Shown here: in pieces, positions 1 to 64,000 of the stretch
How positions within the stretch are numbered: the stretch's first letter is position 1
Layout: each line of letters begins with the position of its first letter
Assembly (NCBI GenBank): GCA_020859985.1
Contig: JAJBVD010000039.1
Coordinates: 62,001 to 126,000 of the forward strand
DNA from: Clostridiales bacterium
GTDB taxonomy: Bacteria; Bacillota; Clostridia; Lachnospirales; Lachnospiraceae
Reading direction: 5' to 3'
Length of the DNA stretch: 64,000 nt
Program-made: the position numbers and the translations under genes
The notes under the pieces: generated by a model
Databases searched by the model: none
The model's input: the letters and a program-made list of their open reading frames with translations, nothing else
What the model was told of the DNA's origin: nothing

Positions 1-561
1 GAATCGCTTTTCTCGAAAGCAAAAGATATCGTTCAAAAAAGACTGGAGGAAAAAGAAATTTCGTTGCAATTTATGATTCAGGATGCAGCAAGCCAAAATT
101 GTACAGAACAGTTGGATAGCGCCGAAAACCGACCGCTGCAAAATGACTCTGACCTGACAGTTACTGGAGATGAGGATTTATTACTCTCTTTGTTGATCAA
201 TCTGATCGATAACGCAAGGAAAGCCAGCCCGCAGGGCAGCACCATTACCCTGATTGCTTCCCCGGAAGGACTGTATGTTCAGGATGATGGCTGCGGCATC
301 GCATCAGAGGAACAGGATAAGATTCTGGAACCGTTTTACATGGTTGATAAAGCCAGAACACGCCGGGAAGGCGGTGCCGGTCTGGGACTGGCCTTGTGTG
401 CGCAGATTGCCAGACTGCATGGAGGCAGGATTGAAATAGAAAGCATTCCTGGGATAGGCAGCCGGATAGGGGTGAGGTGGAATGCTTCGCTGGAAAAATC
501 TGCTGAAAATTATGGGCGTGATGCGGAAGTGCCGCAGAAAGGAACTGCGTATGCTATATAA
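1..561 (+). CDS. Sensor histidine kinase, C-terminal part (5' end outside window)
   Basis: The reading frame is open from base 1, so this is the C-terminal part of a longer protein. What remains is the HATPase_c ATP-binding domain of a two-component sensor kinase. Visible motifs are the N-box LLINLIDNARKAS, the G1 box DDGCGI, an F-box region (EPFYMVDKARTR) and the G2 box GAGLGLALCAQIARLHGG. The HisKA dimerisation helix and any sensor or membrane part lie upstream of the window. The stop overlaps the start of the next gene, a membrane protein, so kinase and export genes are probably co-transcribed. By analogy with Firmicutes kinase/ABC modules it may control the transporter genes that follow, but the response regulator is not visible. 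Domain assignment is firm; the regulatory target is inference. Confidence 0.9.
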   Translation, partial: ESLFSKAKDIVQKRLEEKEISLQFMIQDAASQNCTEQLDSAENRPLQNDSDLTVTGDEDLLLSLLINLIDNARKASPQGSTITLIASPEGLYVQDDGCGIASEEQDKILEPFYMVDKARTRREGGAGLGLALCAQIARLHGGRIEIESIPGIGSRIGVRWNASLEKSAENYGRDAEVPQKGTAYAI

Positions 562-1519
562 AAAATGTCAGATCCGTTCTTCTGACGGGTTGGTCTTCAA
601 GCAAGGAGAGAGAAAGAGTTTACATCTTGGAGGAAGCACTCACCAGATTCTCTCTGCCACGCGCTGCAGCTTCCTCGGCTTTTTTCGAAACCCGAGGACA
701 ATCATCCTCTTCCTTTTTGGCGTGGTGCTCTGCTTTTTGCTGAGCAGCCGGGTCACGGAGGTGGCTGAATATTACGGGACGACAATGCAGGCAGCAGAGC
801 CATTTATCTGGACATTCGGTGATTCTACCGCGATCCTGCTGATATCCCTGCTTCTGATCCTTCTGTTTTCTGATCTGCCAAAGCTGACGCCATTTACGCC
901 GTTTCATCTGATGCGGACCACGAAAAAACGCTGGCTGATCTCGCAGCTGCTCTATATCATGCTTTGCACAGCGTTGTACATTCTCTTTATTCTGACTGTC
1001 ACAGCTGTACTCTGCATGAAATATTCCTACACTGGAGATTTATGGAGTGAAACGGCGGCCATCCTTGGTTATTCCTCTTTAGGCGATCAGCTGAATGTTC
1101 CATCTACTGTCAAAGTAATGGAGAGCATTACCCCGATCGGCTGTATGCTGCAAGTCGCCCTGTTGATGTTTGCTTATAGTCTGGCGCTTGGATTTCTGAT
1201 TTTGCCGGGCAATCTGCTGTTCGGAAAAAAGACCGGGATGTTTTTCGCTCTGCTCTACAGCCTGTACGGATTTCTGCTCGACCCGGATGTACTTGGGAAA
1301 ATGCTGGGGCTTGAGACCTGGGAACTCTATCGAGTCCGCAGTATTGTCGGCTGGATCAGCCCGCTGAACAACGCGGTCTATGGGATGCATGATTTCGGAT
1401 ATGACAACCTGCCGTCCATCGCGCAGTCTTTGATGATCTTCGGAGGAATACTGGCAGCTGGAATTATCATTTCCTGGCGGGCAGTAAAGAAATATAATTT
1501 TACGTTTCTGGGGACGTGA
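551..1519 (+). CDS. Multispanning membrane protein, putative ABC-2-like permease
   Basis: This integral membrane protein of about 322 residues has roughly six hydrophobic segments (for example IILFLFGVVLCFLLSS, ILLISLLLILLFS and WLISQLLYIMLCTALYILFI). The layout resembles ABC-2-type export permeases, with a large extracytoplasmic loop between the first two helices. I chose the ATG at 551, which overlaps the kinase by 11 bp and has AAAGGAA about 8 bases upstream; an in-frame ATG at 482 would add 23 basic residues that look like kinase-frame shadow. A lipoprotein, a second membrane protein and an ABC ATPase follow on the same strand, so it is probably one half of a heteromeric exporter. The family is not recognised with certainty and the substrate is unknown. 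Confidence 0.7.
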   Translation: MLYKKCQIRSSDGLVFKQGERKSLHLGGSTHQILSATRCSFLGFFRNPRTIILFLFGVVLCFLLSSRVTEVAEYYGTTMQAAEPFIWTFGDSTAILLISLLLILLFSDLPKLTPFTPFHLMRTTKKRWLISQLLYIMLCTALYILFILTVTAVLCMKYSYTGDLWSETAAILGYSSLGDQLNVPSTVKVMESITPIGCMLQVALLMFAYSLALGFLILPGNLLFGKKTGMFFALLYSLYGFLLDPDVLGKMLGLETWELYRVRSIVGWISPLNNAVYGMHDFGYDNLPSIAQSLMIFGGILAAGIIISWRAVKKYNFTFLGT

Positions 1520-1824
1520 TATCGGAGCAAGAAACAAGCCTATTCTCTTTGATGAGGATGCGCAGGAGCTATCGCCTGCAATGGAAAAAGCATTTTCACT
1601 TGCTGCAAAAAGCAGAAACAGAGTTCGGAATAAATGAAATTCGATTCGTCAATAACGTTTACAATTTGGTTACAGCCTGGCAAGGACTTGGCAATATCTT
1701 TCCTGGTATACTGTGGTCGTAAGAAGAAAACCTATGACAGATAAGGGACAGCTACCGAGCCATCGAGTAAATCTCGATTTAAAATGGTGAGGCTCTCTGT
1801 TCCGCATATCGAAAGGGGAGCATT
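1520..1824 (+). other. Intergenic region with no convincing gene
   Basis: No open frame here has both a good start and a ribosome-binding site. One frame just after the upstream stop reads like protein (DIGARNKPILFDEDAQELSP) for about 39 codons but has no start, and may be a decayed gene end. A long hairpin occupies the 3' part and is listed separately. Confidence 0.5.
1745..1803. repeat. Long imperfect hairpin before the lipoprotein gene
   Basis: Nested inverted arms are visible: GGGACAG with CTGTTCC, GAGCC with GGCTC, CCAT with ATGG and CGAG with CTCG. The inner part (CCATCG...CGATTTAAAATGG) resembles the core hairpin of the MITE-like elements at 55013 and 63658 (CCATCG...CGATTTTAAATGG). 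The hairpin ends about 20 bases before the lipoprotein start, so it would lie in that gene's leader. It could be an attenuator, a stabilising 5' structure or a decayed mobile element. Confidence 0.5.
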
Positions 1825-3435
1825 ATGAAAAAAAGAAGACATTACCTTGCTCTGATACTTAGCGCAGCGTTGTTGTCGGGCTGCGCTGCCACACCGGACA
1901 GCAGTATAGTGCGGCAGAAGGGAAGCCAGAGTCAGGCTAATTATCGTGAGGCAGATGCAGATGCTGATACGGAAGCAGAGGCATCAGCAGACGCAGAGGA
2001 TCAAAGTGGTTCGAATGACAGTTTATCCGGTGAGACGCAGAATGTTCTCGCCACTCGTCTTGGCGTACCGGATACCTACACCGCAACAGCCTCCACATCC
2101 GATGGAAGCTTTACCATGACCAGTAACGCTACAGTTGAAGTGCCGGATGTTTCACAGGTGCCGGTTTACTCGGTTTCTCAGAAGGAATTCAATCAGGATT
2201 TTATTGACCTGGTGACGGAAGCTTTTTTCGGGGACAGCCCGGTTTACGATTGGGCTTATTACTACCAGACGACAAAGGCGGAGGCGTTAGAGAAATTAAA
2301 TGAGCTGAAAGAGTACCAGGCGGAGGGAAATACAGACCCATACGGTTATATCGAAGCGGCGAGAGAAAACGGTGTGTTTGAGGATGGAGCGGTTACGGAG
2401 AGCGATATTTACAATCTTCAGGAAGAAATTGATGAGTGGGAGCAGGTTTACGCGGAAGCTCCGGAGACACTGGAAAAGGCGGAAGTTACTCCCGGTTTTG
2501 GTGTGACTTCTTACGAGGATGAGAATGGAAACACAGTGTACTACGATGATTATTTTTTCGGAGTTGCAGAAAGAGAGGATGGACTTTTTTCCTATATTTT
2601 GAAATATTCATCCTCGACACCGATGTCGATTCAAATTTCCCGTTATACGGATAAAGAAGAGATAGCAGAGGATGTCAGCTGGGAGGAAACATACTATGAT
2701 TCCAAGGCTTTTGCTTCCAATGCATATCGTCCCACGCAGGAGAAGTGTGAGGAGCTGGCGGGAATCACGGTAGAGGAGGCGATTGCAATTTCGGACACAT
2801 ATATGGAGCAGCTGGGGCTGTCTGATGAATTCTCTGTGGGGTTCACGACGCATGCATGGAAGAATCTGGAGAGCAGCAGCATTACATCCGATACGTATAC
2901 GGCAAGCTGTATCGACGGCGGCTGGTACATTGTCTATACACGGACACTCGACGGGATCCCCGTTACCTACGAGATGAACGAGGGCGGTGGTCTGGAATCC
3001 ATAGAAAGCACGACGGAGCCGTGGTGCTATGAATTCGTGACCTTTATTGTGAATGCGGATGGATTGCAAGAAGCAGAGATTCAGAACTTGTACGAAATCG
3101 GGGAAAAGAAGTACGAGAATGTGGATATGCTTTCTTTTTCTGAGATAGCGGAAATATTTGAGCAGATGATCGTGATTCAGAATACAGACAGCTACAATGA
3201 TTCCGCAAGTCTGGAAATTACAGATGTCACTCTTGGATATATGCGCATCTATGATCCGGGTGCGGACAGCCGCAGCGGAACGCTTGTGCCTGTGTGGGAT
3301 TTCTTTGGAAATGAGGAGGTACACAGCTCATACGATGGGGTGGAATACACGAATTACATTGACTACCCCGGCAAAAGCTTCCTGACGATCAATGCGGCGG
3401 ACGGTACAATCATCGACCGCAGTCTGGGGTATTAG
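1825..3435 (+). CDS. Secreted lipoprotein of unknown function
   Basis: This 536-residue protein has a lipoprotein signal peptide (KKRRHYLALILSAALLSGC, lipobox LSGC, Cys about residue 20), so it should be lipid-anchored on the outer face of the membrane. An Ala/Asp/Glu-rich linker (residues about 40-75) precedes a large acidic globular part rich in Tyr, Glu and Asp with no motif I can name. The start is supported by GAAAGGGGAG 6-8 bases upstream. Its stop directly abuts the next membrane gene, and it sits between two permease-like genes and an ABC ATPase. It therefore probably works with the exporter as an extracytoplasmic partner. It resembles uncharacterised lipoproteins found beside ABC genes in Lachnospiraceae (possibly the DUF6034 group), but I cannot confirm the family. 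Confidence 0.8.
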   Translation: MKKRRHYLALILSAALLSGCAATPDSSIVRQKGSQSQANYREADADADTEAEASADAEDQSGSNDSLSGETQNVLATRLGVPDTYTATASTSDGSFTMTSNATVEVPDVSQVPVYSVSQKEFNQDFIDLVTEAFFGDSPVYDWAYYYQTTKAEALEKLNELKEYQAEGNTDPYGYIEAARENGVFEDGAVTESDIYNLQEEIDEWEQVYAEAPETLEKAEVTPGFGVTSYEDENGNTVYYDDYFFGVAEREDGLFSYILKYSSSTPMSIQISRYTDKEEIAEDVSWEETYYDSKAFASNAYRPTQEKCEELAGITVEEAIAISDTYMEQLGLSDEFSVGFTTHAWKNLESSSITSDTYTASCIDGGWYIVYTRTLDGIPVTYEMNEGGGLESIESTTEPWCYEFVTFIVNADGLQEAEIQNLYEIGEKKYENVDMLSFSEIAEIFEQMIVIQNTDSYNDSASLEITDVTLGYMRIYDPGADSRSGTLVPVWDFFGNEEVHSSYDGVEYTNYIDYPGKSFLTINAADGTIIDRSLGY

Positions 3436-4164
3436 ATGGATTTTACCAGGATGCTGCATGATAAAAAACTGTATCTGGCGGTGCTGCTTTCCGTAGCGGC
3501 TATCATAGCAGGGACCATCTGGCCGGAGACGAAAAAAGAGTCGCCTCTGGCCAGCGGTACCTTTCTGGAACTGCTGAACAGCTCCCTGCAATCGCAAATT
3601 GTACTTTTTATTTTGCCGCTCGCCGCCGTCCTGCCCTGTGGGGAGGAGTTTCTGCGGGAAGAGAATTCCCATTTCCTACGCTTTCTGATTATCCGTCGAA
3701 GCAAAGCAGGTTATTGCCTGGACAAGGTGGTGACGACCGCACTTTCCGGCGCGATTGTCTGGCTTTTTGGGACATTTTTCGCGGGGCTTTTCTTTTTTTT
3801 CTTTTTTTTCAGCCGCGAAGCACTCTGGGACTGGCCGATGAATACCATTTTTACTCTGTTTACCACGCTGGGACGCATCCTGCTATCAGCTTCGTCCCTC
3901 GCCAGTTTTTCCGCAGTCGCCGGTGTGCTCGGCGGAAGCGTATATCTGGCATTCGGTGTGCCATTTCTTTTGTGGTACGCCTGCATCATCCTGCGGGAGC
4001 GTTATTTCGAATCGCTTTACTGCATTGACCCGACAGAATGGATCACGGCAAAAAATGCCTGGGGAAGCAACCAGATCGGACTCTGGATGTTTTTGTTATT
4101 ACTCGCGCTATTTTGTACAGTGCTGCACGGGATCGTGCTGGTTTGGAAACTGAGAGAAATTTGA
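3436..4164 (+). CDS. Putative ABC-2-type permease subunit
   Basis: This 242-residue integral membrane protein has about six predicted helices, including LAVLLSVAAIIAGTIW, IVLFILPLAAVLPCGEEFL and MFLLLLALFCTVLHGIVLVW. Its start follows the lipoprotein stop with no gap, which suggests translational coupling. It is followed by an ABC ATPase, so with the membrane protein at 551 it likely forms the channel of an export complex. A Phe-rich helix (residues about 118-126) is encoded by a T-rich tract with runs of seven and eight Ts at about 3788-3810; length changes there would shift the frame. No family signature beyond the general ABC-2-like layout was recognised. Confidence 0.72.
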   Translation: MDFTRMLHDKKLYLAVLLSVAAIIAGTIWPETKKESPLASGTFLELLNSSLQSQIVLFILPLAAVLPCGEEFLREENSHFLRFLIIRRSKAGYCLDKVVTTALSGAIVWLFGTFFAGLFFFFFFFSREALWDWPMNTIFTLFTTLGRILLSASSLASFSAVAGVLGGSVYLAFGVPFLLWYACIILRERYFESLYCIDPTEWITAKNAWGSNQIGLWMFLLLLALFCTVLHGIVLVWKLREI

Positions 4165-4253
4165 GAGATTTAACAGACATAACTGATAAGAAACAATTTT
4201 GCTTAAGCTGTCCGAAGCGGTGCTTCCATGCAGCTAAAAGGAATGGGCGAATT

Positions 4254-4955
4254 ATGGCAGAAATATATGCTGAAAGAAATATTGCACATCCGGATGACGC
4301 TCGGGATTATTATATTCAGCTGCACCATGTACGAAAACGTTTTGGCACGGAGGAAGTCTTAAAACCACTGGATTTTGCGGTGGAACGAGGGAAAACATAC
4401 GGAATCTGCGGAAACAATGGCTCCGGAAAGACTGTCCTGATGAAATGCATCTGCGGTTTTCTGCCGGTGACGGAAGGGCTGGTCACAGTTGACGGGAAGC
4501 GGATTGGTTTAGATGTCGATTTTCCGGAGAGCCTTGGGGTGATCATCGAGACGCCGGGATTTCTTTCCAATTTAAGCGGGCGGAAAAATCTGGAAATTCT
4601 GGCAGATCTGCGCGGAAAGATCGGACGAAAGGAAATTACATCTGTACTTATGCGTGTCGGACTTGACCCGGAACTGAAAAAGCCGGTCGCAAAATATTCT
4701 CTGGGGATGCGGCAGCGGCTTGGCATTGCACAGGCAATTATGGAAGAGCCGGAGCTTCTGATCCTCGATGAACCGTTTAACGGTCTTGACCGCCATGGCG
4801 TTGCGGAGATTCATAAACTGCTGCTTTTTGAAAAGCAAAAGGGAAAAACAATCCTGCTTGCGAGTCATAACAGCGAGGATATTCGTATCCTTTGTGACCG
4901 GGTGTTTGAGATGGATGGCGGCATGATGAGGGAGATTACAAATCGTATAGAATAA
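4254..4955 (+). CDS. ABC transporter ATP-binding protein
   Basis: This 233-residue cytoplasmic ATPase would power the transporter formed by the preceding membrane proteins. It has Walker A GNNGSGKT, the ABC signature YSLGMRQRLGIAQ, Walker B LLILDEPFNGLD and the switch histidine in LLASHN. The ABC-A-like layout (short NBD, signature LGMRQR) matches exporters of antibiotics or peptides and bacteriocin-immunity systems. The ATG at 4254 is chosen because AAAAGGAATGGG precedes it by a normal distance; the frame is open further upstream, but that part is unlike an ABC protein and overlaps the permease gene. A gap of about 90 bases separates it from the permease. Family assignment is certain; the substrate is not visible. 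Confidence 0.93.
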   Translation: MAEIYAERNIAHPDDARDYYIQLHHVRKRFGTEEVLKPLDFAVERGKTYGICGNNGSGKTVLMKCICGFLPVTEGLVTVDGKRIGLDVDFPESLGVIIETPGFLSNLSGRKNLEILADLRGKIGRKEITSVLMRVGLDPELKKPVAKYSLGMRQRLGIAQAIMEEPELLILDEPFNGLDRHGVAEIHKLLLFEKQKGKTILLASHNSEDIRILCDRVFEMDGGMMREITNRIE

Positions 4956-5088
4956 CGATTCAGAAAAGGTCTTCGCATCTGCTGTGAGGATCGTATATGA
5001 CCTATAGTACGTATAGAAAACCAGATAAAACCAGTCAGAGAAATGTATTCGCAAAAAGTACTGAAAGAAAAGAAGGAGTATGTGGGAT

Positions 5089-7062
5089 ATGAGCTATGAC
5101 AAGAATTCCATACGGTACAGGATATTTGTGGTTATTCTTGCTGTCACGGTTTTTGCATCGATCGTTGTTTTCTCCTGCCCGATTGTTCTGGCTGAGGAAG
5201 CAGTTGTGTTGGAAACGCAGGAAACAGAAAGCCTCACCACCGAACAGAATTTAAATCAAAATGACGAAGGCCTCGCCATCGAGCAAAGCACGATTCAGAA
5301 TGGCGAAGCTCTCCAGATCGACAGTATTGAAGAGGTGTCTTCTTCCGATATTTCGGATTCTGTTTTGGAATCTGTTGAAACTGTCGATTTGAGTGAAGAA
5401 ACCAGCGAAAACTCAGATACAGGGACGCATTCTTCACAGATTTCCCTTTCCATTGATATGGACCATGTGTATGAAGGAATGGAACTATCTTATAAAGATG
5501 GATATGTTCCATCAATCACAGAAAATACAGTTTCTCTTGTAATTCCATTTGTGGCAGATGCACCGGTTGAAAATAATCAATTGACAGTGACTTTGAAAAC
5601 AACCGCTGATTGTCCTTTTGAAAAAGCGGAGTATGAGGAAGAAGTGTCATTAAAGACTTTTCAGTTTGATTCGGAGGGCATTTCGGAAAGCGTGGACGCG
5701 TACCTGTTTCAGGTCGAATTTACACTTGCGGATGATTACCAGGCAGGGCAGTATCCGGTCACAATAAAAGCGATCGCTTATTCTGCTTCCGGTGTGAAAT
5801 CTGAGATGATTTGCCGAATGACAGTGACCTTGGAATCCGATTCCCGGCAACAGACAGAGAGCGAGACAGAGCCAGCCTCGGAGATAGAGACAGAAATTTT
5901 GCAAAAAACGGAATCAGAATCAGAAAGCGAAACAAATTGGGAATCAGAAACAGAAACCAAAGTTGCGACTGTGTCGGAACCCCAGCCAGAGCTACAGTCA
6001 GAACCAGCTTCGGAGTTGCAAGCGGAATCCGAGTCAGAACCGGAAACTGATAGTGAAACAGAATCCGAAAGTACAGCCACTTATTATTCTTCCGGAGGCA
6101 GTTACAGCAGCGGTTCCGGCAGCAGCGCGGTGAAACATCAGCCGCATATTTTACTGGAGGAATGCTCGCTTAGCGGAGCTCAGCTTCCGGCTGGAGAGCA
6201 GATGGACTTTACTGCAAGTTTTCAGAATACGAGTGATGACCAGACGGTGTACAGTCTGAAAATCACGGTAAATACAGCAGATGAGAATGTTGCGCTTTCA
6301 TCAACCTCTTATTATTATGATCAGGTAGCCCCGCAGGAAGTGGTCACGTTGGAAAACACGATTGCCGCATCAGCCGCAGCTACGCAAAAAGTTACTACCT
6401 TAAGCTATGCTTTCGTGTATGAAACATCAGACGGAACTTCTTTAAGTGATTCGGAAGAACTGTTTTTTGACATCAGTCAGGAAACGCAGGTTTCTATCGA
6501 AGATTTCAACCTGTCAGATTATGTGTATTCGCTGGAAACGGTAACTGCGACGTTGGAGATCCGCAATACCGGGCGCAGCCCGGTTTACAATGTACGGGTG
6601 TCTTTGGAAGCAGACGGACTTATCGCAACGAACACGGTTTATGCCGGAAACATGGAAGCAGGAACATCCAGCGATGAATCGATTAAGATTTATGTCAGTA
6701 ATTTAAACGATAAAGATGAATTATCGCAGGCAGAAGACTCCGATATCGCCAGTGCTGAGACTGCATATGGCTCCACGACGGGGCTGCTTACTCTTACATG
6801 GGAGGATGCTTATGGGACAGTTTACACCGAGACACGGGAATTTACCACAACGATTGCAGCACCGCAGGTGGTAGAGCTTTCCGTTGAAGCAGAGGAGGAG
6901 AGTGTTACAAATCAGTGGTGGGCAGTAACGATAGTAATTATGGTTCTGTTTTTCCTGCTGCTGATTGCGGTACTAATTCGGAAACTTACGAAAAAACGCC
7001 ATCAAATGGAGGATTTGCTTGCAGAAATGGAGCATAGCTATGATAAAACCGAAACCAAATAA
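5089..7062 (+). CDS. Surface protein with CARDB/COG1361-like domains and C-terminal membrane anchor
   Basis: This protein of about 657 residues is exported by an N-terminal signal (YRIFVVILAVTVFASIVVFS) and anchored by one C-terminal helix (WWAVTIVIMVLFFLLLIAVL) with a basic cytoplasmic tail. Between these lie an acidic N-terminal part, a first beta domain, a Ser/Glu-rich low-complexity linker (encoded by about 5845-6075), and at least two domains reminiscent of CARDB/COG1361 folds (TATLEIRNTGRSPVYNVRVS). Such proteins often precede export ATPases or permeases. The start at 5089 is set by AAGGAG at 5073-5078; the ATG at 5080 is too close to it. The next gene overlaps its 3' end. The role may be as a surface-exposed adaptor for the exporter, which is inference. 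Confidence 0.75.
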   Translation: MSYDKNSIRYRIFVVILAVTVFASIVVFSCPIVLAEEAVVLETQETESLTTEQNLNQNDEGLAIEQSTIQNGEALQIDSIEEVSSSDISDSVLESVETVDLSEETSENSDTGTHSSQISLSIDMDHVYEGMELSYKDGYVPSITENTVSLVIPFVADAPVENNQLTVTLKTTADCPFEKAEYEEEVSLKTFQFDSEGISESVDAYLFQVEFTLADDYQAGQYPVTIKAIAYSASGVKSEMICRMTVTLESDSRQQTESETEPASEIETEILQKTESESESETNWESETETKVATVSEPQPELQSEPASELQAESESEPETDSETESESTATYYSSGGSYSSGSGSSAVKHQPHILLEECSLSGAQLPAGEQMDFTASFQNTSDDQTVYSLKITVNTADENVALSSTSYYYDQVAPQEVVTLENTIAASAAATQKVTTLSYAFVYETSDGTSLSDSEELFFDISQETQVSIEDFNLSDYVYSLETVTATLEIRNTGRSPVYNVRVSLEADGLIATNTVYAGNMEAGTSSDESIKIYVSNLNDKDELSQAEDSDIASAETAYGSTTGLLTLTWEDAYGTVYTETREFTTTIAAPQVVELSVEAEEESVTNQWWAVTIVIMVLFFLLLIAVLIRKLTKKRHQMEDLLAEMEHSYDKTETK

Positions 7063-7831
7063 AAGAAAATATCTGCCATTTGTCAGCGCTGCGGTTTTGG
7101 TGACTGGAATTGCAGCTGCACTGATTTTTCTTCTGACACAGTTTGCTCTGGAGCAATGGCAGGAACGGCAGACGTATCTACTTTCCGCCCGTCTGTCTTC
7201 ACAGGAGATTACGACAGAACTGTGTACATCCATGAGCCGTTTTGCCGGTTTGGAAAAGCTTTGGACCGTCATCGAAACGGAAGTCACACTGACAGCAGGG
7301 AACTGGCAGATATCCACGACCCTGATGGGAGTCGATCTGGATACGTTTCCCGTCACGCTTGTCCGCTCTGCGGGAGAAAAACAGCTCGGCTCAACTCCGC
7401 TTCTTCTGGCCGGTGAAAAACTTTTTACCATGATGACAGACGCAAACGGAGCAGCGATTACCGCACGGCAGTCGAAGATTTTATCAGAATCTATCGATAG
7501 TCTGACGGCACAGATCATACCGGAGGATTCCAATATTGCCGGAAGCCCGGTGACTTCAGGCAATTCGGATGGTTCCGAATATACGTCAGCAAATACAGCG
7601 GAATTCCTCGGCCTGGTATCTGGCGACAGCCTCTATATGGATGCAGATCAGATGCGTACATGGCTCGCCGGTCATGGGAACACTGCTTCCGTGCACCTGG
7701 TCTGGTTGCTGATAAAAGGAAAGAGTAATGCCGAAACCGCGGAAAAAAGTCTGACAGATGCCGGATTTCAGGTTGAAGAAAACGTTCCATTCCTTTTTTT
7801 CCTGCGCAGCCACGCGAAGCAGACACCGTAA
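7040..7831 (+). CDS. Membrane-anchored protein of unknown function
   Basis: This protein of 263 residues has one N-terminal helix (YLPFVSAAVLVTGIAAALIFLL) and an extracytoplasmic part of about 220 residues. The ATG at 7040 has GGAG seven bases upstream and lies inside the end of the preceding surface-protein gene, so the two are translationally coupled. No motif was recognised. The region after the helix (EITTELCTSMSRFAGLEKLWTVIE and on) could be a periplasmic adaptor or accessory domain, as in tripartite exporters. Its last 21 codons run into the 3' end of the convergent MATE gene, so the natural C-terminus may have been replaced at that junction. The function is unknown; association with the upstream transporter is inferred from the overlap only. 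Confidence 0.68.
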   Translation: MIKPKPNKRKYLPFVSAAVLVTGIAAALIFLLTQFALEQWQERQTYLLSARLSSQEITTELCTSMSRFAGLEKLWTVIETEVTLTAGNWQISTTLMGVDLDTFPVTLVRSAGEKQLGSTPLLLAGEKLFTMMTDANGAAITARQSKILSESIDSLTAQIIPEDSNIAGSPVTSGNSDGSEYTSANTAEFLGLVSGDSLYMDADQMRTWLAGHGNTASVHLVWLLIKGKSNAETAEKSLTDAGFQVEENVPFLFFLRSHAKQTP

Positions 7832-9129
7832 AACAGAATCCCGTAGAGCGTAGAAATCGGCGTCGTCAGTCCGATGTAGAAGAGCGAGGTGCCCGGCAGG
7901 GATGCCATATAAAGCGCGATTGGAATGCGGACACAGAAGGAAGCCGTAATGCCCTGCAGCATGACAGGCACACTGTTTCCGCAGCCGTTGAAATAGCCGC
8001 TCGTACTGAACATGACGCAGGTAAGAATGCAGTCCAGACTGAATCCGCGCAGGTAGCTGGCGCTTTCCGCGATGACCTCCGCATCGGAGGTAAACAGCGA
8101 GGCCAGTGTGGAGCCACCGAAAAATCCGGCCAGAAATACAAACACTCCAATGCACACGCCGGTGCACATCGCGGTCAGATACCCGCGTTGGGCACGCTTT
8201 TGCTGTCCGGCGCCGATGTTCTGCGCCACAAAAGCGGAGACACTCTGCATGACGGAAGACGGAATCAGCATAATAAAGGAAACCAGCTTCTGACCGACGC
8301 CATATCCGGCAGACGGCATCAGCCCCATTCCGTTTACAATCGAATTGATCACCAGAAACGAAATCTGGCTTAATGTCTCCTGCAGAGCGATGGGAATGCC
8401 GACATGCAGGATCTTTTTCAGCTCGACCGGATAGATGCGGCACTGGCTCAGAGAAAACTCAATCGGCATTTTCTGCCTGCGGATGATTCCCAGAGATATA
8501 ACCACTGAGACAAGCTGGGCAAAAACTGTGGCAATCGCAACACCCGCCACATCCATGCCGAGAAGACCGGTCAGAAGCAGGTCCGCGGCAATGTTTACCA
8601 CACAGGCAATGCTCACAAAAATAAACGGCAGATTCGCGTTCCCTATGCCTCGAAGAATGCCGCTTATGACATTATAAGTGATGATGACCAGCAGGCCGCC
8701 AGAGCAGATACGCAGATACAGGACTGCTTTATCCGCGGCATTTTCCGGCACCTGCAAAAGTCTAACGACCAGTCCGGCCGAAGCCTCCAGCACGACGGTC
8801 AGGACTACACCGATGATAACGAACAGAACGATGGTCGTGCCGACCGCATTGCCTGCTGCTTTCGGATTCTTTTCCCCGATATGCTGCCCGATCAGCACCG
8901 TGGAGCCCATCGCCAGACTCGTGATGATAAACGTGACCATCTGCATAAAGCTGCTCGCCGTGCCGACGGCGGAAATACTGGCCGCATCGCCGAACTGGCC
9001 GACTACAAGCAGATCGACGGCTCCATAGGCGGCCTGCAGGATCAGCGCGCCCAGCACCGGACCTGCAAATCGGATCAGAGAGCCGAAGATGGGGCCTTCT
9101 GTAAATGAAATTTCTTTTTTACCGGACAT
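7768..9129 (-). CDS. MATE family multidrug/cation efflux transporter
   Basis: This 453-residue integral membrane protein has about twelve hydrophobic segments in two homologous halves. The start FTEGPIFGSLIRFAGPVLG and the following AVDLLVVGQFGDAASISAVG are typical of the MATE (NorM/DinF) family. Such proteins export drugs or cationic metabolites using Na+ or H+ gradients. The gene is monocistronic, with ACGGAGGAA ahead of the ATG. It converges on, and overlaps by 64 bp, the end of the + strand gene at 7040, and no terminator is visible between them. The family assignment is firm; the substrate cannot be read from sequence. Confidence 0.93.
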   Translation of the reverse strand: MSGKKEISFTEGPIFGSLIRFAGPVLGALILQAAYGAVDLLVVGQFGDAASISAVGTASSFMQMVTFIITSLAMGSTVLIGQHIGEKNPKAAGNAVGTTIVLFVIIGVVLTVVLEASAGLVVRLLQVPENAADKAVLYLRICSGGLLVIITYNVISGILRGIGNANLPFIFVSIACVVNIAADLLLTGLLGMDVAGVAIATVFAQLVSVVISLGIIRRQKMPIEFSLSQCRIYPVELKKILHVGIPIALQETLSQISFLVINSIVNGMGLMPSAGYGVGQKLVSFIMLIPSSVMQSVSAFVAQNIGAGQQKRAQRGYLTAMCTGVCIGVFVFLAGFFGGSTLASLFTSDAEVIAESASYLRGFSLDCILTCVMFSTSGYFNGCGNSVPVMLQGITASFCVRIPIALYMASLPGTSLFYIGLTTPISTLYGILFYGVCFAWLRRKKRNGTFSST

Positions 9130-9385
9130 ATGTAAATTCCTCCGTTATGATAATTCGCAGCTGTTTTTACAATCACAACAGCAAAAAAGTAATAAGCAGG
9201 TGTATAATTGCATTATTGATTATATTTTCACCTCATGATACAAAATCATCGCCAGAATTTCAAGTCCGATTTCTTTTCTATGGAAGAAATGAAGCAAATA
9301 TGATATGATGACTTCGATGCCAAAACAGGCATGCAGCAGTCGCAGCCTTTTCTTTTTAACAAAAACCGTCAGGACTAAGTTTAAT
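9130..9385. other. Divergent intergenic region (MATE / pseudouridine synthase)
   Basis: This 256-base AT-rich region lies between divergent genes and must carry both promoters. On the minus strand a TATAAT sits at 9219-9224 without a good -35. On the plus strand TATGAT at 9299-9304 is a weak -10 candidate. No gene or strong palindrome was seen. Confidence 0.4.
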
Positions 9386-10333
9386 ATGATTATGACAGAT
9401 GACATGCAAGCTTCAAAAGAAGAATATGATTTTCGGGTTTCATCCAATGAGGCGGGGGAACGTCTTGACAGCCTGCTTTCGGATAGCCTGGAATCCTACA
9501 GCCGGTCCTTTCTGCAGACGCTAATCCGAAGCGGTGCAGTTACGGTAAACGGCAGGAATGCAAAGCCCGGTTTAAAAATTGCAGAATCTGATTTGATTCA
9601 TGTGGAAGTTCCTCCGCCGGATCCTCTGAATATTCTACCGGAAAATATTCCGCTGGATATTCTGTATGAAGACGATGACCTGATCATTGTAAACAAACCA
9701 AAAGGCATGGTGGTCCATCCGGCAGCGGGACATTACAGCGGGACGCTGGTCAACGCGCTCCTTTATCATTGCAAGGACAGCCTTTCCGGAATCAATGGGG
9801 TTCTCCGTCCGGGAATTGTACATCGGATCGACCGCGACACCACAGGTTCTCTGATCGTCTGCAAAAATGACGCAGCACACAGGGCCGTTGCCGCGCAGCT
9901 CAAAGAGCACAGCATTACCAGAAAGTATCGGGCAATCGTCCATGGCCGCATCATAGAAGACGGTACCATACACGCAGCCATTGGCAGGCACCCACAGCGG
10001 CGAAAGGAGATGGCTGTCAACGTTGCCGGCGGAAAAGATGCCGTCACGCATTACCATGTACTGGAGACTTTTTCACAGTTTACGTATATTGAATGCCAGC
10101 TGGAGACCGGCCGCACACATCAGATCCGTGTGCATATGAAAAACATCGGGCATCCTTTATTGGGAGACGAAATCTACGGACCGTCAAAATGTCCGATTGC
10201 GGGTTTGCAGGGACAAACGCTGCATGCAATGACGATTGGACTGATCCACCCGACCAGTGAAGAATATCTGGAGGTAGAGGCGCCGTTGCCGGAGTATTTT
10301 GAGCAGCTGTTAAAGAAGCTGCGTGGTATGTAA
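9386..10333 (+). CDS. RluA/RluD-family 23S rRNA pseudouridine synthase
   Basis: This 315-residue enzyme converts uridine to pseudouridine in large-subunit rRNA. An N-terminal S4 RNA-binding domain (residues about 20-80, GERLDSLLSDSLESYSRSFL) precedes the catalytic domain. That domain contains HRIDRDTTGSLIVCKND with the catalytic Asp in the HRxDRxT motif, plus VVHPAAGHYSGTLVNAL and TGRTHQIRVHM. The length matches the RluD type (about 300). The frame is open for a further 27 codons upstream, but those residues are not S4-like; the ATG at 9386 has a weak AGGACTAAG upstream and 9392 is an alternative start. It is a stand-alone gene before dtd. RluD-like substrates in the helix 69 loop are likely, but paralogues are hard to separate by eye. 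Confidence 0.9.
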   Translation: MIMTDDMQASKEEYDFRVSSNEAGERLDSLLSDSLESYSRSFLQTLIRSGAVTVNGRNAKPGLKIAESDLIHVEVPPPDPLNILPENIPLDILYEDDDLIIVNKPKGMVVHPAAGHYSGTLVNALLYHCKDSLSGINGVLRPGIVHRIDRDTTGSLIVCKNDAAHRAVAAQLKEHSITRKYRAIVHGRIIEDGTIHAAIGRHPQRRKEMAVNVAGGKDAVTHYHVLETFSQFTYIECQLETGRTHQIRVHMKNIGHPLLGDEIYGPSKCPIAGLQGQTLHAMTIGLIHPTSEEYLEVEAPLPEYFEQLLKKLRGM

Positions 10334-10396
10334 TTTATGTAATTGAAGTAGTGCTAAAGTACTTTTCACAGAGAAAACTATCGGTTCAAAGGCATT

Positions 10397-10423
10397 GGTT
10401 TACATAATGATATTATGTAAACC
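10397..10423. promoter_or_regulatory. 12-bp perfect palindrome upstream of dtd
   Basis: GGTTTACATAAT and ATTATGTAAACC are separated by three bases. The palindrome lies about 55 bases ahead of the dtd start and 63 bases after the pseudouridine synthase stop. Its dyad symmetry and the absence of a following T-run favour a repressor operator over a terminator. The cognate regulator is unknown. Confidence 0.5.
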
Positions 10424-10478
10424 AGCAAATAAGATTTTTCTTTCATTCGTTAAAAAAGCTTCAGGAGGGTACAAAATC

Positions 10479-10916
10479 ATGAAATTTGTCATTCAGAGGG
10501 TTACCGAGGCGTCCGTCGAGGTTGCAGGAAAGATAGTCGGAGAAATTGAGCAGGGATATTGTGTGCTGATCGGAGTGGGAAAGAACGACAGCCGGGCCGA
10601 TGCCGACAGGCTGATCAAAAAAATGATCGGTCTGCGCATTTTTCCCGATGATGCAGGTAAGATCAACCTTTCATTGAAGGATGTCGGCGGCAGCCTTCTA
10701 TTGATTTCACAGTTTACCCTCTATGCGGACTGCAGAAAAGGAAATCGCCCGTCTTTTATCGAGGCAGGCGATCCCGCAATAGCAGAAGAGCTGTATGAAT
10801 ATATCATAGATGAATGCAAAAAGCTGGTTCCAATCGTGGAAAAAGGCGTTTTCGGCGCTCATATGAAGGTCAGTCTGTGCAACGACGGCCCATTTACCAT
10901 ACTTCTGGAAAGCTGA
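10479..10916 (+). CDS. dtd: D-aminoacyl-tRNA deacylase
   Basis: This 145-residue cytoplasmic enzyme hydrolyses D-aminoacyl-tRNAs (and mischarged glycyl-tRNAs) and so protects translation from D-amino acids. The start [15 protein letters not shown], the [17 protein letters not shown] segment and the C-terminal [11 protein letters not shown] (the NxGPxT cross-subunit motif) identify it. The ATG at 10479 is preceded by CAGGAGGGT; the longer upstream frame is not part of the family. It stands alone, converges with the recombinase gene, and follows a palindromic operator-like site. Confidence 0.95.
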
Positions 10917-10962
10917 TTGCATACACATTAACATCTGTACAATGATAGATGCGGATATTTAT

Positions 10963-12021
10963 TTATGCTTCCCTCAGCTTAACAGCGCTGGCAGCTTTCC
11001 TGCGGCGGTCCTCATCCATCGCCGCGTAATGCTTTCTGGTCGTGTTGACGTCCTTATGTCCCAGAACATCCGCAACAAGGTAAATGTCGCCTGTTTCTTT
11101 GTAAAGGCTTGTTCCGTATGTGCTGCGCAGCTTGTGCGGCGTGATTTTCTTAGTCGTCGTGACTTCACGGGCATATTTTTTCACCATGTTCTCAACAGCC
11201 TGCACGCCGATCCGACGACGCTGGGTAGAGTAGAAGAGAGCGTTCTCGTGTCCGGCAATCGGCGTGATGGCCTTTCTTTCCTCCAGATAATTGCGAAGCG
11301 CAGTTTCTACCTCATCGCCAAAGTAAACCATCATTTCCGATCCGCCTTTGCGGACGACGCGAATACCATTATTTTTAAAATCAATGTCATTTACATCCAG
11401 ACCAACGCATTCCGACACACGGATGCCGGTTCCAAGCAATAATGTGACAATCGCCAGATCACGAACCTTTGTTTTCTCATAATAGACCTTTTTCTGTCCG
11501 GTCAAAGAATCCCCGGCATGCTCAATGTAATCCAGAAGCTCCGCGGTTTCATCCGCATCAAGACGTATGATTTCTTTTTCATGAAGCTTTGGCATATCGA
11601 CCAGCAGCGTCGGATTGGTATGGATCATTTCACGCTTGTAAAAATACGCATAAAAGCTGCGTAAGGCCGACATTTTACGCTTCAGGCCGCGTTCACCGTT
11701 CGTCACGGTTTTATTTTCTTCATCCTTATAAACTTTCAGATATTCCTGATATTCCTCAATATCCAGCGCCTGCAGCTGATCAAGCACATCAACCGAAAGC
11801 GTCGTCACGTCCTTATCGCGGAATGTCGGATTCTCCGAAACAAGGAATTGAAAAAAAATCCGGATATCATACGCATAAGAAATGCGCGTCCTTGTCGAAG
11901 TTGTCGGCTCAATTGCCCGGAAATAATCCTTTGCAAAGCCCGGCAGCGTCTTCAAAACCTCGCGCAGACGAAGTACCTTATCAACATTTACCTGTTCATG
12001 GTAGGTCATATTTTTATCCAT
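10963..12021 (-). CDS. Tyrosine recombinase (XerC/XerD-like integrase)
   Basis: This 352-residue site-specific recombinase has an N-terminal SAM-like core-binding domain (residues about 35-140) and a C-terminal catalytic domain. Catalytic residues are visible: Arg in LGTGIRVSECVGLDV, Lys in VRKGGSE, His-x-x-Arg in HKLRSTYG, His in LGHKDVNTTRKHY and the Tyr of KHY. AAAGGA precedes the ATG. It is longer than typical XerC/D (about 300) because of an N-terminal extension and an insert after the core-binding domain. The upstream DNA holds direct and inverted copies of a 15-bp motif and a second large inverted repeat, which could be its target sites. No other phage or element genes flank it, so it may be a domesticated or DNA-inversion recombinase. 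Chromosome-dimer resolution (XerC/D role) is the alternative. Confidence 0.88.
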   Translation of the reverse strand: MDKNMTYHEQVNVDKVLRLREVLKTLPGFAKDYFRAIEPTTSTRTRISYAYDIRIFFQFLVSENPTFRDKDVTTLSVDVLDQLQALDIEEYQEYLKVYKDEENKTVTNGERGLKRKMSALRSFYAYFYKREMIHTNPTLLVDMPKLHEKEIIRLDADETAELLDYIEHAGDSLTGQKKVYYEKTKVRDLAIVTLLLGTGIRVSECVGLDVNDIDFKNNGIRVVRKGGSEMMVYFGDEVETALRNYLEERKAITPIAGHENALFYSTQRRRIGVQAVENMVKKYAREVTTTKKITPHKLRSTYGTSLYKETGDIYLVADVLGHKDVNTTRKHYAAMDEDRRRKAASAVKLREA

Positions 12022-12124
12022 AACTGAAAATCCTTTCTGCTTAAATATCCATTCATGTTTATTAGCTTAGATGGAATACATGATTGTTTGGCATGATTAT
12101 TTAATTCATTATTTTAATTCTTAC

Positions 12125-12241
12125 ACATGTTTTTCAAATGAGATTATACATATAAAGCTTCATAATCAATACTATTAAATCCCTACATGTTTTTCAAATG
12201 AGGTTGGGCGTTTAAACGCCTAATCTATTTGAAAAACATGT
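12125..12241. repeat. Three copies of a 15-bp motif, including a 57-bp near-perfect palindrome
   Basis: ACATGTTTTTCAAAT occurs directly at 12125 and 12185 and inverted at 12227-12241. The second and third copies form a 57-bp palindrome whose centre is itself a perfect palindrome, GGCGTTTAAACGCC (12207-12220), with one unpaired base and a few mismatches between. The cluster is 100-220 bases upstream of the recombinase start. It could be a recombinase binding or crossover site, or an operator array; which of these is inference. Confidence 0.7.
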
Positions 12242-12365
12242 GTTTGTCGTATAGATCTATTCTGTATTTATTATACTTCTGCTTTTATTTTTGTCAAGTA
12301 AAACATATAATTATCCATTATTCCATTTATTCACAAGGTATGCTTAAAGACATTCAAAACTGTAA

Positions 12366-12432
12366 CAATCAACCGGACCGATCTGGCCCATTCCGTGTCG
12401 TGTGTAATGAGCAGATTGTATCCGGTTGATTG
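12366..12432. repeat. Large inverted repeat between the recombinase and DUF1002 genes
   Basis: CAATCAACCGGA at 12366-12377 is perfectly inverted at 12421-12432. Inside it, ATCTGG..CATT and AATGAGCAGAT form a second imperfect stem around a loop of about 13 bases. The structure sits about 115 bases beyond the 3' end of the DUF1002 gene. It has no T-run on either side, so it is not an obvious terminator. It may be a folded recombination site or a non-coding RNA hairpin. Confidence 0.55.
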
Positions 12433-12541
12433 TTTGCTATTCGTCCTCGCTATTTGTTGTAAAGAAAACTGTCTTTATCCGCTGTATTTTTATGAATTGT
12501 TGACTGTAAGCTCAACAGGCTCAGCAAAAACAAATTATTCG

Positions 12542-12563
12542 GTGACTGTTATTCAACAGTTAC
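12542..12563. repeat. Miniature GTAACTGTT palindrome at the DUF1002 stop codon
   Basis: On the minus strand GTAACTGTT and AACAGTCAC flank GAAT. The last codons and the stop of the DUF1002 gene lie inside this palindrome. It resembles the short palindromes at 26743 and 39896. The flanking octamers (12534-12541 and 12564-12571) match at 6 of 8 positions, which is weak evidence of a target duplication. Confidence 0.4.
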
Positions 12564-14690
12564 AATATACGTTGCCTCACCAATCAGCTGCTGAACCGTT
12601 TCATCCACGGAATCATAATAGGAAACATGAACCTCTGTCTCGCCGCTCTGAGCGAACGTGATATTGAATTCGACGGAAAGGGAAGCTGGCGCAGGATCTG
12701 TTAACGTTTCCGATTCGTCATTCGTTACATTAATCGTTGTCAGATCTGTGACATCTGTTCCGTCTACGGTAACGCTGTCAATCACTGCATATGCTGCAGA
12801 TGCGGTGTCCATATAGATCACTCCGCTTATCGGCATACCGGCTGTGACACCATCTACGCTCTCCGTAAGGCCGATTCCATAGCCTAGTGTGTCAAACTGC
12901 CAGCTTACCATATCAGCCTGCAGCGAAGGCTGCACAGCAGCGCTGCCATCTTCTGTCGTAAGAATATCATCGCCGATCAGAATGTAATAAGAACTATTCG
13001 GTTCCAGAGCATTTTCCAGATAAATACGGAATGTCATGCCCTCTGTCCATCCAAGCTCTGCCAGCTCTTCGATATCGGTAATCGCCGCAGAAGTTACCTT
13101 CGTCTCATCATTCATGGCAATTTCTTCGATCAAAGAACCATCTTCCATGTCATATAGTGAAATGGTACCGCTGCCGGCTACAAGATCGGTGCGTCCGGCC
13201 GAGATTGTCAGGTAATTCAGTCCTGCCTCTACCGCTGTATTTTCTGTGGATCCTTCTTCGGTATTCGGACTAAGGACAAGATCTGCTGTAGAAATCACTT
13301 CCACAGCACCGGTCTCCGTATGCGCTTCCGTTTCTGCTGATTCCGTACCAGCAGCTTCCGTCTCAGAGTTATCTACTGTGATATCAGCGGAAGCGTCCGT
13401 ACTCTCATTTACGCCACTGTCCTCTTCTGCTGCAGCATCTGCATCAGTCGAATCCACCGGCGTATCGGTTGAACCTGAATCGTCGGTCGTGTCTCCGTAA
13501 GAGTCTGACACTGTAATATCAAAACCAAAGTCATCAGAAGAAGCATCCGTCTGCGCGGCTTCTGTTTCAACAGCAGCTTCAGTCTCTGCAGTGGCTTCTG
13601 TCTCCGCAGCAGCTTCGGTCTCAGATGCCGATTCTGTCTCCGCAAGTGCGGAAGTATCTGTCGCGTCAAATACAACATCCGAGCCAAGTGCGGAATCATC
13701 CGTGTTTAGAAGGATACTGTCTTCTGAAAGGGCGGAAGAATCCGATGTGGAATCTGACGATGAGTCAGCACTGGAATCAGCAGATGCATCCGAAGCTGAG
13801 TCAGAAGTCGAGTCGGAAGAGGAATCAGAACTCGAGGAGGAGTCTGTCGTTATATCAATATTGATGTCTACGGATGTAGAAGAAGAATCCGAACTGCTCT
13901 CGTTCAAAAGTGTTTCTACATTATCTTCCACACGTTCCAGCGTCTCTTTCATCTCCTCATAATCATATTCCTGCGCCGCGATCTGTTCCATCAGCTCTAT
14001 GATCAGCGCCCGATCCTCATCAGAAAGTGTTATCTCCTCTTCCTCCGCTACGGAATCAACTATAACCTCTATGTCACCGGTGTCAACTACATTCCCTTCG
14101 ATCACCTGAATCTTTGTCTCATTGATGATCTGTGTGGCCTCTGCCTGGCCAACGCTCTCAGCCACAGACGTAGTCGCAACGAGCTCCTGCGTAGCCGTCT
14201 CTTTTTTTGTTTCATCCAGAGTCTCTCCGGAAGCTGTCTCATACGCCATAAGAATGCCGGTCAGAGCCCCGGTACCGGATACGGCAAACGGTGCCGCAGC
14301 AAGAACCTCGCAATTCACAACACCGGCCGTAGAAAGTGTCGAAGCAATCATATTGCTCGTCACGTAAGTAAGATTCGCCGTCTTTACCTGAATACCGCCG
14401 GAAGTGGTCGGATTCACAAGTGCGCAGCTATAGGTTCTTGTACCAATCTGTTCCAAAGGAATATAAGAACCAAGATGTTCTCTCTCATCATCATTTGTGA
14501 TGGTGAGAGTCTCATAGTTGGACTCGCCCTCAAGTCCGAAATATTTCAGGATCATTGTCTTCTGTTCATCAGACAGGTTCGCTCCGAGAGTCACTACCTT
14601 CGTACTGTCCGCGAAAGCAGGAATGGAAGGAACTGCTGCGGCAACACAGGCCACACTTAAAAGAACTGCAGCAATTTTTTTCTTTAACAT
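12549..14690 (-). CDS. Secreted DUF1002 protein with long acidic low-complexity region
   Basis: This 713-residue protein has a signal peptide (KKKIAAVLLSVACVAAAVPS, cleavage near AFA-DS) and a DUF1002 (YpuA-type) domain at residues about 28-270, recognisable by LGANLSDEQKTMILKYFGL and the acidic C-terminal helices. A Ser/Asp/Glu/Thr/Ala-rich stretch of about 200 residues follows (about 275-470), with tandem ETE, SADSS and TDAS units. The C-terminal part (about 490-713) is a beta-rich region without a named motif. DUF1002 proteins usually stop near residue 300, so the C-terminal half is an unusual extension. There is no sortase motif or C-terminal membrane helix, so it is probably released or loosely wall-associated. 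Function is unknown. It is transcribed towards the recombinase. Confidence 0.85.
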   Translation of the reverse strand: MLKKKIAAVLLSVACVAAAVPSIPAFADSTKVVTLGANLSDEQKTMILKYFGLEGESNYETLTITNDDEREHLGSYIPLEQIGTRTYSCALVNPTTSGGIQVKTANLTYVTSNMIASTLSTAGVVNCEVLAAAPFAVSGTGALTGILMAYETASGETLDETKKETATQELVATTSVAESVGQAEATQIINETKIQVIEGNVVDTGDIEVIVDSVAEEEEITLSDEDRALIIELMEQIAAQEYDYEEMKETLERVEDNVETLLNESSSDSSSTSVDINIDITTDSSSSSDSSSDSTSDSASDASADSSADSSSDSTSDSSALSEDSILLNTDDSALGSDVVFDATDTSALAETESASETEAAAETEATAETEAAVETEAAQTDASSDDFGFDITVSDSYGDTTDDSGSTDTPVDSTDADAAAEEDSGVNESTDASADITVDNSETEAAGTESAETEAHTETGAVEVISTADLVLSPNTEEGSTENTAVEAGLNYLTISAGRTDLVAGSGTISLYDMEDGSLIEEIAMNDETKVTSAAITDIEELAELGWTEGMTFRIYLENALEPNSSYYILIGDDILTTEDGSAAVQPSLQADMVSWQFDTLGYGIGLTESVDGVTAGMPISGVIYMDTASAAYAVIDSVTVDGTDVTDLTTINVTNDESETLTDPAPASLSVEFNITFAQSGETEVHVSYYDSVDETVQQLIGEATYIVTVE

Positions 14691-14942
14691 ACGCTATTCT
14701 CCTTATCTTTGTTATTATTGTGCTTGTTTCGAGATAATCAAAGCTTCATTCTGTCACTTTAAAAAATGCTTCGCAGCGACTCATGACAATACCTGACAGC
14801 CATGTCGATAGAGATTCCGTTACGGTTTCTTTCATTTTTGTACAGTATATCACCCACGATTTGCAAATACAAGAAAGCAATTCCGATGGAATTATTAAGG
14901 TTTTCATAACGAACAGAAACCGGGTGAAATCCCAGACAGAGT

Positions 14943-14998
14943 AAACATTTGTTTGCTTTTTTCCAAAGTATATGTTATACTTGACAAAACATATGTAC
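14943..14998 (+). promoter_or_regulatory. lexA promoter with two SOS-box-like operators
   Basis: TTGCTT (14953-14958) and TATACT (14976-14981) form a promoter with 17-bp spacing. AAACATTTGTTT (14943-14954) overlaps the -35 and AAACATATGTAC (14987-14998) lies just past the -10. Both resemble the Gram-positive LexA box (GAAC-N4-GTTC), which indicates autoregulation of lexA. The rest of the 14691-14942 interval holds no gene that I can support. Confidence 0.7.
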
Positions 14999-15013
14999 GG
15001 AGGTACGTGAATT

Positions 15014-15625
15014 ATGGCCGGATCGATCACACCAAAACAACAGGAGATTTTGGAATATATAAAAGAACAGATACTCGAACGCGGATTCCCGCCGGCTGTG
15101 CGTGAGATTTGCCAAGCCGTCCATCTGAAGTCTACTTCATCTGTCCACTCTCATCTCGAATCCCTTGAGAAGAACGGATACATACGAAGAGATCCAACAA
15201 AGCCGCGTGCGATTGAGATTCTGGATGATTCTTTTCAGATGCTTCGCCGCGAGATGGTCAATGTCCCGATTGTCGGTACGGTAGCTGCGGGTCAGCCGCT
15301 TTTGGCTGAACAGAACATTGACAGCTATTTCCCGATTCCTGCTGAATATATGCCGAATGATCAGTCTTTTATTCTTCGGGTAAAGGGTGAGAGCATGATC
15401 AATGCGGGCATTCTCGACGGCGACCGTGTTCTGGTCCGTCAGCAGCAGGATGCAGAGAATGGCGATATCATTGTCGCTTTACTTGAGGACTCAGCCACAG
15501 TCAAGACATTTTATAAAGAAGACGGACACATCCGCCTTCAGCCGGAAAATGACACGATGGAGCCGATCATCGTTCATAACGTGAAAATTCTTGGCAAAGT
15601 ATTCGGTGTATTTCGATTTTTTTGA
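15014..15625 (+). CDS. lexA: LexA repressor of the SOS response
   Basis: This 203-residue transcriptional repressor self-cleaves when stimulated by RecA filaments. The N-terminal winged helix (residues 1-70, KQQEILEYIKEQILERGFPP, HLKSTSSVHSHLESL) binds operators. The C-terminal S24 peptidase domain has the Ala-Gly cleavage site in GTVAAGQPLL, the catalytic Ser in GESMINAGI and the Lys in ATVKTFYKE. ACGGAGGTACG precedes the ATG, and two LexA-box-like sites upstream suggest autorepression. It is monocistronic, with a strong terminator after it, and divergent from the DUF1002 gene. Family and length are fully typical. Confidence 0.97.
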   Translation: MAGSITPKQQEILEYIKEQILERGFPPAVREICQAVHLKSTSSVHSHLESLEKNGYIRRDPTKPRAIEILDDSFQMLRREMVNVPIVGTVAAGQPLLAEQNIDSYFPIPAEYMPNDQSFILRVKGESMINAGILDGDRVLVRQQQDAENGDIIVALLEDSATVKTFYKEDGHIRLQPENDTMEPIIVHNVKILGKVFGVFRFF

Positions 15626-15651
15626 GCAGCAGTTCAGTACAATATTAAAAT

Positions 15652-15702
15652 GAAAAAGCAGTCTTTGCAGGTTTATGAACCTGCTAAAGACTGTCTTTTT
15701 GT
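15652..15702. terminator. Bidirectional rho-independent terminator
   Basis: AAAAAGCAGTCTTTGCAGGTT pairs with AACCTGCTAAAGACTGTCTTTTTG around TATG, with one bulge and one mismatch. A T-run follows on the plus strand and an A-run precedes it. It can end both lexA (+) and the convergent SseB-containing operon (-). Confidence 0.88.
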
Positions 15703-15736
15703 TTCGGGATGGCGGGTGCATTATTTTATTATAACC

Positions 15737-16540
15737 CTAATCAAGCTCAAATCGTTCTCCAAGCCCCTCGATCAGTTCCTTCGGCATAGCGAGATGGAAT
15801 CCGGCAGGATTCAGCATAAAGCCTTTTGAATCCTTGATCATAAGTTTTGAAAGGTTCTCAAACGGAACCGAAATCGCACGGAATTTGTTATCCTTATTGA
15901 ATTTAGAAAGCTCAGTCGGATCTGTGAAAACCGGCTGAAGAACATCCCCATTTTTATTTTTCAGGATTGGCAGACGATATTTACGCTGCTTCAGCTTCTC
16001 TATATCGCTTTCCTGCCCCTCCAGAAGCTCAATCGGTACAATATAGCGAGCTTTCATCAGATTCACCGAAAGCTCCTCTTCCAATTCCGGAAGCTGAGTC
16101 TTCTGCTCGTTCGGAACCGGTCTGGAAGCCTCCTGCATAAAATACAAGCCCGTCAGCTGCAGTTCCGCATTAAAAATAGGCTGCTGTTCTTTCGGTAGCT
16201 TTGAGTAGTCCGGTCTGCGCACCAGTTCCTCTAATCCGAGTTTTTGCGTGCCCATACCTCCAACGAAAACCAATTCATTTATACCAATTGAAAACAAAGA
16301 AGCAAAAAAACCGAGAAATTTATCATTGGGATATTTGACCCCCTTCAATGCAATTTTCTTCTCGATATATGGTTTCGCAAATTCCTGAAGCTGCTCTTCT
16401 GTATCAAAAAACCAGACCTGATCATTAAATGATTCCGGGTCACATACTACAAATGGCATATTAGTAAACGCACAGTACGCAACAATCAGACTCTCTTTTT
16501 TTTGAATACTTTTTACCAAAAATTTTTTATCAACACTCAT
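15737..16540 (-). CDS. SseB-family protein
   Basis: This 267-residue cytoplasmic protein has the SseB N-terminal domain pattern in its second half (YIVPIELLEG..., LPILKNKNGDVLQPVFTDPTELSKF, FENLSKLM, GFMLNPAGFHLAMP). The N-terminal half (residues 1-130) has no recognised motif apart from a possible related fold. SseB-like proteins in Firmicutes have no defined biochemical role. The gene follows rsfS by 3 bp with AGGAGAG ahead of the ATG, so it is the last gene of the rplU-obg operon, and it ends at the lexA terminator. Family assignment is moderately sure; function is unknown. Confidence 0.75.
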   Translation of the reverse strand: MSVDKKFLVKSIQKKESLIVAYCAFTNMPFVVCDPESFNDQVWFFDTEEQLQEFAKPYIEKKIALKGVKYPNDKFLGFFASLFSIGINELVFVGGMGTQKLGLEELVRRPDYSKLPKEQQPIFNAELQLTGLYFMQEASRPVPNEQKTQLPELEEELSVNLMKARYIVPIELLEGQESDIEKLKQRKYRLPILKNKNGDVLQPVFTDPTELSKFNKDNKFRAISVPFENLSKLMIKDSKGFMLNPAGFHLAMPKELIEGLGERFELD

Positions 16541-16543
16541 CTT

Positions 16544-16918
16544 TTACTCTCCTGTCTTTTCGTTCAGTTCCTCAATCGAAATATCTTTTCCGTCCCTCCA
16601 GATTCGCTCCAGGTCATAAAACAGACGATTCTCCGTATCAAATACATGAACAATTACATCACCGTAATCAAGTAAAACCCAATTAGCCGTACGATAGCCC
16701 TCGATCTGCTTCGGCGGAAACCCTGCCTTGCCAAGAACCTCTTCGACATTGTCTGCCATGGCCTGAACCTGTTTATGATTCGTGCCCGAAGCAATAATAA
16801 AATAATCCGCCAGCACAGACACCTTTTCAATATTGATAATTTTGATATCCTCAGCTTTCTTTTCCAAAAGCGCATCACAGGCAAGCTTCGCCATCTTATT
16901 TGCTGTATGATCAGCCAT
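16544..16918 (-). CDS. rsfS: Ribosomal silencing factor RsfS
   Basis: This 124-residue protein of the RsfS/Iojap family binds uL14 and blocks subunit joining when nutrients are scarce. The diagnostic segments KKAEDIKIINIEKVSVLADYF, IASGTNHKQVQAMADNVEE, EGYRTANWVLLDYGDVIVHVFD and YDLERIWRDGK-type C-terminus are present, and the length is normal. It is immediately downstream of yqeK with a 3-bp gap, which is the usual order in Firmicutes. Confidence 0.96.
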   Translation of the reverse strand: MADHTANKMAKLACDALLEKKAEDIKIINIEKVSVLADYFIIASGTNHKQVQAMADNVEEVLGKAGFPPKQIEGYRTANWVLLDYGDVIVHVFDTENRLFYDLERIWRDGKDISIEELNEKTGE

Positions 16919-16921
16919 GAA

Positions 16922-17515
16922 TCACGAATCCTCCTTTTCTCCAATCAATTCTTCATAATAATTATAAGCCACAATTGTCTGATTATCAAGACAAGCTTTT
17001 TTTTCTTCCAGATAAGACAGGGTATCGCGCAATGTCAAAAATACAGCAAGATCCAGATCAGAAAACGCAGTCTTGCGGATATAATTCAAATTGGGAGCTT
17101 TTGTGCGCCCCGGTTCGATATAATCAGAGAGGAAAATGATCTTTTCCAGCATTGTCATCTGAGGCCTGCCAGTCGTATGCCACTGAATCGCACTTAATAT
17201 TTCCTCATCTTTGATCCCGTACTTGTCTTCAGCTATACATGCCCCAAGCTTGGCATGAAGCAAATGAGGCGCCTTTCGCTCTACATCAGAAACCGGAATC
17301 TTATAATGCTCACAGAGTCTTAGCTTCTGACTATTTGGAATGCATTTGGCACAGTCATGCATGAGTCCCGCTACGGAAGCCCGCTCTATATCCTGTTCAT
17401 AACACATAGCTAAAGAAGCAGCTGTGTACATGACGCCCTGTGTATGGACGAAACGGGCTTCATCAAGATCCTTTTTTAATTTATTCTGCATCTTTAAAAG
17501 ATTGTAGCTGGCCAT
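16922..17515 (-). CDS. yqeK: HD-domain diadenosine tetraphosphatase YqeK
   Basis: This 197-residue HD-superfamily hydrolase splits Ap4A symmetrically to ADP in characterised Firmicutes homologues. Metal ligands are visible: His in FVHTQGV, the HD pair in AGLMHDCAKC, His in LLHAKLGA, His in AIQWHTTGR and Asp in FLSDYIEPGR. The gene lies between nadD and rsfS as in most Firmicutes. A 16-bp hairpin separates it from nadD, so its expression might be tuned at the mRNA level. Confidence 0.93.
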   Translation of the reverse strand: MASYNLLKMQNKLKKDLDEARFVHTQGVMYTAASLAMCYEQDIERASVAGLMHDCAKCIPNSQKLRLCEHYKIPVSDVERKAPHLLHAKLGACIAEDKYGIKDEEILSAIQWHTTGRPQMTMLEKIIFLSDYIEPGRTKAPNLNYIRKTAFSDLDLAVFLTLRDTLSYLEEKKACLDNQTIVAYNYYEELIGEKEDS

Positions 17516-17569
17516 ATGCCATCATTCCTCTCACGCTCCGCAGCCGTCTGCGATGCTCTGTCTTAATTT

Positions 17570-17606
17570 TATAGTAAACGACAAATTATTTTTGTCGTTT
17601 ACTATA
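17570..17606. repeat. 16-bp perfect inverted repeat at the end of nadD
   Basis: TATAGTAAACGACAAA is perfectly inverted across a 5-base loop. The left half in transcript order encodes the last residues of NadD (YSKRQK) and the nadD stop lies in the loop region. In the operon direction the hairpin is followed by AAAATTAAG rather than a T-run, so it is not a classical terminator. It could stabilise the upstream mRNA or be a processing site inside the operon. Confidence 0.65.
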
Positions 17607-18212
17607 AATACCATTCTTTTCGATATAGTCCGCAACCTTGTCCGGTACAAATTCACGAATAGAGTGTCTTTCCCTGCATAAATGTCGTAAAACTGTGGAT
17701 GAAACATCAATAGAAGGCGCATCAAGAAAAAAAACCGAGGCATGATACTCTGTCTGAAGATGAACCATCTTCCGATAAATCATAGTATCATCCGCTCCTT
17801 CCCTTCTGGCAACAAGTAAATGGCAATATTTGCAGATAATCTCCGGGTGATACCAGGTATCAAATGCCATCAGTGAATCTGCACCGATGATAAAGAAAAA
17901 ATCCGTATCCGGTTCCTTTGCATTCAGACTGATCAGAGTGTCTTTGGTATAAGTAAACCCACGACGATGCATTTCCTCCTCATCAAGAATGAAATGCGGA
18001 TAATCAGAGATTGCAAGACGAACCATAGCGAGCCTCTGTATTGAGTTGGCCCCATCGGGACGCTCTTGCTTATGCGGCGGATTGCCGGCTGGCAAAAACA
18101 GTATTTCATCAAGATCATACTGACGTAATGCACAATCTGCCAAAGCAAGATGTCCATTATGAATAGGATCAAACGTGCCGCCCATGATTCCTTTTTTATG
18201 AGTTCCACTCAT
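17586..18212 (-). CDS. nadD: Nicotinate-nucleotide adenylyltransferase
   Basis: This 208-residue enzyme joins ATP and nicotinate mononucleotide to form deamido-NAD in NAD synthesis. The nucleotidyltransferase signature GGTFDPIHNGHLALAD, the GNPPHK segment, the IGADSL loop and the DVSSTVLRHL (SSTxxR) motif are all present. The length is typical. It lies between yhbY and yqeK, the standard Firmicutes order. Confidence 0.96.
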   Translation of the reverse strand: MSGTHKKGIMGGTFDPIHNGHLALADCALRQYDLDEILFLPAGNPPHKQERPDGANSIQRLAMVRLAISDYPHFILDEEEMHRRGFTYTKDTLISLNAKEPDTDFFFIIGADSLMAFDTWYHPEIICKYCHLLVARREGADDTMIYRKMVHLQTEYHASVFFLDAPSIDVSSTVLRHLCRERHSIREFVPDKVADYIEKNGIYSKRQK

Positions 18213-18230
18213 AAGATAATAATCTCCATT

Positions 18231-18521
18231 TTACGGAAGCTCGATTTTCTTCTTTTTGTCCTTGCCTTCGCGATAAAGCACAATCTTCTTGCCAATTACC
18301 TGCACCACCTGTGAATGTGTCCGGTCAGCTATCGTCTGTGCAAGCTCATGCGCATCATCCATACAGCTTTGCAATACACTGATCTTAATAAGCTCCCTCG
18401 CCGCAAGTGCTTCATCTACCGCAGCAGTCAGATCCGGCGTCAAAGAAGCCTTTCCTATCTGAAGAACCGGCTCCATAGTCATCGCAAGACTTTTTAAATA
18501 AGCCCTCTGTTTGCTTGTCAT
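18231..18521 (-). CDS. yhbY: CRM-domain ribosome assembly protein YhbY
   Basis: This 96-residue RNA-binding protein of the CRM domain family associates with pre-50S particles in other bacteria. LTSKQRAYLKSLA-like start (here MTSKQRAYLKSLAMT), the QIGKASLTPDL loop and the conserved ELIKISVLQSC strand are visible. The C-terminus is Lys-rich (GKDKKKKIELP). It is located 3 bp after obg. Confidence 0.94.
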   Translation of the reverse strand: MTSKQRAYLKSLAMTMEPVLQIGKASLTPDLTAAVDEALAARELIKISVLQSCMDDAHELAQTIADRTHSQVVQVIGKKIVLYREGKDKKKKIELP

Positions 18522-18524
18522 TGT

Positions 18525-19838
<1,314 letters not shown>

Positions 19839-19855
19839 CTATCTATAAAGCAAGA

Positions 19856-19890
19856 AAAGGCTTCAAACCAAAATCTGATTTGAAGCCTTT
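19856..19890 (-). terminator. Intra-operon terminator/attenuator after rpmA
   Basis: In the minus direction AAAGGCTTCAAA pairs perfectly with TTTGAAGCCTTT across an 11-base loop, followed by TCTTGCTTT. It lies between rpmA and obgE and probably lets only part of transcription continue into obgE. Confidence 0.8.
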
Positions 19891-19897
19891 CATAAAC

Positions 19898-20185
19898 TTA
19901 TTCGGCTGCAACCGGATGAACGGACACCTGCTTTCTGTCCCTTCCAAGCCGTTCATAACGAACGACACCGTCGGCCATGGCAAACAGCGTATCATCACCG
20001 CCCCGGCCAACATTCGTACCCGGATGAATTTTAGTGCCGCGCTGTCTGTAAAGAATATTTCCAGCTTTTACAAACTGTCCGTCTGCTCTCTTCGCTCCCA
20101 GTCGCTTTGACTCGGAATCTCTGCCGTTCTTAGTAGAACCAACTCCCTTTTTGTGAGCAAAGAACTGAAGATCCATATTTAACAT
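19898..20185 (-). CDS. rpmA: 50S ribosomal protein L27 (pre-protein)
   Basis: This 95-residue bL27 begins [20 protein letters not shown]. The leading residues up to LQFF are the Firmicutes-specific extension removed by the cysteine protease Prp, leaving AHKKG as the mature N-terminus. The remainder ([31 protein letters not shown]) is canonical. The protease gene is immediately upstream. A terminator-like hairpin follows. Confidence 0.98.
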
Positions 20186-20188
20186 TTA

Positions 20189-20515
20189 TCACACCTCCTT
20201 AAAAGTAAGGTTCAAATACTCATTTCCGTATTCTTCCTGAATACTCCGAATACCGAGTACCAGGCTGTCCATCAGCAGCGAAGTCTTCTCCCCGACTTCA
20301 TCCGGAAATATCATTTTCAGATATCCACCGTCCTCAGATAATTCCTGTTCAAAAAAATCATCTGTGAGAGACTCAATGGAATTTGCAGCATTTAAAGCAA
20401 GAGCTGAAACAGCTGCACATACGATATCCTCTCCATAAGGACGATACTCTGCATGTCCTTCAAAGGAAAAGCCTCTGTACTGATTGTCCGATTTCCACAC
20501 AGTAATAATAATCAT
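20189..20515 (-). CDS. prp: Ribosomal-processing cysteine protease Prp
   Basis: This 108-residue protease removes the N-terminal extension of L27. The catalytic pair is visible as His in FEGHAEYRPYGEDIVC and Cys in DIVCAAVSALALNA. The size is typical. It lies between rplU and rpmA, with short gaps, as in other Firmicutes, and its substrate motif LQFF is present in the adjacent L27. Confidence 0.95.
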   Translation of the reverse strand: MIIITVWKSDNQYRGFSFEGHAEYRPYGEDIVCAAVSALALNAANSIESLTDDFFEQELSEDGGYLKMIFPDEVGEKTSLLMDSLVLGIRSIQEEYGNEYLNLTFKEV

Positions 20516-20520
20516 GCTGA

Positions 20521-20826
20521 TCAGCCGTTGATTTTTTCAATCTTAACCTGTGTGTACTGCTGTCTATGGCCGTTCTTTTTGTGGTAGCCGGTCTTTCTCT
20601 TATACTTGTAGACGATGACTTTCTTCGCCTTCGCATTGCGAACAACCGTAGCGGTAACTGTCGCATCTGCGACATCCGCGCCAACCTTCAGGCCGTCATT
20701 GCTTACTGCAAGTACCTGATCAAACGTAACCGTCTCACCAGCTTCAACACCAAGCTTTTCTACGTTAATGATATCGCCCTCGGCTACTTTGTACTGTTTA
20801 CCACCTGTTGCAATCACTGCGTACAT
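20521..20826 (-). CDS. rplU: 50S ribosomal protein L21
   Basis: This 101-residue bL21 begins [18 protein letters not shown] and ends [15 protein letters not shown]. The ATG at 20826 is chosen over a longer upstream frame because CAGGAGGTG lies seven bases before it and the family starts here. It is the first gene of the operon, preceded by a long leader likely to be an L21 autoregulatory RNA. Confidence 0.98.
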
Positions 20827-20829
20827 ATG

Positions 20830-20940
20830 GCACACCTCCTGTCTATCATTACTCGCCAGATGTGGTGATCGCCTTGTAAAAATAGAATTTATATGAACAA
20901 TCATTCTATATGAACAAACGATACTTATACCTCTCTGCGC
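20830..20940 (-). ncRNA. Candidate L21 leader RNA
   Basis: About 110 transcribed bases lie between the predicted promoter and rplU. The 3' part (ACAAGGCGATCACC...CTGGCGAGTAATGATAGACAGGAGGTG) resembles the Firmicutes L21 leader, where L21 is thought to bind its own mRNA. An upstream AT-rich stem (TTCATATAGAAT...ATTCTAT) is also possible. This is recognition by eye only. Confidence 0.5.
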
Positions 20941-20953
20941 GGCATACTTTCAA

Positions 20954-20982
20954 ATAATAACACATGACAAAGAATGCGTCAA
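20954..20982 (-). promoter_or_regulatory. Sigma-A promoter of the rplU-rpmA-obgE operon
   Basis: On the minus strand TTGACG (20977-20982) and TATTAT (20954-20959) are spaced by 17 bp, about 130 bases ahead of rplU. Confidence 0.75.
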
Positions 20983-21065
20983 TTATTTTTTCTTATTTTA
21001 ATCAGAATTTTAATCGAAATCATCTGTCAAAATTCCAGCAAAAAACATTTGGGCGACAATAACCG

Positions 21066-21800
21066 CTATTTTACATCCTGTGAGGAAGCTCCTCCGTACG
21101 GTTCTCCGTAATACTTACTTCCATACTTGCCGTATTTCCCATATTTGCCATAATAACCATAATGACTTGATTTGCTGTAATCCACCTTATTCATAACAGC
21201 ACCAAGGATCGGAGTGCCGGTTTTTTCCAGCTGTCTCTTAATATCCTGCTCGAATCGATAGCTGTTCCATCCCTCTTCTATCACAATAACAGAACCGTCA
21301 CATTTGCTGGCAATGATAGCGCTGTCAACAACGCTTCCAAGAGGCGGGGAATCAATCAGTATATAATCATAGCTTTCTCTCAATGCAGCAAGCATATGAT
21401 CAAAGTATGTACCGCTCAAAAGCTCTGAAGGGTTAGGCGGAACAGGACCGGCAAAAGCAACATAGAAGTTCGGTACATTCGTCTGGCAGATAATATCCAC
21501 CAATGACGCCTGTTTCGACAAGAAATGTGTCAGACCCTTTACAGAAGCTGTAACGTCAACTCGGCCCAGCAAAGCCGACTTTCTCAAATCAGCATCCAGC
21601 AATAAAACTTTCTTCCCTATTTCTGAAAGCGAGATTGCCAGATTAAGGATTACATATGTTTTTCCCTCATTCTGAGTACAGGAGGTGAAAACAATCGCTT
21701 TTTTATCGCTGCCGCAGAACTGAAGATTGGTTCGAAGTGATTTACATGCTTCCGCGCTGTAGTAATTCAGTTCCGGCTTTTTAATCTCTATGTACTTCAT
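21066..21800 (-). CDS. CpsD/CapB-family tyrosine-protein kinase (exopolysaccharide regulator)
   Basis: This protein of about 244 residues is a BY-kinase with a deviant Walker A (SCTQNEGKTY), Walker A'/B (VLLLDADLRKS, YDYILIDSPP) and a C-terminal tyrosine cluster (YGYYGKYGKYGKYGSKYYG) for autophosphorylation. Such kinases pair with a Wzz-like membrane activator to control polysaccharide polymerisation and export. The ATG at 21800 is chosen because GAAAGGG lies upstream and family members begin near MKYIEIKKPELNY; the longer frame overlaps the partner. The partner gene ends 4 bp upstream. No glycosyltransferase, flippase or polymerase gene is near, so the pair is an orphan module. Confidence 0.9.
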   Translation of the reverse strand: MKYIEIKKPELNYYSAEACKSLRTNLQFCGSDKKAIVFTSCTQNEGKTYVILNLAISLSEIGKKVLLLDADLRKSALLGRVDVTASVKGLTHFLSKQASLVDIICQTNVPNFYVAFAGPVPPNPSELLSGTYFDHMLAALRESYDYILIDSPPLGSVVDSAIIASKCDGSVIVIEEGWNSYRFEQDIKRQLEKTGTPILGAVMNKVDYSKSSHYGYYGKYGKYGKYGSKYYGEPYGGASSQDVK

Positions 21801-21804
21801 CAGC

Positions 21805-22557
21805 TCAGCCCTTTCTCTTTTTATTTTTCTCACGTGATTTGCGCTTTTTCTTTTCACGAATAAGTGTTTCATCCAGCGGCATCGAGCCTAACACACTGAT
21901 ACCAAGATAACGCTCTACGTCTTCCGAGGTCTTCACTTTATCATCCAGAATAAAGATTACAACCAGGACACCCAATGTTGCCACCAGACCAAGAAGGGCT
22001 GCAATCAAAACATTTTTGGTAAGGCTCGGGCTGGATTTTTCAGTTGGAGTATTCGCCTCATCCACTATATTGACAGACTCCAATTCCATGATCTGCTTAA
22101 TATGAGTGACAGAGGCCTGACAGATCGCATCTGTAATCTCGCGCGCCATGTCCGGATCCGGGTCTGTCACGCTGATCGCGATCACACGGGTATCGGACTG
22201 AGCTGATACCGTCACTACATTCAGCAGCTGATCATAACTCAGATCAAGATCAAGATCATCAATAACTGCCTCGATCACGGTCCGGCTCTGAATCATTTCA
22301 ATATAATCTTCCGTCAGATAAGTACTACTTGTAATATCACTGCTCGTAACACTTTCATTCGACTGACGGTTTAACACATAAATTTTAGCCGTTGAGGTAT
22401 ACTGGGGAGTGATAAACCAATTGGTTATAATAAAAGAAATCACAGCGCATAGCACTGTTACAAGAATCACATAGCCGATTTTACTTAAGATAAAAGAAAA
22501 AATTTCTCCGAGGTCTATTGTGATCTCATCATTGTTCTGTACTTCTGTTGTTTCCAT
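21805..22557 (-). CDS. Wzz/CapA-type chain-length determinant, kinase activator
   Basis: This 250-residue membrane protein has two helices (YVILVTVLCAVISFIITNWF at about 28-47 and NVLIAALLGLVATLGVLVVIFIL at about 178-200) that enclose an extracytoplasmic domain of the Wzz fold (PQYTSTAKIYVLNRQ). A basic cytoplasmic tail (EKKKRKSREKNKKRKG) follows, which in relatives contacts the BY-kinase. It is the first gene of a two-gene operon with a good promoter and a small hairpin (TCTGCC/GGCAGA, 22582-22595) in its leader. It is the activator and co-polymerase partner of the kinase that follows. Confidence 0.9.
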   Translation of the reverse strand: METTEVQNNDEITIDLGEIFSFILSKIGYVILVTVLCAVISFIITNWFITPQYTSTAKIYVLNRQSNESVTSSDITSSTYLTEDYIEMIQSRTVIEAVIDDLDLDLSYDQLLNVVTVSAQSDTRVIAISVTDPDPDMAREITDAICQASVTHIKQIMELESVNIVDEANTPTEKSSPSLTKNVLIAALLGLVATLGVLVVIFILDDKVKTSEDVERYLGISVLGSMPLDETLIREKKKRKSREKNKKRKG

Positions 22558-22607
22558 TTTAACCTCCTGATCATTGTATAATCTGCCTCGGCAGACTTGA
22601 CTAAATG

Positions 22608-22636
22608 ATTATATACTCTCAATGCCATTTTGTAAA
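22608..22636 (-). promoter_or_regulatory. Sigma-A promoter of the Wzz/kinase pair
   Basis: On the minus strand TTTACA (22631-22636) and TATAAT (22608-22613) have a 17-bp spacer, about 50 bases ahead of the chain-length determinant start. Confidence 0.75.
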
Positions 22637-22736
22637 GAATTTTATTTAGTAATATCTGGCAATGAGCGTGATAATCGCTAGTGCGTACAAATGATTAATC
22701 ATGTTTCTTATCCTTGTGTCTTACTGTATTCTGAAC

Positions 22737-22765
22737 TTGAATTTCTTTGCTATGAGAGGTATAAT
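22737..22765 (+). promoter_or_regulatory. Sigma-A promoter of the radical SAM-RNase G operon
   Basis: TTGAAT (22737-22742) and TATAAT (22760-22765) have a 17-bp spacer, about 70 bases ahead of the first gene. Confidence 0.8.
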
Positions 22766-22833
22766 TGCGTCGCTAAAAACGAAAGATTCGAACACCCTTA
22801 AACAGCAAACCATATAACAGACAGGGAGTATCT

Positions 22834-24708
22834 ATGCGAAAACTGGCATTAAGTGACGAAATACTTCTCTCCGTGGAGAAGCCGGCGAGATACATCGGCG
22901 GTGAGATCAACTCGGTGATGAAGGATGACAAAAGTAAATATGATATCGCGATCCGCTTTGCGATGTGTTTTCCGGATGTATATGAGATTGGCATGTCGCA
23001 TCTTGGAATTCAAATCCTCTATGATATGTTTAACAGAAGAGAGGACGTCTGGTGTGAGCGTGTTTATTCGCCCTGGATTGACCTTGATAAAATCATGAGG
23101 GAAAAAAAGATACCGCTGTTCGCTCTGGAATCTCAGGAACCCATCCGTGATTTTGACTTTATTGGCCTGACACTGCAGTATGAAATGTGTTATACAAATG
23201 TACTCCAGATTCTGGATCTTGCACAGATACCGCTGTTTTCCGCCGATCGCAAAGAAGGGGATCCCATTGTGATCGGAGGCGGTCCCTGTGCATACAACCC
23301 GGAGCCTCTCGCACCCTTTTTTGATCTGTTTTACATTGGTGAGGGCGAGACCGTTTACGACGCTCTTTTTGATCTTTACATCCTCTGTAAAAATAAAAAA
23401 GACTCCAGAAAGGAATTTCTGCATCAGGCAGCAAAAATCCCGGGCATCTATGTTCCATCGCTCTATGAGGTTGCCTATCATGAGGATGGAACGATCCTGT
23501 CCTTCCATCCGACAGAGCCGGATATCCCGTGTACGGTCGAGAAACAGGTAGTCATGGACATGTCATCAGCCCCTTACCCGGAGAAACCGATCGTGCCATA
23601 TATTCAGGTAACTCAGGATCGTGTTGTCCTGGAAATTCAGCGCGGGTGCATCCGGGGCTGCCGTTTTTGTCAGGCAGGTATGATTTACCGGCCTTTGCGG
23701 GAGCGCAGTCTGGAATGTCTGAAGGAGCATGCTGCACGAATGTTAAAGGCCACCGGTCAGGAAGAGATTTCCTTAAGCTCCTTAAGCTCCAGCGATTATA
23801 GTGAATTAAAAGGTCTTGTGACTTATCTGATTGATGAGTTTGGCAGCCAAAATGTCAATATTTCTCTTCCCTCCCTGCGCATTGACGCTTTCTCTCTTGA
23901 CGTCATGAGCCGGGTGCAGGATGTAAGAAAAAGCAGTCTGACCTTTGCGCCGGAAGCCGGATCGCAGAGAATGCGCGATGTGATCAATAAAGGACTGACC
24001 GAAGAAATAATTTTGGATGGAGCCAGAGAAGCCTTTCACGGCGGATGGAACAAGGTAAAGCTGTACTTTATGCTTGGACTTCCAATGGAGACCGAGGAAG
24101 ACAGGCAGGACATTGCGCACCTCGCTGACAAGATTGCACGGGAGTATTATGGAATTCCAAAAGAAGAACGGAACGGAAAATGTCAGATTACGGTAAGTAC
24201 TTCCTTTTTTGTTCCTAAGCCTTTTACTCCTTTCCAGTGGGCATCCATGCATCCCATGGAGGACTATCTTGGTTTTGCAAAAACAGTTAATCATGAAGTG
24301 AAAGAAATGCTGAATCATAAAAGCATTCGTTATAACTGGCATCAGGCGGATGTCACGCTTCTGGAAGGCGTATTTGCGCGCGGCGACCGCAGAATAGCGG
24401 ATGTGATTTTGGATGCTTATCAAAACGGTGCTCTTTATGACGCCTGGACAGAGTTCTGGAACTATGACCGATGGCTTGCTGCATTTAAGCATACCGGGAT
24501 TAATATGGATTTTTACACATTAAGAGAACGAAATGAAGATGAAATCTTCCCGTGGGACTTTATTGAGGTCGGTGTGACCAAACGTTTCCTGTTAGATGAA
24601 TGGCATCGTGCAAAAGAGGCGGTCGTGACCCCGAATTGCCGTCAAAAATGCTCCGGCTGCGGTGCGTTCTGTTATAAAGGAGGTGTCTGTGTTGAAAGTA
24701 AGAATTAG
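22834..24708 (+). CDS. B12-binding-domain radical SAM protein (TIGR03960 family)
   Basis: This 624-residue protein has an N-terminal cobalamin-binding-like region (residues about 15-180) and a radical SAM core with IQRGCIRGCRFCQAGMIYRP carrying the CxxxCxxC iron-sulfur ligands (about residue 270). A C-terminal Cys-rich tail (NCRQKCSGCGAFCYKGGVC) could bind another cluster. The family is almost always paired with the DUF2344 gene that follows, and both are often next to RNase G and L21/L27. It is thought to modify RNA or ribosomal components, but the substrate is not proven. ACAGGGAG precedes the ATG. Its last codons overlap the next gene. Confidence 0.93.
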   Translation: MRKLALSDEILLSVEKPARYIGGEINSVMKDDKSKYDIAIRFAMCFPDVYEIGMSHLGIQILYDMFNRREDVWCERVYSPWIDLDKIMREKKIPLFALESQEPIRDFDFIGLTLQYEMCYTNVLQILDLAQIPLFSADRKEGDPIVIGGGPCAYNPEPLAPFFDLFYIGEGETVYDALFDLYILCKNKKDSRKEFLHQAAKIPGIYVPSLYEVAYHEDGTILSFHPTEPDIPCTVEKQVVMDMSSAPYPEKPIVPYIQVTQDRVVLEIQRGCIRGCRFCQAGMIYRPLRERSLECLKEHAARMLKATGQEEISLSSLSSSDYSELKGLVTYLIDEFGSQNVNISLPSLRIDAFSLDVMSRVQDVRKSSLTFAPEAGSQRMRDVINKGLTEEIILDGAREAFHGGWNKVKLYFMLGLPMETEEDRQDIAHLADKIAREYYGIPKEERNGKCQITVSTSFFVPKPFTPFQWASMHPMEDYLGFAKTVNHEVKEMLNHKSIRYNWHQADVTLLEGVFARGDRRIADVILDAYQNGALYDAWTEFWNYDRWLAAFKHTGINMDFYTLRERNEDEIFPWDFIEVGVTKRFLLDEWHRAKEAVVTPNCRQKCSGCGAFCYKGGVCVESKN

Positions 24709-25399
24709 ATTTTCCAAAAAAGGAAGTATGAAATTCATCGGACATCTTGATGTCATGCGCTATTTTCAGAAGTTAATTCGCAGAGCCGATATAGATGTTG
24801 CCTACACGGAGGGCATCCACCCCCATATGATCATGTCATTTGCCTCGCCGCTGGGGATCGGACTGACCAGTGATGCGGAATATATGGACATTGAGCTTCG
24901 CTCTTCGATTTCATCCGCGGAAGCGATCCGCCGTCTCAATCAGACAGGTACGGATGAAATGATGGTCACTGGTTTTGTACAAATTCCGGAGGGAAAGGCG
25001 AATAAGGCAATGACACTTGTAACCGCCGCAGATTATGAGCTTGGTTTTCGTGCCGGACATATTCCGGATTTCAACTGGGAGGATGGTCTTTCAGACTTTT
25101 TTCAACAGACGGACCTTCTGGTCATGAAAAAAACGAAACATTCCGAAAAAGAAGTAAACATCCGCCCCCTGATCTATGACTGGTCTGCTTCTTCTGGCGC
25201 TTTATACCTGAAGCTTGCGGCCGGCAGTACAGAAAATCTAAAACCCGGACTGATTATGGACACCTATCTGAGGCAGAGAAACATGGAACCAGAGCCTTTT
25301 TCCTATGCAATCAACCGCCGTGAGATTTATGCGGATATCGGGGAAAACGGGCAGAGAAATCTAATCTCTCTCTATGATCTCGGCACAGAAATCGTTTAA
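24692..25399 (+). CDS. TIGR03936/DUF2344 partner of the radical SAM protein
   Basis: This protein of about 235 residues is recognised by KVRIRFSKKGSMKFIGHLDVMRYFQKLIRRA at its N-terminus and HPHMIMSFASPLGIGLTSDAEYMDIEL. The start is probably the TTG at 24692 (GTG at 24689 possible), because AAAGGAGGTG lies just upstream within the end of the preceding gene; the overlap suggests translational coupling. The family sits next to TIGR03960 radical SAM proteins in Clostridia and in some species is fused to them, so it presumably supplies substrate binding. The biochemical role is unproven. Confidence 0.92.
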   Translation: MKVRIRFSKKGSMKFIGHLDVMRYFQKLIRRADIDVAYTEGIHPHMIMSFASPLGIGLTSDAEYMDIELRSSISSAEAIRRLNQTGTDEMMVTGFVQIPEGKANKAMTLVTAADYELGFRAGHIPDFNWEDGLSDFFQQTDLLVMKKTKHSEKEVNIRPLIYDWSASSGALYLKLAAGSTENLKPGLIMDTYLRQRNMEPEPFSYAINRREIYADIGENGQRNLISLYDLGTEIV

Positions 25400-25435
25400 T
25401 ATGAAACAGAAATTAAAAGTTTCGGGAGAATGAAT

Positions 25436-26653
25436 ATGAATCAATATATCATTTGCAAAATGAAGGAAAACATTTTTTCTTTTTTGCTAAATGAGGGAAA
25501 AGCCGTCGAAATCCACTGTGACCGGGAAAGGGAAGCTTCCATACTTGGAAATATATATATTGGCAGAATACGGGATATCGTTAAAAATATTGGAGCTGCT
25601 TTTGTCCAGATTGATCCGGAGACTGTCTGCTATCTTCCTCTTTCTGATGTCGTAAATCCTGTCTATACTAAAAAAGGAGCTTCAGAAAAGCCGCAGTCGG
25701 GCGATGAGCTTCTTGTTCAGGTCTCCCGCGACGCAATAAAGTCCAAGTATCCTTCTGTGACGACAAATCTTACGCTTCACGGAAAATATATTCTTCTTAC
25801 GACTGGGAACCGGCGGATCAGTGCTTCCTCCAGACTTGAGAAAACGGAGAAAAAACGTCTGATCAATCTGGTCAGGGAGCTTGAAACATCCATCTGCGAA
25901 AACATGGAGAATACAAGCCGTCCCTTTGGATGGCTTTTACGCACAAATTCTCACGATACCGATGAAAATACAATAAAAAATGACATGCAGAGACTATATG
26001 TACAATATCAGATGCTGCTTCAGTCTGCTCCGCACCGTGTCTGCTTCAGCTGCCTCCTTTCAAGTCCTTCTCCCTGTATTTCCAGAATGTCTGATCTGTA
26101 TGAGGCCTCTGCCGGGCAATTCCTGACAGATGATGAGATCATATGGAGCGAAGCCCGCGAATATTTATCATTCCATCAGCCAGATGATCTTTCAAAGCTT
26201 TCTCTTTATCAGGATTCCCTCTTGCCGCTTTTCAAAAAGTATTCGCTTGAAAGCCAGCTGCAGGAGGCCCTTTCAGAACACGTATGGCTTCGGTCAGGAG
26301 GCTACCTCGTCATTCAGCCAACAGAAGCCTTAACCGTGATAGATGTAAATACAGGCAAATTTGAGGGCGGCGGAAAAGATCCGCAGAAGGCTTTTTATAA
26401 AATTAATCTGGAAGCAGCCGCTGAGGCCGCCAGACAGATCCGGCTGCGAAATTTAAGCGGAATCATCCTGATCGATTTTATTAACATGGATTCCCCGGAA
26501 AGCAATAAGGAACTGCTGCTTTTTCTTGAAGGGCTTCTGCAAAAGGATCCCATAAAAACCGTTCTTGTAGATATGACGGCACTTTCTCTTGTAGAAATCA
26601 CGCGTATGAAAAAAGAAAAGCCGCTGCATGAGCAGGTAAAACAACAGCAATAA
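25436..26653 (+). CDS. rng: Ribonuclease G/E family endoribonuclease
   Basis: This 405-residue enzyme has an N-terminal S1 RNA-binding region (ILGNIYIGRIRDIVKNIGAAFVQI) and an RNase E/G catalytic domain with the two metal-binding Asp residues in LTVIDVNTGKFEGG and GIILIDFINMD. It cuts single-stranded, AU-rich RNA in mRNA decay and rRNA maturation. The ATG at 25436 is spaced correctly from GGGAG; the ATG at 25430 is too close. The protein stops soon after VEITRMKKEKPLHEQ and lacks the CPxC zinc link of proteobacterial enzymes, as is usual in Clostridia. Operon position after DUF2344 is the conserved one, but here L21 is not downstream. Confidence 0.93.
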   Translation: MNQYIICKMKENIFSFLLNEGKAVEIHCDREREASILGNIYIGRIRDIVKNIGAAFVQIDPETVCYLPLSDVVNPVYTKKGASEKPQSGDELLVQVSRDAIKSKYPSVTTNLTLHGKYILLTTGNRRISASSRLEKTEKKRLINLVRELETSICENMENTSRPFGWLLRTNSHDTDENTIKNDMQRLYVQYQMLLQSAPHRVCFSCLLSSPSPCISRMSDLYEASAGQFLTDDEIIWSEAREYLSFHQPDDLSKLSLYQDSLLPLFKKYSLESQLQEALSEHVWLRSGGYLVIQPTEALTVIDVNTGKFEGGGKDPQKAFYKINLEAAAEAARQIRLRNLSGIILIDFINMDSPESNKELLLFLEGLLQKDPIKTVLVDMTALSLVEITRMKKEKPLHEQVKQQQ

Positions 26654-26742
26654 CAGCTTCCTGCGGACCTGACATGTTCTGTCAGGCCCGCTTTGGAATC
26701 CCTCTGTCCGTTTAAAGACCAGTCTGCTCATACTGTCATTTC

Positions 26743-26769
26743 GTAACCGTTCAGTACCTTCACAGTTAC
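26743..26769. repeat. 27-bp miniature of the GTAAC palindromic element
   Basis: GTAACCGTTCAGTACC...ACAGTTAC matches one end of the elements at 55013 and 63658 and is itself palindromic. The flanking octamers GTCATTTC and GTCATCTC match at 7 of 8 positions, as expected for a target duplication. It sits directly after the stop codon of the giant surface protein gene. Confidence 0.65.
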
Positions 26770-26770
26770 G

Positions 26771-29700
26771 TCATCTCATAATTTTTTTCCCATCGAGTGT
26801 CATAACAAGCAGCGCCGCTCCCATCAGAAAGATGGCCGCGATCACACGAGGTGCCAGCATGTCCCCCGTTTTTACACTATTATCAGGCGTCGTTGTCAGC
26901 ACAGTCTCCATTACTTCCGGTTCCAAAATCTGAACCGTCTGCGCCGCATCTTTTATATTCTTGTGCTCCGCCACTTTCTTTTCTTCTGTTGCTTCTGCTT
27001 TTGAGGATGCAAGATAAAGTTCCTCAAATACTACAATTGATTTCCCTGCCAGCGTGCACTCTCCATTCTCATCAAGAAAGCTGCCGGCATTGATTACAAA
27101 GGTCACGTCATATGTGCCTTCGCTGCTCTTGGGACTGAACGGTTTGGAATATACAATATAGCTGTTGCCGTTGCTGTCAATGAGTTTCTCTCCGGTCTCC
27201 TTGTCCATCAAAACACCTTTCAGAATGTAGGATGCAGCTGTCAGTTCCTCTTCAGTACACAAATTCCTGTAAGAAACCGTGTCTGTGATCGTGATATCTG
27301 CATAGCTTCCATCCGTATTATAAATCACAGCCTCTTTTCCGCCGTTTACGTTTGCCTTTGTCCCGATTTTCGGAATTTTGATCGTCTGTGCCGGATCGTT
27401 AAGATCAGCATGAGTAAATATGTCTGCTCCGTTATGGCCGAAGGTTTCAAACGCTACCAGAGTCGCACCTGCCAGCTTTGCAGCATCCAGAGAAAAGCTG
27501 ATTGACACATAGCCGCTCACTACAGCCTGTCCGTCCGGGAGAACCGTTACTGTCACGGAATCAACCGCCGCCTCACTGTCATCCGCGTAAGAGGCAGCCA
27601 AAAGCTCGGGTGATGCCGTAAAGCTTACGGTAACTGTGTCTGTTATTGCTTCTCCTGCAGCATGGCTCAAACCGTTTGCATCTTTGAATGCTTCCCTGTA
27701 AACCAACTGACCGGTAATACAATACTCCTGGCCCAAAAGCAGATTTTCAAAATACACCCGGTCAGTAATCATCCGATTCGTGTCAGCCAGGGATATATGT
27801 TCCGCTGTCGCCGTGTCTGTAGCGTTTGTTCCGCCAGCCGGATAATAGATCGTCTGTTCTGCGAGAGCTTCCTCATTCCAGCTGTCACCGTCTCCCGCGG
27901 GATGTGAACTGATCAGAATATCATTGTGATAAATGTTCTCGAACACTGTCAGACTCCTTCCCTGTACCATATCCGCAGTAAGAGCAAAATTCAGGAAATG
28001 AGTCTCCGATACTTTCTCCGCTGTAAAAGTCAGATTCTCGGTATATGCCTCCGCTCTGTCAGCTGTCAGACTGCCATCCGCCTTCAGATAATAAAGCCTG
28101 CCCGAAGAGATATCTGAATCGCCGAGCGATACCAGCACACCATCAATCGTATACTCCATGCCTTCTGTCAGACCAGCGAGAGTCACTTCGTCATGGATAG
28201 ATGATGTGGCAGAGCCATCCGGCACTGCTCCAACATGGTCACCTGTCGCGGTATCTGCCGCCGTCGTATAAACTGACAGCTCACTTACACTCTGATCCTC
28301 ATCCGTGATCTCACAATGTGCATTTACAAGATCCTCATTCTTCGCTTCCTCCGGAAGCGTCTCCATTGTATACGAGGAATCCTGATAGAGCTTTTCGAAT
28401 ACTACCACCTTAAGCCCCTGAATTTTCGAAGAATCCAGCGTGTAAGTCAAATCGACGGTACCGTCCACAGAATTCAATTTCTCATTGTATGCCGTCACAG
28501 ATGTCTTCGACCCATCAGATGCAGTGATACTTTTTCCGTTTTCGGATACAGTAATCGTAACTGCCTTTTTGATTTCCTCATCATCAATAACGAGTGGAAT
28601 CTCCTCGCCTGTTTCCAGACTCTCGCTCACATTGTAAAGCTTCCCTGATACGATATAAGTCTGTCCCGGTACAAGATTGAAAAGCGCAACCGTATCCGTA
28701 ATTCCCTGTCTCATTTCATCTGCAGCATTCCATCCAAGTGCCGTTCGCACAAAATTCATGAGTGAGCCCCAGATGGAGCCTACGTGATCGCCCGTCTTGT
28801 CATCCACAGCGGTCGTGTGAATGTCCGGATAGTATACAGACTGATCATTATCACTGATGTCGGCATGGGTTACCACTGCAATATCATTGTGATACAGTGA
28901 TTCAAATGCCACAATGGTCTTTCCTGCCAGAATATCCGAATCCAAAGTGAACGTGATAAGATAGCTGCCATCCACCGAATTGTTGTCATCATAATATGCC
29001 GTTACAGTATTGCCGTCATCGTTACTTTCTATCGACGCCGTGAACACAGCCTCAGCGGTAATTGTCTCTCCATCCTCATCAAGAAGCGGCAAACCGGTCT
29101 CCCGATTCATAAGCGTGCCTGTCAGCGTATATTCTTTGCCAACCACAAGGTTCGAATAATAAACAGTATCAAGAATGGTCGTCTGATCATCTACTGTACC
29201 AACATGACCAGAGGTTGCAAGGTCTGCCGCTGTCGTATGAATCTCCGGAAAATGGATTGACTGACACAGATCCGTGATATCCGCATGAGAGGCCACAACA
29301 ACATCACTGTGTATCAGGTCTTCATACACGACCGTAGTTACACCTGCCAGAGCAGATGCATCCAGTGTATATGTCAAATCCACCGTACAGTCTACAGAAC
29401 GCATTTGCTCGTTATATTCTGCATCTGATACCTCATTCCCGTTCGCATCTTTTACAATCCCATCGTCACTTACCGTAATAATCACTGTTTGTGTGACGTT
29501 TTCCCCATTTACGATAAGCTCAGCTCCTGTCTCTTTATTCATCAATACGCCGCTTACTGTGTAGGTCATACCCGGCACAAGATTCCAGAGAGAAACTGTG
29601 TCAATAATCGTCGTCTTTTCGGTCATACCGACCTCATCTCCAACGTTCCCCTCTATCGCCGTGGTACGTATTTTTGGAAAATGCACCGTTTCCTCTTCAT

Positions 29701-32700
29701 CTGTAATATCACTGTGCGTCGTAATGGTAATACCGTTATGGATCAGATCCTCAAATGCGACAACCGTCGTGCCCTCTAAAAGAGAACCATCAAACGTAAA
29801 GGTTATGTCAATGGTGCCACTGACAGAATTTGTTTTTTCATCTGTTATCGCAGTGATGCCTTCTTCTGTTTCTCCGGCAATAAAGGTTCTTTCCGCCAAC
29901 ACAGCGAAATTATTGGCATCTGTCAGTTCATATCCGGTATCCTTATTTACCAGAGTACCACATACTGTATACTCGCGGCCCGGAACGAGGTTCGTATAGA
30001 TTACCGTATCGATAATGACTGTTTCTGTGACAGGAACATCGTCAGAAGTATGCTCTGTTTCACGAGTCATGGTACCTACACTATCTTCCGTATAGCCGTC
30101 TGCTGCCGCTGTGTGTATTTCCGGAAAATGAATCGTCTGCTCCTCATCCGTAAGATCTGCGTGACATGCCACAACAGTTTCGTTGTGGATCAGATTCTCA
30201 AATACAACCACCGTTTGCCCTGCGAAACCACCTGCATCAAAAGTAAATACCAGATCAACTGTGCCGCTTACCGTACAATATCCGGCATCGTAAGCAGTAA
30301 CCGTTGTCCGTTCACCGTTGGATGCTGTAATCGTTCCGTTGCTTCCAACCGTGATCTCCGCAGTCTGTGTCACAGTCCTGCCATTTACAATAAGCCTGCT
30401 GCCGTCTGCCTGGTTTACGAGCTCTCCACTGACCGTATAGGTCTTACCCGGGACAAGATTCGCAAGAATGACCGTATCAGTAATCACTGCGTTCTTCTTT
30501 GTTGCACCAACATCATCCAAAGTCGTGTTATCGGCCGCGGAGGTCTTTACCTCCGGATAATGCACGGACTGTGCTTTATCTGTAAGCTCCGCATGACTTG
30601 CGACCATGACATCGTTATGAATCAGATTCTCAAATACAACCGTCGTGCTTCCTTCCAGTTTCGAAGAATCCACCTTATAAATCAGTTCCACTGTAATTGT
30701 CGCCACCGCAGCAGTGGTATCAATCATGTAGCTGTTATCCGCAGTATTTCCTCCTGCTTTCTTTGCTACATTCCGTCCATAACCTGTAATGTTCACTTTA
30801 CCATTTGCCGTACTTCCGTCCGCGTAGGTGAATGTAGCATTTCCCGCAGCATCTGAGGTAATTGTCACTTCATCAAATGTACCGTCCAGTGTTTCCACGG
30901 CCTCGCCAGCCTTATGTTCCATGCCATTTGCGTCAGTAAAGTCCCGCTGATATACCAGCGTCCCGGCCACAGTATAAGAATACTGCCCGTCCAGGTCGTT
31001 ATCATCGAATACAGCGTTCGTGATGATCACCTCGTCATAGATCGTTGCAGCTTCGGAGGATGTACCGACTTCATCTGCTGTCAGGCTATCGCTTGCCAAA
31101 GTGCGGACATCCGGATAATGGATGGTCTGATCCTCATCTAACAGGCTGTCATGCTTTAAAATCGGATCCCCTATCGGGTTGCCGTCCTCATCTGCGCGAT
31201 AGAGAGATTCCACGACCACCAGAGCTGCATCCCCGTAAAACGCAGAAGTGTCAAGGGTGAATTCCAGCATTTCCACAGTACCATTTACCGGAGTATCACT
31301 TCTGGAATAAATTCGTTTCGAGGTAACTGTCTTTCCATCTTCTACTGCCTCACCTGTGACCGCATTGATCACCTGCATGGTGATAACATACATTTCACCT
31401 TTCGCAAGGTTCGAGTACTGAACCGTATCAAGGATAGAAGCCTCCTTTGCCTTTGTGCCAATACGGCTCCCGGTCTGACCATCTGCAGCGTTTGTATGAA
31501 GGTCCGGTACATAGAGCATCTGACTTAAATCCGTATAGTTCTCATGTTTCGCTACAAGAATCCAACTGCCATTGATGTACTGGTACAGGTAGTCTGCCGC
31601 TACGATCGTATGACCGTTCAGACCTGTTGTGTCAAGCGTCGCTGACATGGTAATATCGCCGTAAGTATTATTCGTGCCGGATTTCTTTTCCGGCTGAAAT
31701 TCCTTGGTCACCCACAGGGCATCATCAGAAACGGAGCTGTCCTCATCTTCCGTTCCGACAATCCTGAGTACCTTATTCCCATCTGTGACATCTATAAACT
31801 TCGTCTCCATTCGATAAACATGATCCGCAGATACATGAGTGTAGCTTACTTCATCTGTCACATTGTTTGCAGCTTTTATTGACACGGTCTGTGTTCCGGA
31901 TTCCGCATCCTGCGCCTTACTTGTAAGCACAATCTCCGTATCAACAAGCGGATGGTACGTATGCAGCTGTGCATTCGTGGTAAAAGAGTCTGACAAGACG
32001 TCCGTCTCATCTCCCGTCGTATTGTCAATATAAATCCGTTCCGATTCCAGCAAATTCTCAGATCGGTTGGAATTATCCTCGCACTGAAGCTCCGTAATCC
32101 GATAATAGCAGGTATACATTGCACCGTATTCGTTATTCAAAGCATCCAGATTACCAAACCATACGCCCCAACCGGACGCTTCTACAAGAAAGAGCTCTCC
32201 TTCCGCCGAAACCTTTCCGTCTGAAACATACCGGTCAAAACCATTCGTATTCTCCGAATGTGTTCTGGCCGTCGTCACCATACCATTCGCATCTGACACG
32301 ATAACATGGCTTTCCAGTTCCGTCTCTTTCCCCTCTGCATCAACAGCAACCGCCGTGATCAGAAATGGGATGTAGGACTTATAATTGCCGTCAATATCCA
32401 CCTTCTGGAAAGTAATGTCTCCCCTGCGCGGCGTCTGATTTACAGTGCAGCCATTCGCATTATAGATATCCGTAAATGAACTTTCGCCGTCTGTCTCTCC
32501 AAGTGCTGTAACTTTGCCGTCACTGCGAATGACAGCTTTACCGACAAAACTCTCGTCAATCCAGTAGCCATAGGAAGACTCCATTTCCACTACATAATAC
32601 GTGCCGTAGGGCAGACTGTAGTCTTTTCCGTCATTGTCTGTATCCGTCGTTGCGAAGCCATTTTTATCTGTCGTGATGGTCTGTACCGTAAAGGAACCAT

Positions 32701-35700
32701 CCACAGCCAGCTTTCGCAGCTCTCTGGCTGTCGGCGTGTCAGATAGTCCGGATTTTACAGTCGGAATTTCCAGCCCCTCGGCATTCTTCACCATCGCTTC
32801 GGATGCATTGATGATCGCAAATGTCGCTTCATCCAGAGACGCCATTCCCTGTGACTCATTCTTACCGGTCTCAATGTCAGCCTTCTGCAGAGAAATACCG
32901 CCGCGATAAATCTGTTGTGCGATTGTCTCCTGACCGGAATCAGAATCCTGTATCGTCTGTGCGGCATAGATCTTTTCATTTTCCCGCACTTCCACCATTC
33001 CGACCCAGACAGTATTGAGCTGGTAGCCAGCCGCCGCTTTGGTCTCAATCACGTAATAGGTGCCGTAAGGCAGGTCTTTCTGCCCGGTAGAGGCGGTTCC
33101 GTCTTTGCCGGTGGTGACGACCTGCACAGTGCTTGTCTTAAGTACTGTCAGCACTTCCGCATATGTCACGTCTGTGCCGGACAGTCCGGATGCCGGAACC
33201 GTCACGCCGGAAACGTTTACCACTTCCGCCGCAGAAGCATTCACAATTGTAAACTCTGCGCCGCTAAGATCTGTGTCTCCATGCTCCGCGCTGCGATCGA
33301 GCATATAATCTACTTTCTGTACAGATAGTCCGCCTTCTTTTACCTGATTTGTCACTTCATATGAATGAACCTCTCCGTCCATGGTAATTTCGAATGTATA
33401 AGTCGTATTGGTCCCATTTTCTGTATAAGCTGCATTCTGCCCGGTTTCTATCACCGTGTACGTTCCAGCCTGCAAAAGCACGCCGGATTCAGCGTGGCCG
33501 CTTTTATCGGTCGTCAGACTCATGACAACCTCACCCTTTGCGTAAGTCACACTGTCATTTCCTTTCAGACACACGCTGTCCTCATTTTCGCTGACAATAT
33601 CAAAGGTGAAGCCTTCAAGAGATCCATCTCCCTGCACGCTGCCGTCAGATGTTTCTGCGTCTTTTTTGTCAAGTGAAATGCCGCCATATACCGGTTCATC
33701 GTCAATATAGCCTGCTTTTTTGACTATATCATTTGAAAGCGTCACGGATTCAATGGAAGAAATCGTACTATTACTTGCCATTGTGATTCCATTCCGGCAG
33801 ATTGCCCATCCGCCGGATCCAAGTGTATACGTCACCACATCAGAGGACAGGTTGAATTTTTCAGGTGCTTTCACCTCGGTAATCTTCAGGAAGCCAAATG
33901 GCAGGCAAATGCTTCCATCCTTGTCGGCGTAAAAACTGTCGCTCGTATAACCGGATGCCAGATAGTCCGCATTCAGTTTTACATTTCCATCTCCGTCACT
34001 TTGCAGATACCAGATTTTTGTTGCTTTACTGCCTGCGTCGGAAACTCCCGCATAAAAATCAAGCTGAAACACGCCTCCCGCCAGAGAAACGCTTGAACTG
34101 CTATTCGTTGTTTTCTTTAGAATCAGATCTGCATAATATACCCGCACATCATCATACGCAGCCCCTCCCGCATCCGCATTCACCAGAGTTGTCTCATCTG
34201 CTTCCACCACTTCCGTATAAATTGTTTCACTGTCAAGAAGATAGCCTTCTCCTGCTGATATTTCTTTCACATAATATGTTCCGGCCTCCAGCTGAACCGT
34301 ATTCGAAACATAGTCAATGGTTCCGGTGTTATCTGCAACAGCTTCAACAGTCAGTTCCGCAGGAATTTCGGAAGTCGTCCCATTGTTGTTTTCTACAATT
34401 GCCGATGCCCGCGTCGTGCAGGCATTATCCGTATATACGCCATATGTGGTGCCAGCCAGATCATACATCGCGTTGCCATCCGTGATCAGAGGCGAAGAGG
34501 ATGCTTTCTTTAAATACAGGTACCCTGCTTCCGGCCATTCCACTGAGATCGTAATATATCCGTTCGTCGTATAATAGGCAAAACCAATGTCCTGATAAGA
34601 GGAGCTTTTCAGTGCCACCGCATGATAATCCAATGGATAATTGCAGGTGACCTTATAGCTGCCTGACAGATTCGACATACTGCCTGTTGCAAGAAAATGA
34701 AATTTGTCTCCGCCATTTACCGTCCCGGTATCCGTATAGGTGACGCCGGTTGTCTCGTTGACAAGAGAAACTCCGTCTTCCAGTTCTATTGTGAATACCC
34801 ATGCAGAAAAATCCTTGAAGGTAGCAGTTGTTGTTTCCCCTATGCTGGTTGTTGCAGACTTCCGGCCATCCGCAGTCAGCGTTTTGCTTTTCGTAATAGC
34901 GGAAGCTGCCGGATCCGGCATATGCGTTAGCGCTGCCTTTAAATCTACAAGCATCTGAATCGCATTGGCATTCAGTGTACTGACAAAGCCGGAAGATTCA
35001 TCATAAAGATAATCGACCAGATAATGCATCATCATCTTGTACTCACTGGATGAGGTTCCATATTTGTCAAAAATCTTTTTCAGACTGTAGCCGTTGATCG
35101 AAGTCCCCCATGCCGGACCATTATATCCATAAAACATGGCCTTACGAAGATATTTGTCATCACTGCCGGCATCCAGATCATAATAAGTAGTATACGTCGT
35201 ACCGCTTACCGGTGCATGCATACTGTGCTGCATACAATACGCGATAGCCGTATATGTTTTTCCATTCACTTTGTACTTTACGTATTTGTAAGAATCACCG
35301 GTAGAATACCCCAATGCGGAATTGTCATCCAGATAGTGAAGAGTTCCGTCGGAATAGTAATAAAACGAACCGACTTCAATATCCGTTTCTGAATCGTCAG
35401 CCGCCAGCATGATACCGGCATTTTGAGTTTCCGTCCCGGGCTCTGATTCCATCTCCGTTTCAAACCCTGTTTCAGACTCACTTTCCGATTCACTTTCTGA
35501 TTCTATGTCCCCGGTCTCCGTCTCCGCCGGTGCTTCTTTTCCATCGCCATTATCTGTCTCCGGGACATACGAGTCAGATTGGGCTTCATCCAAATCAGGC
35601 TCCATTCCATCAGCATCTGACTCCGGAGCATCTGCATCCTGTTCTGTTCCGTTGTCGCCGGCAGAAGACTCCATCTCCGTTTCCTGCTGTACTTTGCTGA

Positions 35701-36208
35701 AAGCAGCCCGGACAATTGTTCGATATTCTCTGTTTGCCGTAACAGTAAGGGGAAATTCCAGAAAACTGGTTTCTTTTATCAGTGCCCCATTGTCATCCTT
35801 AAGAAGTACCAATACTTCATCCACCTTGTACCCCTCGCTAGCAGATGCGGAAATCTGAATTTCTTCGGAGATGGGCATATTGATCTCATAATCCCAGTCA
35901 GCACTCATATCAGAATCTCTCACAGTCTCTGAACTGCCATCTGCAAAAGAGAGCGTCATCTCTCCGCCTTCTCCTACTTCGAACGCAACAAAATTGTATG
36001 CTTCTTCTGTCTCCTCATCCGTAGGTTCGACCACGGAAACCGTCTCCTCCGTTGCTGTCCGGACTTCCCCGTCCGCCATAGTCTCCGACGCCCAGGCAAT
36101 GCTGCCTTCAGTCAGGCTTGCAGGCAAATAAGTGCCTGTTGCCGAAACAGTGATTGCGGCGGCAAGCATCACAGACATCAGGTTACGCAGGAATTTCTTT
36201 CTTCGCAT
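26771..36208 (-). CDS. Giant thioester/Cna-B/VaFE-repeat surface adhesin
   Basis: This is a 3,145-residue cell-surface protein. The order is: signal peptide (1 to about 40); acidic Glu/Ser-rich region (about 170-265, SESESESETGFETE); a thioester domain with the YCMQ motif (Cys 325) and the Gln motif NAIQMLVD (Gln 418); five or six SpaA/Cna-B-like domains (about 560-1410) starting LYLKKASS, LILKKTT, ISLDKKDAE, LSVQKVD, ISLQKADI and ITFQKVDI; then 11 tandem VaFE/T-Q ester repeats (about 1420-3080) with VVVFENLIHNDVMVASH-type ends. The C-terminus is NSVKTGD, a hydrophobic helix and GKKIMR. The domains imply self-generated ester, isopeptide and thioester crosslinks and covalent adhesion to host ligands. 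No LPXTG is present; VKTG may replace it. GAGGAGG precedes the ATG. It is monocistronic. Confidence 0.92.
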   Translation of the reverse strand: MRRKKFLRNLMSVMLAAAITVSATGTYLPASLTEGSIAWASETMADGEVRTATEETVSVVEPTDEETEEAYNFVAFEVGEGGEMTLSFADGSSETVRDSDMSADWDYEINMPISEEIQISASASEGYKVDEVLVLLKDDNGALIKETSFLEFPLTVTANREYRTIVRAAFSKVQQETEMESSAGDNGTEQDADAPESDADGMEPDLDEAQSDSYVPETDNGDGKEAPAETETGDIESESESESESETGFETEMESEPGTETQNAGIMLAADDSETDIEVGSFYYYSDGTLHYLDDNSALGYSTGDSYKYVKYKVNGKTYTAIAYCMQHSMHAPVSGTTYTTYYDLDAGSDDKYLRKAMFYGYNGPAWGTSINGYSLKKIFDKYGTSSSEYKMMMHYLVDYLYDESSGFVSTLNANAIQMLVDLKAALTHMPDPAASAITKSKTLTADGRKSATTSIGETTTATFKDFSAWVFTIELEDGVSLVNETTGVTYTDTGTVNGGDKFHFLATGSMSNLSGSYKVTCNYPLDYHAVALKSSSYQDIGFAYYTTNGYITISVEWPEAGYLYLKKASSSPLITDGNAMYDLAGTTYGVYTDNACTTRASAIVENNNGTTSEIPAELTVEAVADNTGTIDYVSNTVQLEAGTYYVKEISAGEGYLLDSETIYTEVVEADETTLVNADAGGAAYDDVRVYYADLILKKTTNSSSSVSLAGGVFQLDFYAGVSDAGSKATKIWYLQSDGDGNVKLNADYLASGYTSDSFYADKDGSICLPFGFLKITEVKAPEKFNLSSDVVTYTLGSGGWAICRNGITMASNSTISSIESVTLSNDIVKKAGYIDDEPVYGGISLDKKDAETSDGSVQGDGSLEGFTFDIVSENEDSVCLKGNDSVTYAKGEVVMSLTTDKSGHAESGVLLQAGTYTVIETGQNAAYTENGTNTTYTFEITMDGEVHSYEVTNQVKEGGLSVQKVDYMLDRSAEHGDTDLSGAEFTIVNASAAEVVNVSGVTVPASGLSGTDVTYAEVLTVLKTSTVQVVTTGKDGTASTGQKDLPYGTYYVIETKAAAGYQLNTVWVGMVEVRENEKIYAAQTIQDSDSGQETIAQQIYRGGISLQKADIETGKNESQGMASLDEATFAIINASEAMVKNAEGLEIPTVKSGLSDTPTARELRKLAVDGSFTVQTITTDKNGFATTDTDNDGKDYSLPYGTYYVVEMESSYGYWIDESFVGKAVIRSDGKVTALGETDGESSFTDIYNANGCTVNQTPRRGDITFQKVDIDGNYKSYIPFLITAVAVDAEGKETELESHVIVSDANGMVTTARTHSENTNGFDRYVSDGKVSAEGELFLVEASGWGVWFGNLDALNNEYGAMYTCYYRITELQCEDNSNRSENLLESERIYIDNTTGDETDVLSDSFTTNAQLHTYHPLVDTEIVLTSKAQDAESGTQTVSIKAANNVTDEVSYTHVSADHVYRMETKFIDVTDGNKVLRIVGTEDEDSSVSDDALWVTKEFQPEKKSGTNNTYGDITMSATLDTTGLNGHTIVAADYLYQYINGSWILVAKHENYTDLSQMLYVPDLHTNAADGQTGSRIGTKAKEASILDTVQYSNLAKGEMYVITMQVINAVTGEAVEDGKTVTSKRIYSRSDTPVNGTVEMLEFTLDTSAFYGDAALVVVESLYRADEDGNPIGDPILKHDSLLDEDQTIHYPDVRTLASDSLTADEVGTSSEAATIYDEVIITNAVFDDNDLDGQYSYTVAGTLVYQRDFTDANGMEHKAGEAVETLDGTFDEVTITSDAAGNATFTYADGSTANGKVNITGYGRNVAKKAGGNTADNSYMIDTTAAVATITVELIYKVDSSKLEGSTTVVFENLIHNDVMVASHAELTDKAQSVHYPEVKTSAADNTTLDDVGATKKNAVITDTVILANLVPGKTYTVSGELVNQADGSRLIVNGRTVTQTAEITVGSNGTITASNGERTTVTAYDAGYCTVSGTVDLVFTFDAGGFAGQTVVVFENLIHNETVVACHADLTDEEQTIHFPEIHTAAADGYTEDSVGTMTRETEHTSDDVPVTETVIIDTVIYTNLVPGREYTVCGTLVNKDTGYELTDANNFAVLAERTFIAGETEEGITAITDEKTNSVSGTIDITFTFDGSLLEGTTVVAFEDLIHNGITITTHSDITDEEETVHFPKIRTTAIEGNVGDEVGMTEKTTIIDTVSLWNLVPGMTYTVSGVLMNKETGAELIVNGENVTQTVIITVSDDGIVKDANGNEVSDAEYNEQMRSVDCTVDLTYTLDASALAGVTTVVYEDLIHSDVVVASHADITDLCQSIHFPEIHTTAADLATSGHVGTVDDQTTILDTVYYSNLVVGKEYTLTGTLMNRETGLPLLDEDGETITAEAVFTASIESNDDGNTVTAYYDDNNSVDGSYLITFTLDSDILAGKTIVAFESLYHNDIAVVTHADISDNDQSVYYPDIHTTAVDDKTGDHVGSIWGSLMNFVRTALGWNAADEMRQGITDTVALFNLVPGQTYIVSGKLYNVSESLETGEEIPLVIDDEEIKKAVTITVSENGKSITASDGSKTSVTAYNEKLNSVDGTVDLTYTLDSSKIQGLKVVVFEKLYQDSSYTMETLPEEAKNEDLVNAHCEITDEDQSVSELSVYTTAADTATGDHVGAVPDGSATSSIHDEVTLAGLTEGMEYTIDGVLVSLGDSDISSGRLYYLKADGSLTADRAEAYTENLTFTAEKVSETHFLNFALTADMVQGRSLTVFENIYHNDILISSHPAGDGDSWNEEALAEQTIYYPAGGTNATDTATAEHISLADTNRMITDRVYFENLLLGQEYCITGQLVYREAFKDANGLSHAAGEAITDTVTVSFTASPELLAASYADDSEAAVDSVTVTVLPDGQAVVSGYVSISFSLDAAKLAGATLVAFETFGHNGADIFTHADLNDPAQTIKIPKIGTKANVNGGKEAVIYNTDGSYADITITDTVSYRNLCTEEELTAASYILKGVLMDKETGEKLIDSNGNSYIVYSKPFSPKSSEGTYDVTFVINAGSFLDENGECTLAGKSIVVFEELYLASSKAEATEEKKVAEHKNIKDAAQTVQILEPEVMETVLTTTPDNSVKTGDMLAPRVIAAIFLMGAALLVMTLDGKKIMR

Positions 36209-36246
36209 AATAGTATCCTCCTCATATCAATCAAAACAAAACGTCT

Positions 36247-36317
36247 GCAGCTGATTTTCGTTTTATCAGCCGCAAATTAACGGGTACACAAAACAAACCG
36301 GCAGTGGTACTGCGGTT
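36247..36317 (-). promoter_or_regulatory. Structured 5' leader of the giant adhesin gene
   Basis: Two hairpins lie in the roughly 220-base leader: AACC..GCAGT/ACTGC..GGTT (36296-36317) and GCAGCTGAT/ATCAGCCGC (36247-36273, one mismatch). Neither has a T-run. I did not match them to a known riboswitch class. Confidence 0.4.
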
Positions 36318-36428
36318 ACCTGAATAAATGTAATCTGGAATGCGAAGGCAGAAAGCCCCAAAAGAATAGATCCACATTGGAAAGCACAGATTATTAAAAT
36401 AGAATTAAGACTTTATTTGACTTTCAAG

Positions 36429-36457
36429 ATTATATCATACTATTTGTAAATTGTCAC
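36429..36457 (-). promoter_or_regulatory. Sigma-A promoter of the giant adhesin gene
   Basis: On the minus strand GTGACA (36452-36457) and TATAAT (36429-36434) have a 17-bp spacer, about 220 bases before the ATG. Confidence 0.75.
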
Positions 36458-36488
36458 CTACATAATTATTAAATATTTATAAACTAAA

Positions 36489-36527
36489 ATACCCACTATG
36501 AATATATTTTGTATCCATAGTGGGTAT
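36489..36527 (-). terminator. Terminator of the histidine operon
   Basis: ATACCCACTATG is perfectly inverted as CATAGTGGGTAT across 15 bases. In the minus direction TTTTAGTTT follows. It lies 16 bases after the HisIE fusion gene stop. Confidence 0.88.
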
Positions 36528-36542
36528 AAAAATCAGATCAGA

Positions 36543-37868
36543 TTACCGTTTTGCCAGCTCTTCCGTAATATCCTCCCAGGTCAGCCCCCGTTCCGACATC
36601 AGTACCATGAGATGATAGAGAAAATCGGAGATCTCGTAAACGACTTCCTCCGGATCCGGATTTTTGGCAGCAATAACAATTTCCGTTGCCTCTTCACCGA
36701 CCTTTTTAAGAATCTTGTCAATGCCTTTGTCAAACAGATAATTCGTATAAGAGCCCTCTTTAGGATGAACCTTCCGATCTTCAATGACTGAAAATACATC
36801 CTCAAATACTTTCATGGGATTGGCCGTATTGTATTCTTTTTGCAGCACCGGCCGGTAAAAGCAGCTGCGGTTCCCGGTATGGCACGCGGCTCCAATCTGC
36901 ACGACCTTTGCAAGCAGGGTGTCGTTATCACAATCAATCGACAGCTCGCGAACATACTGATAATGTCCGGAAGTAAGACCTTTCACCCAGATTTCCTGAC
37001 GGCTGCGGCTGAAATAGGTCATGCGCCCGCTGCGTACCGTCAGGTTGTAGGCTTCTTCGTTCATATAAGCCACCATCAGCACCTCCAGCGTCCGGTAATC
37101 CTGAACCACAACCGGAAGGAGGCCATCACTGCCGGTGCGGATCTCATCCCAGGCAAGAGAAGCCTCATACAGATTCACTGCTATGCCCTGAGAGCGCAGC
37201 GCATGCTTTGTCTCCATAAAGTCATAGTCGGGATCCGTGAACTCCCTGCAAAACACTCCGTTATATCCATTATCTGAAAGCATCTCAGCGTTCATGGAAG
37301 GATTCAAAGCATCCATAACGCAATATAAAGCCTGCGCATCATCAAAAAGTCCGGAAAGCAATAGTTCAGATGCCGCCGTTTTATCTTCCGCAAAATGTCC
37401 GGATGAAAGAACCCTTTCAGCCAGAATGGAATCAAACATGACGATGCCCCCCAGCTGATCTGAGTGTCCAGCAGCTGCCAGAAGCTCATCCGCAGTCTTA
37501 ACACAGGCAAGAATACGCTCTCTTCCAAAACGAGACGAAGCTTCCGCAGTAAGCTCCACGTTCGAATCCTTTGTATAGTTCAAAAAAACCTTCCGGCATC
37601 CGGCATAGATGAGCTTTTTTACATCCTCCAGACGCCGAATATTTCCTCCGCCGTAAATCGGGAAGTCAGTCGCGCGGCTTATTTCTTTGATCACGCTGAT
37701 CGACTGATCATGTTCCGCATCACCATCAGACAGATCAAAAATGATCAGAGCATCCGCACCATGATTCTCACAGGAAGACGCAAACGCAACAACATCCTTC
37801 CCGGATACTTCTGTACACCATTTTGAACCCTTCAGGTAAATTGGAACAATCAGCTCTCTGTTCTTCAT
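36543..37868 (-). CDS. hisIE: HisF/HisA-like TIM-barrel domain fused to HisIE
   Basis: This 441-residue protein has three parts. Residues about 1-235 resemble HisA/HisF barrels, with a kept phosphate loop ([20 protein letters not shown]). Residues about 240-345 are phosphoribosyl-AMP cyclohydrolase (His[12 protein letters not shown] and [11 protein letters not shown] metal ligands). Residues about 355-441 are phosphoribosyl-ATP pyrophosphatase (His[16 protein letters not shown]). HisIE performs steps 2 and 3 of histidine synthesis. In the barrel the two catalytic Asp residues of HisF appear replaced: Tyr in LIVPIYLKG and Lys in ILACVKTAD. The barrel is thus probably structural or regulatory. 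It is the last gene of the operon, 15 bp after hisB. Confidence 0.92.
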
Positions 37869-37883
37869 CTCACACCCTCCTGT

Positions 37884-38471
37884 CTATATAGTCCCTTTCG
37901 TCGAAAGAACACCTTCGATTCGTTCATCAAAGCTGACCGCCTCATCCAGTGCTTTCGCAAACGCTTTAAACATGCCTTCCGCCATGTGATGGCTATTGCC
38001 GTCACGCAGCATGCAAAAATGCAGATTCATTGCCGCGGAATATGAAACCGCATAGAAAAATTCCCGTATCATTTCCGTATCCAACTCTCCGATCCGCTCG
38101 GTCGGAAAAACAGCATCCGAACAGAAATATGGGCGGCCGCTTAAGTCCAGTGCACAGAGCACCAGCACCTCATCCATCGGAAGTACACGGTCTCCATAGC
38201 GGCGAATCCCCTTTTTGTCTCCCACAGCCTTCCGAATGGCTTCCCCAAGGACAATCCCTGTATCCTCAATCGTATGGTGGCAGTCGACTTCCAGATCGCC
38301 CTCCACGTCCACAGTAAGATCAAAGAGTCCATGTCTCGCGAAGCCGTCCAGCATATGGTCAAAAAAGCCAATGCCTGTATGAATCTGCGCTTCCCCTGTG
38401 CCATCCAGATCAAGCACAACACGAATTTTCGTTTCTTTCGTATCCCGTATGACTTCTGCTTTTCGGCTCAT
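37884..38471 (-). CDS. hisB: Imidazoleglycerol-phosphate dehydratase
   Basis: This 195-residue enzyme dehydrates imidazole-glycerol phosphate (step 7 of histidine synthesis). Manganese-binding motifs are FFDHMLDGFARHG, DCHHTIEDTGI and DGNSHHMAEGMFKAF. The ATG at 38471 has AAAGGAGGA upstream; the longer frame starting at 38570 overlaps hisD and is not part of the family. Single-domain form without the phosphatase. Confidence 0.96.
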   Translation of the reverse strand: MSRKAEVIRDTKETKIRVVLDLDGTGEAQIHTGIGFFDHMLDGFARHGLFDLTVDVEGDLEVDCHHTIEDTGIVLGEAIRKAVGDKKGIRRYGDRVLPMDEVLVLCALDLSGRPYFCSDAVFPTERIGELDTEMIREFFYAVSYSAAMNLHFCMLRDGNSHHMAEGMFKAFAKALDEAVSFDERIEGVLSTKGTI

Positions 38472-38538
38472 GACAATTCCTCCTTTACATGCCCGTACAA
38501 GGTCATCCCGCTGCCTTAGCTTTGCAGCATTTTCCGTT

Positions 38539-39828
38539 TTATTCAAAGCGTACCCGGATGGAATTCGCATGCGCGGTCAGCTTTTCCGCATTTGCAAATG
38601 CAATAATATCATCCTTCACCGGCTCCAGCGCTTCTCTTGAATAATAGATGATGCTGGACTTCTTGATAAAATCATCCACAGACAGCGGCGAGAAGAATTT
38701 AGCGGTACCGTTGGTCGGAAGAATATGATCCGGTCCTGCGTAATAGTCTCCAAGCGGTTCACTGGAATGCTCTCCAATAAAAATAGCTCCGGCGTTTTTG
38801 ATCTTCATCATAACCTCGAACGGATTGGCCGTCACAATTTCCAGATGCTCAGAAGCAATCTGATTTGCCGTCTCAATCGCATCCGCCATGGAGTCCGCCA
38901 GTAAAATATAGCCGTACTGATCCAAAGATTTTTGAATGATCTCTGCCCTTGAAAGAGTCTTTAAGTAGCCTTCAATCTCATTTGAAACATTATGCGCAAG
39001 CTCCGTGCTGGTCGTGATCAGTATAGCTGACGCCATTGGATCATGCTCCGCCTGGGAAAGCAGATCTGCCGCCACATAATGCGCATTCGCCGTCTCATCT
39101 GCAAGTACGAGAATTTCGCTCGGTCCGGCAATCGAATCGATTCCCACGCTGCCAAATACCGCTTTTTTCGCAAGCGCCACATAGATATTGCCGGGACCTA
39201 CGATCTTATCGACCTTCGGAATGCTCTCTGTTCCATAAGCCAGGGCGGCAATTGCCTGAGCGCCTCCTGCCTTATAAATCTCATCTGCTCCGGCTTCATT
39301 TGCCGCTACGAGCGTAGATGCCGGAACCTTTCCGTCTTTTCCCGGAGGGGTCGTCATAATAATCCGGCCAACGCCCGCTACCTTAGCGGGAACAATATTC
39401 ATCAGAACTGAAGACGCCAAAGGAGCGCTCCCACCCGGAACATATACGCCGACCGAATCAATCGGGGTAACCTTCTGCCCCAACATTGTGCCATTTTCTG
39501 TGCTGTCAAACCAGCTGTACTGCCGCTGCTTTTCATGATAGCTCTGAATGTTTGCACGTGATCTGCGGATCACACCAAGAAGCTGCGCATCGATCAGTGA
39601 ATACGCTTCCTGAATCTCTTCTTCGGTAACGCGCACATTCACAGCGTTCACCTCCACGCCGTCAAATTGTTTCGTATAGCCAAAGACCGCTGCGTCCCGG
39701 TTCCTCTTTACATTCTTTATAATATCAGCTACCCGTTCCTCATAGCCCTGATAACTGTCCGGGCTTCTTTTTAAAAGCTGAGTCAGAATGTCGTTTCTGG
39801 TCTCCTCTGTCAACTGAATTGTTCTCAC
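38539..39828 (-). CDS. hisD: Histidinol dehydrogenase
   Basis: This 429-residue zinc enzyme oxidises histidinol to histidine in two NAD-dependent steps. VYVPGGSAPLASSVLMNIVPA, AGGAQAIAALAYGTES, KIVGPGNIYVALAKK and the conserved DLLSQAEHDPMASAIL are diagnostic, and the C-terminal NGTAKFFSPLSVDDF segment is present. The start appears to be a GTG at 39828 with GGAAGGAA about 13 bases upstream. It is between hisG and hisB. Confidence 0.97.
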   Translation of the reverse strand: MRTIQLTEETRNDILTQLLKRSPDSYQGYEERVADIIKNVKRNRDAAVFGYTKQFDGVEVNAVNVRVTEEEIQEAYSLIDAQLLGVIRRSRANIQSYHEKQRQYSWFDSTENGTMLGQKVTPIDSVGVYVPGGSAPLASSVLMNIVPAKVAGVGRIIMTTPPGKDGKVPASTLVAANEAGADEIYKAGGAQAIAALAYGTESIPKVDKIVGPGNIYVALAKKAVFGSVGIDSIAGPSEILVLADETANAHYVAADLLSQAEHDPMASAILITTSTELAHNVSNEIEGYLKTLSRAEIIQKSLDQYGYILLADSMADAIETANQIASEHLEIVTANPFEVMMKIKNAGAIFIGEHSSEPLGDYYAGPDHILPTNGTAKFFSPLSVDDFIKKSSIIYYSREALEPVKDDIIAFANAEKLTAHANSIRVRFE

Positions 39829-39895
39829 GTCGTATCACATTCCTTCCTGAACTCTTTATATCTGTCTTCATCTAATCCATATTTTTTACAGATTC

Positions 39896-39916
39896 GTAAC
39901 TGTTCTGAACAGTTAC
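39896..39916. repeat. 21-bp miniature GTAACTGTTC palindrome
   Basis: GTAACTGTTC and GAACAGTTAC form a perfect palindrome around one base. The flanking octamers ACAGATTC and ACGGATTC match at 7 of 8 positions. It lies in the hisG-hisD gap; the hisG stop overlaps the right flank. Related to the elements at 26743, 55013 and 63658. Confidence 0.6.
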
Positions 39917-39922
39917 ACGGAT

Positions 39923-40576
39923 TCACCTGTTCTCCAGGCACGCTCCCAGATTTCTTAAAAGCCTCATAATCCTCTCATTCTCCATCCGCATGCTGACAGG
40001 ATTGACTGTCACTCGGGCGGATAGCGGACACACCTCCTCAAGGACTACAAGTCCATTTTCGCGCAGTGTGGAGCCGGTCTCTACGATATCCACAATGACC
40101 TCTGAAAGCCCCACGATCGGTGCAAGCTCGATGGAGCCGTTCAGCTTGATGATCTCCACCGTCTGATTCTTCTGGTTATAAAAATATTCCTTGGCAATAT
40201 TGGGATATTTAGTCGCCACGCGAATGCGCTCCTGACCATTCAGAAGCTTCCGCGCGGACTCCGGTCCACAGACACACATGCGGCATTTTCCGATGCCAAG
40301 ATCCAGCACTTCGTAGATCTTGCGCTGCTCCTCTATGATAATATCCTTTCCTACGACACCGATATCAGCCGCACCGTATTCCACATATGTCGGTACATCC
40401 GGTCCTTTTGCCAGAAAAAAACGGAGCCTTTGCTCTTCATTTACAAAAATCAGTTTACGCGTATCCGGATCATTGATCTCCTGACAGGAAATCCCGACCT
40501 TTTCAAACAGGGCAAGCGTCTGCTTTGCCAGCCGCCCTTTGCACAAGGCAATTGTCAGATATCTTTCAGCACTCAT
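39923..40576 (-). CDS. hisG: ATP phosphoribosyltransferase, short form
   Basis: This 217-residue enzyme commits ATP and PRPP to histidine synthesis. LTIALCKGRLAKQTLALFEK, EYGAADIGVVGKDI and the PRPP-loop-like DIVETGSTLRENGL are present. It is the short HisG form, which lacks the C-terminal regulatory domain and needs HisZ, encoded just upstream. AGAGGAGAG precedes the ATG. Confidence 0.96.
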   Translation of the reverse strand: MSAERYLTIALCKGRLAKQTLALFEKVGISCQEINDPDTRKLIFVNEEQRLRFFLAKGPDVPTYVEYGAADIGVVGKDIIIEEQRKIYEVLDLGIGKCRMCVCGPESARKLLNGQERIRVATKYPNIAKEYFYNQKNQTVEIIKLNGSIELAPIVGLSEVIVDIVETGSTLRENGLVVLEEVCPLSARVTVNPVSMRMENERIMRLLRNLGACLENR

Positions 40577-40595
40577 CTATGACTCTCCTCTTTGC

Positions 40596-41774
40596 TTACA
40601 GTTCAATTATTTTCGCACAGTCAAGCGTCCCGGCATAATTCCGGCAGTCTTCTCTGGTGCGCTCCGTGGTCACGCGAACAAGCTCTGCATCCGTGCCCAG
40701 CTTCCGAAGTTCAGCAGCCTTTTGGATCGCCTCTGCCTGATGCGCCCCATCATATATGATCACACAACGATCATCCGGTATCTCCGGAAGAAGCTTCTGC
40801 CCGGAAAGCGCCAGCAGCAGCTGATCAATCTCCGCAACAAAGCCGACTGCAGGAGCGTCCTTGCCAAAATGTGCAAGCAGGCCATCATAACGGCCGCCCT
40901 TTAAGATCGCAGCTCCGGAGCCAAACGTGTAACCGCGGAACAAAATACCTGTATAATACATATATCTGCTCCGAAGGCCCAGATCAAACGATACGTAGTC
41001 CTGTACCTGATAAAGCTTCAAAATCTCCCAGATCTCCCTTAACCGTCCAATGGCTGCAAGAGCCTCCGGATTGTCCGTCAGAGATTCCGCCCGATCCAGC
41101 ACCTCCGCGGATCCAAACAATCCCGGAATCGCGATAAAGCATTTCCGCAGTGTATCGCTCAATTCAAGCTTTGCGAGCAGCTTTTCCGCACCGAACGTAT
41201 TTTTATTGGAAATCAGTTCCCGAAGTTCAGCCGTATCAGGCTCATCCAGCCCGGCTTCCCTTACCAGCGCATCAAAATAACCGCAGTGTCCAAGGCTGAT
41301 CTGAAATTCCTTCAGCCCGGAGGCCAGCAGCAGCTGAACAGCCAGCGCAATCACCTCTGCATCCGCGTCCGCACTATCGTCCCCGATGAATTCTCCGCCA
41401 ATCTGCGTGGTCTCTTTCAGACGGCCCTGATAGCTGGAATTATTGGTAAAGGCATTGCCCAGATAGGTCAGGCGAAGCGCCATATTGTCATTTAAAAAAT
41501 ATTTCGAAGCGGCACGCGCCACCGGCGGCGTAAAATCCGGCCGGAGCACTAGCGTATTCCCATCGCGGTCAAAAAATTTGTACAGCTCTCTGGACGGCGT
41601 CGTCCCTACCTCGCGGCTGAACACGTCGAAAAACTCAAATGTCGGCGTCTCAATATCCCGGTATCCATAGGATTTGATCACAGTATGGAGTCGTTTCTGC
41701 AGCGCCAGCTTCTGTTCACATTCTTTATTATAAATATCCCGGACCCCCTCCGGGGTATGTAAAATCTTCTGCAT
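40596..41774 (-). CDS. hisZ: ATP phosphoribosyltransferase regulatory subunit
   Basis: This 392-residue paralogue of the histidyl-tRNA synthetase catalytic core forms an octamer with short HisG and mediates histidine feedback. TPEGVRDIYNKECEQKLALQ, VLRPDFTPPVARAAS and GGRYDGLLAHFGKDAPAVGF are HisRS-like. The C-terminal anticodon-binding domain is reduced or lost, as in HisZ. It precedes hisG by 19 bp and is the first histidine gene of the operon; its ribosome-binding site (GAAGGGC) is weak. Confidence 0.94.
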   Translation of the reverse strand: MQKILHTPEGVRDIYNKECEQKLALQKRLHTVIKSYGYRDIETPTFEFFDVFSREVGTTPSRELYKFFDRDGNTLVLRPDFTPPVARAASKYFLNDNMALRLTYLGNAFTNNSSYQGRLKETTQIGGEFIGDDSADADAEVIALAVQLLLASGLKEFQISLGHCGYFDALVREAGLDEPDTAELRELISNKNTFGAEKLLAKLELSDTLRKCFIAIPGLFGSAEVLDRAESLTDNPEALAAIGRLREIWEILKLYQVQDYVSFDLGLRSRYMYYTGILFRGYTFGSGAAILKGGRYDGLLAHFGKDAPAVGFVAEIDQLLLALSGQKLLPEIPDDRCVIIYDGAHQAEAIQKAAELRKLGTDAELVRVTTERTREDCRNYAGTLDCAKIIEL

Positions 41775-41931
41775 AATGGTCTGCCCTTCTTATCCTGTTT
41801 ATTTCTGATGATGCAAACGGATTTCACCGCAACCCGATCTTCGCTGCCGCCCTGGTCCGCGGTAAACGAGCGCCTCTCGAAATCCTCCATCATCTTAATA
41901 CAAACAACGGCTGTTGTCCAGTCTGTTGTTT

Positions 41932-42468
41932 CTAATTTTCTCTCTCGTCCAGATCGAGCTGCAGTGCATCAAGATACGGTACCAGAAGACCTCCTCTGGG
42001 CTTTAAGTAATAATTCTGGTCCAGCTCCACATACCGAAAACTCTTTCGGCCGCCCTGTTCGGCACGGTTCCAGAATTTCATCATATCGCGATAGGGAAGA
42101 TAAAACAGCTCGTTGCGGGTGCTGAAAAAAAGAATCAGAAACGAGATACCGCCCTGCTTCTCAAAATCGGTCATAAATTTCACCTGATGCGGATGAATAT
42201 TCTGCAGTGCAAATGTATCAACGGTACATTCTTTCGCGTCAAAGCAAACCGGAATGCCCTGTACTGCCCCAATATAGTCCACGGTACTTTTCTGTTCAAA
42301 ATACGCCAGTGTAATGTGACGCTCATCTTTATCAATTTTCAGCGGCGTGATCGGCGTCGGAATTTTCTGGATCAGGGCAAGATTTTTTTCCAGATAAATC
42401 TCATTCGTCCGGTTGATCAGTTCTTCAAGCGTCGAGCCGCGCAGACCGCGCGTATTCCATGTAGCCAT
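41932..42468 (-). CDS. recU: Holliday junction resolvase RecU
   Basis: This 178-residue nuclease resolves four-way junctions in Firmicutes recombination repair. The N-terminal RGSTLEELINRTNEIYLEKN, the catalytic ITLAYFEQKSTVDYIGAVQG, VCFDAKEC and the HQVKFMTDFEKQGGISFLIL segment carry the acidic and Lys active-site residues. The length is normal. It lies upstream of hisZ, with a 157-base gap; recU is more usually beside a penicillin-binding protein gene. Confidence 0.95.
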   Translation of the reverse strand: MATWNTRGLRGSTLEELINRTNEIYLEKNLALIQKIPTPITPLKIDKDERHITLAYFEQKSTVDYIGAVQGIPVCFDAKECTVDTFALQNIHPHQVKFMTDFEKQGGISFLILFFSTRNELFYLPYRDMMKFWNRAEQGGRKSFRYVELDQNYYLKPRGGLLVPYLDALQLDLDEREN

Positions 42469-42571
42469 GTTTTTCTCCTGCCGTATTTCATTCTTTCACT
42501 GCTTATCCGCACAGCTTGCATGCGCAAAGCAGTTTATTCCTATAGTCAAAATTGCAGCCTGTCCGGTGCCT

Positions 42572-43633
42572 TCATGACTGCATCAATACATCAAATATTG
42601 CAGGCTGGGGCGCACAAAAACGCTTACCGGAAAGATAAGAAAGTGTACCGTCAATATCCGGAAATTCCAGGCGATACGCGTGGAGCAGCTGTGCATGTAC
42701 TCCATGCGAGCGCAGTGCCAAACGGTTCTGTGCGGCATCACCGTATTTGGGATCTCCAAGGACCGGATGTCCGATTGACGCAAGATGAGCACGGATCTGA
42801 TGGCTTCTGCCTGTAATAAGGTGTACCTCCAGAAGAGAAAAAGCTTCATTCGAAGAAAGTACCTCGTAACCCGTCTCAATTACTCTTGCACCTTCCACAG
42901 GTAAATCGGATACAGTCACAGTATTCGTCCGTTCCTCTTTCTTCAAATATCCGCGAAGGAGGCCACTTCCATGCATCGCCCCGCACACAATGCAGCGATA
43001 GTATTTACGGACCAGACGGGATGCCAGAAGCCGGTTCATAGTCTGAAGACCTGCAAGACTTACTCCCGCCACCACAAGACCGCTGGTATTCCGGTCAAGA
43101 CGGTTGCAGGGCGCCGGATGCACCAGCTGCATTTCTTTTTGACTCATTGAGCCGGATTCCAGCAGCCAGGCGTTCAGGTATTCTACCAGAGATACATCTG
43201 AAGGAACTGCTTTTTGTGTAAGCATCCCTGCCGGTTTATTCAGTAAAAGAATATGCTCATCCTGATAAAGAACGGCAGGTGGGCAGACTCCCTTTTCCAG
43301 TACCGGCATTTCCCTGACAGTTCCATCCCAGGGACTGCAGCCGATCCTGTTCTGCAGCTGTACTGCGCCAAATGCTGAAGATAATGGCTTCTCCTGCTCC
43401 TTTTCCAGAGAAACACCCCCGAATTTCGCCCAAGTCTCATCAGATAAAAACAGCTTCAACTGATCTCCGGGCTTAAGCAGTTCTTTGCCCTCCGCCTTTT
43501 TGCCGTTCAGCGTAATGTTTTTTTTGCGAAGCATCTTATAAAAAAAACTTTTGGGCGCTTCTCTCATATAACGGGCCAGCAGCTTATCCAGACGCTGACC
43601 GGCTTCCCATTCGCTTACATTGATCTCTATCAT
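42572..43633 (-). CDS. RluA-family pseudouridine synthase
   Basis: This 353-residue rRNA pseudouridine synthase has an S4 domain (residues about 10-70, GQRLDKLLARYMREAPKSFF) and the catalytic domain with CNRLDRNTSGLVVAG and TGRSHQIRAHLASIGHP. An insertion between S4 and catalytic domain (about residues 75-110) makes it longer than RluD. The ATG at 43633 follows AAGGAA; the longer frame does not match the family. It differs from the homologue at 9386. The substrate (RluC-like position) is unknown. Confidence 0.9.
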   Translation of the reverse strand: MIEINVSEWEAGQRLDKLLARYMREAPKSFFYKMLRKKNITLNGKKAEGKELLKPGDQLKLFLSDETWAKFGGVSLEKEQEKPLSSAFGAVQLQNRIGCSPWDGTVREMPVLEKGVCPPAVLYQDEHILLLNKPAGMLTQKAVPSDVSLVEYLNAWLLESGSMSQKEMQLVHPAPCNRLDRNTSGLVVAGVSLAGLQTMNRLLASRLVRKYYRCIVCGAMHGSGLLRGYLKKEERTNTVTVSDLPVEGARVIETGYEVLSSNEAFSLLEVHLITGRSHQIRAHLASIGHPVLGDPKYGDAAQNRLALRSHGVHAQLLHAYRLEFPDIDGTLSYLSGKRFCAPQPAIFDVLMQS

Positions 43634-43734
43634 AATTTCCTTAGCTTCTCCTGCAAAGCATATCGTTTTCGTAAATGTTCGGTACCCTCGCAGCCACGCG
43701 TGAAAAGCCTGCTTAAAGCAAAAGCCTGATTCAA

Positions 43735-44343
43735 TCACAGGGAAAGCGCCAGCAGGATCTGATAGATCACCTCTTCGCGTGACAGTCCTGGATAGCGCTC
43801 ATCCGGTGTAAAATGAAGGCCTTCCCGGTATTTTTCCGGAGACTGTGCGAGTGTCGTGACACGCTGCAGATAAGGTTTTAATTCCTTCATTACCTTGACG
43901 TCCGTATCGGTAAAACCGTTCGAAGAGAGGTTCTGGTGAATATGCTTTTCCAGATAAGCCGGGTCGGTCTTTGCATCCGGAGTAAAGCATACAACCTGAT
44001 CGCCGCAGATCACAGCTGCTTCCACAAGGCTCGTGTGTTCATACGCTGTGATAATCAGCTCATACCCGGTCGTCAGTCCCTTTGCCGCATCGCGGATCGC
44101 CTCAAAACGATCCTGCGGCATGGATTTCTGCATCAGCATCATGATCAGGCCAACCATCGACCTGCAGGCAGGCAGACAGCCAAGGATCGCGATCACGGTA
44201 AACAGATTCAGCCGCGATTTGACTGTGACATAGCCAATGACATAGATTCCGATCGGCAGAGCAAACATCAGCAGCGTCGTCAGAAATCTTCTCTTCTTTT
44301 CATACCGGATATAGCCGTAATTTCCTTTCTTCACTTTCTTCAT
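43735..44343 (-). CDS. Conserved hypothetical membrane protein
   Basis: This 202-residue protein has a basic N-terminus, two membrane helices (FLTTLLMFALPIGIYVIGYVTV and LFTVIAILGCLPACRSMVGLIMML) and a cytoplasmic domain of about 125 residues. I recognise no family. The predicted cytoplasmic domain includes GYELIITAYEHTSLVEAAVICGD and PGLSREEVIYQILLALSL. It is 6 bp downstream of the YgiQ-like gene with a good AAGGAAAT-type context, so the two are co-transcribed. Function is unknown. Confidence 0.78.
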   Translation of the reverse strand: MKKVKKGNYGYIRYEKKRRFLTTLLMFALPIGIYVIGYVTVKSRLNLFTVIAILGCLPACRSMVGLIMMLMQKSMPQDRFEAIRDAAKGLTTGYELIITAYEHTSLVEAAVICGDQVVCFTPDAKTDPAYLEKHIHQNLSSNGFTDTDVKVMKELKPYLQRVTTLAQSPEKYREGLHFTPDERYPGLSREEVIYQILLALSL

Positions 44344-44349
44344 GAAGTG

Positions 44350-46293
44350 TCATCTCCTCTTATTTTTTGTGGACCTACGGTTCGTGTTTGTTTTCTTTTC
44401 AGATGTACAATTTGTATTTGTTCTCCTGCCTTTGTTTCCTGTTTTCAAAGTTGCCTTCGTGTGCGTCTTTTCTTCCGGCGCATCCTTTTTGGATGATGCC
44501 ATATGCCGCGGACGAACCAGACATTCCGGGCCAAACCCAATCAGATCCGTTCGTCCCGCAAGATGCAGAGCTTCGATCACCAGATCGTAATTATTCGGAT
44601 TCCGATATTGGAGCAGCGCCCGCTGGAGCTTTTTTCGGTGCGGATTTTTCTCCACGTAGACCGGCTGCATCGTGCGCGGGTCAAGACCGGTGTAGTACAT
44701 ACAGGTCGAGATCGTGGACGGCGTCGGATAAAAATCCTGCACCTGCTCCGGCATAAAATGAATATCGCGCAGATAACAGGCCAGCTCGACCGCTTCCTTC
44801 ATCGAACAGCCGGGGTGTGAGGACATCAGGTAGGGTACCAGATACTGCTCCATATGGCACGAACGGTTCATCTTCTGATATTCCTCTGTGAATTTCTGAT
44901 AAACACTGTGCTTTGGCTTCCCCATCATCTCAAGCACCCTGTCGGAGACATGCTCCGGAGCTACTTTCAGCTGGCCGCTGATATGGTATTTCACAAGCTC
45001 CCGGAAAAATGCATCCGAGGAATCCTCCATCAGATAATCAAAACGGATGCCGGAGCGGATAAAGACCTTTTTCACCTTTGGAAGCTTCCGCAGGCGGCGC
45101 AGCAGAGCGACATAGTCACTGTGATCCGCATCAAGATTTTTACAGGGCGTTGGGAAAAGGCACTGCCGGTCCTTGCATACACCTTTTTGCAACTGCTTTT
45201 TGCAGGAGGGGTGCCGGAAATTCGCGGTTGGTCCGCCAACATCGTGGATATACCCCTTAAACTCCGGATCTTCCGTCATCAAGACCGCTTCTTTTACGAT
45301 AGAATCATGGCTCCGCACCTGCACGATCCGTCCCTGATGAAAGGTCAGCGCGCAGAAAGAACAGCCGCCAAAGCAGCCGCGGTTGCTGACAAGGCTGAAT
45401 TTCACCTCACTTAGAGCAGGTATCCCGCCCGCCTTATCATAAGAGGGATGCCATGTGCGGCAATAAGGAAGATCATAGACATCGTCCATTTCCTGCATAG
45501 AGATGGGCTTTGAAGGCGTGTTCTGCACGACATAAATGCCGTCCGCATAGGGCTCGACCAGCCGTTTGGCAGAAAACGGATCCGTGTTGCGGTACTGCAC
45601 AGCAAAGCTTTCCGCATACCGGCGTTTGTCCTTTCGCATTTCCTCATAAACCGGAAGAAGCTCATAATCATAGACATCCTCCAGATGCTTTGTCTTATAA
45701 CAGGTACCGTCGATGAAAGTAATATCGTGAATGGAAAGCCCGGAATCCAGCGCCTCCGCTATCTCTACGATTGAGCGCTCTCCCATCCCGTAGGAGATCA
45801 GATCCGCGCCGGAATCCAGCAGGATTGACCGTTTCAGAGAATCCGACCAGTAATCATAATGAGCCAGACGCCGCAGACTGGCTTCAATCCCGCCCGCAAT
45901 GATCGGCACATCCCTCCAGGCCTGCCGGATCAGATTGCAGTACACCACCACAGCATGATCCGGACGTTTTCCCATTACGCCGCCCGGCGTATAAGCATCG
46001 GAAGAACGCCTTTTTTTCGATACCGTATAATGATTCACCATGGAATCCATATTCCCGGCAGAGACCAGAAATCCCAGCCTCGGCCTGCCCAGAAGCATGA
46101 CACTTTCTTTTTTCCGCCAGTCAGGCTGTGCAAGGATTCCGACTGTAAAACCGTGTGCCTGCAGCACACGGCTGATAATGGCATGGCCGAACGACGGATG
46201 ATCCACATAAGCGTCTCCGCATACGTAGACAAAGTCCAGCTGTTCTATATTTTGCGCCCGCATCTCTTCGGGTGTTGTCGGAAGAAATTCCAT
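44350..46293 (-). CDS. YgiQ-family radical SAM protein (UPF0313)
   Basis: This 647-residue enzyme has the YgiQ N-terminal region (GDAYVDHPSFGHAIISRVL, VVYCNLIRQAWRDVPIIAGG) and a radical SAM core with NRGCFGGCSFCALTFHQGR carrying CxxxCxxC. A C-terminal conserved part includes QDFYPTPSTISTCMYYTGLDP. The last about 45 residues are a Lys/Thr/Arg/Asn-rich basic tail that could bind RNA. The reaction is not established for the family. The gene follows a HAD phosphatase and precedes a small membrane protein. Confidence 0.95.
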   Translation of the reverse strand: MEFLPTTPEEMRAQNIEQLDFVYVCGDAYVDHPSFGHAIISRVLQAHGFTVGILAQPDWRKKESVMLLGRPRLGFLVSAGNMDSMVNHYTVSKKRRSSDAYTPGGVMGKRPDHAVVVYCNLIRQAWRDVPIIAGGIEASLRRLAHYDYWSDSLKRSILLDSGADLISYGMGERSIVEIAEALDSGLSIHDITFIDGTCYKTKHLEDVYDYELLPVYEEMRKDKRRYAESFAVQYRNTDPFSAKRLVEPYADGIYVVQNTPSKPISMQEMDDVYDLPYCRTWHPSYDKAGGIPALSEVKFSLVSNRGCFGGCSFCALTFHQGRIVQVRSHDSIVKEAVLMTEDPEFKGYIHDVGGPTANFRHPSCKKQLQKGVCKDRQCLFPTPCKNLDADHSDYVALLRRLRKLPKVKKVFIRSGIRFDYLMEDSSDAFFRELVKYHISGQLKVAPEHVSDRVLEMMGKPKHSVYQKFTEEYQKMNRSCHMEQYLVPYLMSSHPGCSMKEAVELACYLRDIHFMPEQVQDFYPTPSTISTCMYYTGLDPRTMQPVYVEKNPHRKKLQRALLQYRNPNNYDLVIEALHLAGRTDLIGFGPECLVRPRHMASSKKDAPEEKTHTKATLKTGNKGRRTNTNCTSEKKTNTNRRSTKNKRR

Positions 46294-46327
46294 AAAAGAT
46301 ACACTCCTATTGCCGCAATATCACTCG

Positions 46328-47005
46328 TCAAAAATCGTGATGCAGCACCTCATAGCTGCCGTCCAGCACTTCATCGTAGCTGCGTATGTAGTAATCCGCA
46401 AGCTCTCTGGTCAGAGCCCTTCGTGCGGCGGAAAAATCATCCTCCATCGCGCAGACGCGCATTCCGGCATTTTTCCCGGCCTGAACCCCCATTGGAATAT
46501 CTTCAAATACCAGACAATTCGTCGGCTCCACACCGAGCAGGTCAGCCGCATACAGATAAATATCCGGAGCCGGCTTTCCCTTTGCCACCTCACAGGAGGT
46601 GACGATCCGGTCAAAACAATTCTCCACGTGATGGTGCGCCAGAGACGCGCGTATCAGCTCCTGACTGTTGCTGCTCGCAATGGCGGCCGGTATTCCCTGC
46701 TCCCTCAAATGTCTTAAGAAACGGGCGGCTCCCGGCTTCAGTTCCACTTCATATGCGTATTTCTGATATGCCATCCGGTTCCATTCCTGCTTGATTTCCT
46801 CCACCCCACAGGGAAGGGAAAAGCGCTGCTTAAAATATTGCGCAGTCTCCGTAAAACTCATACCTTCAATTGCCACAGACAGATCCGCAGGTATCTTCTG
46901 CCCGTACCGGGACAGGTATTCTATATCAATATCCGACCAGAGCGACATGGAATCCATAAGAGTTCCATCCAGGTCAAATATCACTGCTTTTGTATTTTTC
47001 AGCAT
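46328..47005 (-). CDS. HAD-superfamily hydrolase (beta-phosphoglucomutase-like)
   Basis: This 225-residue protein has the HAD nucleophile motif VIFDLDGTLMDSMSLW, motif II in IPAAIASSNSQELI, Lys in KGKPAPDIYLYAADLL and motif IV CLVFEDIPMGVQAG. The cap domain (residues about 20-85) is alpha-helical as in phosphoglucomutase-like sugar phosphatases. The substrate cannot be deduced. It abuts the rRNA methylase gene. Confidence 0.92.
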   Translation of the reverse strand: MLKNTKAVIFDLDGTLMDSMSLWSDIDIEYLSRYGQKIPADLSVAIEGMSFTETAQYFKQRFSLPCGVEEIKQEWNRMAYQKYAYEVELKPGAARFLRHLREQGIPAAIASSNSQELIRASLAHHHVENCFDRIVTSCEVAKGKPAPDIYLYAADLLGVEPTNCLVFEDIPMGVQAGKNAGMRVCAMEDDFSAARRALTRELADYYIRSYDEVLDGSYEVLHHDF

Positions 47006-48532
47006 TTACTGCATCCTCCATCCCGGATAAAACTTATTACGGATACTGCCATTCGCCAGCTTTCCCCAGCCAAGGCCATGCCCATCTACACAAATCAGCA
47101 CCGTTTTATCAGCGGATTGTTTTTGAGCCAGAACTGCCAGTTCCTCCTCGCTGAGTTCCAGCGTTTCACCCTTCAGATATCGGATCACCCGATCGTCCCT
47201 GCACGACAGATCCAGCACTGCGTCAAAGCAGGAAGCATCCAGCATCATCGCCAGAGCCTGCGAAGGCTCAAAACGCCCGCGCTTTAAAGTCCCCAGCAAA
47301 AGGCCGGTGCGCAGATAGCGGATCCCGCCCGGAAGATGATAAGGCGGAACAAGCAGGCACTGTTCACCAATCTGCTTATAGTGCCAGGTCGCCAGAATAT
47401 TCTGCAAACGCCCCCGCAGGCATAACACGCCCTCGGAAGAGCCGATAGACCCGGCTATCCGTGCCAGAAATTCGGAAACGATATCCGGAATCCCATTATT
47501 CTGTTCACAAAAATCCCGTCCGATCTTTTTCGCGGCTGTGCCCTGTTTCAGAAACTCCTGTCTTTCACAAGTACGCCCAGGTTCCGTGTCATCATCCGAT
47601 TTCTTTTTCAAAAGCGCAAGAAAATGTCCCTCTCCTCTTACCCGATGCGGGTAAATCCGAACACAGCGGCACAGATTACCTGCGGACGATTCATTAGTAT
47701 CTGATGACGAAAATGAAATTCCATCCGAAAATCCCGTTCCTTTTTCCAGCGGCAGCAACTCCAGCTCCGGAAAATGTTCCAGTGCAAATGCTATCACCGC
47801 CTCATCCTCTTCCACTGAAAACGTGCAAGTCGAATACAAAAGCATGCCTCCGGGCTTCAGCATCTGTATGGCACAGGACAAAATCTCTTTCTGCAACGGC
47901 GCGTATATTTCTGGCCCTTTCTCCTCCCATGCGGCGGTCAGCGCCGGATCCTTTCGGAACATGCCTTCACCGGAACAGGGGGCGTCCACCAGAATTTTAT
48001 CAAAAAAGCATCCGAAAGTCTCCAGAAGCCGCTGTGGCTGTTCCGCAGTGATGCAGGTGTTAGCAGCTCCCCAGACGGTCAGATTCTTTACCAGAGCCTT
48101 CGCACGGCTCGCGCTGGCGTCATTCGCGACCAGAAGCCCGGTCCCGTTCAGCCTGGAAGCAAGCTCTGTAGCCTTACCTCCCGGAGCCGCACAGAGATCA
48201 AGCACATGGTCTCCCGGTTCAATAGGCAGCAGGCTTGCCGGCAGCATTGCACTCGGCTCCTGTATGTAATACAATCCCGCATAATAATACGGATGGCGGG
48301 ACGCTTCAGCATCCCTGTTCATATAAAAGCCATTGCTCACCCATGGGATTCGCTCTATGGCAAAGTCAAGCTGTACATCTGCATCTTCAACAGAGAGCTT
48401 GCCTGTGTTGACGCGGATTCCTGCCTGCGGATCATTCTCATAACAGGCCAGAAAGTCATCTGTCTCTTCCCCAAGCTGTTCTCTCATTCGACAGACAAAG
48501 CCCCCCGGCAGCCGTTCTCTCACAGAACTCAT
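47006..48532 (-). CDS. rRNA (cytosine-C5)-methyltransferase, RsmF type
   Basis: This 508-residue NOL1/NOP2/Sun methylase has the SAM-binding motif VLDLCAAPGGKATELASRL, motif IV with the active-site Cys in ILVDAPCSGEGMFRKD, and motif VI with the catalytic Cys in LYSTCTFSVEEDE. The C-terminal half (about 330-508) is the RsmF-like extension with the IRYLKGETLELSEEE PUA-type domain. Thus it most resembles RsmF (16S C1407) rather than RsmB. AACTCATC... start context is weak. It is 1 bp upstream of the HAD gene and 1 bp downstream of the alarmone synthetase gene. Confidence 0.92.
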   Translation of the reverse strand: MSSVRERLPGGFVCRMREQLGEETDDFLACYENDPQAGIRVNTGKLSVEDADVQLDFAIERIPWVSNGFYMNRDAEASRHPYYYAGLYYIQEPSAMLPASLLPIEPGDHVLDLCAAPGGKATELASRLNGTGLLVANDASASRAKALVKNLTVWGAANTCITAEQPQRLLETFGCFFDKILVDAPCSGEGMFRKDPALTAAWEEKGPEIYAPLQKEILSCAIQMLKPGGMLLYSTCTFSVEEDEAVIAFALEHFPELELLPLEKGTGFSDGISFSSSDTNESSAGNLCRCVRIYPHRVRGEGHFLALLKKKSDDDTEPGRTCERQEFLKQGTAAKKIGRDFCEQNNGIPDIVSEFLARIAGSIGSSEGVLCLRGRLQNILATWHYKQIGEQCLLVPPYHLPGGIRYLRTGLLLGTLKRGRFEPSQALAMMLDASCFDAVLDLSCRDDRVIRYLKGETLELSEEELAVLAQKQSADKTVLICVDGHGLGWGKLANGSIRNKFYPGWRMQ

Positions 48533-48533
48533 C

Positions 48534-49358
48534 TTAATACAGATCCTTCCTCGTCAATTCCACCGTCTGCGCGCGATATCCTTCCGCGATCACATCAAGC
48601 TCTCTGGCAAAGCGCCGCAGCTGATCGATATCGTCCAGCTCATAGATGCGGTAAAACTCATCCTGAATCTTCTGCACCTCACGCTTCGTCGTCACCCGAT
48701 ACAGATTCTGGATATTATTCAGAATGTCTGAAACCAGCCCTGCCTGCATCTGTGAAGAAATCTGCGCGTCCATGATCTCGCTGCGCACAGACGACATCTC
48801 ACTGTCAAGCAATATGATCGCATTTGCCACATTAGTCAGCTTCTCACTCACATGCGCCGGAATATTTTTCTTGTATTTATACTGCAGAGAATGCTCGATC
48901 GTCGACCAGAAATTCATGGCCAGCGTGCGTATCTGAATCTCAACATTGATCTTCCGGCTGCCCTTTGTCGTCTGCACTTCATAACGCACAATAATATGAT
49001 AGCTCCGGTATCCGCTGTCCTTTTTGTGATTGACATAATCCCTCTCGCTGACAATCTCCATGTCTGTCCTTGCGCGGATGATCTCCACCACTCTCTGAAT
49101 ATCTTCCACAAACTGGCAGATGATCCGAACCCCGGCGATATCCGTGATCCGCTCTTCCATTTCATCCGTTGTGATGTGTTTTTTCTGGACTTTATCCAGA
49201 ATACTGGTGACAGACTTTACCCGACCTGTTACCTCTTCAATCGGAGAATACTGACCCTGATTCCGATACTCATAGATCAGATGCTCAAACTTTACAACGA
49301 GCTCTTTTACAGCCAGATCATACGGGCTTAAAATCTCGCGCCACAGCTGAATTTCCAT
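48534..49358 (-). CDS. Small alarmone synthetase, RelQ/YjbM-like (p)ppGpp synthetase
   Basis: This protein of about 274 residues has a RelA/SpoT synthetase domain without hydrolase or ACT domains. ITDIAGVRIICQFVEDIQRV, KDSGYRSYHIIVRYEV and VEIQIRTLAMNFWSTIEHSL are the ATP, GDP/GTP and catalytic segments, including the conserved Glu-Ile-Gln. Such enzymes make (p)ppGpp or pppApp-related alarmones under cell-wall or starvation stress. The ATG at 49358 has AGAGGTG seven bases away; the ATG at 49364 is too close. A long helical C-terminal part (SEMSSVRSEIMDAQISSQMQ) supports RelQ-type tetramers. It heads the rsmF-HAD-ygiQ cluster. Confidence 0.9.
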   Translation of the reverse strand: MEIQLWREILSPYDLAVKELVVKFEHLIYEYRNQGQYSPIEEVTGRVKSVTSILDKVQKKHITTDEMEERITDIAGVRIICQFVEDIQRVVEIIRARTDMEIVSERDYVNHKKDSGYRSYHIIVRYEVQTTKGSRKINVEIQIRTLAMNFWSTIEHSLQYKYKKNIPAHVSEKLTNVANAIILLDSEMSSVRSEIMDAQISSQMQAGLVSDILNNIQNLYRVTTKREVQKIQDEFYRIYELDDIDQLRRFARELDVIAEGYRAQTVELTRKDLY

Positions 49359-49393
49359 AATCATACACCTCTGCAGCCATAATCACTAATTTC

Positions 49394-49420
49394 AAAACTG
49401 TTCCATACATTCACAGTTAT
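49394..49420. repeat. Degenerate copy of the GTAAC miniature palindrome
   Basis: ACTGTTCCATACATTCACAGTTAT matches the 26743 element at most positions, but the terminal bases and several internal ones differ. The flanks do not form a convincing duplication. It lies just upstream of the alarmone synthetase gene. Confidence 0.45.
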
Positions 49421-49527
49421 GCGTATTCTAGCACAGAAAACCCGATATCACAAGAACAAATGGATTTGCCGCGAGGGGTATCTTAAGATGAGAGCACTTT
49501 CCTGTCAGGAGTAACCGCCTGCATTTA

Positions 49528-50385
49528 TCAGAGCAAGGCCGCGTAACGAAGCACCCAGTAAGGATTCACACTCAATTCTTCCGGGCTTTCGCCATCCCCG
49601 CCTGCGTTCGCCCGGATATAAATACCCACATGCAGGTGAACCTTAAATTTACCGACAGTTCCCTCCTCCCCATATCCGGTATCGCCCATCATTCCCAGTT
49701 GTTCGCCGGCGTATACAGCATCTCCCACCGAAAATTTCTGTGCGTAAGAATCCAGATGCGCGTAATAAAAATAACCGCCGCTCGGAGAACGTATCCCAAT
49801 GCGGTATCCGCCCTGCTCCAGCCAGCCGATCTTTTCCACCACACCGTCTGTCATGCTTACGATCGGATAGACACCGGCCAGATTGGCGGACGGCATCAGG
49901 TCAGTACCCTCATGTCCGCGTTTCCCGCCATAGGTACGCTCAAACATCCAGGAATTTTCAAAAGAAACTTCTGTATCAATCACCGGAAAGCACTCCACAT
50001 CGTTCCAGATTGCCGCATAAGCATTTCTTGTTTCCAAATAACCGTTCCGGTTCAGATGGATCAAACGTTCCCTCCAAAGCTGAAGCTGCAAAAACCTGTC
50101 ATTTCGTGAACGGATAAAATTACCATCATAAATCGTACCATCTGATGAAAACGGATACAATACTGTCAGAATATCCCCCCGCAGGATTCCCTCTGACGCA
50201 GAAGCTTCCAAAAGTAGTGAAATTGTTGTATCGGAAAGCTGCATTTTACGAAATGAAGGGGTTTCCAATAAATCAGCATCCAGAATCAGAGCTGCGGACT
50301 GCTGATATAGATAGCTGGAAAGCCACACCGATACGGATGACAGAAATAAAAGGAACAGCAAATGTCTGAAATAGTTCTTCCACAT
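49528..50385 (-). CDS. M23 family metallopeptidase (LytM type)
   Basis: This 285-residue protein has an N-terminal signal anchor (HLLFLLFLSSVSVWLSSYLY) and a C-terminal LytM domain (residues about 155-285) with GKRGHEGTDLM (His and Asp zinc ligands) and KVHLHVGIY (catalytic HxH). It should hydrolyse peptidoglycan crossbridges or stem peptides outside the membrane. The middle region (residues about 40-150) is a helical part of unknown type. It is divergent from ylbJ, so a sporulation role similar to SpoIIQ-like LytM proteins is possible but unproven. Confidence 0.9.
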   Translation of the reverse strand: MWKNYFRHLLFLLFLSSVSVWLSSYLYQQSAALILDADLLETPSFRKMQLSDTTISLLLEASASEGILRGDILTVLYPFSSDGTIYDGNFIRSRNDRFLQLQLWRERLIHLNRNGYLETRNAYAAIWNDVECFPVIDTEVSFENSWMFERTYGGKRGHEGTDLMPSANLAGVYPIVSMTDGVVEKIGWLEQGGYRIGIRSPSGGYFYYAHLDSYAQKFSVGDAVYAGEQLGMMGDTGYGEEGTVGKFKVHLHVGIYIRANAGGDGESPEELSVNPYWVLRYAALL

Positions 50386-50505
50386 ATCGCCTCATCCTCC
50401 GCAATAAATACGATATTTCGAAATTTCGATTTCTATGACAAAACAATTTCTTTCCATTCTGACAAGATATAACGGAAATGAAAACAGGAAGCACTTTATC
50501 AATAA

Positions 50506-50534
50506 GCATATTATAACTGTAAAATTCATACATT
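50506..50534 (+). promoter_or_regulatory. Consensus sigma-E sporulation promoter upstream of ylbJ
   Basis: GCATATT (50506-50512), 14 bases, then CATACATT (50527-50534). This fits the B. subtilis sigma-E consensus (KMATATT-N14/15-CATACANT) exactly. It lies about 65 bases ahead of the ylbJ start. Confidence 0.75.
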
Positions 50535-50600
50535 TGAGTGGAATTACCTGTAGATATGTTTTCATAAAATCGAACAGAATGCAAGTGAGAGGATGTCAAC

Positions 50601-51590
50601 ATGCGAAAGCGAACGGTATTGTTCATTATACTCTTATTTCTTTGTCTGCTGTGTTTTCCACGTACTGCCGTCTCATCAGCGAGAGACGGGCTATTACTTT
50701 GGTACCATTCCGTTTTTCCGGTTCTGTTTCCTTTTTTGTTTTTAAGTTCTCTGCTGATTCGAATTGTCAGCCCTCACGACATGCCAGGACTCCTTGCAGC
50801 TCCCATTATGAGACTTTTCGGCTGTTCGGCTTACGGAGCTTTTGTTATTCTGGCCGGATTTCTGTGTGGTTTTCCAATCGGCGCAAAGATATCCGCTGAT
50901 CTGTATGCTCAAAATAAAATCAGCCGCGAAGAAGCAATGTTTTTACAAGGCTTTGCAAACAATTTAAGTCCCGGCTTTATCCTCTCTTATCTTTCTGCTG
51001 AACAAATGGGTCTCCCCGATAAAGGGGGCTGTTTTCTCATACAGATTCTCGGAGCCGCCGCTCTGGCCGGATTCCTAAGTGCAAACGTGCGAAGCTCTGT
51101 TATTAATCCCGGTATACATAAAAACAAGTCACAAAAATACAGACCGCAACGATTCCGTAAAGAGAATACCGTTCAAACAAATAAACCGAATCCTGAACAG
51201 GCAACGTTATCCTTTTCGATAATCGACGACTGCATCAATGATGCAATGAGCAGTGCTCTGAAGCTTTGTGCATACATTTTGTTGTTTTCTATTTTAAGCG
51301 GTCTTCTGACACAGTTTGTTCCTCTCTCGAATCCGGCCGTACTTTTACTGACTGCCAGTATCGAAGTCACGAATGGCATTCGTCTCATTGCGGAATCATC
51401 TCTTTCGTTTGCCGCAAAATACATCTCCGCCTCCGCATTGGCGGCGTTTGGAGGATGGTCCGCACTCGCACAGAGCGCCGGTATAGCCCGGATGGACAGA
51501 GAGCTATTATTTCACTACACAAAAAGCAGGGTGAAAATCACCCTGCTCACAATATTAATCTCAATAACAGTACTATTAATCTCCCAATAA
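50601..51590 (+). CDS. ylbJ: Sporulation integral membrane protein YlbJ
   Basis: This 329-residue protein has eight or more helices and belongs to the nucleoside-recognition/GATE superfamily. YlbJ-like segments include LLLWYHSVFPVLFPFLFLSSLL, FLCGFPIGAKISADLYAQ and QGFANNLSPGFILSYLS. In B. subtilis YlbJ is made under sigma-E in the mother cell and is needed for spore cortex formation. A matching sigma-E promoter lies upstream, which supports the assignment. GAGAGGATG precedes the ATG. Confidence 0.88.
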   Translation: MRKRTVLFIILLFLCLLCFPRTAVSSARDGLLLWYHSVFPVLFPFLFLSSLLIRIVSPHDMPGLLAAPIMRLFGCSAYGAFVILAGFLCGFPIGAKISADLYAQNKISREEAMFLQGFANNLSPGFILSYLSAEQMGLPDKGGCFLIQILGAAALAGFLSANVRSSVINPGIHKNKSQKYRPQRFRKENTVQTNKPNPEQATLSFSIIDDCINDAMSSALKLCAYILLFSILSGLLTQFVPLSNPAVLLLTASIEVTNGIRLIAESSLSFAAKYISASALAAFGGWSALAQSAGIARMDRELLFHYTKSRVKITLLTILISITVLLISQ

Positions 51591-51640
51591 ATGCTCCGCT
51601 AACGCACTGTCTTCACATAAAACAGGTAAGCCTGCTTCTC

Positions 51641-52240
51641 TTAGTCGTCCAGTGAATCCTCCTGATCAGCCTCCGGCTGCGTATAGCTGGAAGGCTCCAC
51701 GGAAGGAGACAGCTCCGAACGATTCTTGCTGACAATATCATAACAGGACTGAACTGAATTGATAAAATTGCTGTATTTTGTCCCTGCGGTATCAATCGTA
51801 TGACTCATAATCTTCTCAAGGTTGCCAAGCATGTCATCCGTATAGCGGATAGCACTCATACGGATATTGTTCGAATCCTCCGTCGCCCGATCCATAATCT
51901 CCTGCGCCTGAACATTCGTCTCGTCGATCAGCTGTCTGGACTGTTCCATTGCGGCACGCATCACTTCACTGTCGCTGACGATCTTCTGTGCCTGTGCCTG
52001 TGCCTCCGCGATGATCGCATCCGCTTTGGACTGTGCATCTTCCAGAATCGCATCCTTATTGCTGATGATCTTCTGATAGCGCTTGATCTCATCCGGCGTC
52101 TTCATGCGTAGCTCTCTTAACAGTTCCTCAAGCTCCTCCTTGTTCACAACAATCTTGGTGGAGGAAAGGGGCTGAAACTTACAGCTGTCGATAAACTCCT
52201 CGATTTCTTCAATGATCTGTTCAATTCTGCTGCTGGCCAT
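51641..52240 (-). CDS. Coiled-coil protein (DivIVA/ATPase-b-like, conserved in Clostridia)
   Basis: This 199-residue cytoplasmic protein is mostly alpha-helical. Residues about 60-110 (EDAQSKADAIIAEAQAQAQK) form a heptad coiled coil that resembles V-/F-type ATPase b or H subunits and DivIVA-like proteins. The N-terminal part (RIEQIIEEIEEFIDSCKFQPLSST) is conserved in the family. The C-terminus is acidic and Ser/Pro-rich. It lies 24 bp downstream of coaD, the usual neighbour. Function is unknown; a structural or division-related role is possible. Confidence 0.82.
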   Translation of the reverse strand: MASSRIEQIIEEIEEFIDSCKFQPLSSTKIVVNKEELEELLRELRMKTPDEIKRYQKIISNKDAILEDAQSKADAIIAEAQAQAQKIVSDSEVMRAAMEQSRQLIDETNVQAQEIMDRATEDSNNIRMSAIRYTDDMLGNLEKIMSHTIDTAGTKYSNFINSVQSCYDIVSKNRSELSPSVEPSSYTQPEADQEDSLDD

Positions 52241-52264
52241 GATAACTCTCTCCTTACTTTTGAT

Positions 52265-52771
52265 TTATACTCCTTTTACTTCCCGCTGTTTGCTATGTCC
52301 AATCCTGGCATAAACGCGTTCTGCTACCTGCGGCGGCACGAATCCGGAGATATCGCCGTCGTAAGATGCAACCTCTTTTACAATCGTAGAACTAATGTAA
52401 GCATAGTTCAGCGCGGTTGTAAAAAACAGCGTATCCACTCCCCGCTCAAGACTCCTGTTTGTCTGCGCCATCTGAAGCTCATATTCAAAATCCGTCACGG
52501 CCCTTAAGCCACGCACCAGGAACGAAGCATCGCACTTTTTGCAGAATTCTACAGAAAGCCCGGAAAATGCTTCCACCCGTACATTTGGAATATGAGAAGT
52601 CACATCTTTTAACATATTAACACGTTCTTCGACAGAAAACAACGGTGTTTTTTCATTATTATTCAAAACGCCGACCACCAGCTCGTCCACAAGAGCTGCT
52701 GCCCGCTCTATTATATCCAGATGCCCTCTGGTCACCGGGTCAAAACTGCCCGGATAAACGGCACGTTTCAT
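52265..52771 (-). CDS. coaD: Phosphopantetheine adenylyltransferase
   Basis: This 168-residue enzyme makes dephospho-CoA from 4'-phosphopantetheine and [23 protein letters not shown] (T/HxGH motif), [20 protein letters not shown] and [11 protein letters not shown] (the ISSTxxR/K-type loop) are present. It lies between rsmD and the coiled-coil gene, the standard order. Confidence 0.97.
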
Positions 52772-52782
52772 ATATAATCCCT

Positions 52783-53355
52783 TTACTCCCTTTCCGGCTT
52801 CGAAATAGTCAGAAATACATGCTTATTCGTTTTGTATTCTTTGACACGAAAAATCTCATAACCAAGCTCCGGAAAAATATCTGTCCCTGTATCAAGCGCC
52901 ATTTCAATAATGAACAGCGTCTGCTCATTCACAAAAGAAGGACGATGTATCGCAATATAGTCCAGCACCTGATTCTCCAGCCCTTTTCCATAGGGTGGAT
53001 CCATAAAAACAATCTGGAAAGGCGGTCTGCCCTCCATGCGTGCCAAGGCCGTCAAAGCATCACAGGAAAACACTTCCGCAAGCTTCTCCAGATGCGTAAA
53101 CGCAAGATTCCTTCGAATACAGTCACAGGCAGCGCGGCTATTATCAACAAAACAAGCGTGCCCGGCGCCGCGGCTCAACGCTTCAATCCCAATCCCGCCG
53201 CTGCCGGCAAACAGATCCAGAAATTGAATGTCATACAGATCGTTCTGAAGAATATTAAAAAGTGTCTCCTTTATACGGTCAGTAGTCGGTCTCGTACCGT
53301 CTCCCTCAATTGTCTTCAGCGGAAGTCTCCGCGCCTTTCCTGCTATCACTCTCAT
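52783..53355 (-). CDS. rsmD: 16S rRNA (guanine966-N2)-methyltransferase
   Basis: This 190-residue methylase has [26 protein letters not shown], motif [21 protein letters not shown] and the catalytic [10 protein letters not shown] (DPPY). It modifies 16S rRNA G966. The ATG at 53355 matches the family start; the frame stays open for 100 codons upstream, but that part is unrelated and overlaps the divergent SASP region. A ribosome-binding site is not obvious. It precedes coaD, as is usual. Confidence 0.94.
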
Positions 53356-53423
53356 GGGAACCATTATAATTTTTTCATGACGTGCTGTCAACACAAAATT
53401 ACAATCGCTTTCCATGCAGATTG

Positions 53424-53450
53424 GTAACTGTTCCGTATCATCACGGCTGC
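53424..53450. repeat. Degenerate GTAACTGTTC miniature element
   Basis: GTAACTGTTCCGTATCATCACGG partly matches the 26743 element. The flanking octamers GCAGATTG and ACAGAATG match at 6 of 8 positions. It lies in the gap between rsmD and the SASP gene. Confidence 0.4.
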
Positions 53451-53490
53451 ACAGAATGTTCCTGGCCGTCATAAAATGAAACAATTTCCA

Positions 53491-53519
53491 GTTTAGTTCC
53501 ATTTCAATTGCATATACTA
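53491..53519 (+). promoter_or_regulatory. Possible sigma-G-like forespore promoter
   Basis: GTTTA (53491-53495), 17 bases, then TATACTA (53513-53519). This approximates the sigma-G consensus (GHATR, CATWHTA) with one mismatch in each box. Its location about 70 bases ahead of a SASP gene is as expected. Confidence 0.35.
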
Positions 53520-53590
53520 CGAATGCAGCAAAAAGCTGCGACAATACAATTTCAGATAAATAGAAACAAAAAACAAAGGAGGCGTTTATT

Positions 53591-53824
53591 ATGTCTAATC
53601 GTTCAGGAAACACGACAGCAGTACCGGAAGCAAAAGGCGCAATGGATCGTTTCAAGTTTGAGGTAGCAAATGAACTGGGCGTACCGCTCAGCGATGGCTA
53701 CAACGGAAATCTGACATCCAAACAGAATGGTTCTGTCGGCGGCTATATGGTAAAGAAGATGATCGAGGCTCAGGAGCGTCAGATGTCCGGTACCGGGACC
53801 GGCACCAGCGGTGCAGCAATGTAA
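53591..53824 (+). CDS. Small acid-soluble spore protein, alpha/beta type
   Basis: This 77-residue DNA-binding protein saturates the forespore chromosome and protects it from UV and heat. The family core KFEVANELGVPLSDGYNGNLTSKQNG and VGGYMVKKMIEAQERQ are evident, including the GPR-type cleavage region around FEVA. AAAGGAGGCG precedes the ATG. A strong terminator follows. It is expected to be made only in the forespore. Confidence 0.97.
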   Translation: MSNRSGNTTAVPEAKGAMDRFKFEVANELGVPLSDGYNGNLTSKQNGSVGGYMVKKMIEAQERQMSGTGTGTSGAAM

Positions 53825-53850
53825 TGATACAATGATGTAGAGAGTAAAAA

Positions 53851-53890
53851 ACGCGCCGGGTGAGAGTATACTCACCCGGTGCGTTCTTCC
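53851..53890 (+). terminator. Terminator of the SASP gene
   Basis: CGCGCCGGGTGAG pairs with CTCACCCGGTGCG across six bases, then TTCTT. A preceding A-run makes it partly bidirectional for the convergent antiporter gene. Confidence 0.8.
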
Positions 53891-53942
53891 ATTCCTGACC
53901 TTTTGGTCTTCGCTGCCGCTCCGGTCAATTTCAAAAATAATA

Positions 53943-54965
53943 TCACATCGCAAACTGTATCACACAGTAAGCCGCGTATATCGCGAGCAGTCCAATACCC
54001 TGTACCCGATAGAGCTTCTCTTTGAAAAGAGCTGGAAGTGTCAAAATCAGCATAACCGCAAACATGACAGGGATGTCCAGCACAAGAGATGCGTTCATCC
54101 CGAACAATGTTGAAGAAGTCGGAATCGAAAATGGATTCAGCGTGATCGAAATTCCGCAGACCAGCACAAGGTTGAACAGGTTCGCTCCAATTACATTTCC
54201 AAGAGAGAGTGCCCCATGTCCTTTGCTTAAGGAAGTGATCGCAGTCACAAGCTCCGGCAGTGAAGTGCCAAGGGCAACAAAGGTAAGAGCAATCACAGAT
54301 TCCGGTACTCCAAGCGCTTCCGCGATCAATGTGCCATTATCAACAAGAAGATTTGCACCAATCGCAATCAAAGCGGCACCAACAATCAGAAGAACAATTT
54401 CTTTGATGAGCGTGGATTCTGCAGAATCTGGTGTCTTGTCAGTCTCGGTTACGCTCTGCTCTGCTCCATCCGTAACTTCACTGGAATCTCCTGTTCCGGA
54501 AAGCGTTTCCTCCCCGCGGGTCATCTGCCAGATGGTCAGCAGCATATAAATCAGGAAAAGCAGAAGCAGGATCACACCCGTTATCCTTGTAAACGAACCG
54601 CTGGTATATGCAATCCCTGCAAAGAAAATGGCGGCTCCAAAAAAGAAAAGAACAGGAAGAAGTAAAGACTTCCTTGAAGCTTTTCCCGGGCGTACCGCAA
54701 TCGTGACCGCAGCGATCAGAGAGGTGTTACAGATAACAGAACCAATCGCATTCCCATAAGCAATCTGGCTATGTCCTCCAACAGCCGAGGTTGCAGATAC
54801 CATTACCTCCGGCAGCGTCGTCCCGATTGAAACAACAGTCGCTCCGATTAAAAGCTCCGGAAGATGAAAACGACCTGCAATCCCCGTCGCACCATCCACA
54901 AACCAGTCTCCTCCTTTAATCAGCAGAATAAGTCCCACAAGAAACAACAGCACAGGAACTAACAT
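53943..54965 (-). CDS. Calcium/sodium antiporter (CaCA family, YrbG-like)
   Basis: This 340-residue protein has about ten helices in two inverted repeats. The alpha-repeats TTLPEVMVSATSAVGGHSQI...GNAIGSVICN and TSLPELVTAITSLSKGHGAL...GNVIGANLFN carry the conserved acidic ion-binding residues. It exchanges Ca2+ or another divalent cation for Na+ or H+. A cytoplasmic linker between halves (about residues 155-185) is Ser/Thr/Glu-rich. GGAGGAG precedes the ATG. A MITE-like element lies upstream. Confidence 0.94.
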   Translation of the reverse strand: MLVPVLLFLVGLILLIKGGDWFVDGATGIAGRFHLPELLIGATVVSIGTTLPEVMVSATSAVGGHSQIAYGNAIGSVICNTSLIAAVTIAVRPGKASRKSLLLPVLFFFGAAIFFAGIAYTSGSFTRITGVILLLLFLIYMLLTIWQMTRGEETLSGTGDSSEVTDGAEQSVTETDKTPDSAESTLIKEIVLLIVGAALIAIGANLLVDNGTLIAEALGVPESVIALTFVALGTSLPELVTAITSLSKGHGALSLGNVIGANLFNLVLVCGISITLNPFSIPTSSTLFGMNASLVLDIPVMFAVMLILTLPALFKEKLYRVQGIGLLAIYAAYCVIQFAM

Positions 54966-55012
54966 ATATTCTCCTCCCTCAGATATGATCAGGTGCTAAT
55001 TATAGATGGCAG

Positions 55013-55146
55013 GTAACTATTCAGGACAGTACCTCGCACTTGCTGCGAGGTACGTATGAAGACGTTTATTCTATAGGAAAAAGTCCCATCGCGCAGCGAT
55101 TTTAAATGGACTTTTTCCCGTAACTGTGAAGGTACTGAACAGTTAC
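55013..55146 (+). mobile_element. 134-bp MITE-like element, copy A (IS66-type ends)
   Basis: The termini are GTAACTATTCAG and CTGAACAGTTAC, inverted with one mismatch. Both sides carry the perfect 8-bp direct repeat GATGGCAG (55005-55012 and 55147-55154). Internal hairpins are GTACCTCGCA/TGCGAGGTAC (55029-55053) and GGAAAAAGTCC/GGACTTTTTCC. No coding capacity. It is nearly identical to the inverted copy at 63658. GTAA ends and an 8-bp duplication are the signature of IS66-family transposition; the transposase is not in the window. Confidence 0.85.
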
Positions 55147-55231
55147 GATGGCAGTATGCACCCGCCGACTTTTGATTGTCAAGCCAAATTCTTATTTTTA
55201 TTTATTTTCGCTAAAAACGGACAAAAAAATC

Positions 55232-55259
55232 TTGTAATTTCAGAAAAAGTTGCTATAAT
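55232..55259 (+). promoter_or_regulatory. mgsA promoter
   Basis: TTGTAA (55232-55237) and TATAAT (55254-55259) are spaced by 16 bp, about 57 bases before the start. Apart from this and the MITE-like element, the 54966-55315 interval holds nothing I can call. Confidence 0.65.
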
Positions 55260-55315
55260 GGCTTTGTAGTTATGTTAAAAGGGGTTAGTTTGAAATCAGA
55301 AAGGTAGACATCTTG

Positions 55316-55723
55316 ATGAACATCGGATTTATCGCGCACAACAACAAGAAAACACTGATCGAGAATTTTTGCCTCGCGTATAAATACATTCTTTCCAGAC
55401 ATCACCTGTACGCGACGGGGGGAACTGGAAGAAGAATAGAGGAAGTGACCAATCTTAAGGTTTATAAGTTCCTGCCCGGAAGCGTGGGGGGTGACAAGCA
55501 GTTTATGGATATGATTGAACGGAACAGTATGGACATGGTGATCTTTTTTTACAATCCGATCACTGCGAGTCCGAATGATCCGGATATTTTCGCGATTTCC
55601 AGATGCTGTGATGAATACAATATCCCGATCGCTACGAACATCGCCACCGCCGAATCTCTTGTGCTCGGTCTTGCAAGAGGCGATCTCGACTGGCGGCTGA
55701 ACATCCGCTCTGATGATATCTGA
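55316..55723 (+). CDS. mgsA: Methylglyoxal synthase
   Basis: This 135-residue enzyme converts dihydroxyacetone phosphate to methylglyoxal and phosphate, a bypass of lower glycolysis when phosphate is short. MNIGFIAHNNKKTLIENF, LYATGGTGRRIEE (phosphate loop), LPGSVGGDKQF (catalytic Asp) and YNPITASPNDPDIFA are diagnostic. The ATG at 55316 has AAAGGTAG eight bases upstream; a TTG at 55313 is less likely. A terminator follows. Confidence 0.95.
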   Translation: MNIGFIAHNNKKTLIENFCLAYKYILSRHHLYATGGTGRRIEEVTNLKVYKFLPGSVGGDKQFMDMIERNSMDMVIFFYNPITASPNDPDIFAISRCCDEYNIPIATNIATAESLVLGLARGDLDWRLNIRSDDI

Positions 55724-55771
55724 CAGCCTTATTTTATCTTGTTTTATCAGAAAGCGGTCATTATTTCAAAA

Positions 55772-55813
55772 ACAGCCTGCATCGGTACTCTGCAAGCTGT
55801 CTTATTTTGTTTT
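55772..55813 (+). terminator. Terminator of mgsA
   Basis: ACAGCCTGCA and TGCAAGCTGT form a stem around a nine-base loop, followed by CTTATTTTGTTTT. Confidence 0.75.
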
Positions 55814-55840
55814 CATAAACAATGTCAAAATCGAAGCGGA

Positions 55841-55892
55841 GCGGAGACCCGGGCGCGGCCTTAGCCGCAAAACACCTTGCCCGGCTCTGCGC
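55841..55892. other. GC-rich nested hairpin between convergent genes
   Basis: GCGGAG..CCGGGC pairs with GCCCGG..CTCTGC, enclosing GCGGC-CTTA-GCCGC. It is an island of high GC in AT-rich spacer DNA between mgsA and a DUF6465 gene. It could be a small structured RNA, a second terminator or a foreign repeat. Confidence 0.45.
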
Positions 55893-55902
55893 ATATAAAA
55901 AA

Positions 55903-55928
55903 GCGTTGACCAGTTACTAGGTCAACGC
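55903..55928 (-). terminator. Terminator of the DUF6465 gene
   Basis: GCGTTGACC is perfectly inverted as GGTCAACGC across eight bases, and in the minus direction TTTTTTATA follows. Confidence 0.88.
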
Positions 55929-55956
55929 AATATTCCTTCTTTTATAAAAGAATCAT

Positions 55957-56355
55957 TTACAGATCAACGCTTCCTGATACGTCCCCATTGATCACATAAT
56001 AGGCTTTATTTTCTTCCGGCTTCAGATACAGGGTAATCGTTGCAATGTCGCCGATCTTATTATTGAGTTCCTTGGTCCAAATCTCCTTTACCTGCTTTAC
56101 CAGCTCATCCTTATGAATCTCTTTGCCGGCATACTGCAGATAAACTTCTTCTTTCAACGGCTTCTTTGTAGCCTTAGCCACCGCTTTCTTCGCCTCTGTT
56201 GTCACGTTATCTGCTTTCTTGGCAGCTTCTTTAGCAGCTACAGCCGCCTTTTCAGTCGCCTTCTTCGTAGCCTTTTTCGTTGTCGCCACAGCTTTCTTAG
56301 CTGCCTCCACTACTTCCTCAACCTGTTCTTCCTGTGTTTTTTTGGTTCTTGGCAT
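55957..56355 (-). CDS. Lys/Ala-rich DUF6465-type protein
   Basis: This 132-residue protein has a long Ala/Lys/Thr-rich helical N-terminal part (residues about 10-75, KKATEKAAVAAKEAAKKA) resembling histone H1 C-terminal tails. A conserved C-terminal domain (about 76-132, EVYLQYAGKEIHKDELVKQV) follows. The ATG at 56355 has GGAGG eight bases away. The basic helix suggests DNA or polyanion binding; the C-terminal domain resembles a family annotated DUF6465 in Lachnospiraceae, from memory. Function is unknown. A terminator ends the gene. Confidence 0.78.
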   Translation of the reverse strand: MPRTKKTQEEQVEEVVEAAKKAVATTKKATKKATEKAAVAAKEAAKKADNVTTEAKKAVAKATKKPLKEEVYLQYAGKEIHKDELVKQVKEIWTKELNNKIGDIATITLYLKPEENKAYYVINGDVSGSVDL

Positions 56356-56370
56356 TTTTCTTTCCTCCAA

Positions 56371-56663
56371 ATAATGAATTAAAAGCTTTTGTATCCGATT
56401 TCTGTACTTATTTCTTTAAGTCTTATTAAATTTATTACTCCGTACGACGCCATAATATAACAAATGTTCAAACAATACAAGACACAATATTCCCAAAAAT
56501 ACAGGGATTTTAAAGAGTTTTCCATATAAATCAACGGTAAGTATCCTGATTTTCCCTCTGCTGTCTCTGCAAAACTCAACAATTTATTGATACAATATCT
56601 CAAATAAAGAAACATGTAGTTCTTCAATACCATCACAGTAACAGGAAGATCAGCCAAAATGTC
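56371..56663. other. Spacer upstream of the DUF6465 gene
   Basis: 293 AT-rich bases lie between recG and the Lys/Ala-rich gene. A 92-codon frame on the minus strand exists but has no credible ribosome-binding site and an atypical composition, so I do not call it. Confidence 0.4.
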
Positions 56664-58778
56664 TCAGAGATTTAAAGACTCGCTCTGGCGGGAAAGCAAT
56701 TCCTCATAACGTTTCTTCAGCTCCATGTGCTCAGGGAGACTTAATTCCGGATCCTCATTTTGAATATCATTTACAGCCTCATTTGCAAGTTTTAAAACAT
56801 CCGCATCCGTATAAACATCAGCAAGCTGAAAATTCATAAGGCCGCTCTGCCGAATTCCAAACAAATCCCCCGGTCCCCTCAGCTGCAAATCCTTCGAAGC
56901 AATTTCGAATCCGTCATTCGTATGATTCAGAATATCCAGCCGCTCCTGAATCCGTGCTCCATCAACCGCATGAAGAAAAATACAGTAAGATTGTGCATCG
57001 CCTCTCCCCACGCGCCCTCGAAGCTGATGAAGGGAAGAAAGTCCGAAACGTTCCGCGTTTTCTACCATCATCACGGTCGCATTGGGAACATTCACGCCAA
57101 CCTCTACAACCGTTGTCGAAACCAGTACCTGAATCTTATTTTCAAGGAATTTTTCCATGATTTCATTTTTTTCAGCGGCCTTCATACGTCCATGAAGATA
57201 TTCAACAGCAATACCGGCCGGAAGTATCCGGCGAAGTTTTTGTGTATAATCCACGACATTCTCCAGATTGCAGGCATTGGAAAGACTGCCATCCTGTTTA
57301 TCGGCTTCTCTGGAGGTTTCCGCAGCAGTGCCCTCGTCTACCATTGGACAGATCACATACGCCTGATGTCCCATCTCTACCTGTTTCTGAATAAACTGAT
57401 ACGCTTTGGGCCGGTATGAGGGCCCCACCACACAGTTTTTTATCGGCAAACGCTTTGCAGGCATCTCATTCAAAACAGAAATATCCAAATCACCGTACAG
57501 AATCACTGCAAGTGTCCGGGGAATGGGTGTTGCACTCATCACTATGGTATGCGGGGTACCTCCCTTTTGTGAAAGCAATTCTCTTTGTTTTACACCGAAG
57601 CGATGCTGTTCATCTGTAATGACCAAAGCAAGTGTCTGAAAAGTTACTTTTTCCTGTATCAACGCATGTGTACCAATCACAATTGCAGCTTCACCGGATT
57701 CAATTCTGGAATACGTCTCCCTCTTCTGCTTAGCTGTCATGGAGCCGGTCAGCAAAACAGCCTCAAAAGGCAGATTATTGTTCTGGATCAGTTCAAGAAT
57801 CGAATGGAAATGCTGTCTGGCAAGCACTTCCGTCGGCGCCATCATAGCACCCTGATATCCGTTTTCTGCAACCATAAAAAGTGCCAGCACTGCCAGTATC
57901 GTCTTTCCCGAGCCGACATCTCCCTGTATCAGCCTTGCCATCGCAGTCTGTCCCTGCAATTCTCTTTCAATGTCCGCCCAAACGCGCTGCTGTGCTCCTG
58001 TCAGCTCATATGGCAGCGAAGAGATTACCTGATCTACAGCTTTTGCGGGATGAATCCGAAAGTCACAGACTGCTTTCGTCCGATGTTCTTTCAGGCTGCG
58101 AAGCTGCAGGAGAAAAAAGAAAAATTCGTCAAATACCAGTCGTCTTCTTGCCGTACGGAGCGCTTCAGCATCTTTGGGAAAATGCATCTGTCTGATTGCA
58201 TCTGTGTATGGACAAAGGCTGTAACGTTCACGTTCATACAGAGGAAGATAATCTTCAACATCCTTTTCTGTCAGATCATCCAGTACCTGCCGTACCGCTT
58301 TTTGCACCATATTAACGGTCAGACCTTTTGTCAGAGAATATACCGGCTGCAGTGAATTCGTCAGATTCTGATATTGCTCCGTATGAAAAACAGCCGGCTG
58401 CTCAATGAGCAGCCGCCAGCCTTTTTTCTTTATTTTTCCACGGAAGATATAAATCATCCCCGTACGAAGATAATTCCTGATATAAGGCATATTGTACCAG
58501 ATGAGCTGCAATTCATCCCTGCCGTCGCAGCAAACGGCGCTCGACACGCAGCGTCCCCGATAATACCGGTTCGCGATCGGTGCCGTCAGAGCTGCTGACA
58601 CAGCAGCCACTTCCCCTTCTGAGAGACTGCCAATTGCACGGGAATCTCCATATTGTTCATACGTACGAGGATAATATTCAAGCAGATCGCCGATATTATC
58701 AATGCCCACGGTTGAAAAACGCTGTTTTGTTTTTTCTCCAATCCCTTTCAGTGAATCCAACGGAGAATTCAGTTCCAT
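56664..58778 (-). CDS. recG: ATP-dependent DNA helicase RecG
   Basis: This 704-residue helicase remodels stalled replication forks and Holliday junctions. It begins with an OB-fold wedge domain (residues about 1-150, SLKGIGEKTKQRFSTVGI), then two RecA-like domains with Walker A GDVGSGKTILA, DEQHRFGVKQ (motif II), SATPIPRTLA and the C-terminal TRG region (QLRGRVGRGDAQSYCIF). GGAGGAGCT precedes the ATG at 58778; a longer start is unlikely. It follows yloV, as in other Firmicutes. Confidence 0.97.
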   Translation of the reverse strand: MELNSPLDSLKGIGEKTKQRFSTVGIDNIGDLLEYYPRTYEQYGDSRAIGSLSEGEVAAVSAALTAPIANRYYRGRCVSSAVCCDGRDELQLIWYNMPYIRNYLRTGMIYIFRGKIKKKGWRLLIEQPAVFHTEQYQNLTNSLQPVYSLTKGLTVNMVQKAVRQVLDDLTEKDVEDYLPLYERERYSLCPYTDAIRQMHFPKDAEALRTARRRLVFDEFFFFLLQLRSLKEHRTKAVCDFRIHPAKAVDQVISSLPYELTGAQQRVWADIERELQGQTAMARLIQGDVGSGKTILAVLALFMVAENGYQGAMMAPTEVLARQHFHSILELIQNNNLPFEAVLLTGSMTAKQKRETYSRIESGEAAIVIGTHALIQEKVTFQTLALVITDEQHRFGVKQRELLSQKGGTPHTIVMSATPIPRTLAVILYGDLDISVLNEMPAKRLPIKNCVVGPSYRPKAYQFIQKQVEMGHQAYVICPMVDEGTAAETSREADKQDGSLSNACNLENVVDYTQKLRRILPAGIAVEYLHGRMKAAEKNEIMEKFLENKIQVLVSTTVVEVGVNVPNATVMMVENAERFGLSSLHQLRGRVGRGDAQSYCIFLHAVDGARIQERLDILNHTNDGFEIASKDLQLRGPGDLFGIRQSGLMNFQLADVYTDADVLKLANEAVNDIQNEDPELSLPEHMELKKRYEELLSRQSESLNL

Positions 58779-58826
58779 AGCTCCTCCATGCCTCTTACCA
58801 CTAGTGACGTGTCCCGCAGCCGACAC

Positions 58827-60563
58827 CTACTCGACCGATACAATATAGTAATAAATCGGCTGCCCGCCATAATTCAGTTCCACATCACAGTCCGGATAGC
58901 GCTCCTCTATACGCCCGCGAAGCACATCTGCTTCCTCTTCTTTCATATCCTCGCCATAATAGATGCTGATCAGCTCAGCCTCCTCTGTTATCATATTGGC
59001 AATCATTTCTTCAGCTACTGTTTCCGTATCCTTGCCTACTGCCAGAATGGAATGGTCGCCGACGCCCATAATATCCCCGGCACTGATGACCCGATTCTCG
59101 ATATGCGTATCACGCACAGCATAAGTCACCTGTCCGGTTTTCACATTTTCAATCTCCAGCTCCATAATCATAGCGTTCTCATCAGGAGTTTTCTCCGGCA
59201 CATAACTGATAACCGCCGTAATCCCCTGAGGAACCGTTTTCGTTGGTATCACAAAAATATTTTTGTCCTTCGTCAATGACTTTGCCTGATTCGCAGCAAG
59301 AATAATATTCTTATTATTCGGAAGAATAAAAATATTTTTCGCATTCACCTGCGCTATCGCATTCAGCATATCCTCCGTACTGGGATTCATCGTCTGACCG
59401 CCTTCGATCAGGCAGTCTACTCCAAGCTCCCGGAAAATATCCGCAATGCCATCCCCGATGGAAACAGAGATAAAGCCTGTCTCTTTCAGTTCCACAAGCT
59501 TCGGCATATCAGGAAGTGCAAACGGATCCTCAACACTCAAATCAGCGGAAGGAGCAGTACCCTGCACATTTTCAGAATCATCGCCCTTCCGGGAATCATC
59601 ACGCATTCTGGAATCATCACGCTTTCTGGAATCATCACGCGATTCCATACGGCAATTGCGGATGTTGATACCCGTAAGTGCACCGAGCTTTAAGGCGCGC
59701 TGCAGGGCATGTCCGGGATCATTCGTGTGAAGATGAACCGATACTTTCCCGTCCGACAGCGTCAGAACAACGGAGCCTCCAATCGACTCCAGATAAGTCC
59801 GAAGCTTCCTATCCGTCTCTTCCGTATATTCCGTCTCCGGAGTCATAATAAACTCCGTGTGATAAATGAAAGAGGTCAAATCTTCCGCAGACACTTCTTC
59901 GGATGCAGATGTCTGATCAATCGTGTTCTCCGGAACCTCAATCCCGTTATATGCGTCAAACGCTCCCTTTAATACCTGAACAAGACCCTGCCCGCCGGAA
60001 TCGACTACTCCCGCCTCCTTTAAGACAGGCAGCATCTCCGGAGTCTGCGCCAAAACTTCCTCGCAACGGGAAAGAACTGCACCCAGCAAATCCTTCATCT
60101 CAATATCCGGATTCTCTTCCAACAGCTCCACGGCACATTCAGCCCCGCCTTTCGCAACTGTAAGAATTGTCCCTTCCTTCGGCTTCATGACAGCCTTGTA
60201 AGCAGTCTCAACCGCTTTTTGCAATGCAGCAGTCAGGACAACCGGGGTAATCTCATCCTCGGAACGAATCACTTTTGTAAAACCACGTAAAAGCTGCGAC
60301 AGGATCACACCCGAATTGCCGCGAGCCCCGCGAAGTGATCCGGAAGATGCCGCTCGTGCGAAAGAATCCATCGTCAATGGATCAAGTGCAGAGACTTCCT
60401 TCACTGCAGACATGATCGTAAGCGTCATATTTGTGCCGGTATCGCCGTCCGGCACCGGAAAAACATTGAGTTCATTGATCCACTCTTTTTTCGCTTCCAG
60501 ATTTCTGGCACCAGCCAGGAACATTTTCGCACATAGAGCAGCATTTATTGTATTCGTATTCAC
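58827..60563 (-). CDS. DAK2-domain protein, YloV/FakA-like fatty acid kinase subunit
   Basis: This 578-residue protein has an N-terminal DhaL/DAK2 kinase-like domain (residues about 8-200, NVFPVPDGDTGTNMTLT with the metal-binding Asp motif, and RGARGNSGVILSQLLRG). A middle region and a C-terminal FakA-type domain (about 340-578, GDGIADIFRELGVDCLIEGGQTMNPSTE, FILPNNKNIILAA) follow. FakA phosphorylates fatty acids bound to FakB for phospholipid synthesis. A charged tandem insert sits between them. It is downstream of the Asp23/Gls24 gene, the usual neighbour. Confidence 0.92.
   Translation of the reverse strand: MNTNTINAALCAKMFLAGARNLEAKKEWINELNVFPVPDGDTGTNMTLTIMSAVKEVSALDPLTMDSFARAASSGSLRGARGNSGVILSQLLRGFTKVIRSEDEITPVVLTAALQKAVETAYKAVMKPKEGTILTVAKGGAECAVELLEENPDIEMKDLLGAVLSRCEEVLAQTPEMLPVLKEAGVVDSGGQGLVQVLKGAFDAYNGIEVPENTIDQTSASEEVSAEDLTSFIYHTEFIMTPETEYTEETDRKLRTYLESIGGSVVLTLSDGKVSVHLHTNDPGHALQRALKLGALTGINIRNCRMESRDDSRKRDDSRMRDDSRKGDDSENVQGTAPSADLSVEDPFALPDMPKLVELKETGFISVSIGDGIADIFRELGVDCLIEGGQTMNPSTEDMLNAIAQVNAKNIFILPNNKNIILAANQAKSLTKDKNIFVIPTKTVPQGITAVISYVPEKTPDENAMIMELEIENVKTGQVTYAVRDTHIENRVISAGDIMGVGDHSILAVGKDTETVAEEMIANMITEEAELISIYYGEDMKEEEADVLRGRIEERYPDCDVELNYGGQPIYYYIVSVE
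59577..59646. repeat. 18-bp tandem repeats inside the yloV-like gene
   Basis: Units of the form GAATCATCACGC plus six variable bases occur about four times and encode RDDSRK/RDDSRM/RDDSRK. They lie in the linker between the kinase and C-terminal domains. Unit number could vary by slippage without changing frame. Confidence 0.7.
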
Positions 60564-60578
60564 TGTCAGGTTCCTCCA

Positions 60579-60935
60579 TTAATCAATGACCCGTACGCCT
60601 TCGACGTACATATTGATCTTTTCAACTTCCATACCGGTGAATTCTTCCACACGATACTTAACGCTGCTAAACAGATTATCCGCAACAGCTGAAATACTCA
60701 CTCCATAAGAAACAATCACATGAAAATCTATGGTAATCCGGTTGTCCTCGATCTTCACATTCAATCCGCGCTCCAGACTGTCTTTTCGTAAGAGTCTCAC
60801 AAGGCCATCCTTCATATTCACGATTGCCATGCCGACAATGCCGAAGCATTCAACCGCAACACTGCCTGCATAGGTAGCAATGACATTCGTATCGATCACA
60901 ATCGAGCCAAGCTCATTACTCATGCGTCCTTTCAT
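60579..60935 (-). CDS. Asp23/Gls24-family envelope stress protein (YloU)
   Basis: This 118-residue protein belongs to the Asp23/Gls24 family, recognised by GSIVIDTNVIATYAGSVAVECFGIVGMA and the C-terminal GMEVEKINMYVEGVRV. In many Firmicutes it is co-transcribed with yloV and recG, as here. The ATG at 60935 has GGAGGTGG nine bases upstream; an internal ATG at 60923 is possible. The family is linked to cell-envelope homeostasis; the exact role of YloU is unknown. Confidence 0.92.
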   Translation of the reverse strand: MKGRMSNELGSIVIDTNVIATYAGSVAVECFGIVGMAIVNMKDGLVRLLRKDSLERGLNVKIEDNRITIDFHVIVSYGVSISAVADNLFSSVKYRVEEFTGMEVEKINMYVEGVRVID

Positions 60936-61042
60936 AGACAGGAACCACCTCCGTCTTTCCATTTAATGAGGCTATTCTAACAGAAAAGAAGATATTTGCC
61001 AATCATATTTTTCTGAATCTGTTACTTTTTTTCAATTTATAC

Positions 61043-61071
61043 TTGCCAAACACGATTTCATCTGATAGAAT
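61043..61071 (+). promoter_or_regulatory. rpmB promoter
   Basis: TTGCCA (61043-61048) and TAGAAT (61066-61071) are spaced by 17 bp, about 60 bases before rpmB. Confidence 0.65.
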
Positions 61072-61132
61072 AACAACGTTGTGAGTCTGTTGATAATACA
61101 GATGACTGAATTCAGGGCGAGGAGGTGCAGTT

Positions 61133-61321
61133 ATGGCAAAGTGTGCTATTTGTGATAAATCCGTACATTTCGGCAACCAGGTGAGCCATTCTCACAGAAG
61201 AAGTAATAAAATCTGGAAGTCAAACATTCAGAAAGTCAAAGTAAAAACGGGACCGACTTCTGCAAAAAAGATGTACGTATGTACGAGTTGCCTGAGATCC
61301 GGCAAAGTTGAAAGAGCGTAA
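61133..61321 (+). CDS. rpmB: 50S ribosomal protein L28 (zinc form)
   Basis: This 62-residue bL28 has two CxxC pairs (AKCAICDKS and YVCTSCLRS) that mark the zinc-binding (C+) version. HFGNQVSHSHRRSNKIWKSN is typical. GAGGAGGTG precedes the ATG. It is divergent from the Asp23/Gls24 gene, which is a common arrangement, and is followed by a terminator. Confidence 0.97.
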   Translation: MAKCAICDKSVHFGNQVSHSHRRSNKIWKSNIQKVKVKTGPTSAKKMYVCTSCLRSGKVERA

Positions 61322-61331
61322 ATGAAATATA

Positions 61332-61367
61332 AGCAGCGGGCATTATTATCGTCCGCTGCTTTTTTTC
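61332..61367 (+). terminator. Terminator of rpmB
   Basis: AGCAGCGG and CCGCTGCT form the stem, followed by TTTTTTTC. Confidence 0.88.
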
Positions 61368-61370
61368 AGC

Positions 61371-61508
61371 TTATTCCATAAAAAGATTGTATCCAAGCAG
61401 CAGGAAAAACAGGATCAGCAATGAACTGATCAGAACACTTTCCAAAAACAGCTCTGCGATCATCCCTATGGCAATCCAGAAAAATGTATACCCTATCAGC
61501 CTTTTCAT
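61371..61508 (-). CDS. Small hydrophobic membrane protein, tentative
   Basis: This possible 45-residue protein consists mainly of one or two membrane helices (LIGYTFFWIAIGMIAELFL and VLISSLLILFFLLLGYNLF). It lies between the rpmB terminator and gerW. No ribosome-binding site is obvious ahead of the ATG at 61508, and the frame is open further upstream. I recognise no family. Composition and conservation-like placement near gerW make it plausible but not certain. Confidence 0.4.
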   Translation of the reverse strand: MKRLIGYTFFWIAIGMIAELFLESVLISSLLILFFLLLGYNLFME

Positions 61509-61525
61509 GGCAATCAAACTATGAA

Positions 61526-61555
61526 GTAACCGTACTGCGCCAGCCTCACAGTTAC
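61526..61555. repeat. 30-bp GTAACCGT...ACAGTTAC element-like sequence
   Basis: The ends GTAACCGT and CTCACAGTTAC match those of the 26743 element, but the centre is different and longer, and the flanking octamers do not match. It may be a decayed copy. Confidence 0.35.
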
Positions 61556-61597
61556 CAAACGTTCTCTTTTTCCTATTATATGCAGGAAGAAGCCGCA

Positions 61598-62002
61598 TCA
61601 GAACGTTGTCTCATCTTCCTGCGCTGCGGTATGGATTGCTTCTTCCACATCCGGGTCGGGGTTCTCCTTTTCCTTTCCCCCTGTAAACTTGTTCACAATA
61701 TCCGGTACCATATCAAGCACCTTTGTCACCGGATCCTGATTTCTCACATTGACAAGCTTTGTACAGCCATTCTGGATAACAAGAACTGCGCTCGGGGAAA
61801 TTTTACCGCCCATTCCGCCGCCTCCGCTGTTCTTCTTATCTTCCGCCTTGGCGGACGCTGCCACTCCAAACGCGACATCAACCAGAGGCAGAATGATCGT
61901 ATCTCCGACCGTGATCGGGTCACCCACAACTGTTTTAGTGGTGATAAACTCATCCATCCCCTTGAATAAAGATGCTACTGTGTTCTGAAAATTATCAGCC
62001 AT
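61598..62002 (-). CDS. gerW: Spore germination protein GerW (YtfJ)
   Basis: This 134-residue protein has the GerW pattern: FQNTVASLFKGMDEFI, VVGDPITVGDTIILPLVDVAFGVA, a Gly-rich loop (SGGGGMGGKISPSAVLVI) and a central VNVRNQDPVTKVLDMVPDIV. GerW is a forespore protein needed for germination with some nutrients in B. subtilis. It follows the DUF2953 gene, which is its usual partner (ytfI-ytfJ). Confidence 0.95.
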   Translation of the reverse strand: MADNFQNTVASLFKGMDEFITTKTVVGDPITVGDTIILPLVDVAFGVAASAKAEDKKNSGGGGMGGKISPSAVLVIQNGCTKLVNVRNQDPVTKVLDMVPDIVNKFTGGKEKENPDPDVEEAIHTAAQEDETTF

Positions 62003-62062
62003 ACTGTCATTCTCCTCTTCTTTTCAAATATTATCGTTACAGGAAAACCCGAAACTCTTACA

Positions 62063-63247
62063 TCAGGTTCTGCGGAAAGCCCTGATCAAATGTCGAAGCT
62101 TCTGATTGCGGAAAGCCCAAACAGCCAAAACGACAATGTGAATCAGACGTATATGTCCTGCCACATCAAGCTCCATCTCCAACACGGCGTCCGTAAACTG
62201 AGGTTCCACCTGTATCTTCCGGCACGATACAGGAAGCAAAAGGTACAAAACACCTGTAAGTTCACCCGTCAGAGCCGGATCTCCGGTTCCGAAACGGAGA
62301 TAGCCTTTCCCTTTTCGAACACGAAAATGACGGAGTGTCTGCTTCACTTTATGCCAGATTTCTTCCACCGTATCCACAGCATCATAATCCGCAATCTTCT
62401 GACGGAGAGCAGAGAGCCTACGTGACCATTCTCCAGGCTTTTTTATTAATTTCAGTAATTTCTGTTTCCAACGCTGCAAACGCTGCGGTATTTTTCTTAT
62501 TGTGCCTCCAATGCTGCGGATTTTATACAGCAGGCGTCGAAATATTTTGCTAAAGCCCTTATTTTCCGGCTGACTGTTGAAATCTTTTTCTTCGAAATCT
62601 TTTTCTTCAAAATCTTTTTCTGAGCAATCTTTTTCTGAGCAATCTTTTTCTGAGCAATCTTTTTCTTCGGAAGTTTTGTCTTTAAAATCTTTTTGCTCGG
62701 ACTTCTTTCCAGCAGTCTGTTTTATTCCTTTGTAAGAGGATTCCTGTACAACTGACCCGTTTCCAAAATCTCTCTTCGCTTCAGACTGTTTTTCATTTTC
62801 AGAAGAATTTCTTTTTACTGTCTGTTTTTCGTTTTTAGGAGAAATCTTCTTTACCGGCTGCTTCTCAGTGGTTTTCTTTCTGCTTTCTGAGCTTTTCGCG
62901 TTCTGAGGTCTGCTCTTAGAAGAAGAATTGTTCTTCCTTCTATGTTTGAAAAAAGCCGCAACTTTTTGCGGTTGTATGCCAAATATCCGAACCGTAAGCT
63001 GAAGCGAATCGCGCGAAAATCCTGCATCTTCTTTATTTGGCAAAGACAGCAAAATACGAACAAAAAACAGGTGCAGAAGCCAGCTCACCTGTGCTTCTCC
63101 ACAAGAATCCTCTCCTGTATGAACAAGAATCAGGCGGTAACGCAGAGGCACAAACAGGAGTGCCAAACAAATACAAAGCACCAGCAACAAGAGCACCAGC
63201 AGCAGTATGCCTGTTATTTTTAAAATAGTTAAAATAATATGGAGCAT
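62063..63247 (-). CDS. DUF2953 membrane protein (YtfI-like)
   Basis: This 394-residue protein has one N-terminal helix (ITGILLLVLLLLVLCICLALLFVP) and the DUF2953 pattern in the C-terminal part (YLRFGTGDPALTGELTGVLYLLLPV, VEPQFTDAVLEMELDVAGHIRLI). In between lies a highly charged region (residues about 105-225) rich in Lys, Glu, Asp and Ser with short tandem repeats (EKDCSEKDCSEKD, EEKDFEEKDF). Relatives are usually about 220 residues, so this linker is an expansion. DUF2953 genes are regularly next to gerW. Function is unknown. Confidence 0.88.
   Translation of the reverse strand: MLHIILTILKITGILLLVLLLLVLCICLALLFVPLRYRLILVHTGEDSCGEAQVSWLLHLFFVRILLSLPNKEDAGFSRDSLQLTVRIFGIQPQKVAAFFKHRRKNNSSSKSRPQNAKSSESRKKTTEKQPVKKISPKNEKQTVKRNSSENEKQSEAKRDFGNGSVVQESSYKGIKQTAGKKSEQKDFKDKTSEEKDCSEKDCSEKDCSEKDFEEKDFEEKDFNSQPENKGFSKIFRRLLYKIRSIGGTIRKIPQRLQRWKQKLLKLIKKPGEWSRRLSALRQKIADYDAVDTVEEIWHKVKQTLRHFRVRKGKGYLRFGTGDPALTGELTGVLYLLLPVSCRKIQVEPQFTDAVLEMELDVAGHIRLIHIVVLAVWAFRNQKLRHLIRAFRRT
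62575..62675. repeat. 15-bp tandem repeats inside the DUF2953 gene
   Basis: Units of AATCTTTTTCTTCGA or AATCTTTTTCTGAGC occur about six to seven times and encode EKDFE/EKDCS. Unit number may vary by slippage. The T-run in each unit is a further slippage site. Confidence 0.75.
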
Positions 63248-63257
63248 ATGCGTCCTG

Positions 63258-63626
63258 TCAGCCCTTCTCCAAAAGATACTCTTTGATATCTGCCTTTCCC
63301 GTCTTTTGGTATACCTGATCCGTAATCTGAACCAGAAGCCCTCTTATCTCCTGCTCACCAAATGCAAGTCCAACAATCAAAACCGACGAAGGATCGTGAA
63401 TCCTGTCAATAAAATACTTTTGTGTCACAATCTCCATCTGATTATGATCCTGATCAAGACGAATCAAAAGAAGATAAAGTCCCGGAACCGTGTGACTTTT
63501 CTCGACCATACGTATCAGTTTTTTCTTCTGGCCATGAAATGTCTCACCAATATACAGATCCCGATACCAATGCAATCTCATCCGCCACACACCTTCATAA
63601 CCGAAATGCCGAAACCCCGTCATCAT
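63258..63626 (-). CDS. Conserved hypothetical protein
   Basis: This 122-residue protein has no signal peptide or membrane helix. Visible segments are HFGYEGVWRMRLHWYRDLYIGE near the N-terminus and GLLVQITDQVYQKTGKADIKEYLLEKG at the C-terminus. I recognise no family. It ends 10 bp upstream of the DUF2953 gene, on the same strand, so it probably belongs to the gerW operon. The ribosome-binding site is weak, so 63623 is an equally possible start. Confidence 0.65.
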   Translation of the reverse strand: MMTGFRHFGYEGVWRMRLHWYRDLYIGETFHGQKKKLIRMVEKSHTVPGLYLLLIRLDQDHNQMEIVTQKYFIDRIHDPSSVLIVGLAFGEQEIRGLLVQITDQVYQKTGKADIKEYLLEKG

Positions 63627-63657
63627 CTGTTCTGCGGAATCCCGGCATACTCCATTC

Positions 63658-63792
63658 GTAACTGTTCAGTACCTTCACAGTTACGAGGGAAAAGCCCATT
63701 TAAAATCGCTTCGCGATGGGGCTTTTCCCCACATGCTGTATGTTTTCATACGTACCTCGCAGCAAGTGCAAGGTACTGTCCTGAATAGTTAC
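63658..63792 (-). mobile_element. 135-bp MITE-like element, copy B (IS66-type ends)
   Basis: This is the inverted counterpart of the element at 55013. It is flanked by the perfect 8-bp direct repeat CTCCATTC (63650-63657 and 63793-63800). The ends are GTAACTGTTCAG and CTGAATAGTTAC. Its core hairpin is GGGAAAAGCCC/GGGCTTTTCCC, in which two base pairs differ from copy A in a compensatory way. No coding capacity. Confidence 0.85.
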
Positions 63793-63806
63793 CTCCATTC
63801 AAAAGC

Positions 63807-64000
63807 CTAATAATACTTCCGGCTTCCCCAAAGATTGTTCTTTTTTAAACTCAGATACTCACTGTAAGCTTTCTCAAGAATCATCTTCTCATTCGAAAAT
63901 TTGAGCAGATGATAGGCTTCATGATACTTATAGTATCCAGAATCAACAAAATATTCTTCCCGCTGTGGTTTGCTGTAGTAGCTGTCTGCCATCATCAGGT
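63807..64000 (-). CDS. Hypothetical protein, possibly 5'-truncated by the window edge
   Basis: The visible part begins MMADSYYSKPQREEYF and is Tyr/Lys/Glu-rich for 62 residues. The frame stays open to the window edge, so the true start may lie outside. I recognise no family. It is separated from the hypothetical gene at 63258 by the MITE-like element. Confidence 0.45.
   Translation of the reverse strand, partial: LMMADSYYSKPQREEYFVDSGYYKYHEAYHLLKFSNEKMILEKAYSEYLSLKKNNLWGSRKYY

Follow-up and report, generated by a model that had tools for sequence, protein, structure and literature searches.

The window, a stretch of 64,000 nucleotides from a Lachnospiraceae draft genome (contig JAJBVD010000039.1), contains two full copies of a miniature inverted-repeat transposable element (MITE), in opposite orientation and each between perfect 8-bp direct repeats. 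The feature exceeds these two copies, as the window also contains a 27-bp relic and a 21-bp palindrome. The features are:

26743..26769, minus strand: solo 27-bp relic, flanks GTCATTTC / GTCATCTC (7/8 match)
39896..39916, plus strand: 21-bp palindrome with ends back to back (GTAACTGTTCTGAACAGTTAC), probably a shorter relic, flanks ACAGATTC / ACGGATTC (7/8 match)
55005..55012, unstranded: left 8-bp target duplication GATGGCAG of copy 1
55013..55146, plus strand: full MITE copy 1, 134 bp, ends GTAACTATTCAG...CTGAACAGTTAC (from the sequence and BLAST matches)
55029..55053, plus strand: hairpin 1 of copy 1 (arms 55029-55038 and 55044-55053)
55076..55118, plus strand: central hairpin 2 of copy 1 (arms 55076-55086 and 55108-55118)
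55120..55146, plus strand: 27-bp right-end palindromic module of copy 1 (169 genome copies with at most 3 mismatches)
55147..55154, unstranded: right 8-bp target duplication GATGGCAG of copy 1 (element-free site in G047, G008 and G013)
63650..63657, unstranded: first 8-bp target duplication CTCCATTC of copy 2
63658..63792, minus strand: full MITE copy 2, 135 bp
63658..63684, minus strand: 27-bp right-end module of copy 2
63687..63729, minus strand: central hairpin 2 of copy 2 (arms 63719-63729 and 63687-63697)
63752..63776, minus strand: hairpin 1 of copy 2 (arms 63767-63776 and 63752-63761)
63793..63800, unstranded: second 8-bp target duplication CTCCATTC of copy 2

A preliminary description of this DNA had given the coordinates, lengths and opposite orientation of the two copies exactly. 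It also correctly reported perfect direct repeats that differ between the copies (GATGGCAG and CTCCATTC), which supports independent insertion of each, and two arm-pair differences in the central hairpin, both of which are present and compensated. In their longer form, the ends of the family are GTAACTATTCAGGACAGTACC / GTAACTGTTCAGTACCTTCAC.

Dozens of copies had been predicted in the host genome, and the 3.8-Mb assembly contains 43 BLAST matches to the MITE (254 first-look candidates, 40 scored). The element is multi-copy in six other genomes of the genus as well. Element sizes range from 21 to 281 bp, transposase loci being excluded from the counts, and none contains a gene. Among 277 end pairs at the loci read, the flanking repeats match at 8/8 positions in 79 and at 7/8 in 32; this total of 111/277 compares with 0.33% reaching at least 7/8 among randomly paired flanks. 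The duplicated fraction is an underestimate, because many of the 277 pairs are 27-bp modules inside full elements, and such modules have no duplication of their own. For end pairs of at least 100 bp, a 7/8 or 8/8 duplication is found in 20 of 33 in this genome and in 68 of 89 elsewhere.

The site of copy 1 is empty in three sister species (G047, G008, and G013), the flanks being 87-89% identical on the right and alignable on the left, as had been anticipated for sister strains. The site of copy 2 gave no clean empty-site alignment; in G008, the best relative, that site has other insertion differences. An orthologue of the relic at 26743 was also sought and none was obtained, the relatives proving too diverged for both comparisons. 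The inverted ends, a length of 134/135 bp that is too short for a transposase, the fixed 8-bp target duplication, the multiple dispersed copies, and the empty site at copy 1 support a dispersed MITE family whose copies were independently inserted. The kind of element is known, and the family appears to be new. Among phage records, matches occur in four unannotated human-faecal virome scaffolds; viral contigs have no exact match to the MITE left end or the 27-bp module, and copy 1 has no BLAST match in plasmids.

The ends point to a specific group of insertion sequences. ISGst1 has the ends GTAACTATTCAG / GTAACTATTCAC and a duplication of AAAAGAAC; one end is exactly the 12-bp left end of the MITE (12/12, the other matching at 11/12), and both elements duplicate 8 bp. 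Related ends with a duplication flank an insertion sequence of Chlorohelix (GTAACAATTCAG / GTAACAGTTCAG, duplication CATTATTG) and one of Nostoc (GTAACTGCCCAG / GTAACTGCCTAG, duplication ATTTTACG); together with ISGst1 these are the three examined of 15 listed matches, and all three have such ends and a duplication. The available text on ISDge4, an active member of the ISBst12 group, gives the ends GTGACTACTCAGCA / GTAACTGCTCAGCA and the duplication CCTCGATG (PMC12898284). From its single ORF, ISGst1 probably belongs to the same group. The matching ends are those of ISGst1, ISDge4, and divergent two-ORF relatives. Two insertion sequences from the same bacterial family (L116 and L133) are complete, with GTTACT ends and 8-bp duplications. 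A third locus (L129) encodes an IS66 transposase above the NCBIfam cut-off (222.6 vs 180 bits), with GTAACTGTTCAG on one side, GTATCTGTTCAG on the other, and no flanking duplication.

In the P0001 transposase set, whose 32 loci include some that overlap, 24 have an end-like site, where 3.5 are expected. Of the 13 other IS66 loci, identified by the Pfam model PF03050, 1 has such a site (0.9 expected), which is chance level. The classic IS66 ends are given as GTAAGCGTCCGG in the text available (PMC12888890), and we rejected a classical IS66 element as the partner. We prefer the ISBst12 type and its divergent relatives, because the MITE ends are no more frequent at classical IS66 loci than chance predicts.

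No complete IS66-like element with the MITE ends was found in the genome itself, a draft metagenome-assembled genome from which repeats may be missing; it contains an IS66 fragment only. A search of 47 genomes of the genus with P0001 and L129 found no complete transposase between two MITE-type ends. The nearest candidate there is a 694-aa frame (L258, in G061) with a single end-like site, GTATCTATTCAG; the stretch examined contains no other end. A partner hidden between MITE ends was also considered. At the loci read other than transposase loci, we sought pairs up to 4.5 kb apart with a duplication of at least 7/8; the longest measures 281 bp, and hence no gene-bearing version was seen.

As no transposase partner was found in the genome itself, we infer one from the ends, and an ISBst12-type transposase may have mobilised the MITEs in trans. 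The earlier suggestion of mobilisation by an IS66 transposase stands as far as the IS66-family ends and the 8-bp duplications go. It is weakened by the lack of a complete IS66-like element with such ends in this genome, and the ends are specifically of the ISBst12 type. GTAACT(A/G)TTCAG-like ends and an 8-bp duplication, as in the ISBst12 group, are both present, whereas ISDge4 and ISGst1 carry a transposase, the MITEs have no gene, and the ends diverge beyond 12 bp. The single-ORF IS66 transposase of the ISBst12 group is absent; the elements are gene-less and therefore not IS66 members, only candidate IS66-driven derivatives. They are best classified as a new MITE family whose ends are of the IS66 family, ISBst12 type. 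No IS66-type MITE was found in the available text of the literature on IS66 or ISBst12 with MITEs.

The right end of the MITE is a 27-bp palindrome of two inverted 8-bp arms and an 11-bp loop. Of its 169 sites, 104 were read with their flanks and 62 of these are solo. The solo copies have a 7/8 or 8/8 duplication in 30 of 62 cases (8/8 in 9, 7/8 in 21), where 0.13 is expected. The search for orthologous sites covered elements with at least 6/8 matching flank bases. At one such site the 27-bp copy of this genome (L314) is matched by a 135-bp element (L035; flanks 91.5% identical), and at another the 27-bp right end (L277) is matched by a 37-bp left end (L169; flanks 91.9%). A third pair has elements of 175 bp (L158) and 134 bp (L033), with flanks 95.5% identical and a left match of 64 bp only. 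A 27-bp copy is directly linked to another element form at the first two sites only. There, the 27-bp copies are relics of erosion, and the remaining 27-bp copies are probably relics too. Neither this erosion nor the orientation bias described below was part of the preliminary description.

The palindrome might instead be the mobile unit itself, transposing alone, with the 134-bp MITE as a larger derivative. The abundance of solo copies (62 of the 104 sites read), nearly half of which have duplications matching at 7/8 or 8/8, would fit this, as would a solo copy in a human-gut virome record (L389) and another (L290) opposite an element-free site in L184, where the alignment is loose (79%). At the two orthologous sites, however, a full copy or the opposite end of one is present in the other species, and the direct repeat required for a one-step deletion is provided by GTAACT(A/G)T, which stands at the outer end and again internally. 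Perfect duplications, among copies of this genome with 7/8 or 8/8, are also fewer in solos (9/30) than in elements of at least 100 bp (14/20), which fits older relics. We consider it very improbable that the palindrome is the mobile unit. It is equally improbable that an ISBst12-type transposase moves the palindrome itself, with erosion of larger copies as a second source and not the only one. If that were true, the palindrome would rank with the smallest DNA units able to transpose; one genome has no fewer than 62 solos, about half of them with a recognisable 8-bp duplication.

The family was very probably inserted in trans by an IS66-family, ISBst12-type transposase, its copies then eroding in place. 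The transposase would recognise GTAACT(A/G)TTCAG ends, insert the MITE, and leave an 8-bp duplication. Inserted copies would then erode by deletions with junctions in short direct repeats, which remove hairpins. The commonest endpoint would join the outer GTAACT to the internal GTAACT (position 108), giving the 27-bp hairpin with the target duplication still flanking it. The internal stems retain their pairing via paired changes.

The preliminary description had proposed that the stems are compensated, and the larger sample bears this out. We compared 81 distinct copies of 130-137 bp and dropped two very divergent ones; in the remaining 79, the arms of hairpin 2 are 95.4% Watson-Crick paired vs 79% with arms shuffled, based on about six main arm haplotypes and hence few independent covariation events. 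The RNA folds of the window copies (both strands of each) have z-scores of -6.5 to -7.3. Rfam covariance models have no match at E<=1 in 54800-64000 and none at the gathering threshold over the window.

Paired changes could arise without selection if the hairpin serves as the template for its own correction. By strand switching in the quasi-palindrome, the sequence of one arm would be copied into the other. At the variable pairs, changes on both sides are far more frequent than changes on one side (at hairpin 2 pair 9, AT 23, GC 49 and CG 5 vs AC 1 and GT 1), and the hairpin 2 mispairs show little bias (G-U 18 vs A-C 11 cells, pairs 1-11 summed). Over all predicted pairs, on the other hand, G-U mispairs outnumber A-C (69 vs 15 cells, which are not independent), leaning to RNA; without the outermost pair 66-114 the counts are 37 vs 12 cells. 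We regard self-correction as a serious possibility, though less likely than not. Human-gut copies repeat the three-hairpin plan with other compensated bases, which is compatible with both RNA selection and self-correction.

Full elements between co-directional genes lie mostly in sense orientation (sense:antisense 55:12; under a less refined gene rule, 42:12 and 36:13). The count took in solos with at least 6/8 flank matches and set apart two clusters of mixed-type sites. Solo relics are at 20:8, similar to full copies (Fisher p 0.28). In this genome alone, full copies are at 20:1 and solos at 15:7. If full copies in antisense were reduced to relics by selection, this last difference would result, but the pooled comparison does not support such a process.

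An insertion mechanism sensitive to transcription or replication-fork orientation, and not selection, may account for the sense bias. The similar ratios of solos and full copies agree with it, and a subfamily with a terminator-like pattern is no more biased than the rest (12:5 vs 30:7, p 0.49). The counts of this genome hint at loss of antisense full copies and so go against it. This explanation has a substantial chance of being right, if somewhat below even.

The fold had also been suggested to act as a transcript terminator, which the pattern leaves unsupported. A stem followed by a U-tract, as in an intrinsic terminator element (SPRITE-like), occurs in sense in 5 of 79 copies and in antisense in 23 of 79. 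Terminator purging as the source of the orientation bias would fit the more terminator-like antisense strand, yet the subfamily with the pattern shows no stronger bias, and we rejected it. Adoption of the fold by nearby genes, as a terminator or an mRNA-stability element, would be in keeping with an upstream stop codon at most 17 bp away in 28/55 sense copies vs 1/12 antisense copies. Against it are the rare sense pattern, the absence of a U-tract after hairpin 2 in the window copies, and the several insertion sites that are empty or replaced in sister species; such adoption is unlikely. We lean, at close to an even chance, toward persistence of copies only at places where the mRNA tolerates the fold transcribed with it, in agreement with the sense bias. 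That full copies between co-directional genes are biased in this way is a puzzle that can be tested.

With this family, the ISBst12 group of IS66 gains a plausible MITE family, and the decay of a MITE to REP-like 27-bp palindromes is visible at single sites. Short dispersed palindromes without a known origin in other genomes may come about in the same way. The basic picture of transposition is unchanged.

Several known repeats resemble the family. REPINs, REP sequences, and small cyanobacterial repeats are very short, palindromic, and numerous, as is the 27-bp module with its 169 sites. To our knowledge, REP insertions leave no target duplication, in contrast to about half of the solo 27-bp copies read, which have 7/8 or 8/8 repeats. 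REPINs are proposed, in the text available, to use RAYT transposases (PMC3116915). The RUP and BOX elements of Streptococcus pneumoniae are, like the MITE here, short, folded, and dispersed, with target duplications; RUP is tied to an insertion sequence by sequence likeness and BOX is modular (PMC3049150, PMC2229807). They differ in having other IS partners, and the available text of these sources describes no 27-bp relic series. ERIC and Correia/NEMIS are folded MITEs within transcripts, a likeness by description only; in the sources as available, the effect of ERIC on transcripts depends on orientation and NEMIS are proposed RNase III targets. MITECca01 of Cardinium (169 copies; PMC9769881) and MITEPsy1 of Pseudomonas syringae, which was caught transposing and duplicates 4 nt (PMC3189936), are linked to an IS family by their ends, as here, but their parents, according to the text available, are IS982 and IS5-type, unlike the IS66-type ends of this family.

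The two copies of the element lie exactly at window positions 55013-55146 (+ strand, 134 bp) and 63658-63792 (- strand, 135 bp), and the 8-bp repeats flanking them are perfect and differ between the two. As the preliminary description predicted, the host genome holds dozens of copies: the source assembly (3.80 Mb, 89 contigs) contains 43 matches to the first copy, and the left 20 bp of that copy has 71 matches there (≤2 mismatches), versus 5 for the reversed-pattern control. We found matches in 11 of 41 genomes surveyed (25 of the window's genus and 16 of its order); seven, all of this genus, are multi-copy, and four have just one or two short matches. Across named genomes, at least 104 stretches contain an exact match to this 20-bp left end, and every title among the 80 matches listed is Lachnospiraceae or a Clostridiales MAG. 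A search of the window gave no Rfam match for the element. A second dispersed repeat of ~70 bp (55832-55900; GAAGCGGAGCGGAGACCCGGGC...GCCCGGCTCTGCGC), unrelated to the MITE, has additional matches (82-99%) both in this genome and in many others from the genus.

Insertion with target duplication is evident across the loci read. Among 277 unique end pairs, flanking repeats match at 8/8 positions in 79 and at 7/8 in 32; random re-pairing of flanks gives 7/8 or better in 0.33%, and a register-shift control leaves 1-5. Lengths of duplication-flanked elements peak at 134-135 and 174-175 bp, and the others span 21-281 bp. The site of the first copy lacks the element in three sister species (G047, G008 and G013; right flanks 87-89% identical, left flanks alignable), which provides the expected empty-site allele. 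Five more distant species (right flank 84-85%), compared by right-flank alignment, have no element within 300 bp upstream; at the second copy's site, relatives are too rearranged for this comparison. At L235:2572-2852 there is a tandem pair of elements with GAGTCGGT after each right end, as if element and duplication had been doubled.

Three loci are relevant to the source of transposase:

L106:3717-3950, classical IS66 transposase fragment, the sole IS66 Pfam match in the source genome
L116:1218-3484, complete divergent IS66-like element of 2267 bp, with ends GTTACTATTCAC and duplication ACTATTTT
L258 (genome G061, same genus), IS66-like frame of 694 aa that has a single end-like site (GTATCTATTCAG; position 2828, - strand)

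The L116 element, found in a relative, has two ORFs, encoding a 520-aa transposase (P0001) and a 102-aa protein; L133 (duplication GCCGGAAT) and L141 contain complete elements of the same kind. Of 299 genomes searched from the bacterial family, 22 contain relatives of P0001. An end-like site is present in 24 of 32 P0001-type loci from the family and genus searches (3.5 expected) and in 1 of 13 other IS66 loci (0.9 expected). Another IS66 transposase, at L129, scores above the NCBIfam IS66 cut-off and has GTAACTGTTCAG on one side and GTATCTGTTCAG on the other, with no flanking duplication. A plasmid search with it returned 110 records, and three elements among the 15 listed were inspected for ends: ISGst1 of Geobacillus pGS18 (GTAACTATTCAG and GTAACTATTCAC, duplication AAAAGAAC) and IS66 elements of Chlorohelix and Nostoc (GTAACAATTCAG and GTAACTGCCCAG, both with 8-bp duplications). 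ISDge4 is assigned to the ISBst12 group and has been demonstrated to transpose; one of its ends reads GTAACTGCTCAG, and its duplication is 8 bp long (PMC12898284). Because of the ends and 8-bp duplications of these four elements, the MITE ends fit the ISBst12 group, to which we infer that ISGst1 belongs. Mobilization by an IS66 transposase, suggested earlier, agrees with the ends, which are of this IS66-family type; no transposase flanked by both MITE-type ends was found in the 47 genomes of the genus searched. The partner may have been lost, be missing from the assembly, or have diverged too far; L258 is a possible candidate for a surviving lineage of it.

The right-end hairpin, a 27-bp palindrome (GTAACTGTGAAGGTACTGAACAGTTAC), terminates every one of the 86 end pairs that span 130-137 bp (≤6 mismatches) and occurs 169 times in the source genome (≤3 mismatches; reversed control 0). 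We read 104 of these sites with their flanks: 42 are part of longer elements and 62 are solitary, the latter with flanking repeats of 8/8 in 9 and 7/8 in 21 (0.13 of 62 expected by chance at 7/8 or better). Orthologous sites, compared for 165 elements with a flank match of at least 6/8, contain 27 bp in L314 of the source genome versus 135 bp in L035 of G014 (flanks 91.5%), a 27-bp right end in L277 of the source genome versus a 37-bp left end in L169 (91.9%), and 175 bp in L158 versus 134 bp in L033 (95.5%, left match 64 bp). A fourth, 27 bp in L290 versus no element in L184, is loosely aligned (79%); the remaining pairs have the same lengths, a truncated copy (L166), or differing sequence. 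Read by eye, each form has its junction in a short direct repeat: the 27-bp form in outer and internal GTAACT(A/G)T, the 50-bp form in CCTCG, and the 78-bp form in CGTA. Slippage across hairpins is a natural mechanism for deletion between short direct repeats, and the shorter forms would arise in this way. On a human-faecal virome scaffold (L389, about 2501-2527), a solitary 27-bp module immediately follows a terminator-like hairpin and T run.

The covariation first noted between two copies extends to 79 of the 81 distinct copies with lengths of 130-137 bp; the other two were omitted because they diverge too far. In internal hairpin 2, the 11 base pairs are 95.4% Watson-Crick, versus 79% (maximum 83%) with arms shuffled among copies and at most 61% with one arm slid; there are seven extra pair types, versus 1-2 after sliding. 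For internal hairpin 1, the main arm pairs number three, present in 38, 19, and 7 of the 79 copies and each fully paired. Two human-gut virome records (L387 and L388, unannotated "Bacteriophage sp.") contain 133-bp copies, both flanked by perfect 8-bp repeats (AATAACAA, GAAAAATA); since they share the plan with different compensated bases, pairing is conserved across some distance. Its upkeep may reflect selection, acting on either RNA or DNA, or else self-templated repair; G-U outnumber A-C mispairs by 69 to 15 cells in one count and 18 to 11 in another, with copies non-independent.

Genes were called with a codon-model finder whose training set was 23 long ORFs from the window. Between co-directional genes, full-length elements (101 sites, orthologues merged) are sense in 55 cases and antisense in 12 (p 1e-7; 20:1 in the source genome, 35:11 in others); 19 sites are divergent, 13 convergent, and two one-sided. 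With a cruder rule based on the longest ORF, the counts are 42:12 and 36:13. The split is 11:0 for shorter intermediate forms (n=17) and 20:8 for solitary relics (n=44). Twenty-eight of the 55 sense copies, versus 1 of 12 antisense, lie within 17 bp past the upstream stop codon. The bias may stem from insertion preference or from selection in transcripts; terminator-likeness as its cause fails to account for the pattern.

A class of short elements beginning GTAACTATTCAGAACAGCAG on one strand (L092, L093, and L097 in the source genome; L176; L183), with a longer terminal inverted repeat in at least L097, L176, and L183, is possibly a second MITE family with the same ends. MITEs have been linked to insertion sequences through matching ends before: RUP, BOX, ERIC, and NEMIS (PMC3049150, PMC2229807), MITEPsy1 (PMC3189936), and an IS982-type MITE (PMC9769881). 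The literature on MITEs with IS66 or ISBst12, as far as it was covered, yielded no IS66-type MITE, and that partial coverage included no report of a related MITE in Lachnospiraceae. Since IS-tied MITEs are on record and no IS66-type example was found, we regard this family as new within a known class, with a decay series that is unusually clear.
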